The notes under the pieces are model-generated. The model was not told the DNA's origin. It worked only from the letters and a program-made list of their open reading frames with translations, and did no database searches. From assembly GCA_039545295.1 (NCBI GenBank), contig BCIK01000004.1, positions 1,055,389-1,119,388 of the forward strand: DNA of 64,000 bases. Direction: 5' to 3'. The translations under genes and the position numbers were made by a program. The stretch comes from Udeniomyces pyricola. Lineage: Eukaryota > Basidiomycota > Tremellomycetes > Cystofilobasidiales > Mrakiaceae. Below, one piece after another: positions 1-64,000 of this stretch (positions are counted from its first letter, which is position 1; every line of letters starts with the position of its first letter).

Positions 1-1725
1 TTCTGATGAAATTGTAAGTATGTAGGCTCACCATCGAGGCGATCTTGCATAGGAAGCGACGAAGAAAGCTGGGCAAAATCGAGATCGCCAAACGAGTCGA
101 CTCCAGCCATTTCGTCATCATCTTTGAGGAAGGAAGAGTAGTCAGGCGAGCGAACAAGGAGCGGAGAGGAAGGACCAGAGGGAAGCGGTGAAAACGTGAA
201 GGAAAGGGGGGCATTGGGATCGAGCGGGAGTGAAGACTGTCCAAACGACGGAGTGAAGGATTCGTCGAGTGTCGGTGTAAAATCAAACTCGCGCTGGTTC
301 TTTGGCGAGGGGAAGGAAAAGACGGCCGAAGGCGAAGGGGGCAGCGCCGTCGACGACAGGGTAGTGGCAGCCGTAGACAAGCCAAAGCGAAGGTTGAGGA
401 AAGGAGAGGAAGAAATAGAGGTCGATGACACAGATGGCTGTTGAAGGCCGTGAGACTGGTTCGAAACTGAGGAGGAGTAGGAAAGATCGGGCATCAGGAG
501 TTGATGCTGTTCGTCGCTGTAGGTTTGGTCGGGATCAAACGCAGGCTGGATCGAAACCAAGGTCTGGTCTTCATCGTCGAGTTGTTGCTCAAGTTGCTTC
601 TCCCATCCGTCGCTCAGCCCCTCAACTTTGACGTCCTTTGCCCAGCTCCCAACATCCTTCTCAGACACGACACCAGCCTCGCCATCCGCCTTTTCACGAT
701 TCCCTTCGAAACCGACGACGTCGCCTTGGACGGCGCACCCGACCCCAGCCTTTTCCATGGTGCGACCGAGAACCCCGACAAGTCCCCGAACAAGTTCTTC
801 GAGCTTCGAGACCCGGGTTTTGAGGATCGAATTTTCGGCCTCGAGCTCCTGTCGACGGACGAGGGCAGCGGGAGACGGGATCGTGAGGGAAGGAGGCGGC
901 AAGGGGTCATTGACCACAACGGGTGGAGCGAGCATCGATTTAGATGAGGATCCGGGAGTGAGCTTGGACTTTGATGACGAAGCGACGGCGTTGTCGGAGG
1001 CGGAGGAAACTACAGACTCGTCCGAATTGCCGGCATGTTGAACGGATGCGACGGTACTGGGTGGTGGAGTGATATGATGATCTCGAAGAAGAGCTTCGAG
1101 GAGGTGAACTCGATTCTCAAGGTCCGTCTCGCGCTGTTTCTTGGCGTCCCGGCTTCGCTGGGCAGACGCTCGATTACGGAGGACTCGTGCACGACGACGT
1201 TGCTCGGACCTGGGGATGAAAAGGTCACAAAGGGGGGGGGGGGGAAGAAGCGGCGTTTGTCGGGAATGGCAGAAACGGCAGGTCACGAAACAACGGAATG
1301 CCAGCGGGCGAGCCGGAGGCGATCGAAGGAAGTAAGAAAGGCGGGTGAGTGGAGCGGGAAGGGGGATAAGCAAGGGGGTGGGTAGGTGGGTGAGGGGTGA
1401 GTCAGCAATCTGAGCGCCTGATCGGATCAAAGGTTTTAACGTCTGCAGGCTGAGAAAGGCAAGTCGTGATCGCTCAAGTCCGACTAGTAGATGAAAGCCA
1501 GTATGCAGTAGGCCTCCAAGTTGTAGAAGCGGTCAATGGTAAGGGGAGATGACGAGTGCAATCGGGGGAGGGACGGGTGAGGACTCACAGGCTGATGCCA
1601 GGTTCGTTGACGTCGCCCTTACCCGAGCCAAGGCCGATATCGTTGTCGTTAAGGGTGGACTCTGCGTCGGAGTGGTCGTTGGCTTGAGCGGCTACTTTTC
1701 GTTTCTTGGTGTGTTGATTGGGCAT
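1..1725 (-). CDS. HAC1: bZIP transcription factor of the HAC1/XBP1 type (partial, 3' end outside window)
   Basis: Two exons are visible: 1725-1589 and 1209 to beyond base 1. I chose the ATG at 1725 because it leads directly into a lysine/arginine-rich stretch (MPNQHTKKRKV). After the splice the basic region reads RVLRNRASAQRSRDAKKQ at about residues 53-70, followed by a short leucine zipper (LENRVHLLEALL). The NRxSAQxSRDxKK pattern near the N-terminus is characteristic of the HAC1/XBP1 unfolded-protein-response family; most other bZIPs lack the AQ and RD positions. About 85 residues later comes a second heptad-like helix (ELEAENSILKTRVSKLEELV). The rest is Ser/Pro/acid-rich and looks like an activation domain; it stays open to the window edge. 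The intron (1210-1588) is long for this window and holds a G homopolymer. HAC1 mRNAs are classically spliced by Ire1, but I could not identify such an intron in the part present. bZIP identity is secure; the HAC1 assignment is inferred. Confidence 0.68.
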
Positions 1726-2306
1726 GTGAAGGATGGGAAGGGCGAGGAGGAAAGTATCAAGCTTGGTGGTTGGCAACACTGACCCTTCCGCCTCATTTCC
1801 CTTGCGAGAAGCAAGAGGGCCGCGCAAGCGAAGACGGCACGGCGCACAGCCTTGGGCCCGCCTCGGCTTCGGGGTTCGATGCGTAGCGTATAACTTCGAT
1901 CGAGCTTGCATGATCGATCAGACTGGATCTGATCGCAGATATCGATATTCGATTACGACAGATGGCGTCGATGTACACTCTCTGACGTTTGCTCCTTCGA
2001 CTTGCGATCTTGCGAGCTTGCAACTCATAGACCATGCAAACGCGCATCCCAACTCTAAGTCAATAGACCCGGGCCTACACGCTAGTTGCAATTGATATGG
2101 GGAAGGATTAATTGACTCAGAATATTGTGAAAACAGACATTGTCACTGTATCCATACTTTCTCGCTCACCATCAGCATTGAACATTTATTGTCTAGGAGA
2201 CAGTCGGTCTCTTGATCCGCAAGAAACCATGGTGCAAGATCTTTTGGTCACGATAACCCTCAAAGTGTAGACAATACGGCTGTGATCACAGACTCATTCC
2301 ATCGAT
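1726..2306. other. Intergenic, upstream of the bZIP gene
   Basis: No gene is supported here; short open frames are unsplit noise. It should hold the 5' flank of the bZIP gene and the 3' flank of the next minus-strand gene. Around 1893-1955 there is a cluster of GATC and ATCGAT palindromes. No clear TATA box is seen. Confidence 0.5.
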
Positions 2307-4110
2307 TCAGTTAGCATCGTCGAAGCCATCCCTTCGTGTTCCAACCTTGCTCGAATCACCCTGGTCAAAGCATACGAGAGCAGAGGTCAGCCATCTTAAG
2401 CCAAGCTTTCCATGGTCACTCACAAACAACACCGGAGGAAGCGAAAGGCACTTGTAATGAACGTAGACGTACTGCTCGAATGCATCCCATCCTTCTCCTC
2501 CACCAACCCATCCAACCCTAGCCGCAACTTCCTTAGCTTCGTCTCCCATGGAACCCCCCGCCACGACTGCTGCCTCATCTCCATACAAATACTCCGATCT
2601 TTGCTCGAGGACGACCATGCCCTTTCCCTTCTTACCCTCATCAACCTCGACGCTTCGCTTCCCTGCATCTGCCAGATCAAGCCACTGATGTAAGCTGACG
2701 GGTGGGAACAGAGCAGGAATCGGCTTGAAATGAACAGGGAACGCGAAGCGATGGCCAAGGGGGAACGTAGGAGGTGGAGCAAGTTCGGCAAGACGCGAGA
2801 GAAGAAAGAATTGACGAAAAGAGGCTTCGGAAGGAGCAATGTCAAGGGCTCGCCAGCGGAGACACTCGACGATATCTAGATGGTAGGGAAGGAGGTAAAG
2901 CCCATCAGGTTAAATCAACGTGGCTGTGACGATCAGCCAGATCGTGACCAGAATAACGGACGCACGGAGAATCCCATTTGACTTCCAATCGTCATCCAAC
3001 ACGCAATCCAGGACCGTCTCTCCCGGCAGTCCACAGCCACTCCATCGCATGAGCATTCGCGCGCTGATCCGAGAATGAAGCGTTGCGGATGGATTCGAAA
3101 AGGGACCCAGGACGCAGAGACATCTCTTGCCTTTGGGTATCGGAGCAAGAGCGATGTAAGAGGTTGTCAGGGAGGCAGGCAGGCCATCGGATGCAAAGGG
3201 ATGTGAGTCTGTTGAAGCAAGGTCGGTGGACTGAGCGAAGGGGGTGGTCGGTTGACCGAGGAGCGGGTGATGGGCTGGAAGTGGCCACAGAGTCGCTTGT
3301 GTGAGACTGCGGTACAGAAGCAGGCGAACGATCAGTCTCCTTTTTTCCCCGAAGACAGCAACGAAGGGTTCACGTCGCCAGATGTAACTCCACCACATGG
3401 AATCCATCACGTACACGTCCTTGAGCGGGTCAAGTTTGCTGCGCTCCTTCTTGTCTCTGCGTCTCTCGCTGTTGGTCGACCTTCGGTCTTTAGACGCGAC
3501 ATCACTAACCGACTCCTGAGGGTGACGACGTCTTGCTCTACTCTTGCCTTTGACTTGGGAAGGTACACTCGTTCCATCATCCTCGTCGCTGTCCGAGTGT
3601 ATGACCATCCCTCCGAGGTCGTGTAACTGCTCGATAGGGTCCGCTGACGGTGATGGCAACGCTACCAGTACTGACGCGGATTGAGCGGGTTGTGAGTCCC
3701 CTTCATCATGTGAGGAAGAAATGTAATCTTGGGAGTCGTCAAGGAGTAATGAAGCAGAGGCTCGGGTGATGTTTGCGAGACGTTGAGCTTTGACGCTGGC
3801 GTCTCGTTTCTGTGAGCGAGGCAAGGCGTGAGTGAGAGCGGTCAGATTTCAACAGCGTTTCTCCTGGTTGGAGGGGGGGAAGGGAGAGACGACAATGATG
3901 TCGACGACGCACTTGCTTCTGCTCATTCGTTCGTCGGTCGAGACGGTTCGCAGTGGCCTGAGCGGTGGACTGTGGCAAGGGATTTGGTTTGAAGTTGAGG
4001 GATCGATGGGGGAATGGAGACGGATTGGCTCGCGTAGGAGGTGATGAGATGGTTAAAGCCGAGGCCGCTGATGAAGGCGAGCGAGGTGAGCTGTGGGGAT
4101 CGGACACCAT
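2307..4110 (-). CDS. Hypothetical protein, four exons, family not recognised
   Basis: Proposed exons are 4110-3913, 3809-2966, 2875-2424 and 2360-2307. All junctions are GT-AG and in phase, giving about 515 residues. The first 65 residues are Ser/Pro-rich. A K/R-rich stretch follows, then a Ser/Asp/Glu-rich acidic segment (HSDSDEDDGTS) and another basic tract (RRRDKKERSKLDPLKD). The likely folded part starts near MDSMWWSYIWRREPF and is rich in aromatic and hydrophobic residues; it continues over the third exon (HIVECLRWRALDIAP). The acidic and basic N-terminal stretches would suit a nuclear protein, but that is only a guess. Without the 90-base intron 2876-2965 the second exon would run into a stop after ATLI, so the splice is needed to reach the third exon. 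I recognise no domain and assign no function. It is divergent from the COX13 gene. Confidence 0.6.
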
Positions 4111-4457
4111 GTTTGGAAGGGTGTGTGTGGGTGTGATGATGGATCAGGGGAAGAGTGTGGTGGGATTCATGATGGCCGGATCAGTGATGGGACGATGTGC
4201 TTGATGATGAATATGATGATGATGATGGGTTCATATATGCAACAACAGGACAGCCGGCCAACAACATATAAAACTGAATCGGACGAAAGGACCAGGCCAG
4301 CTGCTATGGACTAATATGTACTATATGGTCTATCGATCGATCAAGCAGGAGGTTGAGCTGGTTGCGACTTGAAATCCTCGAACCGCCGCCCAGCCAATTC
4401 GCCCCCTCGAAGCGTGTCCGACCAGCACCGACCACCATCCCACCCATCTTGCACGCC
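4111..4457. promoter_or_regulatory. Divergent intergenic region between the hypothetical gene and COX13
   Basis: About 350 bases lie between two outward-facing start codons, so both promoters should be here. It contains an ATG/GAT trinucleotide run at about 4204-4230 (gatgatgaatatgatgatga) and an AT-rich patch with TATATG at 4233 and ACATATAAAACTG near 4264, a candidate TATA-like element. No gene is seen. Confidence 0.4.
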
Positions 4458-6069
4458 ATGTTCTCCGCTCTTCGAGCCGCCGTCCCTACCGCCTCGCGAT
4501 CCTTCCAGCGACGAGCCGCTTCCCATGCTCCTGCCATCGCCCGTACCGACTCGGCTGGCAACCCTATCGTCTCCGAGATGCCCCACATCCGCATCCCTCC
4601 CGGCTACGTCGGCATGGCCCACCAGCAACCCATCAAGGAGTCTGACATCCCTTTCGTCAGGACCGAGTGGCTCGAGGCCAGGGAGGCCCTTGAGTCTCAC
4701 GCCCCTGGTACGCTTCACTTCCTCTTCGTCAAGTCGCCCATCTTACAACGCCCGTTTGGTTTGCACATGGAAAGCCTAGTAGCTCATCCAAGCCAATCTT
4801 GCTACTCCTTTGCTATTCGCTCGCTCGCGCTCTGCCTCTCCATATCTTGTTGGCTCACTTTACGCCGCTCTCGTCTCGTCTTGCCCTCTCTGCCTCGTTC
4901 TCTGTCGCCTTCCCCATTGACCTGCTCTCCCCGTTCATACTCACAGAGGCTGCCGACCTCTGGAGGAAGATTACGTGCGTTTCTTGCCCGTCTTTTTTGT
5001 TTCTTCTGCTTTCTTTTGCCAGTCTATCCGCCCTGTCCTACCCGGATGAAAGTCACTCAACGTCGTTGCCTGTTCTGGCCCTTCTTCTTTTCTCGCTCGC
5101 CCAACCCCACTCCGTCTCCCCTCCCCTCTCGCCATGTGTCCCTTGATGCCAACCTCAACCTCAATCGCGCGCCCTCCCTCTCCGTCCTTGCCGATTTAAC
5201 ATTGCACGCCATGGTTCTAGCCTCTACGTTGCTTTCCCCGGAATGCTCTTGACCTTCCTCTTCGTCTACAAGCGAGAGATGGAGCACAAGGCTCACCTCG
5301 AGCACGAGAGGTGCGTCGAGATCCCCCTCCCCCCCCCTTATTCACTCTTCCCTTCCGGCGTACTCCTCTGGCCGCTTGTGCTCGCCGGTTCTTCATTGCG
5401 CTACTGATAGCTCCAACTTGCGGGAGAGATGATTGACATTGCTTTCTCTGATACTGCTCCTCGTTGTGCCACCTCTCGTTCCTTGCGTCATAGGCACGAG
5501 AACGGCGGCGAGCCCGTCTACATGCCCGCTTACGAATACACTGGTGTCCGAAACAAGGTACTTGTTACTTTTCCAACGCGTCGTCGTGTTCGTTCTGACT
5601 CTGCAACGCATCCTTTCTCACGAGCTGACCAATGTCTCTTACTTGCACTTCCTGATGCTTTTGTCCCGATCAGCCTTACCCTTGGTGGGTCTTGCAGCAT
5701 AGCTTAGTCTTATCTGTTGCGACCGTAGCAGGTCGTCCGAGTGACGCGAAACTGACTGATTTCTTTGATTGCATGCGTCCGACACTTGCAGGCCCGGAAA
5801 CCAGGTAAGCACTGGTCTTGACCTCTTGTGTCGAGCTGAGCTCTTGTCATACGAAACGGCCATTAACCGACTCGACACCCCCTTTGAACGCTTTTCTTTT
5901 CTCTCTCTCTCTCGTGTGTAGACCCTTTTCCACAACGACGCCGTCAACAAGCGAGCTCCCGAGGTGTATGTATCGTGTTTTTTTTCTTCTTCTCATCTTT
6001 CTCTTGAATGAGCGATGGGTGGCTAGTTCCTTGTTGAATGAGTACCGAACAACGAGACGTAGGAGCTGA
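4458..6069 (+). CDS. COX13: Cytochrome c oxidase subunit VIa, mitochondrial
   Basis: Subunit VIa of respiratory complex IV, a single-pass inner-membrane protein encoded in the nucleus. Proposed exons are 4458-4707, 4947-4974, 5221-5310, 5494-5557, 5674-5684, 5792-5804, 5922-5965 and 6063-6069, about 168 residues. The N-terminus (MFSALRAAVPTASRSFQRRA) is Arg/Ser/Ala-rich like a mitochondrial presequence. Joining the small exons restores the family pattern: AADLWRKIT, the membrane helix LYVAFPGMLLTFLFVYK, the EMEHKAHLEHER segment, then RNKPYPWGPGNQTLFHN. That last block is the PFPWGDGxxTLFxN signature of COX6A and Cox13. It needs the 11-nt and 13-nt exons to be read. The last short exon (ending E-V-S-stop) is the least certain; reading through the donor would add about 14 residues. 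Assignment is firm because all key blocks occur in order. Confidence 0.88.
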
Positions 6070-6604
6070 CTCGTTTGCTCTGTTGTCGCATCCCGACGTG
6101 GTTAGCTTTGGACAGTAGAGCTGGATTGGCGATTGCGAATGGTTGGTGGGGGGGCGCTCTTGGGTGGGCAGTTAGACGTGGTAAATGGGCGAAAGAAAGA
6201 GGGAAGAGGGGTGTATCTTATGCATGGGCAAATTCGATTTGGTTGACGCAAAGGGAGATGAGTGATGGAGATCCGATGAGGGTAGCGAGTAAAGATGGAG
6301 CATGAAAGCGATTAGAGCTGCGTGTATGCAGCTTGCTACAGTATCCACATGATGGGTCGCCACGATGATGATGATGAGGCGTGACACTTGCGTGACACCT
6401 GCGTGACACTTGCGTGACCAACAAGGATATCACCATCATCATCATGAGGCCACCGCCGGCCGCCAGCCATCACAGCATTCGTCCCCATGCGCTCGCTCAC
6501 CATCGACATCCACCATCTCTCGTTCCGCTCACTGTTTCCCATATCTGCCCCTGCCCCAACCCTATCCCAACTCTACTCCACCCTATACTACACAACCGTT
6601 TACC
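6070..6604. promoter_or_regulatory. Intergenic region upstream of fimbrin
   Basis: No gene is supported. It holds the COX13 3' flank and the fimbrin promoter. From 6497 to 6604 the sequence is strongly pyrimidine-rich with many CCA/CTC runs, as is usual for fungal core promoters, and ends TTTACCATGG at the fimbrin start. The repeat and hairpin at 6363-6446 is listed separately. Confidence 0.5.
6363..6446. repeat. 11-bp tandem repeat between inverted (GAT)n/(CAT)n arms
   Basis: The unit GTGACACTTGC occurs three times in a row from about 6381 (middle copy GTGACACCTGC), followed by a partial GTGACC. The array is flanked by GATGATGATGATGAG on the left and CATCATCATCATGAG on the right. The (GAT) and (CAT) runs are complementary, so the block could fold into a stem of about 12 bp with the repeats in the loop. 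It sits about 160 bases upstream of the fimbrin start codon. Its role is unknown. Confidence 0.7.
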
Positions 6605-9600
6605 ATGGCTTCGGGTCTCCAGAAGATGAAGCTCGGTCGCAAGTACCCCCAAGTCTCGCAGCAGGACATGGACGCCATCATCGGTGGTTTCGCGTTAGTC
6701 CTTGGCGCCTCTTTTCCTTTGTATCTTATCGTCTCCCCGCTTTTTTTTTTGCACGCGATACATCGCGAACCTATGCGCTAGAGGGACATGAGGAGAGCAC
6801 TCCATCCAAAGGGATCAGAGGGAGGGCTGCCTGCGTTCGGAAGATAGCAGGCAAAGCCAGAAGAGGCATGCGTGGCCCGAGAGGTGAACGTCATCCTGCC
6901 CGAGATGGTCTGGGGCGCGTTCGTCGTGTGCTCGATGGCGACATATTCAGGCAAGATTTGAGGTGGCACATAAGGCTTCAGTGCAGGTCTCTACTCGTTC
7001 ATGTGGTGATGCGAAGAGGAGTGCTTAGCTACACAGTCGTCAAGCTTGACAAGCGGACGAGGACGACGGGCCCATGTGGGCCGAAACACGTCGCGTGTTG
7101 GACTCTTCGCCCTGTTGACGGTGCATGCTGCACCCTCTTGTGGCCTCATCCATACGACAAGTTCAGCTGATATTGAGTGTCTCCCATCCACCTTATTACT
7201 CAATCTTTCATGTCCTCTCTCAAACCAGGGCGATTGACGTTGAAGAAAAAGGATCGATCGATAAGCCAGCGACGATCGCTGGGCTCGAACAGGCCGGAGA
7301 GGGCACGTACGACCAGGTTCGTTCGCTTTCCATCTTTCCCCTCATTCCCCGTACCATCCTCTCAATTTAGGCGACTGACGAGCACGTTGTCTGGTTACGC
7401 GCAGATCCGAGAGACCCTCAAGATTGTCGGCCTGGACTCGAGTGGACGAGTCGAACTGGAAGACTGGGTTGCTGTACGTGATGGAATCTAATCCCCCTTT
7501 TGTCATGATGGTCTGATGATACAGCGATGGATATGGCTGATGACCGATATGTTCCCTATGATCAATCAGATTGTCACCAGTCTCCGTGACTCGGCGTCTT
7601 CCGCCCCTATCCTCGAAACCAAGGGCACCAAGGTTACCGTCAAGGGTACCGCAGGAACCAACACCCAGCACACTGTCGATGCCGACGAACGAAGCAGTTT
7701 CACCTCGCACATCAACGGCGTAAGCAGATTCTATCCTATTCGCCTCCAGGCCGCGACGAATTGTCACTCTTCTAGAGATCTGCGACAACTTCTCGTGCAA
7801 CGTGAAAGGAGAGAGATACTGATGGCCGTATGATGGTGGTGCTGCGTGGGCAAACAGGTTCTCGCCGGCGACAAGGACATTGGCCATCTCCTCCCGATTC
7901 CGGAGCACACAATGCAGCTCTTTGATGAGTGTCGAGGCGAGTGGTTTCACTGGTCTTAACTGGTCTTATCAGTCCTCGATCAGGGAGGAAAAAGTCGCAT
8001 GTGTCTATGATGGGCCAGCTGACTAAAATGTTTCTACATCTTCCTCCATCGCAACGCCAACTTGAACTTCGACTTGACAGATGGTCTCATTCTTTGCAAG
8101 CTCATCAACGACTCGGTTCCTGATACGATTGACGAGCGAGTCCTCAATAAGCCTTCGCTCACCAAGGTCGGCAAGCCCAAGGCACTCAACGCGTTCCAAA
8201 TCACCGAGAACAACAACATTGTCATCACCTCCGCCAAGGGAATCGGATGCTCAGTTGTTAACATCGGTCCCTCGGATATTGCAGAGGGAAGGGAACACCT
8301 CATTCTCGGCCTCATCTGGCAGATTATCCGACGAGGTTTGCTCAGCAAGATCGACATCAAGCACCACCCGGAGCTGTATCGCTTGCTCGATGACGGTGAG
8401 ACACTCGAAGAGTTCCTCAGGTTGCCTCCCGATCAAATCCTTCTCCGATGGTTCAACTTCCACCTCAAGGCGGCCAACTGGCCAAAGAGGTTGGTATTCA
8501 ATGACTTGGGTCGCCTGACTGGTTTCCTTTTCCGATCTGGCTATAACATGCACACCCAATCGTTGGTCTCACATGTATTGATACAAGTTCTGTTTTCTTT
8601 TTTTTGGTCTTTGTATGTCCCCTCTTCCATTCGCTAGGGTCAACAACTTCTCCAAAGACGTCAGCGACGGAGAGAACTACACCGTCCTCCTCAACCAGCT
8701 CAAGCCCGACCAGTGCTCGCGTAACCCGCTCCAGACGCGCGATCTTCACCAACGGGCCGAAGAGGTCCGTTTCGACTCTTAACATCGATCCTGGCTGGTC
8801 CCGTCTACGTGCTGACCTTGCTTGCTCCTCTTCTTCTTCCCTTCTCCCCCTTTTCTCTCTTTTTGCTTGCTGGGCGTCTTCCGACGGTAGGTGCTTCAAA
8901 ATGCCGACCGAATCGGCTGCCGCAAGTACCTCTCGCCCACGTCGCTCGTCGCGGGTAACCCCAAGTTGAATCTGGCTTTCGTTGCCCACCTCTTCAACAC
9001 CTGGCCCGGTCTTGAACCCCTCGAAGAGTCCGAGGCACCCCCTCCTGTCGAAGACTTTGATGCCGAAGGTGAACGCGAAGCTCGGGTCTTTACGCTCTGG
9101 CTCAACTCGCTCGACGTCGAACCGGGGGTGTACAACCTCTTTGAGGACCTCAAGGATGGCGCCGTCTTGCTTCAGGCGTTTGATAAGGTCGTTCCGGGAT
9201 CGGTCATTTGGCGAAGGGTGACTCGACCTAAAGAAGGACAGGAGCTCTCCCGGTTCAAGGCGGTGGAGAACACCAACTATGCCGTTGATCTCGCTTCGGC
9301 CAACGGTATGCGCATGGTTGGCATCCAAGGAGCGGATATCGTGGATGGAACAAGGACGCTCGTCCTCGGTCTCGTCTGGCAGTTGATGCGGTGAGTCTCG
9401 GTTTTGTGGCTTGTGCGAATCATCCGATGTGATACACGGTCAGCTGCTGAAACCTATTCACTTCTCCCTTCTCTACCTTTTGCTTCCCCTTACTTGTCAT
9501 CGATCCATCCCTCACGCGATCTAGGCTGAACATTGACAAGACCCTCGCCTCGCTCTCTCGCAACGGCAAAGGTGTCACCGATACGGAGATTGTGCGCTGG

Positions 9601-10299
9601 GCGAACGAGACGGTGAAGAAAGCGGGCAAGTCGAGCGCCATGCGGTCGCTCAAAGACCCGGCTTTGGCCAACGGGCATTTCTTCTTGGATCTCGTCGATA
9701 CGCTCCGACCGGGCATCGTCGATCAGAGCTTGGTCGAGCCGGGAAGGAGTGAAGAGGAATGCACGTTGAATGGTCAGTTTTTCGAAAACAAAAGTTTTCG
9801 TTGATCCATCTGAGATACACCAATTTCGGTTTGCCTTTTACAAAACAAGTTTAACTGACGGTTTCTCCTCTTTCTCCTTCGCTCACGCCGCTTTTTTTTA
9901 TATTTTATTTTGTTATTACAAATCTTACCACCGCCAACAGCTCGACTGGCGATCTCGGTCCTCCGAAAGCTCGGTGGTGTCGTGTTCGTCGTGGCTGAGG
10001 ACCTCGTGGAGGAAAAGCCAAAGTTGAGGTTGACATTTGGTGCGTAGAGCCTTAAAAAAACCGTCTCTCAAAACTGGCTTTGTTTAGAAGAAAAGAAGAA
10101 AAAGAAACAGAATGCTAACCGAGCTTCTTACTCTTTTATATATGTATATATATATCTGCGTTGTGAACGGTCCGTGTTCCTCTTCGGTCACCTTGGCTTT
10201 TCCAACCATTCGCCTCTCCACGTCTCCTCTGCCTCCTTCCACTAACGTTACCTCAAATCAGTCGCGGCCATCATGGCCCTCTCGACTCAATCCTCGTGA
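6605..10299 (+). CDS. SAC6: Fimbrin (plastin), actin filament-bundling protein
   Basis: Cross-links actin filaments in cortical patches and rings. Proposed exons are 6605-6693, 7229-7316, 7405-7473, 7570-7719, 7858-7936, 8081-8489, 8638-8764, 8891-9390, 9525-9772, 9941-10039 and 10262-10299, 631 residues, normal for the family. An EF-hand-like N-terminal region (about 1-80) precedes four calponin-homology domains. Near-invariant fimbrin blocks are visible: [45 protein letters not shown], [33 protein letters not shown] and [11 protein letters not shown]. The C-terminus [15 protein letters not shown] comes only if intron 10040-10261 is removed; reading through would stop after F-G-A. Intron 7937-8080 begins with GC rather than GT. 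The EF-hand loops are degenerate. The first intron (535 bases) is much longer than the others. Start chosen at the first ATG with the typical short N-terminus. Confidence 0.95.
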
Positions 10300-11216
10300 T
10301 CTCTCGGAACGAATCTATCCATCGACCCAAATTCATCTCTTTTCGCGAAGATATAAGAAGAAAAATCCCCCCCCCCTCCTCTTTTTCTCTCTGCCCATCT
10401 CGTCTCGCTTGCTCGCTTACTTGCTAGCTCCGACTTCGCTATCTCTATCTCTACTCCCCTTGCTTTTCTTCTTCTTTTTTTTTCTTCTCTCCTTCTTGAA
10501 CTTTTTTTCTTGTTCTCATCTCCTTTGTTTCCATCTCCGTTTCTCTTTTCGTCTTTGTCTTGAAAAGAGAACAAAGAAAAAGAAGAAAAGAAGAAGAAAA
10601 AAATCACATGTTCGTTTGTTTCGATTTGCCCTCGATCCCCCTCCGCCTTCTTAAGCTTTTTTTTCTTTTCTCTTCTTTCCTTTTTCAAATTGGTTCCCCG
10701 GCTTCCTTTCTGCTTTCTCACCATGCGTCGATCGTCATCGTCTGTCAAGGAAAGCATTTCTAAAGAGAAGAAGAAAGAAAGAAAGTTAGAAGGAAAGGAG
10801 CGAACCATCATCTGTTTGTTCGGTCCGGTTCTCAGATGGCTGGACGTTGAATATTGAATATTGAATATTGAACCATGATGAGATGCCTGATGGCATGAGT
10901 ACCACAGTGATCGATCGGTACCGGCATCATCGCAGTAATTATTCCCCTTCGTTCTGGTTTTCTGATCCCCCCCCCCCCCCAGGCTTCCTTCCCCTCCTTT
11001 CGATATGACCAGAACCAATGCCACCCAGCAGGTTCAGTTCTCCCTCTGAGACGATGGCCGATCTGTCCCACACGAACCGAGGAAGCTCAAAACCCTAGAC
11101 ATACATGTGTATTCATACATATACAACCGTACCCATCAACCTAAACCGACCCCTCACCCCCCNNNNNNNNNNNNCCCCCTCCCCCCCAAAAAAAAACTCC
11201 AAACGACATCCATACT
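10300..11216. other. Convergent intergenic region with homopolymer tracts
   Basis: This lies between the fimbrin stop and the end of the next minus-strand gene. It is rich in T/TTC runs (10380-10700), AAG/GAA runs, a C run at about 10971-10981 and a short tandem TTGAATA repeat at 10847-10872. It also contains the assembly gap. No coding feature is supported; the long lysine- or phenylalanine-rich frames are products of the homopolymers. Confidence 0.6.
11163..11174. other. Assembly gap (12 N) within C-rich sequence
   Basis: Twelve undetermined bases flanked on both sides by C homopolymers, followed by a run of A. The C tracts are a likely cause of the failed base calling. It lies outside all proposed exons. 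Confidence 0.99.
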
Positions 11217-12222
11217 CTATATGAACCTCCCCTCCTGGTCTCCATCCTCCATCGTCCCAACATCCCCTACGAACCGCTCGACGACCTCGACCAATTCCCT
11301 CAGCAGCCACCGTTCGCTCGGTCCAAGACGTAACGCCACCGATCGATATGTCTGATCTCCTGTAGATTCCTCCTCTCTTTTCCTCTGATGAGGATGATTC
11401 CCTTGACGATCGTCCAGCGTAGGTCTAATCGAACCCGAGTTGACATCCCCACCACCACTACTACCACCATCACCACCACCGCCACTACCGTGAGTGAGTG
11501 TGGGTTCTTCTTCTCGTTTGATCGTCCCCGTCGCCGTCGTCATCCCAACTTCCATCTCACTCGACTCCTCTCTCTTTAAACCCCCTCCACCTCTTCCCTG
11601 TAAGACAGCCGTCAAAGCCTCCTCTTTCTCCCTTGACGACTTCGTATCCGCATGCTCTGCATTCCTCCCTTCAACCACCCGATTCCACGCCTGAAGGGCT
11701 TCCAAAAGCGTCCGTGCGAGGTCCAACGAGGGTAAAGTCCACCCTACCCCAAACCACCCCCCACCGCCAACGGATTCAGCATCGTGAGGTGTCGTAGCGA
11801 TCACGCACGGAGCAGCACAAGAGGAGGATTGATCAGGTAGGTGGTTGAAGAGGAACAGGAGAAGTGGGATCAGGATCTTGGAGAGTGGGTTGTGAAGTGG
11901 AAGAGGGCTAGGTGGAGAAGTGAGCCGAGGCGTAGACGTCTGAGGTTCAATCGATACATTCAACGAAAGACATATATACATATATATAAGAAGATGAAGA
12001 GATAAAGCGAAAGTCAGCATACGCGGATGATGAGGATCGAAAGCAAGACGTATGGATAGATAGACCGCTTTTCCCTTCACAGAATCCTTGAGAAATGAGA
12101 AAGCAGCCATCACGTACGATGAGTTTAATAAGGAACGACCACTCTGGCCCGAGACCTTTGAGATGCATCGCTTTCGAGGTCGAATCGGAGTTTGGCGATG
12201 AGGCGACTTCGCTGGAAGACAT
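11217..12222 (-). CDS. Hypothetical protein, two exons
   Basis: Proposed exons are 12222-12118 and 11939-11217, joined in phase 0 across a GT-AG intron (12117-11940), about 275 residues. The N-terminal exon (MSSSEVASSPNSDS) leads into MHLKGLGPEWSFLIKLI. The second exon carries a strongly hydrophobic stretch (SKILIPLLLFLFNHLP), then a helix WTLPSLDLARTLLEAL. A Gly/Glu-rich low-complexity region follows (including an IKREEE motif of SUMO-site type and a long GGGG/SGGG run), then the C-terminal helix LLRELVEVVERFVGDV. I recognise no family. It lies only 166 bases downstream of the ARMC8-like gene on the same strand, so it could be misread 3' sequence of that gene. A separate ATG and a proper intron argue for an independent gene. 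Moderate to low confidence. Confidence 0.45.
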
Positions 12223-12388
12223 TGCGAAGAGGAAATGGTAATAGATTTGAAGTTTCTAAATGGGGGCGTGAGACGGAAATGTAAGCATGCGGACAAGACA
12301 AAGGAAGTGAAGGCGGAAATCAAAGAGACGGGGGTCGTCAAGTTAATTTTGCCGCTCATATATATGTATATGCATGCAAACAGAGCTG

Positions 12389-15300
12389 TCAACTACATAC
12401 CAAAGCCAATATCTCATCGGAAACCTTAGTGTCTATCAGATCGTTGCTCTCGGTGCTACCGGTCGTATGCTCTTGGACCCTTCCTTGACGCATAAACTCA
12501 GCCAGATCCAATGGCTGAAGCTCCATGGCCACCAGCAGCTCAAGCTGCTCATGATACGATGCGTCGTACAAGAGGTTGCGAACGAGTTGATGGGTTTGTT
12601 CTGAGAGCGGTAGAGCAAGGGTGGGACCGCGATGGAAAATGCTATGTATCGGTTCAATTCTGAAAGAAAGAATATGTTAGCCCATCGGGATTGTTAGATA
12701 GGGAAAAGAGAAAAGGTGACAAGGGTATTCACAAGACAGATTTGTGGTCTGACTGGGTGCCTTCACCGAGCAAAGCGAACTTGTGGTCGATCTCGAGTCG
12801 ATAAGCGTAATTCTGTTTCGGAAAGGCAGAAAAAGGAAACCCCGAGACGGCAATCCAACATCAGCTGCTCTGTTAGGCTTGTTTTGGAGTGGGAACGAAG
12901 TATGACGACGGTGAACGTGGAAGCAGGCGCACCTTGAAGACACACATGGCCTGCGTTTGGATTCCAAGGCTGTTGGGCTCCCCCAGGAGAGGTCTCACAC
13001 CTCTTATGAGGCCAGGGAATGATTTGATAGTCTAGAGAGGCGCCACACAATTGAAAGTTTTTGTTTTTACACAGAGCAATCAGCAGCACATATGTTAAGA
13101 TTCCTTTCCGTGCTCTGAACCCGCTGCTTCCACTTACATCTCGAAACGGCGAGAAGGGCCCCACGAAGTTGGCATAGGTCTGCAGGGCTCCCAGCAAGAT
13201 TGCCTCTCGCCCCTTTGGATACTGAGCCCAATACCAATCATCTGGGGCTCGGATGACCATTGCGAACATGCTTGCAGACAACACGGGATTAGAAAGCTCG
13301 GCTCGAAGCGCTCCGACGCTCCGCGATAGACCTCGGAGGATCTGGCAGGCGGCCGCTTGGGTCTGGAGGGAAGCCATGGTCGAAAGAGACCAACAAAGGA
13401 CTTGGACGGAGAGAAATTTGCGGAGGGAAAGATTGATGGTCGGATCTGTGCCGTTGGACAAAGCGAGAGGGACTAAGAGAGTAAACATGGCCTAATTTGA
13501 TTGGAACAAAAAGACAAATACAGATAGAATGGGATGAAAGTGGTCAATTGAGCCGCGATTGGGCAGTCGACAAAATCAGACCATTTCCGAAATAAAGGAA
13601 CGAAACAGGACCAGGGTTGCTCTCACTTCAAAAAGCTTAGACCGTTCAATCAGACTGGTGCCTGACACCTCTACCGCAAGAGGGTTCACTGCGACCCAAG
13701 CCGCGAACTCGTCAGCCGGTTGCTGAGTGAGCATCTCCGGGATGCGAGATGTGAAGCTGTCTAACAACGGCTGGAGAGCTCGCAGGATGCGAGGAGCTTC
13801 GATGGGTGGCGGGTCGCGTAGAAGAGTAGTTCTGCACAGTCTCGCTGTTGAGAGGGAACAAAAATGACAAGAAAATCAGAAAATTAGATCACAACTCGAG
13901 TGTAGCGATAGGCGGACGGTCTTGGCCCAGTAAAAGAAAGCACACACCCAATCCGAAACAAGCCTGGGTTGTGAGTTTCAAGGTCTCCAAATGTTGAGCG
14001 GCCAAGGGGGCGTTAGTTTCGACGAGCGACAGCACACTGTCGCGCGCAACGTTCAAATAGCGGGTCATGACGCGTTGTCTTCCTTCTTCACTAGCACTAG
14101 AGGTTACGACCCATTTCGCTACGCTGTCATCCGAAAAGGACATGAAAGGATGTCAGATGCTGTTACCTCTATCGATAACCATGGAAACTCGCGAATGGAA
14201 GGACGCACCAGGCTGCAGCGGCTAGCTTGACCCGAGCATCTGAACCCTCGAAGCTTTGCCAGATCATGTCCTCGAGTTCAGCGCCCATCATCTTGTTGGT
14301 CATCTCTTCAGATCCACATAGGGAGGTCAACAGGCTGAAACATGCAACCGTGATCTGCGGGGAAGGATAAAAAGGAGATCAGAAACTCATGAATGCATCA
14401 GGGATTGAAGACAGTTAGACGAAGTTAGGATAACCGGGCTCACTTTGCTCTCAACCTGTTTCAGAGTCAAGATAGCTACGACTCGATCAATAACGCCCCC
14501 TTTGGAGGTCGGGACGGAACTCTGGTTCATAGGCACGGTTTCTCTGCCTTTGCCCTTGGCGTTGTGGCCACTCGAGGCGCAGCAGTAGGTCAAAACCGCT
14601 GTGCGCTGTTCTGGAGTGTGAACTAGGGCAGAGAGTAGGTATAGAATATGAGGGAGGCATCGTCTATGATTGATGGGGATCGTCAGGAAGGATGGCGTCC
14701 AGGTAGAAATGTTTGGGAGAAGGGAGAAGAGAAGAGCGAGCGTATCTGGCTAATGATGGCGCACACGCGAGGGAAGAGGGAGGAGGAGTGTTAGTATCAA
14801 GTAAATGGTATCAACTTTAGTAAGGACCAATACTGGTCCCAGAGAAGTCGTCAACCGACTGACGAAAGCTTACCGTCAGGAGTTGCGAGATGGCAAGTCC
14901 GACCATCGTCCGCATCGATTTCTCGTCACCCTTAGCCATCGACAACTCAACCCAGCTCTCGCCCTCTCGACAGTAAGAATCGATTAACCGAGTGAGATTG
15001 GCCAGGCATTTGAGAGTGATCTCTTGGATTTTGACTTGTGCTCTCTCATCGTTGCCCGTAGTAGATGAAGTCGGGGATCTTTCCTCATGGAGCGTGGCGA
15101 GCAGATTGGGAAAGATGGGTAACGAGAAGAAGATGACGAGTGCGGAGCCCGATACAACTAGGGTGGCAAGAAGGGCACAAAGATCAGATGAGTTGGGACT
15201 CAGTAGGTGCTCTTGATAGCTCAGACAGAGTGCGAGACAAATCGGAGAAGTGGAAGCAAACGACGTGATGCAGACCATGGGCAAGCGATCCGACGATGGC

Positions 15301-15598
15301 AATCGCCTCGATTCTCCGTACATCTCTCTCTGGGTCGTGGTCCGATGATGGACCGCAAAGATCAGCGAGACTACGATGCCAAAGGACCGAATGCGATGAT
15401 TAGCTTCGTGGTGTACGCAGTCAGTAGAGCGGCCTCCGGTCCGTGGTGAAGCCATGAGACGTCGGCTAGTATGCAGGATTCGAAAGCGACTAACGACGCA
15501 AGTAAGGTCGGATCATGGATGATCTCCAGCTTGCGAGTTGGATGGCCCACGACGTCATTCTTTAGCTGATGAAGGAATTGATAGGTGAGACCCGTCAT
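12389..15598 (-). CDS. ARMC8/Gid5 (Vid28)-like armadillo-repeat protein of the GID/CTLH ubiquitin ligase
   Basis: Gid5/ARMC8 is the armadillo scaffold of the GID/CTLH E3 ligase that degrades gluconeogenic enzymes. The gene has roughly a dozen exons. I placed 15598-15417, 15370-15276, 15157-14874 and one beginning at about 14743 with confidence, and the last one ends at stop 12389. The N-terminus has LKNDVVGHPTRK, matching the family's opening LKNxxIGNxxxK block. Next comes IVGSLAHV, then LKCLANLTRL. A later exon carries CQILRGLSRSVGALRAEL, closely matching the ARMC8 block RCLHSLSRSVQQLR, and another carries MCVFKNYAYRLEID. The final exon has EQTHQLVRNLLYDASYHEQ, the LLRNLL-type armadillo helix. 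The C-terminal repeats found in animal ARMC8 after this point are not visible, so the protein looks shorter than animal homologues. It faces the tryptophanyl-tRNA synthetase gene divergently. Exon boundaries in the middle were not all fixed. Confidence 0.7.
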
Positions 15599-16024
15599 GG
15601 AAGCTGAATGGGTAGTGATGAGAAGTTGAAGCGACGCTCGAGTGGATTGAGGGTGTGATGACGTTGGTGGTCAACGGGCTATCACAGTCAACATGCGACA
15701 TGATAAGCGGACGAGCTTATAGTAATCAATTATAATATATCTACGTACGTCTCTGCGTGATCCGTGCCGTCAGACCATGATGGCCTATACAAACAGCCAT
15801 CCACAAACATATATAGAGATCATATCATCATCCCTGAGCATGAAAAAAAAAACTAAAAAAAAACTTGATGACAGAGAAAGCCGGTTAGTAGTACGTAGCT
15901 GTCATGTGCGAAGGCAGACACTTATAATAATAGACAGGCCTAATTAATCGTACGCGTCGGAAGTCGCCTCCATTTCCGCCTTCATCCGACCGACGACCGA
16001 CACCCAACTATTCCCTGCCACATC
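15599..16024. promoter_or_regulatory. Divergent promoter region, ARMC8-like gene / mitochondrial TrpRS
   Basis: Contains AT-rich stretches (TTATAATATATCTA at about 15730-15743 and CATATATAGAG at about 15809) that could serve as TATA-like elements for either gene. There is also a poly-A patch at 15843-15865. No gene is seen. Confidence 0.4.
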
Positions 16025-18045
16025 ATGCGTCCATCGACCTCTACCCTGCCTTCCCTTTCAACGGCAACCCGTCTTGTTCGCTCACCGACAGCCACCATCT
16101 CTCGCAGCCTCTCCACCACTCAGCCGAGTCGTCTTCTCGACCCAACCGCGACCACCAACCCGGCCGATGGCTCGACCCGTGAACCCTCTGCTGAAAAACC
16201 CCGGACGATCCTTTCCGGTATCCAGCCGAGTGGCACGATGCATGTTGGTTGCATGCCCATCGTTATATACTATTTTACCTCGCACATAACACCACAAGCT
16301 TCAGCACTGACGGGCATTTGCTTGACTCCGCTTCTCTTCCTTTATCAATCACTGTCATTCGAAACCCCCCACCCCCTTTCCCTTGCCGTAACTCCTTCCT
16401 CAGCTAGGCAACTATCTTGGTGCCCTCAGCAATTGGACTTCGATGCAAAACTCTGCTCTTCCCCAAGACTCGATTTACTACTCCATCGTCGGCCTTCATG
16501 CCATCACCATGCCTCAAAATCCCAAGCAGCTTATCGCAGAGCGAAGAGACATGATGGCGAGTTTGTTGGCGTGCGGGATCAACCCCGAAAGGAGCACATT
16601 GTTCCATCAAGATATGGTGAGAACATACTCGTTCATCAGGTCAAGGCGAGAAACGATCAGTTGAGAAAGTACTGATCTGGGTTAGATGTATTCTTAACTC
16701 TTGCCTCATCTCCTGGTACGCGTCTGTCCCCTTTAGGTCCCCGAACATGCTGAGCTTGCTTGGATTCTCAATTGCATCACGCCCTTCAACTGGCTTCAAC
16801 GAATGACGACATGGAAGGTACAGAGATCTTCCTATCTCAGTTCAAATCAAACAACAACACATCATACAGCTCCACTCTGACCTGTCGACTTGTCATCCAC
16901 TTTTATTATTGCTTTCGGTCCTGGCCACGCTTGCCGCCTTTCTCATGATGCCACAGGGCAAGATTGCCGTCCACAAGAACGCAGCATCGGAGGAAGAAGT
17001 CTCCGATTCGGAACTCCAACTGGGGTTGTTTGCTTATCCCGTGCTCCAAGCGGCCGATATCCTCCTATACCGGTAAATCCAGGACTTCTACTGAAACGCG
17101 GGGTCATACCTTCCCCACGATCCTCGTCCAAATACCAGACTCACGCCATTCCCTCTTTCTTGCCCGATTGAAATGCTCTTGCGTATGTACGTGTGATGTT
17201 GTGGGCTCAGGGCGACCCATGTGCCTGTAGGCGAAGACCAAGCCCAACACCTCGAGCTTTCCCGCAGCATCGCCGACACGTTCAACCATCGGTACAAAAA
17301 GACGTTCCCTATACCTCAGAGTATCATCAGTTGCGTCGCCTTCTTTTTCGTCATTCTTCTTCTCCCTCCCCCCCCTTCCCCTTTTTTTTTCTTTCGTTTC
17401 TGAGGTTCCTGCTTCTCTTGGCTCCTCGCTGCGTCTTCGTTTCACCCTGAATCGATGCATGGACTAACCTGCAGCCTCGTCGCTTTCTTTTTTCTCCCTT
17501 CTTCACTTTCTTACATTTCGAAACGACACATTTACCCTCGCCCCCCCCCCCGCCTTTTCCTCTCACTCCTCTATCATTCTCCTCTCAAAGCCCCTGCCAA
17601 GCGCATCTTATCCCTCCGTGATCCCAGCTCGAAAATGTCGAAATCCTCACCCGATCTCTCCTCCCGCATCCTCCTCACCGACAGCCCAAGCCAAATCCAC
17701 ACCAAACTCCGATCGGCCGTCACAGATTCCCTCCCGGGGATCACGTACGATCCCATCCTTCGACCCGGTGTATCGAACTTGTTGACGATCCTCTCGGCCT
17801 GCAGTGAGGAGTCGATCGAGAGCTGCGTCGATCGCACCCGGGGGTTCGATAAGAAGGAGTTCAAAGGTCTCGTCGCCGAGGCAGTGGAGGGCAAGTTGGG
17901 TCCGATCCGAGAGGAGTTGATGAGGTTGAGGCAGGATCAAGGGTACTTGAGAAGTGTCGGGGAAAAAGGCGCGGAGAAGGCTAGGGAGAGGGCGAGTAAG
18001 GTTTTGGCGGATGTGAAAGAGAGGGTGGGATTGGGTCGGATTTAA
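16025..18045 (+). CDS. MSW1: Tryptophanyl-tRNA synthetase, mitochondrial
   Basis: Class I aminoacyl-tRNA synthetase charging mitochondrial tRNA-Trp. Proposed exons are 16025-16247, 16408-16616, 16737-16817, 16957-17072, 17211-17329 and 17591-18045, in continuous phase, 400 residues. The first 45 residues are Ser/Thr/Arg-rich with almost no acid ([17 protein letters not shown]), fitting a matrix-targeting presequence. [18 protein letters not shown] spans the first splice and is the bacterial-type TrpRS opening with the HIGH-equivalent motif. Later blocks are [26 protein letters not shown] and the KMSKS loop ([12 protein letters not shown]), all in the usual order. The presequence and the bacterial-type motifs separate it from the cytosolic enzyme. 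The length is about that of yeast Msw1. No odd residues were noticed in the catalytic motifs. Confidence 0.93.
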
Positions 18046-18763
18046 TGGAACGCATTTTGAAACTTACCAAGTTGCTTTGGTTGGGGTTTGTTGTGACTGG
18101 ATATGAATTTTGCAGCTTGAGTCATTGGATTGTTTGTGTACCCTCGGTTCACTAGATGAAACATGATGTGCAAGATCCAAACCACAGCTTACAACAATCT
18201 ATACTTGTTCTCACTCGGCAGTAAGCCGCTCGGACACATATCTATATACGACTGCACCGCTCGACGCTGGATGTCGTCGATCGGCGCACGCATATGTACA
18301 GCGGATCTATCAATCCATTTCACCACTATGGAGGACAGAACCGCATTAATCATCATCATCGCAACATATAAAAAAAGGTAAGGGAAGGCAAGAAAAAGAC
18401 GGAAAAAAAAGAGTGCAAAGAAAGACAAGGGCAACAAACAAACAAGAAAAAAAGGCAAAAAAAGAGAAGAAGAAAGTAAAAATCAAAACAATAACAAAAA
18501 CACAAACTAGACAAGAAAACCGCTTGGAAGAGAACCAAGTCGACGCCTTGATCATGCTTTAATTTCAACCCCTCCTCCTGTTCACCAGCTCACGCCTTCC
18601 CATCAAATTTCCAACCTCACCTTAATCCTTCACATCCCTCACACACACACACACACACACACACAATCGGAACTCTACCCCCCTTTGTCCCCTCTTCCCC
18701 GCTTCTTCTTTTGTTTCTTTTCGTTTTTGCAGCCTTCCTTGGTCGATTCTGGGGCTCTTTTGC
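18046..18763. repeat. Convergent 3' region with a (CA)n microsatellite
   Basis: The 3' flanks of the TrpRS gene and of the FHA-protein gene meet here. It has A-rich and AAG-rich tracts at 18361-18500 and a perfect CA repeat of about 24 bases at 18641-18664. No gene is supported. Confidence 0.6.
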
Positions 18764-21700
18764 CTAACTCTTGACAAACGACGCAAACTTTTCGTAATTG
18801 TACGCGATGGAGACGACGACGACGCCGACGAAAACGGCGCCTTGAATCTGAGACTGCAGTTGGAGTCCAAAAGATTCGGAAAAAGAGAAGAAGAAAAAAA
18901 TCAGCAAAGGAAGATCAAAGGAGGAAGGAAATTAAGAGAGACATGGACTAACCGAATTCAACACGATCCCACCTCTCCCGACGACCGGATCCAATCCCAT
19001 CATTGACGACGACGACGACTTCACTCTTCCGTCCTCCGTCGCAAACCCTTCCTCATGACCACCTTCCCCTTCATCATCTTCATCCTCCTCTCTCAAACCC
19101 TCGTCCCCTTCAATACTTCCTCCTTTCGAGATCTTCCTCTCTCCCATCCCAGGTCGAGCATTCGCACCTCCGCCTCCAAACGCAGCCGGTCGACCCGATG
19201 ACGTCGCTCGAATCGTGCCCATACCCGAGGACGACGAACTACTCGAGCCCGAACCTTGCCTATGCGTAATCAAACCCCTTCCACCAATCCCTTTGCTGCC
19301 ATTCGTACTGCTGGAGGTCGTTCGTTCATTAGCACTGGCTTCGAGGAACTGATCCGACGTACGTTCGGGCGAGAGCGAGGCCGAGAACGAAGGAAGTTTC
19401 TCCCTTGGATGACGCGAGAGCGCCAATTTGCTCGGCGTCGAAGGCGAGGACGAAGCCGAAAGATTCGAGCTCGAGGCGGCAGACGACGACGATGACGCGT
19501 TTAATCCAAAAGGATTGAGGAGAAACCTCAAAGAAGACGGGCGGGGTTTTTGGGGTGACGACAGCGGAGTAGGTGTTCCTGAGCGTGAACCTGAGCTTCC
19601 ACCTCCAAGGCCGTATGTCGACCGATCCAAACGAAGTCGAGCGGTCGAATTGCCCGTTCCTCCTCCACCACCACCACCACTTTCTCCTGGATGAGCGGCT
19701 CCTGCATCTTCAGGCCCCAGCCAACGGACGTCTTCGCTCTCCTCATCTTCATTGAGTTTCCTCTCCTCATCCTCCTCCTCAGCTCGACGTTTAGCTTCTT
19801 CCCATTCCTTCACGACCCCTCGCATGCGTTCCCTTTCCCCCTCCCAAATCTCCCTCTCCCGCTTCCAAGTATCCTCCAATTTCCCCTTCCAAACGTCCCA
19901 CTTGCCCTCAACACCTCCGACCTTGCCTTCGAGCTCGCCGATCCGATCCTCGAGCGCCCGGACGTTACTCAACGCAAGCGCATGCTGCTCCTGCAAGTGA
20001 CGCGAGAGATCGAGCACCGTGCTCAACTCGGTTCCAAGCGTGTCGAGTCGAGTCGTGAGGACTTGGTTTTGGGCGAGAACTTGCTGGGTCGTTTCGATCT
20101 GGTGATGGAGTTGCTCCTGAAGCTCTTCTTGGGCTTTCTGCTGGCGAGCGAGGTCGCTGGCGAGAGTACCGAGGGTGAAGTCATCCTCGTCTTCGGACGA
20201 CAAGGCGTCCTCGGAATGAGAGGCGTGTCGATCGGGTTGTGAGGGGGAAGAGGACGAGAGGGCCGAGGATCGCTGAAGCGGTGACATGCTAGGTTCAGGT
20301 GTCGAGGGTCGATCGCGGTCTCCCTCGGCGACGGCCGTGACTTGTTTCGAGACGACGCCGTTTTTGACGACCCGAGTGGAAGCATCGTCAGTAGGACTAG
20401 GCGCCGAGGCGGTGACGCTGTCGGAAGTCTCCTCGTACGGATGATGTTCCTTTTCGTCGTCCATGTCCTCGTATTCGTCATCGTCGCCGGCGCCCTCGCC
20501 CTCACCATCCTCCTCCAGCCCATCCTCATCATCCTCCGCTTCTTCCTCTGCTTCCTCTTCCTCGGTATGTCTTCTCGGTCCTCGGCCACGTTGCCTCGGC
20601 CGAACCGTGCCAACGCTCCTGGTATCATCCTCTTCATCAAACTCTTCCTCTTCTTCCTCTTCCTCATCTCCATCTTCCTCGCCCCTTCGTCCAGCCCGAT
20701 GTCGTCTCTTCCCACCTCTCCGACTCTCGGCATACTCGAGCTGACCCTGGATCGCGCTCATTCGCTCCCGCATCTCTTCAACTTCACGCTTGATGGCTTC
20801 TTGCTCCTTAAGGCGTGACTCAAGCGTCGAGAGTCGGTTGACGTTCTCGCCGAGCGCATGTTGGGTATCGGAGACTTGGCTCTGAAGGGCGAGAATCTGT
20901 TCCGGGTTGAGAGATATGGATGAGTTGGGGTTGTATGAAGGATGGATCTGGTTGGTCTCCGGGGGTGGCTGTACGTGCGTTGAAAGAAAAGAAAAGAAGG
21001 AAAGAGAAAAGCGACCAAGCAGAAGTGTGAAAAGGGTTCCAAACGAAACCGGATCAACACATAGTGTTTAGCTCAGCATGTTGTCGCCCCGTATCCATGG
21101 TAGAAAGGTGGTGGTGTAAGGGTGAACTCACGTTCCCACCACCCAGAGTGTCGCGAATGTCGTTCATGGCACTATGAAGATTGTGTAGCTCAGAGGCGGT
21201 CTCGCGGCTCTTGGCAAGCTCGTTGGCGAGCTGTCGGGTGATGTCGTTCAAGGCGGGTCCAGCCTGCTTCTGGTTGTTGCGACGCTGCATGTTGGCGAAT
21301 CGTTGCGCAGCCTGATGGTAGATGTTCATTTCGCTGTAACATGGAGAACATGGGTAAGAGAATGTGTCGGGCAAGGAATGCCACGAATGGATTGATGAGC
21401 ATGCGATTGTGATGAGAGTGAATACGTCCAAGACGGTCCAAAAGTGACGAGAACTTAGTTACTTACCGAGCGGAGGCTTCGATATCGGCGGCGCCAAGAA
21501 TGCAGAACGCTTTGGAAGAGACCTTGTGGTGCACAATGGTCTTGTTGTCCTCGCCGACAATGTCGATTCCAAATTCCTGATGGTAGATGACACAAGCATA
21601 CGCATACAAATGACCGCACGCATCAGGCTTCGAGACCTCCACCCTCTTCACTATTTTATCCTGACTCTTTTACAGTAGACCGCGTTGATGACCAACAATG

Positions 21701-22438
21701 GGGAAAAGCCAAACTCACGACGTGGTCTTCTGACTTGAGTTCGTACGGTTCCGACTCGTGGCCTTCTGCCGAAAGACGCTCGCCATTGACGAACGTACCG
21801 TTTGACGATTTAACATCCTTGATGAAAATCTGTCGCCATCAAACGTCAGAAAAGCACAAACATACAGATGTGAGATTCCCCTTCTGTATCAATGAGCAAA
21901 AAAAAGAAGAGAAAAAAAGATACAAGATGCAAGCGAGAAGAAGGAGATGGGAAGGGGGGTTGGAGTCGAGACGCGTATGTACCTTGTTTCCCTCCTCCCA
22001 AACCTCGGCATGAGTCCTCGAGAGGACCTTGGAGTCAAAGTAACCGTTTCTCTCGCCGGGCACTGTCTTGGCGTTGGTCTGACGACCGATCTTGACCTGG
22101 GATGAAGAACGGTGAAGATGAGAGCGAATCGAACGGGACAGGAGAAGGAGAAGGGGCCAGAAACACGGAAGACGACAGAGGGAATCAGCCGAGTCGCTCC
22201 ATTGCTGACAACAAGCTGTGCTCTTCTGATCTCTTTTCCCTTGTGCTGCTTCGCAGACTGAGAATTAACGGAAGAGCGTTATCATACGAGAGGTACTTAC
22301 GTGTTGACCTCCCGGGGGGAGATGAATCAACTTGGGCACGAACGAATCGTTGAGGGGGTAGAGATGCAGGCTCGGAAGTTGCCCTGGCCAGGGCGGACCC
22401 TGATCGGCGCCATTCGGGGTCGATTGCTGTCCTTGCAT
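18764..22438 (-). CDS. FHA-domain, coiled-coil, tail-anchored protein (SLMAP / Far9-Far10 / Vps64 type)
   Basis: Proposed exons are 22438-22301, 22096-21983, 21829-21719, 21576-21467, 21333-21132, 20968-18953 and 18853-18764, about 926 residues. The FHA phosphothreonine-binding domain lies at about 25-155. It shows [14 protein letters not shown] and the signature [13 protein letters not shown] coiled-coil region (RDTLGGGN to about 300) is interrupted by long acidic runs ([34 protein letters not shown]). A second coiled coil follows ([20 protein letters not shown]), then Ser/Gly-rich low complexity. The last exon encodes a single C-terminal membrane segment ([16 protein letters not shown]) with a short basic tail. 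FHA plus coiled coil plus tail anchor is the layout of SLMAP and fungal Far9/Far10, STRIPAK-complex subunits at the ER or nuclear envelope. The domain layout is seen directly; STRIPAK membership is inferred. The terminal membrane exon is missed if intron 18952-18854 is not removed. Confidence 0.78.
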
Positions 22439-23282
22439 GGTGGGATGGGTGCGGGCGGAGAAAGAAGACGAGGCGGATGGACTACTGCGGAAACGACGAG
22501 TGGAAAATGAAGGTCGAATGACCGATGTCAGATGAGAAAGAGAAGGCCAGAGGGATAGCAGTCGAGTAGCGCAGGGAAGATGCGGATGGGGTGTTGATGA
22601 AGGGTCGAGGGAGAGATCAGTTGCCGGTGGTTGATGGACAGTTCACAAACACAATAGCCAGAACAGAGAGGAGGATGAGATTTACGCTGTCAGTTGAAAT
22701 GAGCGGAAGAAGCAAGCTTGCTAGGCCGTCGTTTGGTCGTCCGAGAGCAGGACGATTGTATCAAGTTGAGGGTGAGCAGGCGAGGGCCGAGGGGAATTGA
22801 AGGGGGAGGGGAGGAAGCGTTGAATGAAACGTTGATGGATGGGTTGATGGACCGTTTACGTCGGCCAACTGGAGTGGATGAGTATTAAGATGGGTGGCGG
22901 AAAAGTGCGCTGGAAATGGAAGAGAAAAAGGCGAGGGAGGGACGAGAGGAGGAGCAAGACAGACGACTAGAAAGTCCAAGGGGCTGATGATGAGGGAGGA
23001 GAAAGGGGAGAGAGATGGCCGCGTTGTACATACCTATTCGTGTGCGCGGAGTCTCATCAGGTCGATCTATCAATCTGACGTCGGACGCGTATTTCATACT
23101 GTACATCTTACGCAGTACTATTTTCTTCTCCTTCTTCTGCTTCGTCTTCATGTTCAGTCGTCATGGTCCAATCGTCAAAGTCATACTCCATTCAGAACAA
23201 AATAAAAATAAAAAAAATAAAAATAAAAAATACACGTCGTATCCATACATCCATTGTCAACCCTCTTCTGCACCTCCTGCAT
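22439..23282. promoter_or_regulatory. Intergenic region upstream of the FHA-protein gene
   Basis: Holds the promoter of the FHA gene and the 3' flank of the next minus-strand gene. It includes an A/T-only stretch near 23196-23230 (repeated AATAAAAA), plausible as a poly(A) region for the gene ending at 23283. No gene is seen. Confidence 0.45.
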
Positions 23283-25096
23283 CTACAAGATCATCAAACC
23301 ACTTGCTTCAACGTCAAGGCCCTCATTGATCCGTGCCCTCTCACTTTCCCAACGCATACAATCCACCGTTCGCAAGAAACCCTTCCTATTCTGCGCTGCC
23401 TTGGCTTGTCCTAGGGTCCCCCGATCTTCCGCCCATCGACATACTCGCTCAATCTGTCGGGAGCTCAAGTCGCCCGGGTTGAGCTGGGCGAGGACCGAGA
23501 TGACAAGCTCGTATGGGATCCGTCGTAGGAGGGCTACAGGAGAAGGAACCCGAGGCCGGATCTGTGAGGGATCTGGTGACTGCCCGGTACCGACATTGCG
23601 GGGAGCTTGTAGTGGCAGTGGTATTGATGAGGTCGTCAGTGATAAAGGTGATGACGCAGATGGACCAGGTATCGACAAAGGCTCTTGCGACGAGGCCTTG
23701 AGGGCCAGCAACACAGGTCGAGCCGAGGAGAGGAGGATGAGCGCCGCCCGCCTGGTTCGTCGTCGAAGCAGGACATTGCGTGCACAGACGCTCTTGACGA
23801 AGTCCGTCGTTGTTACATCGAGTCGGACCGAGGAAGGCATCAGAACGAGCGAAAGACGGCGAATCCAGTAGTTCTCTTGCAGGACCGCTCGCAGTCGGTC
23901 AGGCAAGGAGTCTTGAGGGGTTTGCTCCAACCTCACGTCAACTTCCTCGGCTTGATTCCTGCCCATCGAGAGTAGACGAACGAGCTCAGACGATGGGACA
24001 AGGCCAAGGTCGAGGGCAGCAAGGGCATCAGGTCGATTAGGGTACTGGTGTGAATGCAGGATGAGAAATGAGATGATGGGCGCTGGGTCGAAGCAGTTGC
24101 CGTCGAGCAGCAGCCTGAACGAGCGGGCGTAAAGCCGGATGGAAAGGAGGATGCATGGATGGATCGAGGGCAATTCATTACCCTCGAGGTTGAGCGTGCG
24201 CAAGAAGGGAAGATCCCGCGGAAGGGTTGCCAGAGCTTCCCACACAGCTATGGCCAGATCATAAACGCGAACGAACGAGGGGAGACGCCAAGGATCAATT
24301 CGTTGTCAGCCCAAGGATCTCGTCGGATTTCATCGGCTTGGCTTGCATCCCGCGTGAGTTGATAAGGATGGATGGCATGGTCGATCAGCGATAGAAACAG
24401 TCAACGTACTGTCGGTGAAATGACCCCTACTAAAGCTCCAGGCCATGCTGATCCCTCGCATTCGCCATTCGCCCCGTCCCTCGGCGAGCCCCCGCTGAGC
24501 CTGCTGGACGAAGCCCGCAAAGAGCGCGATGAAGCCGGGAGGCAAGATGGTGTCAATGAAGAGGTTGATCACCGTCGTAATCGGTGTTATTTTTTCCAAA
24601 ATCGTGTAGGCTGTGTGCATAAGAGAGCAGAGGCCCCAGATGAGGGCCGGCGAGGGAGGGAGGGAGGATCAGGAAGCGATGGAGCGCAGTGAGCTTGGCG
24701 CGAGACGTACGCCAAAGACAACAGCGACAAAGACAGAGACATCATCGACAACTTTCGGTTCGTAAGTAGATGCGACAGTACTGTCATATCAGAGTCTGAA
24801 GAGTCATTCCCGCTGGGTCGCGATCAGGATGGCTCTGCGCGTGATCAGGTGAAAGACCTACCTCCAATGATATCCTTGGGCCAGCCCTCGGGATGGAGCT
24901 CACTCTCGTACTCATCCAGGGCCAAGAGATGCCCTCGCGAGGCTGGTTTGGGGAATTCGGACTCGGACTCGTATGGATCGTCGATGTCGTAGGGCGGCGA
25001 GGGTGACGCGCGGACGGCTTGATTCGGGTAGAGGTAGTGGTGTCGGAGCGCGATGGATGGGGGCGGAGGAGGAGGGAGGGAGAGAGGGTATTCCAT
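23283..25096 (-). CDS. Hypothetical membrane protein with an LRR-like motif
   Basis: Proposed exons are 25096-24862, 24751-24707, 24610-24410 and 24247-23283, in phase, 481 residues. The N-terminal 75 residues are Pro- and acid-rich (LPPPPPPS, DDPYESESEFP). A hydrophobic segment assembled across the second splice (VSVFVAVVFGVPYTILEKIT) is followed by a second one (DTILPPGFIALFAGFV), so one or two membrane passes are likely. The C-terminal half starts with a single leucine-rich-repeat-like motif (LPFLRTLNLEGNELPSIHP). It ends with IPYELVISVLAQLNPGDLSS, which loosely resembles an F-box, though too weakly to call. The second exon end at 24707 was chosen because the stronger donor nearby would break the frame. 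No family recognised and no function assigned. It is divergent from the Ca2+/H+ exchanger gene. Confidence 0.5.
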
Positions 25097-26289
25097 AGCA
25101 AAGGACTGTGAATCAAGCGAGACTAGAAGGCACAGACGATGGTGATGAGGCTGATGAGATAGAGTACAGTTGACGACGTTGGTCGAATGTCAGTCAATGC
25201 TAGTTGACGTTGGACGTTATGAATATATGCCGGATGGTGGATTGGGTTGCTCGGTTGAGAGTCGGTGATTATGAAGTACGTGCTGATGTCACTCTTTCTT
25301 CTCGGCCCTTGGCGGGCCAGATTCGATAATCAGGAGTCCGTTGAAACGTGAACCGCGAGGCTGTGAACATCGGGTGCTCCGCACTCCCAGTCTTCAAAAG
25401 CCCCGGCCGGCCTGAGGTCGGTCTGGATTCTGAACGAGGCGCATGCAACGCGCAGCGGCCTCATGTGATCCGTGACGGTAGGTCCGCACATTCTTCATGA
25501 GAGGACTGTAATCTGATGAATGCGACGAAGATTGCGCTAATCCTCATATATTCAAAACAAGACCATTGTGAAAGGTGTACGCGTAGGCACAAAACCCATC
25601 GACATGATATATATGTGATAGAAGTTATAAGAAAACCTGGGTTTCTCATGAGTCTACTAAAGTCCACGATCATTGATTGGTAGCGACGATGAGCTCGATC
25701 GTAGGTTTATGAGCCGACAGGTCCGGCCAACAGTTGCAACATCTGTTTTCGCCCTTCCTCACACCAAAACGGCAATCAGCCATGTTGATCATCATGCACT
25801 GCCAGATACCAGACCTTGGTGTGCTCATGAGCCCTCAACATCATAGTTAACATGACCTTCGCCTCTCTACGGGCGCGGGCGCCTTGCGCATTGCCGAGAT
25901 GTCGACCTCCGGACGAGGCCAGCAGACAATCTTGACATGAGCCCTCGATCCGCAGCGACTGAGCCGCGGATATCCAGTCGATGCAAGATGAATCGCCTAC
26001 GGGCTATGCTGGTGGCCAGATGTCGGGGAAATGCAGTACGGGCGGGTCATGGATATGCGCAAGTAGCTCAGGGAGGTCATAGCCAGCGCGCTAGGGGTGG
26101 TAGGTGTTGATCGATGGTAGCTGTAGTTGTTAGCTAGAAAGGAAAAGGCCGTTCGGGGAAGGGGGGGGGGGGGGGGGTTCGAGCCTCCTTTTTCCCTCCG
26201 AGCCCCACAAGCTTCAATCGCCCTTTCCTCACTTGCCAGCTGAGCTCCTCCCTCCCCTCCCACTTCTGGCTTCAACCAACTCACATCCC
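25097..26289. promoter_or_regulatory. Divergent 1.2-kb intergenic region with a poly-G tract
   Basis: Both flanking genes read outward from here, so it should hold two promoters. A run of about 17 G lies at 26161-26177, roughly 110 bases before the exchanger start codon, followed by a pyrimidine-rich stretch to the ATG. No third gene or tRNA is supported. Confidence 0.5.
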
Positions 26290-29200
26290 ATGTCGACTTC
26301 TTCCAACCCACCCCTTGGCGCTCCTGTCCGACGCAACACTTCCCAACTCGAGTCTGCCACCGATCAAGTGGCGCCTACCGTCGAAAAGAAGCAGGTCCAC
26401 CATGACACGCCCGAACTTGGCGAGGGCCAGGATCAACTAGCAGCTGAGAGGACTGGCACCAGCCAGAGCTTGCAGCCGGGCATCCTCCGACGCATGACGA
26501 CCGGCTTACTTAGCCCTGAGAAGAGTGAGTAGGATTTACGACTCGCATATTCGATCCGTTGAAGTAGTTAGCGTGGCGATTGTGGTGGTGGTGGTGTGGG
26601 TTTGGATAGGAGAGAAATCAAACTTGTCCTTGGCGACTGATACCAAGCCTTCTGTAGTTGTGTTGACCGTCACTGATCATCTTGCCTGTCATCACCACGG
26701 TGACCTCCTTCCTGGGATTCACAGAGCTTGTCAACGTGCCCTCATACTCGTCCTCGTTTAGACATGCCTTCTTGTCATCTTACTTGTGAGTCGTGCGAAA
26801 GGCCCCCTCGACCTGGACAGACGACCCTTGTTCGCACAGCCACACTTGTCATTTCGCCCCTACAAGACAGGGTTCCGCCATTCGATTTACACTCCTCGTC
26901 CTGGCTTGATCTGCTATCCATCTACAAACTACAACTCGATACCGGCTAGCAAAGATTTTTTGGGTTGTCTAACCTAAGCATGGGACGCACAATCTACCCC
27001 TTGACAGAAACATCCTTCTCATCTTCATCCCGATCTCCTGGGGGGCTCACTTTGGCGGACTATCCGACACCCTCATCTTTGTGTTCTCTTTCCTCGCCAT
27101 CGTATGTCCAAGATATCTGTTCTATGACCCTGTTCAGTGTGCCTTCCAAATATTAGGGGTCCTGAACAGGGTGTCAGGGAAATCCAGTTTGTTTCTTGAT
27201 CGTTTTCGGTCGCAATTCCATTCTGACGTCATTTTGCTCCGTGCTTTTTCTTTTAGATCCCGCTCGCTGCCCTGCTGTCCTTTGCGACAGAGGAACTCGC
27301 GCTCAGGGTCGGACAGACTCTTGGAGGATTGGTACGTCGTTTGAGTGGACTGCCAGTCATCGCTGAATGAGTATCGTGCGTCTCGGTTGTGTATTCACTC
27401 CGATTTTTGAACCTTATTACTCTGACTTTCGATGTACAGCTCAATGCCACTCTTGGAAACGCAGTCGGTAAGCACTGAGCATTAGGAGTGTGTGGTGTGC
27501 ATTTACATTCAGTTTCGACTGACGTTAATGCGTATCATCTGCATCGGTCCCTTTGTTGCTTTCAGAGCTTATTGTCGCTATCCTCGCCCTCATCAAGTGC
27601 GAGCTTCAGATCGTTCAATCGTCGCTCGTTGGGTCCATCCTTTCCAACATGCTTCTCGTTCTTGGCATGTGTTTCTTTGCCGGAGGCACCAAGTACGCTG
27701 AGCAGGAGGTCATGAGCATGGCGTCTCAGCTTAACTCTTCGCTACTGTTCACATCTGTCCTGAGTTTGTTGATCCCGGCGGCCTTCCATCTTGCTGTCTC
27801 TGCTCCGTTTGATGCGGAGGCTGGTCAACTGCTCGAACGTCCCCTCGAAAACTCGGACATCCTTGCAGTATCGCGTGGTGTCGCTGTTATTCTCGTGTTC
27901 ATTTGTGAGTGCCTCCCATGGACGTCGCATCGCACACACGCGGCACCAAACGCCCTTCCATGCTTCTTGCACGAACTGGATAGATGGCTCGACCGAGCCA
28001 ATACGTCATATCGCTTCTCTAGGCCCATCCCAGCTCATCACATCTTTTTCGTCTCATGTCTTTTTTGTACTTGCAAATCCCAGACATCTCGTATCTCGTC
28101 TTCCAGCTTTACTCGCACGCGCATCTCTACGTTGACCCGACCGGACCCACGACCTCGACGCAGTACCCCGACAACGTCAAGGAGCGTGTCCGAGGAGCCG
28201 CCCGTTTTGGCAGGAAGCCTTCCATCGCTCCATCTGCCGAGACCAGCGAGAAGGAATCGTTTGGCCTCAAGCTGAGGCGCAAGATGCACATGCAAGGCGG
28301 AACTGCCCCAGGCAAGTCTGGCGACATTGTTGCTGCCAGCGCGACTAGGGGCGACGAGCGTGTTGGATCCGATGGTCTAGTCCACACGATGACTGAAAAC
28401 TCGAGCGATGAAGGCACTGAGGAGGAGGGTGAAGCCGAAGAGGAGCCTCAGCTGAACATGCCTGTTACGATTATGCTTCTTGGTACGCTGTCTCTACAAT
28501 TTGACGCAATGCAGCCTCGAAAGCGTGTACCAACCGTTTGTTGTTTTCTTTGAATCACAACAGTTGGGACGACCGTCATCGTCGGAGTCACTGCCGAGTG
28601 GCTCGTCAGTAGTATCGATGGATTGACCGAGGCCAAGTGAGTAGTCACGTTGACCGATCTAGGGATCCACATGGTTTGTTTCTTTTGTCTGTAGCTGACT
28701 GTGTTCTGTGGGGCGTGTTGCTTTTTGTCTAGTCCGGCACTCTCGCATGAGTGGGTTGGATTGATCCTGTTGCCTATTGTCGGTAACGCCGCCGAGCACG
28801 TTACGGTTTGTCCTTTTCTTCGCATCTGCGCCTTGACTTACGTTCAAAGACATCCAACTGACGCTACACCGTTCAACTATCGAATTTATGATAGGCTGTC
28901 ACCGTTGCTCGAAAGGACAAGCTCGATCTATCAATGCAGGTTGCAATCGGATCCTCGTGCGTATTGAGATGTTTTCTTTCTTGCTTTCTTTCTATCCTTT
29001 GTCCCGTCCTTCACTTGTCTCTTCGTGTCCACAACGTTGTGACTCACACCTCTTTTTGCCTGTACAGTATTCAAATTGCTCTCTTTGTCATCCCGTTGCT
29101 CGTCTTGCTGGCTTGGTGGATCGGCAAGCCTTTAACGCTTCTGTTTGATCCTTTCGAGTCCATTGTACGTCAACCGCGTTCTTTCTTCTCAAACGCTCGA

Positions 29201-29773
29201 CCGATATGAAGATAGTTTCGTCGTGGACGCTCATGGTTATTGCATTTGTTGTCATTGCATGGCCCTTGTTCAGGTCTTGTTCTTGGGCGTCTTGCTCGTC
29301 AACTCGACGTTGGCCGACTCGAGATCCAACTGGCTCGAGGGCGTGTTGTTGATGTCGGTGTACCTCATTGTTGCGGTTGCGTGAGTGCTTGTTGCTTGTT
29401 GCGTCTCTTTTGTTTTAAGACTGACTGTTGGTTGGAAACCTGGGGCTGACACAAGAGTTGTGTATAATCATTGGGTGAATGATTTCCCTGTTTTTTTTTT
29501 CTTCTTCTTTTTTCTTTCCTTGGATGGCTGTGGTTGGTTCTGGCTCTTGCTTTCTTTTCTGTGGGGATCTGTACAGCTTCTGGTACTACCCAGGTATGTC
29601 TTGTGGAACGTTCTTGGAAAAGCGTTACTCGAATATGTTTCACATAGAAAACCCGACTAACTGAACTGATTTTTTTTTTTTTTTGCTTGGATGGCTTTTC
29701 ACCACTCAAACCCTTTCCTCCTTTCACATTCCATTCGTTCTCTTCAGGCCAGAACCCGGTCATTGCTTGCTAG
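26290..29773 (+). CDS. VCX1: Vacuolar Ca2+/H+ antiporter (CAX family, Vcx1-like)
   Basis: Moves cytosolic Ca2+ into the vacuole using the proton gradient. About ten exons run from the ATG at 26290 to the stop at 29773. The cytosolic N-terminus (about 75 residues) is Ser/Gln/Glu-rich. The first CAX repeat contains ATEELALRVGQTLGGLLNAT, continuing as LGNAVELIVAILAL, the family's c-1 signature with the key Glu. It also has GSILSNMLLVLGMCFFAGG. A long hydrophilic acidic loop (SSDEGTEEEGEAEEEP) separates it from the second repeat, which carries LPIVGNAAEHVTAVTVA, the c-2 signature, and AIGSSIQIALFVIP. The protein ends FWYYPGQNPVIAC. Both cation-binding signatures are intact, so the transporter should work. 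The acidic central loop is typical of fungal CAX proteins. Several boundaries (first three introns) were placed only from frame and family match. Confidence 0.92.
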
Positions 29774-30285
29774 TTGCGCTTGTTGGTGTTGTGGTTGCTG
29801 CGTGGTTCCCATTGATATCCGTTCTTGTTCCTGTTCTTGTTTCTTTCTCGTCTTGCTCTGTCTCATGAATGCCTCGTACTATATATATACACAATGCATA
29901 TGCCGCCGGAGTACGGTGTTAAGCAAAATGAAGGACAAAAAAGAAACAATGAAAAAATGGGATTGGTGGTGAAACTATGCCTGCGACGAAGGGGGATAAT
30001 ATGTGTTGGTGGAGGTAATGGGAGAAACATGTATATATATATAGAGGCCATCGCAAGCTGCAGCTGATGGTTGCCAACGCAATCATGACACAGTCACACA
30101 TGGGCACACACACACACACAAACGACAGCACAGCCCAGCAGCAGCAGCTGGTTGGCCTCTTGCCCTCTGCTTTTTATGGTGGGAGCGTGTTGCGAGACGA
30201 GGTCGTCGTTTCTCTTTTGCCCTGTTCTCCACCATTCGTCCCTCCTCTCCCTCCTCTTCTTTCATCCCTCCTCACTCCTTTCACA
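29774..30285. promoter_or_regulatory. Intergenic region with TATA-like element upstream of the first eEF1B-gamma gene
   Basis: GTATATATATATAGAGG at about 30031-30047 is a plausible TATA element, though about 250 bases from the start codon. A short CA repeat (30105-30120) and a CAGCAGCAGCAGCTGG near-palindrome (30136-30151) follow. The last 80 bases are CT-rich up to TCACAATGG. No gene is seen. Confidence 0.45.
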
Positions 30286-33082
30286 ATGGCCATCGGAAAG
30301 CTCTACGCCCCCTCTGCCGTCTCCTTCAGGACTCGACGAGCCCTCGCCGTTGCTGCCTTCACTGAGCAGGAGCTCGAGCGACCCTCCTTCACCTTTGGTG
30401 AGACCAACAAGTCCGAGGAGTTCCTTTCCAAGGTTGGTCCTCGCTTTCTTTCCCCTTCTTTCCTTTGCTCAACAAGATGCTACTATCCTGGGCTTTTGGG
30501 TCTTGCATCTGTCCCATCTGTCCCTTTGCGGCATCCATCATCTCGTGACTTCTCCAAAGAGTAGATACTGATTGTATGATATGGCTTTTGTTGTCTCCTT
30601 CTTCCCCTTCGCCCCCTCCCGCTCCCGTACCCGCCCCGTTCGCCACTTTACCCTATGCCTCGCTTTTCACCATCACCCTCTAATCTCGACCTGACGTCGC
30701 GTTGCCCATGTCGATAGTTCCCCTACGGCAAGATCCCCGCCTTTGAGGGTACCGACGGCTTCACCCTCACCGAGGGAGCCGCCATCGCTTGGTACTGTTC
30801 GTGTCTTTGACGTTTGACTTGTCACAAAGGCATGGACCCAAGGCACGACGGGGTCGGGCTCGAAAATCTCGTTTCTCACAGCCGAGGCTGATGGAATCCA
30901 ATCGCTCTTTCCCTTCTCTTCTCTCTCTCTCTCTCTCCCCTTCTCTCCTCTCTTTCATTGCCCTGTATATGCGGCTTGCTCTCTTGCTTCGCTCTCGGTC
31001 TGTCCAGTCGCCTCGCTCGCCCCCAACTCTGGCTTGATCTCCACCGATGCCCAGACCAACGCTCAGATCGCCAAGTGGATCTCGTTCGCTGACCTCGAGG
31101 TAAGCTTCTCCTCTCCTAATCTATAGATGCCCCCTGACCTATCGTTCGTCAACTGATCCCCTGATATGTCTCGTTCGATGCCTCTTTTTCTCTCTTGCTC
31201 TTCTTTTCTTCCTTGTCCAGATCGCTTCGCGACTCGACCTCGCCACCGGCATGTTCAACAACTACGTTCCTTTCGTCAAGCCCGTTTTCCAGAACCGAAT
31301 CGACGCCGTCACCCGAGCCGTCACTTTCCTCGAGAACTACCTCGCCACCAAGACCTTCCTCATTGGTGACCGAATCACCCTTGCCGACATCACCGTCGCT
31401 TCCGTCCTCGCCGACGCTTTCTCCAAGTTCCTCGGACCTGAGGAGCAGAAGAAGTTCCCCAACTCCCTCCGATTCGAGCAGACGTGAGTGATTCTTTCCG
31501 CTCCAACGACAACAAAACCTTTGCCTGATGCATTATGTTGCGTGCGCGTGTGTGTGTGTGTGTGTGTGTGAGCTTGGTATCTGATGCGAATTTCCTTTCT
31601 CTCATGTCATTCTTGCCCCCCTCCTCTTTCCTTGCTTTCAGCGTTGTCAACCACCCCAAGATCGCCTCTGCTTTCGAGGGTGTCTCCCTCGCCACCGAGG
31701 CCGCTTCTTACACTCCCCCCAAGAAGGAGTCTGCCCCCAAGCCCGCCAAGGTTCGTAAAATAACAAGGTTGCAACAACCAAGAACACGAACAAAAAAAAA
31801 CACCCAGGACCCGAGAACCACATTCTCATTTCGTCTCGTCAATCTTCTCACTTTTTCGCTTTACCAGGAGGCTGCTGCCCCCAAGCCCAAGGCTGCTCCC
31901 AAGCCCAAGGAGGACGAGGAGGAGGAGGAGCCCTCGTTCGCTGACGCCCCTGCGGCCAAGAACCCGCTCGATGCGTTGCCGAAGTCGTCGATGAACTTGA
32001 TCGACCTCAAGGTCAAGTACTCGAACGCGGACACGAAGACGGAGTTCATTCCGTGGTTCTACGAGAACTTTGACAAGGAGGGCTACTCGGTCTGGAAGGT
32101 TGACTTCAAGTACAACGATGTGAGTGTGTCTTGCTGTTTGTCTTGTTGTGTGTCTTGTTGTTTGTGCTCGTGTGCTTGTGTTTGTGTGTCTTGTCGGTTG
32201 CGGTCGTGTGTTGGATGTGCTTGTGTGGTGGTTTGTTTGTGGTCGTACTCGTATGTCTGTCTGCTGCGGACGTGGACAGTGAAGAGCAGAGGCGTTTTGC
32301 TGGCTTTTTGGAGAGACTTGAGAAGGGCTGGAAATGTGAGGGTTTGGAGGGAGAGGAAGAGATGACAGTACAGCAGAGGTGGAAGATTCGGCCGGAAAGC
32401 ACAGAAGTGGGCACCGAACGACGTCGACCGGCTGGCACAAAACCAGCGACAGCGGACGGGCTCATGATCACGACAAAGAAAAAAAAAAGTGACATTGATA
32501 AATAATATAGTGACATCGCTGACGCATTCTTCTCCTTCTTTCTGCTCTTGTATTTCTCAACCATTTTCAACCACTACACAGGAGCTTACTCTCCCCTTCA
32601 TGTCGGCCAACCAGATCGGTGGCTTCTTTGCCCGACTTGAGGGTGCCCGAAAGGTGCGTTCTTTCTCGCTGGCTGACTTTCAGGCGACCGACCAGAGCGA
32701 TCTATGTCACAGAAGCAGGAAGAAAGAACATGATCCTGACGAGTTGCCACTTTGTTTTTCCTCGTCGCTGCTTGGTCATGTGTCTTTCTCTGTCGTGTGA
32801 TGTGTCTTTGTGTGTATCGTATCTGTGGCGACGAACGAACAGTACCTCTTCGGTTCTCTCGGTGTCCTCGGCAAGGCCAACGACTCGGTCATCACCGGTG
32901 TGTTCGTCGCCCGAGGCCAGGACATTGGTGCCGTTGCTTCGTTTGCGCCCGACTGGGAGTCGTACTCGTACACTCCTCTCGACATCACCAAGGAGGACGA
33001 CAAGAAGTTCTTTGAGGGTGCTTGCGAGTGGGAGCTGACTGTCGACGGCAAGTCGTGGGCCGACGGTAAGGTCTTCAAGTAA
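30286..33082 (+). CDS. TEF3: Elongation factor 1-gamma (eEF1B-gamma), tandem copy 1
   Basis: Structural subunit of the eEF1B nucleotide-exchange complex that recharges eEF1A during translation. Eight exons: 30286-30432, 30718-30796, 31008-31099, 31221-31483, 31642-31750, 31868-32119, 32582-32653 and 32843-33082, 417 residues. The GST-like N-terminal domain (about 1-210) shows FPYGKIPAFEG, LTEGAAIAWY and FLIGDRITLADI. A Lys/Ala/Pro and acidic linker (KPKAAPKPKEDEEEEEP) follows. The EF1G C-terminal domain (about 255-417) shows NPLDALPKSSMNLIDLK, WFYENFDKEGYSVWK and KANDSVITGVFVARGQD. The exon layout is identical to the next gene. The C-terminal exons are almost base-for-base the same as that gene's. 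Intron 5 starts near a GT microsatellite (31543-31570). The symbol follows yeast naming; yeast also has the paralogue CAM1. Confidence 0.95.
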
Positions 33083-33976
33083 ACAGTGTTGGAGTTGTAT
33101 GCTCTGATTCTGTGGTACTGAGGATCGAGTTGGTTTTAGAGGAAGGGAGGATGGATGTGGTAGGCGTGAGGAAGGAGGAGAAGTAAAGGGGAAGGACGTT
33201 GTTTAGTGGACGTTGAGAAGAAGCAGCGATGCCATGTCTTTTTTTTTTGTCCGACCAGAATGCTCTATCTCTGATTTCCTTCCATTTGAACAAGCGACAA
33301 AGTCAAGCCATATGAGATATACGACATATGGCGACATGGATGTCTTTTCTTTCTCTTCTTTTCGGCGAGATCCGATGACACCATCGAGGAGCGTTTCGAC
33401 GTTTGTGTCGATGTCGAAATCGGCGCTTTTGATGCGCCGGGGGGACGCGAGGTGTTCTGTAAGATTCTCATCTGTCGTTCATTTCCTCGAGGCCGAGAGT
33501 GAGCTATATGCATCCTCACCTATGTATCTGCCGTTGGTGAGATCACATGGGTTTAGTAAGGGAACAGACTGCAAAGGACGTTGCGTCTGGAGGCCGATCT
33601 TACTGCTCGTTCGAAGAGGCACTAATGAAGATTCGGACTTGACCGCTTTCGCGGCCTCTTGATTTGGCAAACGCAACGTCTTACTCGCTCTCAAGGCCAA
33701 TCGATCGGATCAAACGCCACTCTCACGAAAACGAGAGAAACATTCAAGCAAAAGAAGAAGAGAGACAGGTCAAGATGAGAATGGAGAGAGAGACAGAAAA
33801 AAGCGACTCCAAAAGAAAAGAAAAAAAGTGGGAACGATCTCAATCCGTGCTTTTCCCCTCTTCTCTCTTTCTCCCCCCTGATCTTCCTCCCTTCTGCCAC
33901 TTGACCCCACCCTCTCCGGCCCCTTTTCGTCAATCTCTCCACAGCCTACTACTCATCCTCCCTAGTCTATCGAATC
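33083..33976. promoter_or_regulatory. Intergenic region between the two eEF1B-gamma genes
   Basis: Spacer of about 900 bases holding the 3' end of copy 1 and the promoter of copy 2. The last 150 bases before the start codon are strongly CT-rich. No clear TATA box is seen and no similarity to the 5' flank of copy 1 is obvious by eye. No gene is supported. Confidence 0.5.
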
Positions 33977-36900
33977 ATGTCTGTCGGAACTCTTTACGCT
34001 CCCCTCACCGGCCCTTCCTTCAGGATTCGTCGGGTTCTCGCCGTCGCAGCCTACACCGACCAGGAGCTTGAGCGACCCTCTCCGTTCACGTTCGGCGTCA
34101 CCAACAAGTCGGAAGAGTTCCTCGCCAAGGTCGGTTCTTTTTTTTTTCTGGCTTAGCAGCTTGATTCCTATTCTTCAGTGCTATCTGAGACCAAGAGAGG
34201 ACGCGAAAGTAAACGCTTCAACCAGACGTGCCTGCTCAAGGCGACGATGATACTGGTGCTGCTGCTGTGGCACGACCTGATACTGATAGAAACCTCCCCG
34301 CTCCCTGTCATCCCTCTACCCACTATCCTTCGTCTTCAAATCCGCTCTTATCTTGTCCACGTCTTCCTTGAAATCCCGGCGTTATCTCTCGGTCTTGTTT
34401 TGTCATCCTCCATCATCTTGTCTGGCCCAACAATAGTTCCCTCACGGCAAGGTCCCTGCTTTCGCTGGCAACGACGGCTTCAACCTCACCGAGGGCGCCG
34501 CCATCGCCACTTACCGTTCGTTGCAAATCGTTCCCCTCCTCGTCTGGTTATCCCTTCCATCACATGCTAAGGAGGATGGGAGAAAGCCATGCATGTGCGA
34601 TGTAGCCTTGTACTAGCCTCGAACTCCCAACTGACATCTTTGGGTAACTCTTCTGGACGACCCGCATATACTACTTGACCCTTTGTCAAACCACCTCCAC
34701 ACAAATATCGGCTTCCTACCTTCTGCCGCCTATGCATCATTGTTGTTCTCTACCACAAAACCCCAAACCTTTTGTACCTTTGCACGAACGTATGACGGTC
34801 ATTAGTCGCTGGTCTCGCTCCCAACTCGGGCCTCGTCTCGTCGGACCCTCACACGGCCGCGCTGATTGCCCAATGGGTGTCGTTTGCTGATCTCGAGGTG
34901 AGGGGGGTTTCTTCACCTTAGTTTTCTCGTTTCTTACCTAGCTGAACAGCCATCCCAAGCAAGGACAGCTTTGTCGAATCGACCCATACCCATCTCCGAA
35001 GATCTCCACTGACATGTGGGTCGACCCTTTTAATTTTCTTTCCCCTTCTCCTGATCATCCTTCTCAGCTCGCCGCCCGGTTCGAAGTCTGCACCGGCATG
35101 TTCGTCAACCTCATCCCCTTCGTCAAGCCCGTCTTCCAAAACCGATTCGACAAGGTCCTTCACGCTATGGCTACGCTCGAGGCTCACCTCGCCAACCGAA
35201 CGTTCCTCGTCGGCGACCGCATCACCTTGGCCGACATCGCCGTCGGATCGGCTCTTGCCGATGGGTTCGCCCGGTTCTTTGGCCCGGAGGAGCAGAAGAA
35301 GTTCCCCAACGCGTTGAGGTTCGAGCAGACGTGAGTGTTGACATTGGATAGACAGTGCTTTGCATTTTTGTTTTCGTCTTTCTCGTTTCAAGGAGTGCAT
35401 CTCTGTATAATGGGTGTCGACCATGAGGAGATGATTGCTGTAAACGATGTAGAGAGTGCATCATCTCCAGACCGACAAGAGGAGAGAGAGATGAGCGCTT
35501 TGACGGCAGTATCGCCATCTTTTCATTCCTTTATCTTGTCATCCTCCTTTTTTTTTTTTTTCTTCTCTTTTTTGATTTTTTTTTCTTCTTCTTTGACTCA
35601 ATCTCTCGAGCTACTACTGGACGTCCTTCCCATCTCTCCTCTCAAACCTTACTGACATTCATTCCTTGCCTTGCCCCCGACTCCTTCCCCACCCCTTATC
35701 GGCTCCCTCTATCGACCGGATCATTCCACCCCTCTTTGCTATCCCCCCCCCCCTTCACACATCCTTCAATTTCGCCCTCGCCCGTCTCATGGGAATGTTT
35801 CCAGCATCGTCAACCACCCCAAGATTGCTCCCGTTTACGCTGACGTCTCGGTCACCAAGGAGGCTGCCGTCTACACTCCCCCTAAGAAGGAGTCGGCCCC
35901 GGCCAAGCCCGCCAAGGTGCGTTGTATGAGCCTCTCTTGTAGATCGATCGATCCCCTTCCTCCCTTCCCCCTTTCATATTCCTCTTTGTCATGACAAGTG
36001 CGCATTGAACGAGAAATAAGACAATCTCGGATAGTAGGATGAGCGGAGGGGGGGGGAGGGGGGGGGGAGGGATGACGGCATGCGAATGTCAACGATCGTT
36101 GACCCTGTCTTTTTGTCTTCTTCTTTCTTTCGCTTTTCGCTTTATCAGGAGGCTGCTGCTCCCAAGCCCAAGGCTGCTCCCAAGCCCAAGGAGGCCGACG
36201 ATGAGGAGGAGGAGCCCTCGTTCGCTGACGCTCCTGCGGCCAAGAACCCGCTCGATGCGTTGCCGAAGTCGTCGATGAACTTGATCGACCTCAAGGTCAA
36301 GTACTCGAACGCGGACACGAAGACGGAGTTCATTCCGTGGTTCTACGAGAACTTTGACAAGGAGGGCTACTCGGTCTGGAAGGTTGACTTCAAGTACAAC
36401 GATGTGAGTGTGTCTTGCTGTTTGTCTTGTTGTGTGTCTTGTTGTTTGCGCTCGTGTGCTTGTGTTTGCGGTCGTGTGTTGTTTGTGCTCGTGTGCTCGT
36501 GTGCTTGTGTTTGTGTGTCGGTGTGTGTTGCGGGTGTGCAGAGCAAAGGTGTTCTGCTGGCTTTTTGGAGAGATCTGGCAGGTGCTGGAAGGGCGGGAGA
36601 TGTGGGACTTTTGGAAGAAGTGGAAGAAGAAGCAGAGACGACAGACAGGAGAGGTGGAAGATTCGGTCGAAAAGCAAGAATGTCCAATGAAGTATTGGTG
36701 GCAGCGAACGACGTACGACTGTCATGTTGTTTGTTACACGTCAATCGAAGGGCACGACACATGCGGCAGGGAGGCTATAGGCACCACACACACACAAAAG
36801 AGACATGCATATATTGGCTTTGCTGACACATTTCTCCCTTCTTTTCCGTTGTTGTTGTTGTTGTTGTCATTGTCTTCTCTGTGAATTGTTGTAACTCCCA

Positions 36901-37444
36901 TCCTTTCCATTCCCCACCTACACAGGAGCTTACTCTCCCCTTCATGTCGGCCAACCAGATCGGTGGCTTCTTCGCCCGACTTGAGGGTGCCCGAAAGGTA
37001 CGTTCTATCTGACTGTTGAGGCAACCGACTTTGATCTTGGAGGCCGAATATAGCAAGCTGTGAAAGAGCAGGAAGATAGCATGGTGCTAACGAGTCGCCG
37101 GGTTTATCTCTCTTGTCCTTTTTCCCCTGTACCTTTCTCTGCCATTGTTGTCTGTCGTGTGATGTGTCTTTGTGTGTATCGTATCTGTGGCGACGAACGA
37201 ACAGTACCTCTTCGGTTCTCTCGGTGTCCTCGGCAAGGCCAACGACTCGGTCATCACCGGTGTGTTCGTCGCCCGAGGCCAGGACATTGGTGCCGTTGCT
37301 TCGTTTGCGCCCGACTGGGAGTCGTACTCGTACACTCCTCTCGACATCACCAAGGAGGACGACAAGAAGTTCTTTGAGGGTGCTTGCGAGTGGGAGCTGA
37401 CTGTCGACGGCAAGTCGTGGGCCGACGGTAAGGTCTTCAAGTAA
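33977..37444 (+). CDS. Elongation factor 1-gamma (eEF1B-gamma), tandem copy 2
   Basis: Paralogue of the preceding gene with the same eight-exon plan: 33977-34129, 34437-34515, 34806-34897, 35068-35330, 35805-35916, 36149-36403, 36926-36997 and 37205-37444, 421 residues. The GST-like half is clearly related but diverged: FPHGKVPAFAGNDGFNL and TGMFVNLIPFVKPVFQNRFD against FPYGKIPAFEGTDGFTL and TGMFNNYVPFVKPVFQNRID. From the linker on, the protein is nearly identical to copy 1, with EADDEEEEP in place of EDEEEEEP. The last exon appears identical at all 240 bases, and exon 7 differs at one silent base. All splice sites and the frame are intact, so it should be functional. Introns 1-5 differ from copy 1 in length and sequence, and intron 5 contains long G runs (36049-36067). 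Confidence 0.93.
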
Positions 37445-37808
37445 AGAAGAAGAAGACAAAAACCAAAGAGGAAAGTAAGGAGAGGAGAAGCAGACGGCGA
37501 AGAGGTGCCCCCCCCCCCTCCCCGCTGCCTCGTTCAATCTGACGAGATGTTGAGGATAGAGAGGGAAGAGCAAAAGACGATTCATGTTTTTTTTTTTGGA
37601 CGTGTACAAAGGCAAGGAGGACCCAAGACAGAGAGAAACGAAAAAAAAAAGAAGAACCATTCAACGTAAAAACCTTACCGAGAATGTATATACATATCCA
37701 TACACCGACACCTGCCTCAGTCATCCACACCTCTCCCGGTTTCCTCCCCTCCAATCTCGCCCTAGGTGTTATATACGTAGTCGTACAAACGAATAGTAAC
37801 ATCCGTCC
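37445..37808. other. Convergent 3' region
   Basis: The 3' flanks of eEF1B-gamma copy 2 and the hydrolase gene meet here. It contains a C run (37508-37520), a T run (37587-37598) and an A run (37642-37650). No gene is seen. Confidence 0.5.
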
Positions 37809-40525
37809 TCACAGCTTACTCTGTCTGTGTACTTCCCGTTGCCCTTCTCCTAAATATTGCACATCGTCATCACGCCGTTCCGCAAATTCACTCTTAGTCC
37901 TTCTAGCAGTTGTGACGTCGTCTCGTGATCTTTGATGATCCTGATGATGAGCCAACGGACGGGTGATAATGGTCTGGAACCACTCCGCCAAAATCGTCCC
38001 CATTTCCTTGGGTCGATGTTGCGGAAGGAGATGGCCCGAGCTCTCGACGGACACGTTACTGTTGACGAATCCGGGTGGATCGCGAGAAGAAAGATGAGGA
38101 TGTTTGAGATGTCTGTCGTTCATATCGTCGAGGAAATGGACAAGTTGGTGGCGGGTTTCAGGAGGCCCGGACCTGGATGGGATATACGATGCGATGGAGG
38201 CAGGCAGACCGGGCATGGGTGCGAATTAAATACATGGCCCATGGGAGAGGAGTCAGACAAAGGGAGGGAGTTGAGGGAATCCCATCAGCTCCAGGCACAT
38301 CACTTCTCAAGAAGCCGCGAAAAACGCAGGAGTCCAGAAACCAAAAAAAAAAAAAAAAAAATCAAGGGAAAAGGCAAAGAAAAACCAAGAAAGAAAGTAA
38401 AACGCATGAATGCATAGTTCAAAGGAAACGACGTACACCCAATCCTGCCCTACCTCGACCCATTGGACCGCTCGGCACTTCTTTCCGACTTTCTGACCGG
38501 ATCGTAGCCGATTCCAGACCTGAGCGATCGTAAAGTCCGGATCGGCAAAGATCAACGTCTCGCTCCATCGCGGGCAGCGGAGCGTGACGGGTCCTTCCGA
38601 TGCGATCGTATCGTCTGGGGTTGGAGCGGCAGGCCCCTCGGCTCCTACTAATCGACCAACAGCGGGGGTTCCTTCAAGGATCGAATTTGAAGGAATGGAA
38701 TTCAGACTGGGTTGACTGTTGAGAAAATGAGAAAGGGGAATCAATCCGGCTTGGACGTAGGACTCGAGCTGACGGGGGTCAAAGAGGGAGAAAAACGGTG
38801 AGTTGGAAAGATGGTGATGGGCTTCCTTCCTATATCAAAAACAGGTAGCAAGGGATACAAGGGTTAGGATACCCAAGAGTCCTTCAGATAGATTAGCAAA
38901 GCTTGAATGGATTCGAAAACATCGTAACAGCCTTGTCGTGGTAGTCAGTAGTAGTGATGGTGCTTTACCTCGAGTTCCACACATCCTTTCTCCCCATAGT
39001 CATTCTCAGCACGACCGCCCCATCGCTTCCCTTGAGCGCCATCATGTCATAGTACTCCGATTCTGGGTCCATAATCATGGGGTCTACCAACATCAACGCG
39101 TCCCACATTCCGCCCGTATATGCTTGCCAACCTATCTCCTGAGTCCCCTCCCTGGCACTGGCTGCCGAGGCACTAGCGGGACTGTTGATATTGACATGGA
39201 CTGGATCTGAGACAGCCTGTTGAAGGAGCAGTTCGGCCAGGAGGAATCCATTGGCTGACCAGGAATGACCAACGCCGACCAGGTTGCTTCGCCTTTCGGG
39301 GTTCGCCCGGCGGGGCAAGATGGCAGGTGGAGGGATCGAGGACGGCTCGAGGGGAAGATAGTGATGGACAAACGAGATGCTGTCACGTGCTTGGTCTTGC
39401 CAGCTGTATACGGGCATGAGGGGTGAGTCCGGGGGTGGAGAGCTCATAGGGGAAGAAAATAGCCTGAGACGAGATCGAAACAGGACCAGACGAAATAATC
39501 CAAGAAAAATGGGTAAGTCTGACTGTGTATGTCTACCCAACCTGATTAAAGGGCGAGATTGTAATGCACCGACCATATCTCGGTGATGTTGACCGTCCTA
39601 GATGCCTCAAGCATCGTCAGCATGTACTGTATGGGCAAGATCCAATTCTGAAAGCTCGTCCAGAGCGCAGCATCAGAAGAGACAGATTAGCTCTAAGATC
39701 TATCTGGCCGAGCCAGCTGACGCAAAAGACATTTGAGAAAGTCGATCGAGCATTCCAACCCAGGAAGTACTGATCGTGTCCGAAGATCTGAAAGACGATC
39801 TGCATCGTCGTCATCATCTCAACGATTCGGACGCATGTTGAACGCACCTCGGCTGGGAGCCCATTCGCATGCCCCTGCGGATGTCGAAAGGGTTCAAACA
39901 TAATCAGTGCCCAAGCTCCACAGCAGATTTGAAGTGGATCCTATTGTGAGTTAGGCTCCATCGAGCGAGTACCCATCCGAATCGATGAACCAACACGTAC
40001 CATCACCATCGTCATCTCCTCGACCGGCGCGGCCGACCGCATCTTCGGCGTCTTGTTGATCTTCCTGAACCTTCTCACCAAACTCTCAGCAGCAGCAGCA
40101 GCAGCAGCGACTCCTCCTTCTGTCGATGTCTTATCCCAACCATGCTCCTCCCCACGTTGTCCCTTCGCAACTGCTTCGAAATCGACCTTGATCAATTCGT
40201 CCGTCTGCTTCGCGATCCGCTCGTTCCGCTGTTCTCTCGTCTCGACCGCCGGAGCTGGGGGATAGCTCTCTTGGGCTGTCGGATGATTCGGCGCAAAAGA
40301 AGCTTGGTACGAGCGAGGGTAAGCGGAAGGAACGAGATGGATGGTTGAGGTGTAGCCTGGGAGTGTGTGGAGTGCGTCGGTGGTTGGAGGAAGAGGATAG
40401 TGATGCTGTGAGAAAGAAGAAGTCGGAGGTGGGAGGAGTGGGATGGGAAAGGGAAAGATAGGTGGGGTCGAGGAAGGGGAGAGTCGACCGTTTGCTGGGG
40501 ATGATAAAGAAGGAAAGGAAGGCAT
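37809..40525 (-). CDS. Alpha/beta hydrolase with C-terminal peroxisomal signal SKL (Lpx1-like)
   Basis: Multi-exon gene ending at stop 37809. Exon pieces in order: start to about 40007; one beginning DPLQICCGAWALIMFEPF with GHANGLPAE (the HANGFP-type turn of this hydrolase group); a segment with LPIQYMLTMLEASRTVNITEIW; then YSWQDQARDSISFVHHYLP and LVGVGHSWSANGFLLAELL, whose GHSWS is the nucleophile elbow GxSxG. Next come MLVDPMIMDPES, MGRKDVWNSR, PVTLRCPRWSETLIFADP and finally ESSGHLLPQHRP, giving the catalytic His. This series matches the fungal alpha/beta hydrolase group that includes yeast peroxisomal lipase Lpx1. The protein ends REVHRQSKL-stop, a canonical PTS1, so peroxisomal location is predicted. 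The substrate is not known. The start at 40525 is a choice; an in-frame ATG at 40621 would add 32 residues. The Pro-rich N-terminal 100 residues are unusual. Internal exon ends are approximate. Confidence 0.72.
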
Positions 40526-41379
40526 AGTGGACGATTCAAATACAGGGAAAGGTCTATACGTTGCGCGCTGTAGATGACTGTTGGACGTTGAATGTTGAAC
40601 AGGAGAAAGTGCATGCATCACGCAGCGTATGGTGTAAGGGAAGACGCATCACTTCGGCAATCGGCTTGTTCTGTAACCGACCAGCTCCAACCAGCTCCGA
40701 CCAGCTTTCCATCAGTTATAACATCGACGTTTTCAAACGATTCCAGCTCACATGTCACCAAATGTAACATCTCATGCACAAGGGAGATATCAAATACATG
40801 AGTGAGCTAGTAAGACATCACAGAACAAAGAAAGGACGCTGCTGCGGCGCCTGGCAGTACTTTTCGGGGCGGCGAAATTCGTCCATCCGGCCAGGGCTCA
40901 TGAAGCTCGCCAGAACACCAGAGTACTAACGTCGAGGATCAACGACTTGTTAGTACTAGATGAAATATGGGAAAGGCGAGCGAAAAGGGACAGATGAAGC
41001 TATAGACAGGGAGGTAAAGGGAAGGGGACAGAGAAGGATTGAGAAGGAGGGAGGGGGGGGGGGCAGAGAGCGCGAGGGCAAAACTAGACAGAAAACAGAA
41101 TGACCAAGATAAGTTGGAAAACACCGATGGAGATAGGCGTGCGTGTGCGAAAGACCAAGAAAGTAGTAGAAGGAAAGGCTAGCGGATACAGAAGGGTTCC
41201 AATAAATGCCTATAGGCAAAATGAATAGACAAGAATAAGAAGAAGAAGAAAAAAAAAGAAGAGGAAACCTAGAGAGGAAGCAGGTCAAGATGTGAAAGGA
41301 GAGCAGGGACTCAAGCATTTTGTAAGCCCAACAGAAGACAAGCCAGAAAGCAATGACGTCAAGACCTTTCCTTCCACTA
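40526..41379. other. Intergenic region between the hydrolase and the serine-rich gene
   Basis: Promoter of the hydrolase gene and 3' flank of the next minus-strand gene. A G run occurs at 41055-41063, and GAAGAAGAAG and AAAAAAAG tracts at 41240-41260. A TTGGACGTTGAATGTTGAAC motif at 40581-40600 resembles one at 10841. No gene is supported. Confidence 0.45.
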
Positions 41380-44300
41380 CTAGACCGAGTACTCGGAAGG
41401 CGTGCCAATCGTCAACGCGCTATCGCTGCCCAAACTCTGCATGCCTCGCGTACCAATCATCTCCCTCGCCCACTGCCTGCTCGCCTTCTCGGCCGCTCCA
41501 GGCACATCAAGCCCGCCTCGGCTCGTCCTCGACTGACGGCTTTGAGTCAGAGTTCCGGCGCGGCTGCCCATGCCGACACTCGACGCGAGCCCTTGGCCGG
41601 CAAGACTCGAGGTCCTTCGGATCGGTTTCAGGCTGAGGTTCGCGAACGAAGTTGGGAACAAAGGTGAGCCCGGTCCACGCTCGGACATCGGGTCTGAGAG
41701 CTCGTTGCCGCCGTAGTGGTGGTCGTCTGGGTGATAAGACGGGTTTCGCGAGTGGCCAACCGAGCTCGGGTGCTGTTGGTAAAACGGTGTTTGCTGCGTC
41801 GACGAGAGGGGAGACATGCAGAACGAGGGGGAGGAAGTATACGACGGCTGACCAGACGAACTACCCGGCGTCGATGGGTGAGACGAGGCTGCCATAGCGG
41901 GCGAAGAGGACATGATTGAAACGCCGACAAACGATTTGCTGCGCTGCTTGGCTGTCAGGGACGTGTCATTCATGTCGCCGAGGTGAGGTGTGTCGATTGG
42001 TGAAGAGACGGTGGCAGTGATAGATGGGACGCGCATCGATGTCTGAGGAGAGCGCGAGAGAGCGTTAGAAGGGGTGTTCGCTTCGGAAGGAGAGACCGAG
42101 TCGTCCGAGTTCGGGGCCGAAGGATGGAATGAGAAGCTCGACCGGGGCGTGACGTTAGAGGGCGATCCCAGGGGAGCGGTCGCGGTGAGGTTGGAAACGA
42201 AGTTCTTGGAGGGTTGTTGATCCGAGGTGCTAGTCTCAGGATCGGCCGCGGGAGTGGGTGTTTTGAGATCCGGAAGAGCAGGAGGCAACATGGTTGACTG
42301 TCTGCTAGGAGCAGCCGAGGACCCTCCACTCGCACTTGCGTCCTCCTCTTCCTCTGCTTCGCCAATGATATCCATGCTGAGAGATCTTCGGTGGCTAGCG
42401 GGTCCGGGTCCTGCACCAGGGCCGCTGCTGCCAGGCAAGCCGAGGGTCGATAGCTCTGGAGAAAATGCTCCGACGGCGCCAACAATGATGGAATCGCCAT
42501 GAGGATCTGACGAATCAAACGATGCCTCGCTGTCGTTGCCGAACGTGGAGACGGCGCCGCTGCTATTGGTGGCTCCGGCGAGTCCAAGGCCGAGAGGCGG
42601 TTGCCCCTCGCCCTCGACGAGGCCCTCAATCCAAACTCGCTCCTCTTCGCCCCCTTCAGGACCAAAGGCGTACTCGCGCTCCTCATCGGCGCCCTCTCCC
42701 TCGATGCCAAAGTCGTCGTCCTCATCGAAGCCGAGGCAACCCTTGAGCTTCTCCCAGAGGGCCTCACTCTTGCTCTTGACGGCGATGCCCACCTTGCGAA
42801 CCCACTCCCGATCGCCAACCCGGTCTCGGCCGAGGATGAGGAACGCTTTGAGATCCTTGTACGTCCACTCGGTAGGGGGAGCGCTGAGGCCAACGCTAAG
42901 ATCCGGGTCCGAGGCAGTTGAGGGGAACGAAAGCGAGATGAGCTTGAATAGGCTTTGGTTGGCATCAGCTTGCATGAGGTCTTCCATTTCACTCGATCGG
43001 TCATCAAACGGCAAGAGAAGATCGTCCGTCAAGGGCACAAACTCGACCGGTTCCATCTCGCCATCACCCATGCCAGCGGCAGGCCCTCGACCTTCTCCAT
43101 AGCTGCCCGGTCGACCGGCTCGGTAGTTGGATTGAGCCTGACTGGTCTCTCGCGCAAGATCGACAACTTCACGCGGGGTGAGGTTGGTCGCATCCTCGCG
43201 AGTCGTGGACTTGCGGCGACCGGAAAGGGAAGGTCGTTGAGTGAGCTCGTCCATGGTCGGTTGGATGGGCGAGAGTGGGAACGGGCCAGAAGAACCAAAT
43301 GAGGAGCTGGCAAAAGAGAGCCGGCCACCGGGCTGGCTGCCGAGAGAGGCGGGTGGATGGATAGGAAAGGTGCCAGAGTGAGCGCGCCTACGAGGAAAGT
43401 AAAATACAATGAACATGTCAGTCGACGCTCCTTTAGGCTTCTGGAATGTCCGGCTCAGAGTTCCGATCGAACCGGGTGGTGCACGCAAGTTTGATCAACT
43501 TACTTGCGACCGTCGTTGCTCTTGTCGTCCTTGGATCCTCCTTGAGACGAGGGTGCTCGGACGATAGTCAACCTGCTGAGACCGCCTGTGGGAGAGCTCG
43601 TGCCATTGTGGTGAGAGACCATACTGGCTCGACGGCCAGGGTTGAGCGGATTGGACTTGGAAAGCGAGCGCGTGAGGCCTGGCGAGCTGGATAGAACGGG
43701 CGAGGCCGACATAGACGGCGAGAGGGCAGGAATGGAGAGCGACTGGGTCGGCGAGTGCTGCCTCGGGTGGGTCTGATGGTGCTGATGGGGCTGAATAGGG
43801 TGAGCTGACGCAAATGAATGGGTGGAGGCACCGCCCTGGATAAGGTGAAGGTCCGGAACAACGGACGTATGGAGGGTCGGATGAATGGGAAAGCGACATG
43901 GGATGAGATGGAATCAAGCCAAACGATGGATCAGTGCTGATACAAGGGGAAGCATGGCCAATGGACCGACTCAGAGGTGCAAGCAAGACTTGAAGAAGGG
44001 AAACCAAGCCAAGCATTCTTTCGGGCCGACAAACAAGGAATCGAGTATCGACTTACATCGAGGCTGCTCTCGCTCCTGCTGTCGAGGGCAGAGTCATCCG
44101 GCGTAGGCAGTCGCTCGGGTTGGGGCAGAATGTTGAGCTTGGAAAGGAGGCTCGGGAGAGGTTTCTGGCAAAGGCGAGATGATTGTACGAACGTCAGGTG
44201 GAGGGCACAGGTTCAAACGGATGTGAGCGACGGAGCGGGCGGGTCGAGCGGCACGACGTCACAGAGCGGATGACGACGGAGATGAACTGTGGAGCAGTGC

Positions 44301-44519
44301 TCTCCTCCCTGGCTGCCTTTCACGCTAGGTCCGACGGTAGAACAAGTCTTGCTATCATGACTCATGGGGTAGGAGTCAAGGTGTACGACGAGCTGTGGAG
44401 CTATCGTAGGGCCAAGATATCGAGAATGAAGATGAGGGAAGGAGGCGAGAAACAAAGACGGAAGAGTTTACCTGCGGATGGGTGTGGGTCTTTCGCCAGT
44501 CTTCGATACGGGACGACAT
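41380..44519 (-). CDS. Hypothetical serine-rich protein with a conserved-looking helical segment
   Basis: Exons 44519-44472, 44164-44057, 43835-43504 and 43387-41380 join in phase to about 831 residues. The N-terminus MSSRIEDWRKTHTHPQKPLP leads into SLLSKLNILPQPERLPTPDD, which looks structured. Most of the rest is Ser/Pro/Thr-rich with many possible phosphosites (RRKSTTR, RRSLSMD, RRTSSLAG). One more ordered segment at about 320-380 is rich in Trp, Lys and Leu: EWTYKDLKAFLILGRDRVGD, then EWVRKVGIAVKSKSEALWEK, ahead of an acidic stretch (GFDEDDDFGIEGEGADEE). That pattern suggests a small helical domain in a signalling or scaffold protein, but I cannot name the family. The third exon start (43835) was chosen because only that acceptor keeps the frame open. 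It is divergent from the USP gene. Confidence 0.65.
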
Positions 44520-45435
44520 GGTTGGTGGGAGTTTGCTGTTGGGAGGAGAAGTGATGGGCTAAAAGATGGAAAAGCTCAAAGGATGTGCAGGACGAGCGAG
44601 GGTGGGGCTGAAGGGGAGAGAGATGGAGGTTCAACGGGAAGTACCCACACACAGAACACACCCCTCGTCAGGGACGGAGCCAAACCAGAGGGAATTTGAC
44701 CCGGGTTGGAGGGTTATGTGTCCGTACGCTATATATGTTGGCACAGGCGAGTGTCGTCGTCGACCTCGTCACAATCTTCTCCCGTCGTCTTTTCTTGTGA
44801 TGGAATGCATATCATCATGTTCTACCGACGCCCTGATCTAGTAGTCCGGCTGAGGCTCCGAGCCGCCGGCATTTGCATGCTCAAACACTTGGTTTATATG
44901 TCCGAGCTCATGAGAGACAACAGACGTGCATTATCATACATATTACGTGGTGAAGATCCTCGATGCAGCCCGCGATATTGACAAGCTAGCTGCAGTTGCG
45001 AATTGACTTGTTTCTTGCTATCATGAGATGAGCAATAAGCCATGTTACAATGATATCACCATCCAACAGACACGGTTCAACCAATCATCAGTCAGTGCCA
45101 GTGGCTCATGATCGAGTTGGGCTGGGCAAAACTCATGGTCACGCAGCAGGTTGTGCTGCACAGCCTCGAGATGGCATGGACCTGCATGCCATGCACTTGT
45201 CATCAAGCGAGTACAGACAGGCCCAGGCGCAGAGCAGGCGCAGAGCAGGCGCTTTGCAGGCGCAGAGGTCTGTCTCATCATGTTCTCACGCCTTGTCCGG
45301 CGTCCTTCCATTATCCCTTCCACCCACCTCAGTACCTCCTGCTTCCTGCCCCCTTCCCCTTCCCCCCCAGCTTAGCCTTTCTTCCACCCCTTGATCACAC
45401 ACAACCTTCTCCCTCTCCCATAAACTCCTTTTCTC
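44520..45435. promoter_or_regulatory. Divergent intergenic region with a short CAGGCGCAGAG repeat
   Basis: Both neighbours read outward. At about 45218-45270 the unit CAGGCGCAGAG (with variant GCAGGCGC) occurs four to five times imperfectly in tandem. The stretch 45290-45435 is pyrimidine-rich and leads to the USP start codon. No gene is seen. Confidence 0.5.
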
Positions 45436-48400
45436 ATGCTCGGTCGCTCAAAATCATTACGCAAACCGACCAAGTCCATCCAGCCGACCGAGCTCGAGGA
45501 ACCTACGCCAGCAGCCTCATCAGCAAGCAATAGTGCCCATGCTCATCTCCCAACCGGACTGGTCAATGATGGTATCACCTGCTTCATCTTCCTGTTATCT
45601 TTCAGTACTTTCCATACATTAAACACCTGTCTCATACCCAAACACCTCTGTGTCATTATTTGTGCATCAACCGTTTGATCACCAGGCAACACGTGCTACC
45701 TTAACAGCGTCTTCCAATCTGTACGTACTTCCCTTCCTGTCCCCTTCCCCCCCCCCCCCTTCCTTCTGGACCTTCTCTTCTCTTACACGCTCTTTACTAA
45801 CCTCGACCCTGTCTGCATCGCGTCTCTGTCCCAGCTTATCCACACCCCGCCTCTCTCCACTCTTCTCACACCTGTGGACGTCGAACGGCTACCGTATCAG
45901 CCTCCGACGACGACCAAGCTTGACCGTCAACGATGCCCCGCCCTAATGGCCGACCGGAACGAGCATCGAGACCTAATGCCTCTTGCCGCAAGCTTCTGCG
46001 AGAGTGCCGGACGTAGTTGGCGGACTGAACTCAAGGGAGTTGCCGGCGTCGAGAGGAAAGGCCAAGGACTCAAGTGAGTTGTTTGTTTGAGGGAACCCAC
46101 AGGTTGGTCGGGCGTTTGAGCCCTTCGTCCCAGGACGAGTTCGGTTCAGCCGCCTGGTTTCCTCGAGATTTGACCGAACAGCGGATTTCGTTGGGGGTAG
46201 GCCGTCATGCTGAGAGTATATGCGTCGTTACATTCGAATCAAGACAGATAATATTAACACGTTATGATCTCCTCTGCTTTGCCTCAGAACCCTGCTTTAC
46301 ACCATTTCTCGCAAGTACGACCAGTACGGTGACGTACGTGCGAATGTCGCCTGTCTCGCTTCTCCCGGCCGCGGCGCGGCGTCCATGATTCTGATCTCGC
46401 GTGTCTTGTCTCGTTTCGCATGTTGATGACTATCAACAGTACGCCCAGCAAGACTCTCATGAGCTCCTCCGTCATCTCCTCGATAGCATGCGAATGGAGG
46501 AAGTCGACGTGCGTAACTTTGTCCTCGTCGCTTGAGGCCGGATGGTGGAATGGGGCCCCTCACTGACCTCATCAAGAGCTTTCTCAACGCGATTTGCCTC
46601 CACATGTTCTCAAATCATTCATCATCTTTCGGTCATCGATCCGTAATCATATAGGTTATCCGTCGTCTTCATCCTCCTACGGACCCCAACTCAGCTGAAC
46701 CGCCAACCCCTCCCTTCTCTCGGCCTGTTTCGCCCGACCCAAACCTACCGGCATCGTATGCTCCTCCCGAGTTTCCCCAATCTCCTACGTCTTCGCCTCC
46801 TCCAACCCAGCCCATGGCTCTACCTGACATGAGCTCTATCACTTCTCATGGCCCGTCATCATCGGCCACGCCTGTCGAGGGCCTTCCGTACGTCGCGGGC
46901 AGCGAAGCGGCGAGCACAATTGGCGGTGCTAGAAAGAAGAAGGGCAAGAAGGAGCCGCACAACATGGTGTCCTTTATCGACCTTTTGTTCGGGGGAAGAT
47001 TGGCGAGCATGATCGTATGCGAGACTTGTAAATCTGTGAGTGAATCAGGCTTGACGTAACGTATATATATGGGTGAACGAGACGTCGCTAACGCGTCAAC
47101 GGTTGGGCTGCTCTTGACTACTTCTTCCAGGTGTCTCATACGTACGAAGACTTCATGGATCTCAGTCTGAGCTTACCGCAGGAAGAGCCGAGAGAGCGAA
47201 AGGTTTGTTGCTTCCATGTTGTTCCCGCGTGCTAGATTGGCGGTGTCAATGAGCTTTTACTAATGTCTTTTGGTTGCCTATTTCCAGCGGGATCGCCTCA
47301 AGTCGATGGCCCAACGACTCAAGTCTAAGATTTCTCGTCCTGACACCGACTCCAACGCCGACGACGAGAATGCCATTGCGTCGGACGACGACGAAGACGA
47401 CGCCAACTCGATCGATCCCGTTGCTCGGACGCGTTCCTTTTCCCGGCGGCTCACGCAAGGGGAAGAAGAAAATCTCTCGCGTACTCCTGGTGGGCGCCGC
47501 ATGACTGTTGGTGATAACCACGCTCCCAGCAACAGCGGAAGCGCTCTTGGACGCCGGGGGAGCATCTTTGCCCTCACCGCGCGGAAGATGAGTTTATCGA
47601 GCCGACGAGGATCCACTGCTCATTCGGACGCCCTTAGCGCGGCCGGGGCTGGATCCAACTCCCGCTCGTCGTCTCCTGGCGTCTCCGAGGACGGCTACGG
47701 TGGGAACCGAGCAACCTTGCATCCGGTCACCCACGCATCTTCCTTCAACTCGACCATCTCGACTACTTCGACCGACGCGACCTCGGTTAGCCCTCTGAGT
47801 GCGACGACGACCCCTTCTGCGATGTCTCAATTCAACTCGACCTCGGACGGCAAGTTCCCCAAGCTTCGGCCTTCGCAAGCGGCTTACATCTCGCGCATTC
47901 TCAACGCCGCCCAAACGAGCTCCCTCCCCGGCGGCAGTACGGGTCTCGTCGACGCCCTCAAGCAGTTCACTGCCGTCGAAATTCTCGAGGGCGAAAACAG
48001 CTTTGCGTGCAAGAAGTGTTGGAGATGGGAGAACCCGAGTAGCGATGGAAAGCCCTGGCACCGAGGAGGCGAGCGACCAGAGGAGGATGACAAGGAGGAC
48101 GGGCTTGAGGGCGTTGGAGGCGTCGGAGGTATTTCATCCTCGACTTCCGTGCCCCCTGCGGCTGATGCGGCTGGAGGCGACTCACAACTCGGCGTGATCC
48201 ACGACGTCGAGGATGATGTGGAGATGCGCGCTGGTCTTTCGACGTCTGGAAACCGACTTTCGACCATTGTTCAGGAGGACAACAGTTCTCTCTACCTTGA
48301 ATCCGCACCCGTCACTACAGGCAACTCCCCCACTTGGTCCTCCCGAAGTCTCAACGAATCCATCACGTCTGCGCCCGGCGCGCTCGCTACTCCCTCAGCA

Positions 48401-49908
48401 CTGTCGGCTTCCATGAGGCAGCTGGGTCTTAGTGGAGAACGGAGGGAGGGAATGGACGAGGACGAGCAAGCGGCTGAACTTCATCAACAGCAGCACCCTC
48501 ATCCACCCAATCCTAACATCAACATCATTCCCTTCTCTCCTGATGCTGAGCCCGAGCAGTTTGTCGTCGTGCCCCCAACACCGCCGCTTGCTGGCGAGTC
48601 ATCTACTTCTAACATGACGACTCCAACCTTGGCTTCCTCGCCCAAACCGGTCACTACCCCTCTTCCAACCTCTGCCCCACCTCCTGCGAAATCCGCCTCG
48701 TTCAACCCGGCGACCGCGTCAGGTCTGCGGCCTACGTCGTCACGCGGTCGGTCCTTCACGCAACACGTCAACCCGACTTTTCTCGAATCGGGTTCTTCCT
48801 CGGCGCTCTCTGATTCGGATTCGTCGGATTCTTCGGAGGACGATCGGTCTAATGATGGAGGGAACACGACTGATGACGGTGGTAACTCGATCCTCGACGA
48901 AGCGGCCTCGCGGATCTCGAGGGGCAAGACCAAGAAGAGCGAACGTTACATCATGAGGCGAGCGTTCAAGAGATACCTCGTCGTCAACCCGCCTCCGATC
49001 TTGGTTGTCCACCTTAAGAGGTTTGAGCAGATCACGGGTGGACGAGGGTTCAGTGCGTTTGGAGGGTTTGCTGGAAGTAAGTTGTGTTCGGATCCAGGCT
49101 CGTCTTCGATGTCTCGACCTGTACAAAAAGTCTTTGCGAAACGACCCTTAGCTAAACATCTCGACGATACCAACTTTCTCCCCTTGCCCTCTTACCTGTT
49201 CAATTTGCTAGACTTCAAGAAGATCGATTCCTACGTCACGTTCCCCGAGCAACTCGACCTTGCCCCGTTCCTCGCCCCCGCCCGAGTCGGCGCCCCCATC
49301 ACCGCTCACAACGCACCTGCCTCGGCTCGGCTTCGCGCCATGGATGCTGTCGCCGCCGGCCCGAACAACGCCTCGAGTTCCGACAAGGCACCGGCGTTTG
49401 TGGAGGCGGTCAAGTACAACTTGACGGCCGTCGTCGTTCATATCGGAAGCATGTCCGCTGGCCACTATGGTGAGACTTTAGAGCGAAAAAAAAAAAAAAA
49501 GTTTGGGTTCTGGCTTTCGCACGGTCGTTTCGTACGCTGAACATGACTCGTCTTTTACTTTCTCTTCCTCTCTCTTCCCGTACTTCTCTCTCTCAAAACG
49601 AAACAGTTTCTTACGTCCTCTCCTCCCCCGACGCTCCGCCTCCACTCCATCCCGATGCGCTCTCGCCCAACCCACCCCCGACGAACCCGCTCGACACGAC
49701 GGCCGTTCGATCTGACCAACACCCGACCGTAGGTGTCCCCGCCTCTCCCATTGTTGGCTCTCACCAGACCCATACGGCGACGACGGCGACGATTCTGCCG
49801 GATCCGAGGGTGTGGTGGTACTGCTCGGACGAGTTGGTCAAGAAGGTCTCGGTCGAAGCCGTGTTGGGAAGCAAAGCTTACCTCGTCTTCTACGAGAGAG
49901 TCGTGTAA
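45436..49908 (+). CDS. Ubiquitin-specific protease (USP family, USP16/45-like)
   Basis: Cysteine protease that removes ubiquitin from proteins. Exons: 45436-45571, 45686-45720, 45835-46073, 46288-46333, 46440-46508, 46655-47035, 47131-47202, 47288-49469 and 49607-49908, 1153 residues. The Cys box spans the first splice: LVNDGNTCYLNSVFQSLIHT, with catalytic Cys at about 50. Then come DQYGDYAQQDSHELLRHLLD and the zinc-ribbon Cys pairs IVCETCKS and FACKKCW. Late blocks are PPILVVHLKRFEQ, VSFIDLLFGG and YNLTAVVVHIGSMSAGHYVSYV, with the catalytic His. The end WWYCSDELVKKVSVEAVLGS, continuing AYLVFYERVV, is the typical USP C-terminus. About 600 residues of Ser/Pro/acid-rich low complexity interrupt the catalytic domain between and after the Cys pairs. 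Separated Cys pairs and a long insert fit the USP16/45 subgroup, but the subgroup is inferred. The active-site motifs are intact. Confidence 0.9.
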
Positions 49909-51550
49909 AAAAAAAAAAAAAAACAAGAAAAGAAAAGAAAGGAAGAAAGAAAGAAGAGTGGGAGAGAAGGGAAGAGGAGGTTTATCCTTGCCAAATACCA
50001 ACACGAAACACATTCTACAACCCAAAAAAAAACACACACACACACATAACACAAAGAAGCCCTCGCCGGAGTCGTCGAAAGAGGAAGGAAAACAAAAGAG
50101 GATAAAACCAAGTGGAATGCAAGCAGGATAGATCGAGGGAGTCAAGAAGTATTACTCAGCGAGGGTTGAGCTCCTGAATGGTCGATCGGCGAGGTTATAG
50201 ATGGGACTAGTTCTTCCAGACAGCGATCAGTTGATCCTTGGTGGTTTCCCCTTGATCATCATCAGCCTAACCTGGCATCTCTATACCTCGCTAGTCTTTC
50301 TATTCTTTCCTTTCTTTCTTTTCGTTGCCCTTTCCTCTTCCTTCTTCGTGTTCGGTTTGTACGATGCGTTTGACCCGGTCATCGAATCCGTCGACAGAAT
50401 CTTATAGTCGACGTTTCTCCCTCTATCTATCCATTGCTACTATCTATCTACCTCATCTTTCAACCAACCAACCCTATCATTTACCCTCATCCTGGTCTGT
50501 CGGCCGGACCGGCACCGTCACTCCCCCATCCCCCCCCCCCTCCCCCCCTCCCCCGAGACGTTTATAAAACTTTTCTGGAAACGATCGGATTGGCGACAGT
50601 AACTTTTTTTTCTTCTTTTCTTTCTTTCTTCTTCTTCCTCTGAGCTCCTGCATCTAGCTCCTGATACTCCATCTCTCTCTCTCTCCCATCTAGTCTAGGT
50701 TAAGCGCATCCATCTCGTACCCATTTTCTTCTTTTTCTACTTCCAATTTTGTGCAATATCTACATACATAAATGAAATTGAAAAAAATATATCAGTTTCT
50801 TTGCCTCTCTTTCCAAAGCTAGCAGCTAAAACCAATCGATCAATCGCGAGCTACCACCGCCGCCGCCCGCCGCCTGACGTCTAAATGATACGTACTCATC
50901 CTAGTCGATGATGATCTTAAGTAAGTAGAGTACGTCGTCCTAGGACTTGACGTTCACTCGTGACATGATTTTTTTTACCATCATGGTGCATATTGAAATT
51001 CATTCTTGCAAAAGGGGAGGGGAGAGGGAATTGTATATGCATATGAGAGTGCAAAAACGAAAGACTATGGCAAGTTCAAGCCCCAAATCTGCATAAGAAA
51101 GAAAAGAAAAAGAAAGGAAAAGAAGAAGAAGAAGAAGAAGAAACAGCAATCAGAGCAAGAGCAAGAAGAAAAGAAAGAAAAAAAGAAGAAGAAAAAAACT
51201 ATCAGAACAAGGAAGATAGGAGATGAGAGAAGGGGAGGTTAAGGTTTGTAAGGATGATTTGGGGGGGGGGGGATTCCAAGAGAAGGGAGAAGATGAAGAG
51301 ATCCGTCAGGAGATTTTGGGGATGGAGAGGGGAGAGGGATAGAAGCAGAGAGGAGTAAAGGAAGGGGGGGGGGGGGAGCAGTTAGAAATGCGAAGAGGCA
51401 GAAGAAGAGGGAAGCAAGGAGATGGTTTTTTGGTTGACCCATAGCAAAGTCATAAAGAAAAGAAACAAAAATGGAACGCAAGTATATGGAAGAGAGGAGG
51501 GGGGGGAGGGGGAAGGAAGGAAGAGGGGAAAACAAAGTAGCCATCCGTTC
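49909..51550. other. Convergent 1.6-kb intergenic region with homopolymer and AAG tracts
   Basis: The 3' flanks of the USP and HMG-CoA reductase genes meet here. There are A runs right after the USP stop (49908-49924), C runs at 50521-50552, AAG repeats at 51095-51205 and G runs at 51259-51270, 51365-51376 and 51500-51510. Frames in this region encode only Lys- or Pro-rich repeats. I see no gene, although its length leaves room for a non-coding transcript. Confidence 0.55.
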
Positions 51551-54500
51551 TCAAGCATCGTTAGTCGTCTCCTCTTCGCTGACACTCGTCATGCTCTGCG
51601 AGCGTTCAGCGAGCGGGCTCGAGCCCGCACTGAGGCCCGCCGCAAAGAGGGTGGAGACCGAAGTGCTCGATGCCATCGGAGTCAGGAGGCCAACCGTTCG
51701 GTGAGCGGGCGTCGTCGGCCGCGAAGCGAGAGGCGAGGCGAGAAGAGGCGTAGACGGAGTCGATCGGTTGTGAGCTGAGCAAGTGGAAAATCGAGACAAG
51801 GCAGATGATCAGTTTCACACGTTCGTGTCCTACGAGTAAAAGAAGAAGAAGATGCATAGGTTAAAGAAGCGCAGACTAGTAAGAGGAAACGCACTCATGT
51901 GGGCCTTGATCAAGTGTCCGGCAGCGAGGGCACTCATCAAACTCAACTCTCCCGCCATGACACTAGCGGCGATGACCCTGGCCAAACGCCGAGCGTTGTG
52001 ACCCGGTGAGTCGGCATGGGCGCCGGCAACACCAAGCATCTGGAGGCAAGCGTTCTGAGGAGGAAGGAACGTTCCACCACCGACAGTACCGACCTCGATG
52101 GCGGGCATGGAGACAGTGATGAGAAGATCTCGGCCGTCGTTGGTACTACGAGACAGAGACCCAGCGGAAAACAACGGACAAAGAGTCAGCACGACGTAGG
52201 CTCGACATGGAACGGGCATAAAGAGGCAAACGAAAGAACGTACGCTTCCATCAAGGTCATGCACATTGACGACTCAACATTTTGTGCCGGATCCTGTCCA
52301 GTCGCGAGGAAGATGGACTGCAATGACAAAACGACATAAAAAATAAACAAAGGGATTGTACACAAGAGTGTGAGCGTGACAAGCCTGGATAGAAAGAACC
52401 ACAGTAAAAACGAAAGGGGGGGGGGGGAGGGGTTGATACGAACGGTCAAGATGTTGGACGCATGCGCGTTGAATCCACCGATACTTCCAGCCATGGCACT
52501 TCCGATCAAGTTCTTCTTGGTATTCAGGTTGACGAGGTCGTGAACTGTCGTCTTCAGAACCGACTTGACAGTCGCGCCCGAAATGACGGCCTCGGCGACA
52601 ACAGACTTTCCTCGGCCTTCGATCCAGTTGATGGCAGCGGGCTTCTTGTCCGTGCAGTAATTGCCAGAAAGCGCGAGGATCTGCATCGAGGGGAAGTATT
52701 GCTGCATGGCCTCAAGCGCCTTCTCAGTTCCCTTGCCTAGGAAGCGATTGGGACATCATAGCCGATTGACGAAGAACAGGGCGAGAGTCAGGCCTGTTAA
52801 CACCCAAAGAGCGAAAGCATGTAGGTCACACACTCACCAGCCATGTTCATGCCCATAGCATCTCCAGTGCTCGTCGAGAGTCGAATGTAAAGCGTCCTGC
52901 CAGCCATGCCACATTTGATCGATTGGAGTCGGGCAAATCGCGAAGTCGAGTCAAAGGCTTCCTTGATGACGGCCATACCGTCGACCGAGTCAAGCCACCG
53001 CTTGGCCTGGGCAGCGAGGGTGACGCTAGGGAAGTCGACAGCCGGTCCTCGGGTCATAGCATCTTGGGTGATGACAGTGGTGACTCCGCCGCCAGCGTTG
53101 AGAGCCTTGCATCCTCGCGAGGTCGAAGCAACGAGCGTACCTTCGGTCGTCGCCATGGGAATCGGAAGCGACTCGCCATCGACGGTGAGCGGACCAGCAA
53201 TACCGACGGGAAGAGGCATGTAGCCAATGACATTCTCGCAGCAGGCGCCCATAACTTTGGAGTAATCGTAATGACGCATGGGCAGGTCGGACGACTCGAG
53301 TGTCTTGGTGGCCGATGCTCGGGCTAGAGGACACGAAAAAGTCAAGCAGCCAATCCAAACACGAGACACCGATCAGCAGCGGTTCAACTTCAAGTGAGAG
53401 GTCCTGTGATCTAGCTCCAAGATTAGGTGAAGAAGGACATACAAATGACGGCTCGTCGAATCTTGACAGCTCGCTCGTAATCTTGCAAAACTTTTTCGAG
53501 CGAGTAAGGCGGAATCTTGCCCTTCTGGACCATCATGATGATTTCCTCGTCCGAAAGCTGGTACGGTCCGAGCCCGCTCTTGAGGACAATCTCGCAATCG
53601 GCCAGCGACCGCATCTCTTGAACCGTTCCGAGGGCCAAGGGAGCCGCTCCGTTGCCGTTGGCAAGTCCGTCGAGCTGGGGTCGGTCCGAGTTACCACCAA
53701 TGACGATACCGTTGGCCGGGGTGTTCAAAGCGTCGGATTTAGCGGAAGGAAGATGGTTGAGCGAGGGAGAGACAACCAGCTCGGGCATTGGCTTCTCAAA
53801 CTTGGGCGTTGGGAGCGAGGTTTGCGTGACAGACGACGATGATGAGATAGTTTGAGCCGGTTTGGGGCGCTGACTCATCGGAACGAGCACCTGGGCTTCG
53901 GCCTCGCGTCGTCGCTCGTCTTGGTAGGCGGCCAAACCGCCGTCTTTGTTCGCACTCTGACCATTGAGCGATCCGAGTGAAAGTCCGTTCGTTCCACTGA
54001 GTCGGTTCTTCTTCTTAGTCAAGGCGCCATCCACGGTCGTCGTATCAGTCTCCCAGGCACCCAGCAAAGCGGCGGCGGCGGCGGCAGCAGCTCCACCGGC
54101 GCCGCGTGTGCCAGCACCCGAGGCAGATCCACTTGCGATACCCTTGAGAAGGTAGCCGTTGAGGAGAATCGAAACACCGAGGGTAACGATGATCCACTTG
54201 GACATGACAGGGTCACCGACAAGTCGAGTCCACTCGCTCATGAAGTTGTCAAACATGACCAGACCGTGGTGGCGTCGACTGCGTCGAACGCCGTCCGAGG
54301 TGGGGACCGTAACACGGAAGTGAATCGGGGGTGAAACGTGCGCGATAAGGTGAGTCTCCTGAGGATGGACACGAGCAAGTTCGGCAAGGACGGGCGAGAT
54401 TGTGGGCGAGTGGATATCGACAGGAAGGGTAGGCAACGTCGTATTGCTCAGCGAGTGCGTCGAGTGTCGTCGGAGGGCCGTTGTCTCCGTGAGGGTCGTG

Positions 54501-57094
54501 CACAGGTTGAGAACGTGAAGGACGAGGAAGGAGATAATCTGTGCACGCGCGTTCGGGAGCAGACATGATCAGCTAAGAGAAGGATTCGAGTGACTTGACC
54601 ACGGGCCCTGTATAGAGGAAAAGATTTCCTACCAAAAGGAGCTTCAGTCGAGCCACGGGCGTGGGGGCTTTATCGTCAAGACCAGCCTCTCCGACATCTC
54701 CTGAGCCCAAAAGCGCCTTGACAATCCGCTTGCGGTAACTCGGGGACGCTGGCGGGTTGACGACCGGGGAGGCAATACGGCCGTTGCCGTTGCCGTTCTG
54801 AGGGGCAAGAGTGGCAGTCGAAGTGCCGGCGAGAGTCGGCGTAGAGGGCGTCGAAGTTGGGGTTCGGTGGTTGATGGGACGTAGGCCTCGGATAAGCTTG
54901 ATTCGGTGAATCTAAACAACCCACGAACAAACAGTGCAAGTCGGTCAGCCGGTCAGTCGATGTGATTATCCCCCGTCGTTTCTATACACACCACAAACAT
55001 GATAACGTACCTCGACCATGATGGTCAGAATGGCAGCGTAGAACGAAAACAGGAACAAGCAGTCGGCCACGAGGATCAGGGCCGCGAGCTTGCAAAACTC
55101 TTGAAGACCTCCAACTCCGCTCGCAGCGCCAATCAGCAGAACAACGACCTCGAGGGCATAATCGCGAACGATGCTGGATCCGACTCTCTCAACGGCGTTG
55201 ACAACGATCATTCGAGCCGGCACAGGAGGAGCCCATTGGACGGCCGTCTTCTCGCTCGGTCGATCGGCGAGCTCGTCCGAGCTTCCAGGCTCGATGACGG
55301 GCTTTCGTCGAAGCAGGACCGGCGCAATCTCGGGGCTCGTGAAGACGGCTTTGGCAAGAGTGAAGGGCTTGTCGAATCCAACGGTGATAACAAGGAAGGG
55401 GAGAGCTTCAGACAGGCAGATAGGATCGACAGGGACAGAGAGAATCGAGGCGGTGAGGAGGGCGCAGAGGAAGGCGAAGATGGAAGACAAGAGGACCGTG
55501 CCCGGGAGCCAGAAGTTGGACCCCATGCGTCGCATCGAGAGGAAGAGCCGGACGAAAGTTCCGTGCATCAGGATGTAGCCGAGGAGGACGATGAAGATAT
55601 CGGCCGAGTCCGCTTGCTTGCAACGGAGGAGCAAACGCATGCAATGTCGAAAGAAGATTAGCCTCGAAATCACACCACCAGCGCCGCTCTTTCTGGAGAG
55701 AGACATGTATGGAGGACTTGAATCAAATGCACACCTTGGCCAAGTTCCCGAACCTGAGAACCAGAGCAACAATCGCGTACAGCATCCAGCGCATAGACTT
55801 CATCTCTCCAATCCGCTTGCCTGCAATGACGGCTTCGGCACCCCAGGCCGTCGCACCGGTTCCAACGATCGAGTCGGCAGGCTGAGGCGAGACCGACGTT
55901 CCGTCGACTGAGAATGTTGGCAGGTTACGGAGCTTGGCAGCGAACGACGCGTGGTAAAATGAGGTCTGGGGCAACGAAGAAGAAGCAGCCGCCGAGACGG
56001 GCAAGAGTGCGGACGTGCTGGGCAGGTAGGCAGCCGACTGAGGAAAGACAAGGGAGATGACGAGTGTTCGAGAGTCGAGCGAACTGAGGTGGAAGCATGT
56101 TGGGGACGGGGCGTCGAACGTTGGGACGTAGCAAAGGTCCGATCCAAACGTGAGGGGCTGACCGGCGCGGACGAGGTTCGCACTCGCCTGGACGGCTGCC
56201 GTCTTCTTGGAAGGCAACGAGGCTGAGGCTGGTGGGAGGTATGGGACTGAGAGAGACGTGAGGAGATAGTCCTCGAATCGAGCGAGAGCTCGCTGGACAC
56301 CCTCATCGAGCAGACCTTGATCTTGGCTTTTGGTCGGGTGATTCCTAGCGGAGGCTTCAGCGGCAAGCATGCCGTCCAAATCCTCAACATCGTCCTGCTC
56401 AAGCTCGGCATCGTGCGGGGCGAACGCCTTGAGGAGATCCTCGCCCGTAAAGGAGCCGGCTCGAGCCGCGTTGGCGAGTGGGCTGCTGGGAGAATCGAGC
56501 GAGACGACGACCTGCTTGACAAACACGGTCACAGCGTCGGGCGAAGTCGTGTAAGCACCGGAGGTGGTGTTGGCGTTGATGCCATCGGGCGAGGTCTTTG
56601 AGGCCAGTTTAGAGGTGAGGATAGTCGACCATTCATTCGGGCTTGAGGATGGGGTGTGGGCTACCGAGATGCCACGAAGAGACGATCGCGAGACAAGGGA
56701 GCTGGTCTCGGAGAAGCTACGAGAGTGGATAGGTGGTGGGGGTACGAACAAGTCAATGGGAACAGGGTTTAGGAGCAGAGAAAGCAAGATCGGGCTGTCA
56801 GTATGATGTCATTTGGACCAGGGAGATTGAACCAGGTTATGACCAGCTCAAGTACGGGCGAAGGTAGACGGTTGGACAGAGGGAAGGGGCAGGACGGAAA
56901 TAGAGACCGGGTGAAAGGGCACGAGCGTTCTTTTTCGGGCTTGACACTCACAACGGACTGTGCTTGACGACATGAAGCAGTTGGAAGTAGGTCAAAGTGA
57001 CGACGATGAAGGTGAGCAGAATGACTTCAATCGGCTGGGAGGACGACAAGGTGGCGATCCGGCGAAGGACCGGACGCGCAGAGAGGATAGCCAT
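51551..57094 (-). CDS. HMG1: 3-hydroxy-3-methylglutaryl-CoA reductase
   Basis: ER membrane enzyme that reduces HMG-CoA to mevalonate with NADPH, the committed step of sterol and carotenoid precursor synthesis. Exons: 57094-56952, 56794-55735, 55616-55011, 54911-54633, 54538-53443, 53323-52838, 52736-52444, 52317-52244, 52145-51895 and 51774-51551, 1503 residues. The N-terminal membrane domain shows [49 protein letters not shown] and [15 protein letters not shown] helices, the sterol-sensing region. Catalytic motifs are complete: [17 protein letters not shown] with EGTLVAS (HMG-CoA), DAMGMNM (NADPH), [16 protein letters not shown] with the catalytic Lys, and [20 protein letters not shown], close to the animal PGENARQLAR block. 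The membrane part is split by a luminal low-complexity insert of over 300 residues. [10 protein letters not shown] near the C-terminus matches the animal HNRSK phosphosite. The ATG at 57094 is the first true ATG of the frame. Confidence 0.95.
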
Positions 57095-58360
57095 CTGGCG
57101 AGAGAGAGAGAGAGAGTGGGAGAGAAGAAGAGCGATTGGCGAAGGAGTCGCTGGGCGAGAGGTTGCCGGCAAGTCGGTTGTGTGGGCGAAGAGGTTGAAG
57201 CTCCGGTCGCGCGCGTCGGTCGTTTAGAGGGCGCAAGGGAGGAAAGGGCAAAGGGGTGGAAAAGCTGACGAGGATAGGAGAAAGAGGTGAGAAGGGTGTC
57301 CTGGTTGAGCAGACAATGGAGATTAAATATAGAGGAAGGAGTGGTGGTCGACGGAGGATCGAATATCGAAGGGCGATGGGCGAATGGCACCAAGCTGGTT
57401 GGGGCGATGGCAGAGAGGATGAGAACCAAGGGGGAGGTGGAACCTGGTGGGACGACTTTTCTGCGGCTCGTTCCACTAAATGCGGGAAGGGAAGGTCGAT
57501 GGGCTGGCACTGAGCCCGGCTATCGGCTATGGGGCAAGGGGAGGACGAGGTACAAGGCACCAAAAGAACAAAGGCACAAAAATATGGACACCAAAGGAGA
57601 GGCAAGGGAAAGGGAAGGAAGAGAGACCAAGCTGGTAAGCTGGTACGAGCGAGCGAGTCGAGGGTTTCCGGAAGAAGGCTGCAGCTGGCAAGGGGGTGGG
57701 GGCGCGGGGGCGCGGGGGCGGCAAGAGAGAGAGAGAAAACAACAACTTGTCGGAGAGATCGAGCCCTCGGCCTCGGTCAATCGGAGGAGGTTGTGCCCCG
57801 CGTTTCCTTTTCCTTTTCCTTTCCCTCACGCTCACGCGCGCTCACGTTCCGGCCCTTCCGCAAAATCAATCAATGTTCAACGCGCCGACTCCCCCACAGT
57901 TAAATCGTGCATAGCTTTGCACAGCCCTATGCTGTCGGCCGCTTGCTCCACTCAATTCTCAACAATGCTCAATCGCATCAAGTCTCTTATCGTCGATCAA
58001 GACATCAACTCATGTCCAAAATCATCCATCAGTCCATCTAGCTGATCAACATATAGTCAAAACCCCATCAACAACTTACACGAGAGCAAACTCGACATGC
58101 GTGTACCAGCTGATGATCTAGATCGAGGCCATGCATATAATGACTGACAGCCCCAATCGCAGTCGCTTTCACTGAATGTCCCTCGGCACTCAACCAACAA
58201 ACATGAATATCGAGTGCATCATCAGGTGTTCTAGTATCTACAACCTTTGGCGTAGCAACACAAAGCAAAAGAAAGCACCACACGCAACGGCCGGGTCGAT
58301 GAAAAATAATCGGCATAAACAATGCGAAACAAAAAGGAGAAGCTGGGACCGGAACAAGCA
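57095..58360. promoter_or_regulatory. Intergenic region upstream of HMG-CoA reductase
   Basis: The 1.27 kb between HMG1 and the carrier gene's 3' end holds the HMG1 promoter. It contains a GAGAGAGAG run (57101-57115), a GGGGGCGCGGGGGCGCGGGG tract (57698-57719) and a repeated CCTTTT on the opposite side (57806-57826). No sterol-response element could be named with confidence. The plus-strand open frames here are not spliced or conserved-looking. Confidence 0.45.
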
Positions 58361-60268
58361 TTAGTAGCCAAAGGACTCCATGCCCTTGATGGCAAGTTCG
58401 TAACCGAGGAACTACGAGGGAAAAGCAAAGAGTTTGAACGCATCAGTCGTTGGAAACCCCGAAGCTGGGCTATAGTCAATGAAGCAGGAAGGGGGGCATG
58501 ATCACGAACGGTAGCGGCGTCTGAGAGGTTTTCAAGGATTGGAAAGAGACAAAGTCATCAGCATAATGATATATGATCAGATGTGAAAGAATATGCTGAG
58601 CTGTACTTACTAGCAGGGAAAGCTCTCGACATGGCTGGACCGAAACCTGGGGAAAGAATGGCCAGGATTTGAAGATGTCGTCAGCACCAGCATGCGGCAA
58701 CGCCAGCGGAAAAGAAGTCCCTATAAGCGATTAGGCTTACCTTTCCATAGGGCACCGACGCCGTCGGCCGCTATAGTTTTTCTCGCACAATCAAGGAAAC
58801 CGGAGTAGGTGCCATGAGGAGCGGATTGTAGACGAGACTTGAGGGTCTGTAGAAGAAAAGACCGATCAAGACTTTAGTCAAGTGTGTCGCATCGCTATGC
58901 CGCCAAGCACATCAGATGTCGCAGCTTACGTCAGGAGGAATGGCGATAGACCACATAGCAACACCAGCGGTACCTCCCGCAAGGATGACGGCCGTGAGGT
59001 TGAGCTTGGATGGGTCCGATCCCACAGGTGTGAGAGCCTTTTTGGCAGCTTCGTACGCAACGAAGTAAGCGGCTGATCCCGGCCCGTCTCGGGCTAGAGT
59101 CGCGCCTGTACCACGCCAGATGGAGCCTGGAGGAAACAAAGAACGGATGAGAACGGAGAGTCAGACAGCGGGGATACAGAGATGACCATGAAGGGATGCT
59201 TGAAAACGACGTACGAAGACCTCCTTCGGCATACAGCTTCCTGACGACGTCGATCGGCCCGTTGTACTGGACACCTGACCCTCCCTGGCCAGACACCTGT
59301 GATGACGACGGGAAGGAGATTCGTGATGAGCTTCCAGGAACATGTCGAACTTTGCATCTAGCTAATTGAACATCAAAAGTGAGATTGCACGCACTTGCAA
59401 GAGAACCTTGACCCTCTCGGCGGGTCCAGTGACAAGAGTCGTTGGGATGGCGGAGAAGAAGCCGGCGAATGCAAGCTCCGTCATTGTCAGAGAGCGGTTG
59501 GTAGTGTTACTGGAGTTGGGTGAGAAGGAGAGTGCTAGCTTTTTGCCGAGGTCGTAGGACCTGCATCGTCGAAGAGTCAGACAGGAAAACGTGAGCGTGA
59601 TGAGCGAAGTATAGAGAGAAAGAGATGCGAATCGATAGTGCCTCAACGTACCAGAACGAAAGGGCAAAGATGGGTGTGACTCCGACTATAGGAGGACCCA
59701 TGCCTCGGTACATGCTGTTCGAGCAGACATAAGCAAAGAAAGGGTATGACGAGGAAGGGGAGGAGGAGGTGACTATCGTGAGCACATATTGCCTCCAAGC
59801 ACGTGAACAGGTGCATGGACAGGAGAAGCGCCAGGATCAAGAAGCCGCGACTCACCCACGCACGCCATCCTTGGCGAGGGTCTTCTTGACGACATCGATG
59901 GCACCAGTGTAAGTTCCTGGACTAGCAGTTTGAAGTCGCGTCTTGGTGAGATCGAAGGGGTGTCCTGTTGGGAAACGACCGGCAAGAGGGAATCGACGAC
60001 GACGGCGAAAAGGATGGCATGGAGAAATCGGATGTATCTTGAGTATACAATGATGACTTGGCTCCTCTCATGCACACATTCAGAGCTCTATGGTTGCTAG
60101 TCGAGCCTGATGGACGTGGGTGTACTGACCGACAAGGACGGCGGAGATGCCGCCGACGCCGCCAGCGATAAAGGCCTTGATGCCGCCCGAGGTTTGCTTC
60201 TCCTCCTCCTTGAGCTCTTGGGCGCCATCGACGACGGCATCTTTGACTTGTTTGATGTCTTTCTTCAT
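58361..60268 (-). CDS. CRC1: Mitochondrial carnitine/acylcarnitine carrier (SLC25A20/Crc1-like)
   Basis: Exchanges acylcarnitine for carnitine across the inner mitochondrial membrane, feeding fatty-acyl groups to the matrix. Ten exons: 60268-60130, 59964-59856, 59714-59652, 59560-59395, 59296-59215, 59126-58930, 58846-58741, 58646-58611, 58520-58510 and 58411-58361, 319 residues. Three carrier repeats carry the PxxD/ExxK/R motif: HPFDLTKTRLQT, GPAERVKVLLQ and IPPDTLKSRLQS. GMYRGMGPPIVGVTPIFALSFW and ALWKGFGPAMSRAFPANAATFLGYE match the carnitine carrier blocks, especially RAFPANAA. The 11-nt exon 58510-58520 supplies N-A-A-T; without it the frame breaks. The cytosolic N-terminus before the first repeat is Lys/Glu-rich. 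An in-frame ATG at 60454 would extend it by 62 residues, but a splice acceptor-like site just upstream of 60268 suggests that stretch is UTR or intron. Confidence 0.9.
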
Positions 60269-61282
60269 CTCCTTGACGTTCCAGACTAGGTAAGAGAAGA
60301 GGGGTGGAATAGTGATGGAGTAGTGGTTGGGGTAAAAGGGGTGAGAAGAGGAGCGGCAAAGGGCAAGGACGAAAGCACGAAAGTCCGGGTGGTCGGGAAC
60401 GAGAAGAGTTGGCCCGGGGCTTTCCGGCACAGCTCGTCCCGAAGCTGAGATCATGTTGGATCATGCATGACGATCGCGACCTGTAAAGCCCGCGCGCGTT
60501 ACGTCGTCTCTGGTAAAGTCTGCATATGCACATCATATTGACCAGCTGTCAGCTTCAACATATATACATATATAGTTGCAGGGACTTGATCATATCGATC
60601 CAGCTTCAACTCAGACGCGCGTACAGCATGATGCATGAGATATGAGTATGCACGATCATGGATGGAAATCCATCAATCAACAGTGTACAGGCGGCACACC
60701 CACTCAGTCGCAATATATGTATATATATATATATTTATAGACAATGTTCATCATCGAATTCATCATCGACCACGAGATCGATTCACATGGAGTATCCTGC
60801 AGGCTAATTCTCGACGCTCCAGCGCTCCAACCTGACTCCATCTGGTCACATTCGACTGCACTAGTGTCTAACAAGGTTTCTTTCTCATTCTGCCTACCTC
60901 TTATAGCTTATAGGTGGCCGAACATCTTGACACCCCGCCACGCGTAACATCGGAAAGCCCTCAGTCTGGATTGCGATGCTGCGTCTTACCTCTACCACGC
61001 TTTCTATTGACCCCTGACCTTCACGAGCCATTTGCCCATGAGCAGCCTTTCTCTCCAGACATCACAACCAGCCTTCCTCCTCACTCATTCCAAAATCGTC
61101 TTCATGCTCGATGGCTCTCTCATCTGGCGAGATCTAGCCTTTAAGAAGGCTTGCTGATGCAACCTATAAGAAGAGCTTTCCAAAGAAGAACTCGTTTGCT
61201 TTTTCTCATCGAACCATCGTCTTCCCTTCTTTCTTCTCGCACTCGTCCCCAATATCTTGAATAACTCGCCCACCTTGCCTCG
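60269..61282. promoter_or_regulatory. Divergent promoter region, carnitine carrier / aquaporin
   Basis: Two strong AT elements are visible: ACATATATACATATATAG at about 60558-60575, about 290 bases upstream of the carrier, and GTATATATATATATATTTATAG at about 60719-60740, about 545 bases upstream of the aquaporin. Either could be a TATA element. No gene is supported in between. Confidence 0.45.
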
Positions 61283-63500
61283 ATGCCCTATCATATCTCG
61301 ACTGAGCGAGTTCCAAGACGACTCCCTGAAATCACACTTTTCAATCGTCATCCCAACTTTCGAAACCACGTGAGTCGCGCTCCGACCTGATATCGATACT
61401 CTGCCGCGAGTTACGTGTGTAGCTGGCTGATTACATCCCAATCCCGAGAGGCGATAGTTTATCGCAGCCGTCGGAGAATTTGTTGGTAAGTGTTCCCAGA
61501 TGGCGACTGTTGCAAAGATCCGATCTGGATCTTCAAGTTGAAGGCCTGCTCACATGTGGTTCCTCCTTGTGCTTTTTGATTCCATCAGGAACGACCCTCT
61601 TCCTCTTCTTCGCTCTAGGCGGAGCAAGTGTCAGCGCCGATGTCTCCATGGGAGAGAAGCTCAATACTGTATGTATCCCTCGCACTCCAAGTTTCTCATC
61701 GGTCTGACCACCACGACTGATCCAAGCCAACGTTTTTGAATCTTTTTTTGCCAGTCTCAATTGCTGTACATTGCGCTCTGCTTTGGGTTCTCGCTTACCA
61801 TCAACATCTGGATTTTCTTCCGAATCTCGTAAGAGTTTCTTCACTCCATGGTGATCACTTAAGCTCACGGACGTTATTGACTCTCGTCTCTCTGCTTGCT
61901 TGCCCCTTGGCTTTCTCTTCAGCGGTGGCCTTTTTAACCCGGCAGTCAGTCTGGCCCTTGCCCTCGTTGGATCCATCACACCCCTCCGAGCAGTCATCCT
62001 CACCTTCAGTCAGATCCTGGGTGGTATCGTCGGTGCGTACTCTGTCTCCTTTCTGATCGACTTGCAATACTGCTTGACTCACTTTGAACCAACTCTTTGG
62101 GAATCTCATACTACAGCTCCGGCTCTCATCAACGCTCTCATCCCAGGCAAGATCAACGTCCAAACGACACTCTCCCCTGGCATGAGTATTGCCCAGGGTA
62201 TCTGGTTCGAATGCTTCCTGACGAGTCTATTGATTCTGACGGTTTTCCTTCTCGCTGTCGAGGTATGTGCTCGCGCTCTCTTACTCCCTCCAAGATGGTC
62301 AGCCAGTCAAGTACAACCAGGTTGGTGGAGGCTCATAGCGTTCTCTCTCGTCTATCCGATTTCTCAGAAACACAAAGCTACCTTCCTCGCCCCGGTCGCC
62401 ATCGGACTCTCGCTCTTCGTGGCCGAGCTGCTAGGTATCCATTACAGCGGAGGGTCACTCAACCCCGCTCGGTCGTTCGGACCCGCTGTCGTCGCTCGAA
62501 AGTTCCACGGCGATCACTATGTCTACTGGGTCGGCCCAGCATTGGGTGCCATTTTCTCCTCGGGCTTTTACAAGTACGTGTCTTGCCTTTTCCCTTTTCG
62601 TTCTACGCAGATCTCCACTGCTTGGACCATATGGTCAAAGCTGAAACATCACCATCTATCTATCTATTTATTTTTTGCTCCATATCATTCTCTTCGTCGA
62701 ATTCAGGTTCATGATCTGCCTCCGATACGAGAGCGTGAACCCCAACATCGACTCGGACCACGTCATTGTCAAAGCCGGAGGCCAAACTGTCGTCCTTCCG
62801 ACGTCGGACATCATCAAGAAGGATATCGAAAAGGCTGGCGGCATGTCCACCGGAATGGATCGAACCGGTAGCAGTACGTTCAAACCCAAAAATCAACCGT
62901 TTTGCTTTTGATGAGACTCTTGGGATGCGTTGGGATAAGTTTCAGAGTCGATTGACGTTGTTGCGTCGACTCTCTCTCTCTCCCCCTTTTTCTTAGCGGT
63001 CTTGTCCAAGCTTGCCAACCGATCTTCAGCTGGAATGGTCGTTTCGGAAGGTCCAGGTTCGTTCTTCCCCTCCTAAAATCTCGTCCCTTCATCTCAACTT
63101 CTCCGTCTCATCTCCTTTGCGCCCCGTTTCCATTCCCCTCCCCCCCCTTTCTCCTCACCGCCGGACGATGATTTATTCAGGTCTCGGAGATCTGTGTGAT
63201 CCCTCTGCTCCTTCAACCACCATCAGTCCCGACGTCACGCCACTCATCGTCCTTCCCGATCAGAAAGCCCAAGACGAACGCATGGCTTCACTCGAGACCA
63301 AACTCGATTTCCTCATTCGCATCTCCCAACATCAGCAGCAACAACAACCACAACACCCTTCACAGTATCCATCATCTCAAGGTCCACCTTTGACGGCATT
63401 GCTCGTTCCTGCCAAGGCACCTTCGGTCGGGGAGGGAAGTGGGAGCAGTGGTAGTAGCGAGAGTTCTCATACGTACCTTGCTCCTAACATGGCCGCTTGA
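61283..63500 (+). CDS. Aquaporin (MIP family water channel)
   Basis: Six-helix membrane channel. Exons: 61283-61369, 61458-61485, 61589-61668, 61755-61828, 61923-62262, 62368-62573, 62707-62873, 62997-63056 and 63181-63500, 453 residues. Helix 1 is FIAAVGEFVGTTLFLFFALG. The first half-helix motif is SGGLFNPAVSLAL and the second is SGGSLNPARSFGPAVV, with the Arg of the selectivity filter; both NPA boxes are intact. An orthodox water channel is likelier than a glyceroporin because the second box is NPARSFGP, not NPARDxGPR. The residue before the first NPA is Phe, preceded by Leu, where many aquaporins have His two positions before Asn. After helix 6 there is a cytosolic tail of about 190 residues with coiled-coil-like and poly-Gln sequence (HQQQQQPQHPSQYPSSQ), much longer than in yeast Aqy1. 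The start was chosen to give a 29-residue N-terminus joined in phase to helix 1. Confidence 0.9.
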
Positions 63501-64000
63501 AGCACAAGCTAGCGCGGTCTATCAGCTCTTGTGGGATAAATTGAAAGACGACCCGATCGCTTCATTTCCTCCTTTTTCTATTCGACCCGGCTATTTCTAT
63601 CTATCTCTCCTCATATCTCGTGTGTTGGCCCTTGGAGGTGTGCCAACTCACCATGCCTATTTTTATTCATATATTTTCTTCATGTAATCTCGCATGTTCC
63701 ACTCTATCCTAATATCTCATTACTACATGCCCAACTTGTATTTTCCATCAGCCATCCTTTTCTCTCTCTCTTTCTATATGAGTCCCTTGCTTCCGACGTC
63801 TCTTCTTTCCTTGATCTTTATGTACCTCATCCTGGCTATAGCGATGCGCAGGATCCTGGCTCGTCAGTTGTTGTCTCCTGTATGCATGATGCCACTGTCG
63901 GCAGCTGAGACAATGTGCATCGACCCTGAAGGGGCCAGAAACGATGGGAATTCATGTCATGGTCCATTTTTGGATCAAGTCTCGGTCGGTTAGACGTACG
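63501..64000. other. 3' flank of the aquaporin gene
   Basis: AT-richer than the genes, with ATTTTTATTCATATATTTTC at 63658-63677 as a possible polyadenylation region. No gene is supported up to the window edge. Confidence 0.5.

What the first reader, a model, noticed from the sequence alone, without database searches (positions are those of the whole stretch)
30286..37444. Tandem eEF1B-gamma paralogues with diverged GST halves and near-identical C-terminal halves
The two genes share exon number and phases. Exons 1-5 (GST-like domain) differ at many amino acids and in all introns. Exon 6 from about its middle, exon 7 and exon 8 are almost base-identical. The last 292 bases of each gene (32791-33082 and 37153-37444), including the end of intron 7, look identical; just after the stop codon the sequences are unrelated. 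Identity that stops abruptly and extends into an intron fits recent gene conversion better than protein-level selection alone. It keeps one eEF1B-binding module while two different GST-like heads evolve.
Basis: partly seen in the sequence, partly recalled or inferred. Interest (0 to 1): 0.75.

Follow-up and report, generated by a model that had tools for sequence, protein, structure and literature searches.

The report
Tandem translation-factor genes sharing tails
Two neighbouring copies of a yeast translation-factor gene have drifted far apart in their front halves while their rear halves have been copied from one to the other, so the cell probably makes two different heads on one shared tail; the process is known, the place is new.

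Summary
Two intact tandem eEF1B-gamma genes (A 30286-33082, B 33977-37444; eight exons each) have diverged 5' parts (dS 0.855; heads 69% identical; introns 1-5 within shuffled controls). From codon 258 to the stop they differ by one silent base, and 295 bases across the end of intron 7 and exon 8 are identical. The EF1G domain begins at residue 260. Interlocus gene conversion explains this much better than protein selection: silent differences are 58 of 166 codons before the switch and 3 of 183 after (p 5e-18), and identity enters introns. One event does not suffice: introns 6 and 7 are only about 75% alike between near-identical exons. Codon use hints that B was donor. Head-diverged, tail-similar pairs appear in other fungi at protein level (6 of 10 pairs seen; Tulasnella best supported, Hypsizygus a clear counter-example). 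A known process in a new place, possibly recurrent. No DNA of relatives and no reads were available.

The parts
30286..33082 (+). Gene A, eEF1B-gamma, 417 aa; exons 30286-30432, 30718-30796, 31008-31099, 31221-31483, 31642-31750, 31868-32119, 32582-32653, 32843-33082
   Evidence: Pfam GST_N, GST_C, EF1G
33977..37444 (+). Gene B, eEF1B-gamma, 421 aa; exons 33977-34129, 34437-34515, 34806-34897, 35068-35330, 35805-35916, 36149-36403, 36926-36997, 37205-37444
   Evidence: start corrected in 7; Pfam
30286..31750 (+). A: diverged GST-like head and first part of the linker (exons 1-5); introns 1-5 within shuffled controls against B
   Evidence: dS 0.855 over alignment columns 1-236; introns
33977..35916 (+). 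B: diverged GST-like head and first part of the linker (exons 1-5)
31868..31948 (+). A: transition zone (linker, codons 231-257): two silent changes, one Glu/Asp change and one codon indel against B 36149-36232
31949..32164 (+). A: identical patch 1 (codon 258 to 45 bp into intron 6), equals B 36233-36448
   Evidence: codon number
36233..36448 (+). B: identical patch 1
32120..32219 (+). A: start of intron 6, 87% T+G in 100 bp (B start of intron 6, 36404-36503: 85%). 100-bp stretches of 87% or more T+G or A+C start in only two clusters of the window, 32119-32150 and 36419-36439
32165..32573 (+). A: diverged part of intron 6 between identical patches (intron beyond its first 45 bp: 267 of 372 aligned bases identical, with many indels)
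32574..32655 (+). A: patch 2 (last 8 bp of intron 6, exon 7, first 2 bp of intron 7), one silent mismatch at 32629; equals B 36918-36999
36918..36999 (+). B: patch 2
32656..32788 (+). A: diverged part of intron 7 (intron without 56 identical edge bases: 81 of 128 aligned bases identical)
32789..33083 (+). A: identical patch 3 (last 54 bp of intron 7, exon 8, stop, one base beyond), equals B 37151-37445
37151..37445 (+). B: identical patch 3

Best explanation
Two tandem eEF1B-gamma genes arose by duplication, probably after the split from the Phaffia lineage (inferred from head distances). Since then interlocus gene conversion has repeatedly overwritten the 3' part, from about codon 258 in exon 6 to the stop, which is the EF1G C-terminal domain (the pattern is shown, the process inferred). 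At least one older event covered exon 6 to the stop, because introns 6 and 7 are still about 75% alike while introns 1-5 are at the shuffled level. Later short patches re-made the exons and their intron edges, because these are near identical while the introns between them are not. Conversion stops on the 3' side where clear homology ends, one base past the stop codon, and on the 5' side in the indel-prone linker and the diverged heads, which probably no longer match well enough to recombine (inferred; alignable head exon pieces are 76-84% identical and the introns between them unrelated). The latest copying probably went from B to A (suggested by codon use). The functional result, inferred, is two eEF1B-gamma proteins with one shared C-terminal domain and two different GST-like heads that would dock the single eEF1B-alpha exchange factor into two kinds of complex.
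For: Silent differences 58/166 codons in the 5' part against 3/183 in the 3' part, Fisher p 5.2e-18; longest identical run 87 codons, permutation p <= 5e-5. Identity runs 45 bp into intron 6 and over the last 54 bp of intron 7. Three tiers: introns 1-5 at shuffled level, introns 6-7 at 75%, exons near identical; 3 of 183 silent codons against 152 of 500 remaining intron 6-7 sites differ, Fisher p 4.5e-20 (unlike units, so only a rough comparison). Switch at codon 258; EF1G Pfam match and the 1pbu alignment both start at residue 260 of A. Protein level: of 1087 pairs (A/B included) with head identity within 5 points of A/B, A/B has the highest tail identity; in the first, smaller set 0 of 655 other pairs reached 100%, maximum 95.7%. 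Heads: A-B 69.0%, A-Phaffia 60.3%, B-Phaffia 57.0%. Head exon pieces 76-84% identical. NCG codons (Ser, Pro, Thr, Ala) are 20/50 in the tail, 17/81 in B's 5' part, 3/85 in A's 5' part (tallies, tests). One EF1_GNE match in the genome.
Against: No DNA of a close relative was available, so donor, timing and repetition cannot be polarised directly. The codon log-likelihood favours B over A as source by 14 units, but its bootstrap interval includes zero (-17 to 43), and the tail differs from B's 5' part too (p 0.027); a general 5'-to-3' trend in codon use was not excluded. By residual from a fitted head-tail curve over all 21,113 pairs, A/B is third, behind two pairs with 31% head identity where the fit is poor. 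Assembly homogenisation of blocks of 82-295 bp cannot be excluded without reads. The claim of at least two events rests on unequal intron and exon divergence; much faster intron evolution would weaken it. The faint similarity in the 3' flank is not explained.
Confidence: 0.87

Rival explanations
1. Purifying selection on the C-terminal domain alone keeps the two tails the same, without any exchange of DNA.
For: The C-terminal domain is generally more conserved than the head, e.g. 58.8% head against 83.1% tail between Papiliotrema and Kockovaella. With Ustilago as outgroup the A/B tail is not faster than Phaffia's (12 against 18 changes).
Against: Silent sites are nearly as identical as amino acids (3/183 codons differ), and 45 and 54 intron bases are identical. 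The tails are not especially conserved against relatives: A/B-Phaffia 67.5%, below Phaffia-Papiliotrema 78.8%. Relative-rate tests put more tail changes on A than on Phaffia with 5 of 6 outgroups, 4 of them below p 0.05 uncorrected.
Confidence: 0.03
2. One single recent event joined an old diverged GST head to a fresh copy of the neighbour's 3' half (unequal crossing-over or partial duplication), with no further exchange.
For: The sharp switch at codon 258 and the loss of clear similarity after the stop fit one junction at each end.
Against: Introns 6 and 7 inside the supposed single tract are only about 75% alike with many indels, while the exons beside them are near identical.
Confidence: 0.06
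3. The near-identical 3' blocks are partly an assembly or polishing artefact in which two similar repeats were given one consensus.
For: The blocks are 82-295 bp, within reach of short-read collapse; the sequencing method is unknown; the window holds a 12-N run at 11163-11174.
Against: Identical and diverged stretches alternate within a few hundred bases. The same assembly keeps two eEF1A copies apart at 99.46% identity with 14 mismatches over 4.4 kb. Collapse could hide a few differences but would not create introns of intermediate similarity.
Confidence: 0.04

Closest known systems
Gene conversion between duplicated yeast histone and ribosomal-protein genes (Scienski, Fay and Conant 2015, PMC4700949; abstract and Discussion seen)
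   Same: Paralogues coding for parts of conserved complexes kept alike by conversion; the authors report amino-acid changes that appear biased to radical ones on converted branches (statistical support lacking by their own words), comparable with the changed but shared tail here.
   Different: Those are pairs left by the yeast genome duplication; here the genes are tandem and rich in introns, and the shared part is one protein domain.
Human fetal G-gamma and A-gamma globin genes (recalled; the searches did not list the original papers)
   Same: Tandem genes, conversion over part of the gene, tract edge at a TG-rich stretch in an intron.
   Different: Those copies are, as recalled, very similar; here the unconverted part is at dS 0.855. 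No role of the TG-rich stretch is shown here.
S. cerevisiae TEF3/CAM1 and TEF4, two eEF1B-gamma genes (PMC2705663 and PMC3240602, passages)
   Same: Two eEF1B-gamma genes with one eEF1B-alpha gene; the PMC2705663 authors suggest that the two gammas may bias exchange towards eRF3 or eEF1A.
   Different: Domain-wise conversion of TEF3/TEF4 was not examined here.
Eight-exon-independent protein pairs in Tulasnella and Botryobasidium (this study)
   Same: Diverged heads with unusually similar tails; in Tulasnella heads sort by paralogue while tails do not.
   Different: Tail identity 94-98%, no DNA examined, exon structure unknown, tail tree tests not significant.

Membership tests
eEF1B-gamma (EF-1 gamma) | N-terminal GST-like domain | tested here: met
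   GST_N and GST_C above Pfam cut-off in both copies; 5dqs_A aligned to residues 1-216 of A, E 7.8e-35 (only A searched)
eEF1B-gamma (EF-1 gamma) | C-terminal EF1G domain | tested here: met
   PF00647 E 6.8e-42 (A) and 7.8e-42 (B); 1pbu aligned to residues 260-417 of A
eEF1B-gamma (EF-1 gamma) | Binding to the exchange subunit and stimulation of exchange | not testable with these tools
   inferred from homology; one EF1_GNE match in the genome
Interlocus gene conversion / concerted evolution | Silent-site identity in a tract bounded by diverged silent sites | tested here: met
   58/166 against 3/183, p 5e-18
Interlocus gene conversion / concerted evolution | Identity extends into non-coding sequence | tested here: met
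   45 bp of intron 6, 54 bp of intron 7
Interlocus gene conversion / concerted evolution | Paralogue tails closer to each other than to the orthologue, heads older | tested here: met
   A-B tail 100%, A-Phaffia tail 67.5%; A-B head 69.0%, A-Phaffia head 60.3%. Protein level, one close outgroup; the duplication itself also post-dates that split, so this is a weak test
Interlocus gene conversion / concerted evolution | Closely related species share the head paralogy but convert tails separately | not testable with these tools
   no DNA or second-copy proteins of close relatives in hand. Analogue in Tulasnella: within-species tail pairing is the best of 24 permutations; paralogue clades in the tail tree are not rejected (p 0.085, 0.176)
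RNA-mediated (spliced cDNA) conversion | Homogenised exons without intron sequence | tested here: not met
   both copies keep introns 6 and 7 and share intron edges
Intron-encoded snoRNA keeping intron edges alike | Rfam match in the shared intron edges | tested here: inconclusive
   window 29800-38000: no match reached a gathering score; 3 weak miRNA matches (E 0.0037, 0.11, 0.38), none in the shared edges; fungal snoRNAs may be missing from the library

The most novel reading that the evidence does not exclude
Tandem eEF1B-gamma genes in several basidiomycete lineages independently keep one co-evolving C-terminal domain by domain-limited gene conversion, with selection preserving distinct GST-like heads against conversion, so that one exchange factor is built into two complexes with different targets.
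Probability: 0.3. Interest if true: 0.65.

Novelty: new member of a known kind. Interest (0 to 1): 0.45.

Why it matters
It is a clean natural case in which conversion has homogenised one protein domain of a housekeeping complex and spared the other. If heads are protected by selection, the two domains of one gene pair have separate histories, and specialised eEF1B complexes become a direct question. It also warns that trees built on whole eEF1B-gamma proteins can mix two histories. Similar protein pairs in other fungi make the idea testable by comparison.

Tried and rejected
Protein-level selection alone was rejected on silent and intron identity and on the non-conserved tail. Spliced-cDNA conversion was rejected because intron edges are shared. 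A single event was considered and judged unlikely from introns 6-7. A snoRNA in the shared intron edges was looked for with Rfam and not found.

The relative-rate test of the tail is not unanimous: 5 of 6 outgroups place more change on A than on Phaffia (31/13 p 0.0096; 26/9 p 0.006; 23/14 p 0.19; 26/12 p 0.034; 25/11 p 0.029; uncorrected), Ustilago the reverse (12/18, p 0.36). Mrakia shows a similar excess over Phaffia, so acceleration is not tied to duplication. Heads A and B do not differ in rate (18/25 with Phaffia, 16/11 with Mrakia as outgroup).

The codon likelihood test for donor direction was inconclusive. The reference codon set used 6 of 7 fetched segments; L015 was left out because it holds a stop. 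The reference (11/102 NCG) does not differ clearly from A's 5' part (p 0.092) or B's (p 0.065). One search used a wrong total for the reference set (105); one search repeats it with 102.

In one search the last 8 bp of intron 6, identical in both copies, were misplaced by the global alignment, so intron 6 identity is slightly understated.

Other species: 10 pairs of one organism name with two usable proteins, this one included, were read off the listings (best 120 rows each, so pairs can be missing; two Lentinula guzmanii proteins may come from different strains). Head is A residues 1-216, tail 258-417. Six of ten have tail identity in the top 3% of pairs with head identity within 5 points: this pair 1/1087, Botryobasidium 1/262, Tulasnella 424 2/820, 417 3/867, UAMH 9824 12/785, 403 6/226. 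Four do not: Punctularia 123/3219 (3.8%), Hypsizygus 495/723, Rickenella 105/270, Lentinula guzmanii 95/155. These ranks compare non-independent pairs and are descriptive. Tulasnella 427 was left out of that count because its second copy is partial (70.9% over 134 head columns, 95.1% tail). Scleroderma citrinum P0088/P0115 and Tulasnella 427/424 were computed but not counted, being from different genomes. The trees used 22 proteins chosen by me out of 207. In the Tulasnella permutation test the second 427 copy is partial and does not group clearly with the b copies; without it the means are 96.3% within and 94.7% between over three species.

Literature: no paper on conversion between eEF1B-gamma paralogues was among the rows listed (15 of 16; 15 of 79; 12 of 50; 12 of 39; 7 of 7; 10 of 57; 1 of 1; 12 of 101); the library holds open-licence papers only, and the unlisted rows were not seen.
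Full report
What is there. The window is C4:1055389-1119388 of a 25.0 Mb genome in 38 contigs. It carries two eEF1B-gamma genes head to tail on the + strand, 894 bp apart. Gene A spans 30286-33082 (417 aa) and gene B 33977-37444 (421 aa), eight exons each. Both have GST_N, GST_C and EF1G domains. DNA and domain searches of the whole genome find only these two places. The best-scoring protein for both is Phaffia rhodozyma (63% to A, 60% to B); Mrakia frigida is fourth for B (52%) and not among the 120 rows listed for A. Both belong to the Cystofilobasidiales, so the host is probably a basidiomycete yeast of or near that order; the organism itself was not identified.

The contrast along the gene. 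In alignment columns 1-236 there are 58 synonymous and 67 nonsynonymous codon differences in 233 codons, dS 0.855. In the remaining 184 codons there are 3 and 1, dS 0.025. Among codons that keep the amino acid, silent differences are 58/166 against 3/183, Fisher p 5.2e-18, and the longest identical run is 87 codons against a maximum of 72 in 20,000 permutations. From codon 258 of A to the stop a single silent difference remains, at codon 330. The Pfam EF1G match and the alignment to the solved C-terminal domain 1pbu both begin at residue 260 of A, so the shared part matches that domain almost to the residue.

Three tiers of non-coding divergence. Introns 1-5 and the 5' flank lie within 30 shuffled controls each. 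Introns 6 and 7 are 74.8% and 74.5% alike against shuffled means of 43-44%. The first 45 bp of intron 6 and the last 54 bp of intron 7 are identical. Of the remaining intron 6-7 sites 152 of 500 differ, against 3 of 183 silent codons (p 4.5e-20; the units differ, so this is rough). One event does not easily give near-identical exons beside introns that differ by more than a quarter, unless introns diverge very much faster. I infer an older conversion from exon 6 to the stop, then later short patches.

Why conversion and not selection. Selection on protein does not explain identical silent sites and intron edges. The tail is also not especially conserved: A/B against Phaffia is 67.5%, while Phaffia against the more distant Papiliotrema is 78.8%. 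Relative-rate tests show more changes on the A tail than on Phaffia's with 5 of 6 outgroups, 4 below p 0.05 uncorrected, and the reverse with Ustilago. So the two tails seem to have changed together. Mrakia shows a similar excess, so the acceleration may not be linked to duplication.

Age and direction. Head identities (A-B 69.0%, A-Phaffia 60.3%, B-Phaffia 57.0%) place the duplication after the Phaffia split, if heads never converted. The heads evolve at similar rates, with dN/dS about 0.22 over columns 1-236, so both appear to be under constraint. NCG codons (Ser, Pro, Thr, Ala) make up 20/50 in the tail, 17/81 in B's 5' part and 3/85 in A's (tail against A p 9e-8, against B p 0.027): the tail in A looks foreign to A and closer to B, suggesting B as the latest donor. 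A likelihood version was inconclusive, and a general 5'-to-3' trend in codon use was not excluded.

A possible edge signal. The first 100 bp of intron 6 are 87% T+G in A and 85% in B. Only three clusters in the 64 kb window reach 85% T+G or A+C: these two and one at 11111-11133. TG-rich intron DNA at a conversion edge recalls human fetal globin genes (recalled; not found). Since A and B are copies of each other this is one observation, and only suggestive.

Elsewhere. With the 207 proteins returned by the searches plus A and B, 21,113 pairs had enough columns. A/B has the highest tail identity of the 1087 pairs with similar head identity; by residual from a fitted curve over all pairs it is third, behind two pairs with 31% head identity. 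Of ten same-organism pairs seen, six rank in the top 3% of their band: this one, Botryobasidium (77.1% head, 98.1% tail), Tulasnella 424 (70.1, 98.1), 417 (69.9, 96.3), UAMH 9824 (70.4, 94.4) and 403 (81.5, 97.5). Punctularia (3.8%), Hypsizygus, Rickenella and Lentinula do not. In Tulasnella, a tree of 22 chosen proteins groups the heads by paralogue (b clade 99/97, a clade 80/86) and rejects the 424 pair as sisters (p 2.2e-5), whereas the tail tree joins the 424 pair (94/86). Paralogue clades in the tail tree are not rejected (p 0.085 and 0.176). Pairing within species is the best of 24 pairings for tails; for heads 5 of 24 do as well, itself included. This is supporting evidence, at protein level only, and the high general conservation of the tail limits it.

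What it probably does. A review calls eEF1B-gamma the scaffold of the exchange complex and lists structures of its N-terminal domain with the N-terminal domains of the alpha and beta subunits (PMC7160314, passages). This genome shows one EF1_GNE match, so two gamma proteins would share one exchange subunit. In baker's yeast the authors of PMC2705663 (passages) suggest that the TEF3 and TEF4 gammas may favour eRF3 and eEF1A respectively. By analogy, two heads on a shared tail may give two eEF1B complexes; this is inference. A model in which conversion is favoured because a complex co-evolves is proposed for histones in PMC4700949 (abstract and Discussion), there called speculative. A neutral version is as good here: tail DNA held similar by constraint stays able to recombine, while heads and most introns have drifted out of range.

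Limits. No DNA of close relatives and no reads were available. Recurrence, donor and selection on the heads remain inferences.

Noticed in passing
G000 contigs C10:942997-947422 and C29:288580-292999 (L020, L019): A segment of at least 4.4 kb with an eEF1A gene occurs twice at 99.46% identity (14 mismatches, 2 gap openings), one copy close to the end of contig C10; recent duplication or redundant assembly.
   Followed up: partly
11111-11174: 100-bp stretches strongly biased to T+G or A+C start at 11111-11133, next to the window's only N run (12 N at 11163-11174).
   Followed up: no
36734-37660 (- strand): A 308-codon open frame lies antisense to the 3' part of gene B; no Pfam match, probably chance.
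   Followed up: partly
P0002 (Tulasnella sp. 427, 510 aa): By eye the protein has extra GST-like sequence after the EF1G domain, which looks like a fused tandem gene model (sequence printed).
   Followed up: no
A residues 277 and 279 (and the same in B): Positions that are Trp and Arg in all 19 compared relatives are Leu and Val in both copies; 8 of 71 near-invariant tail positions are changed in both.
   Followed up: no
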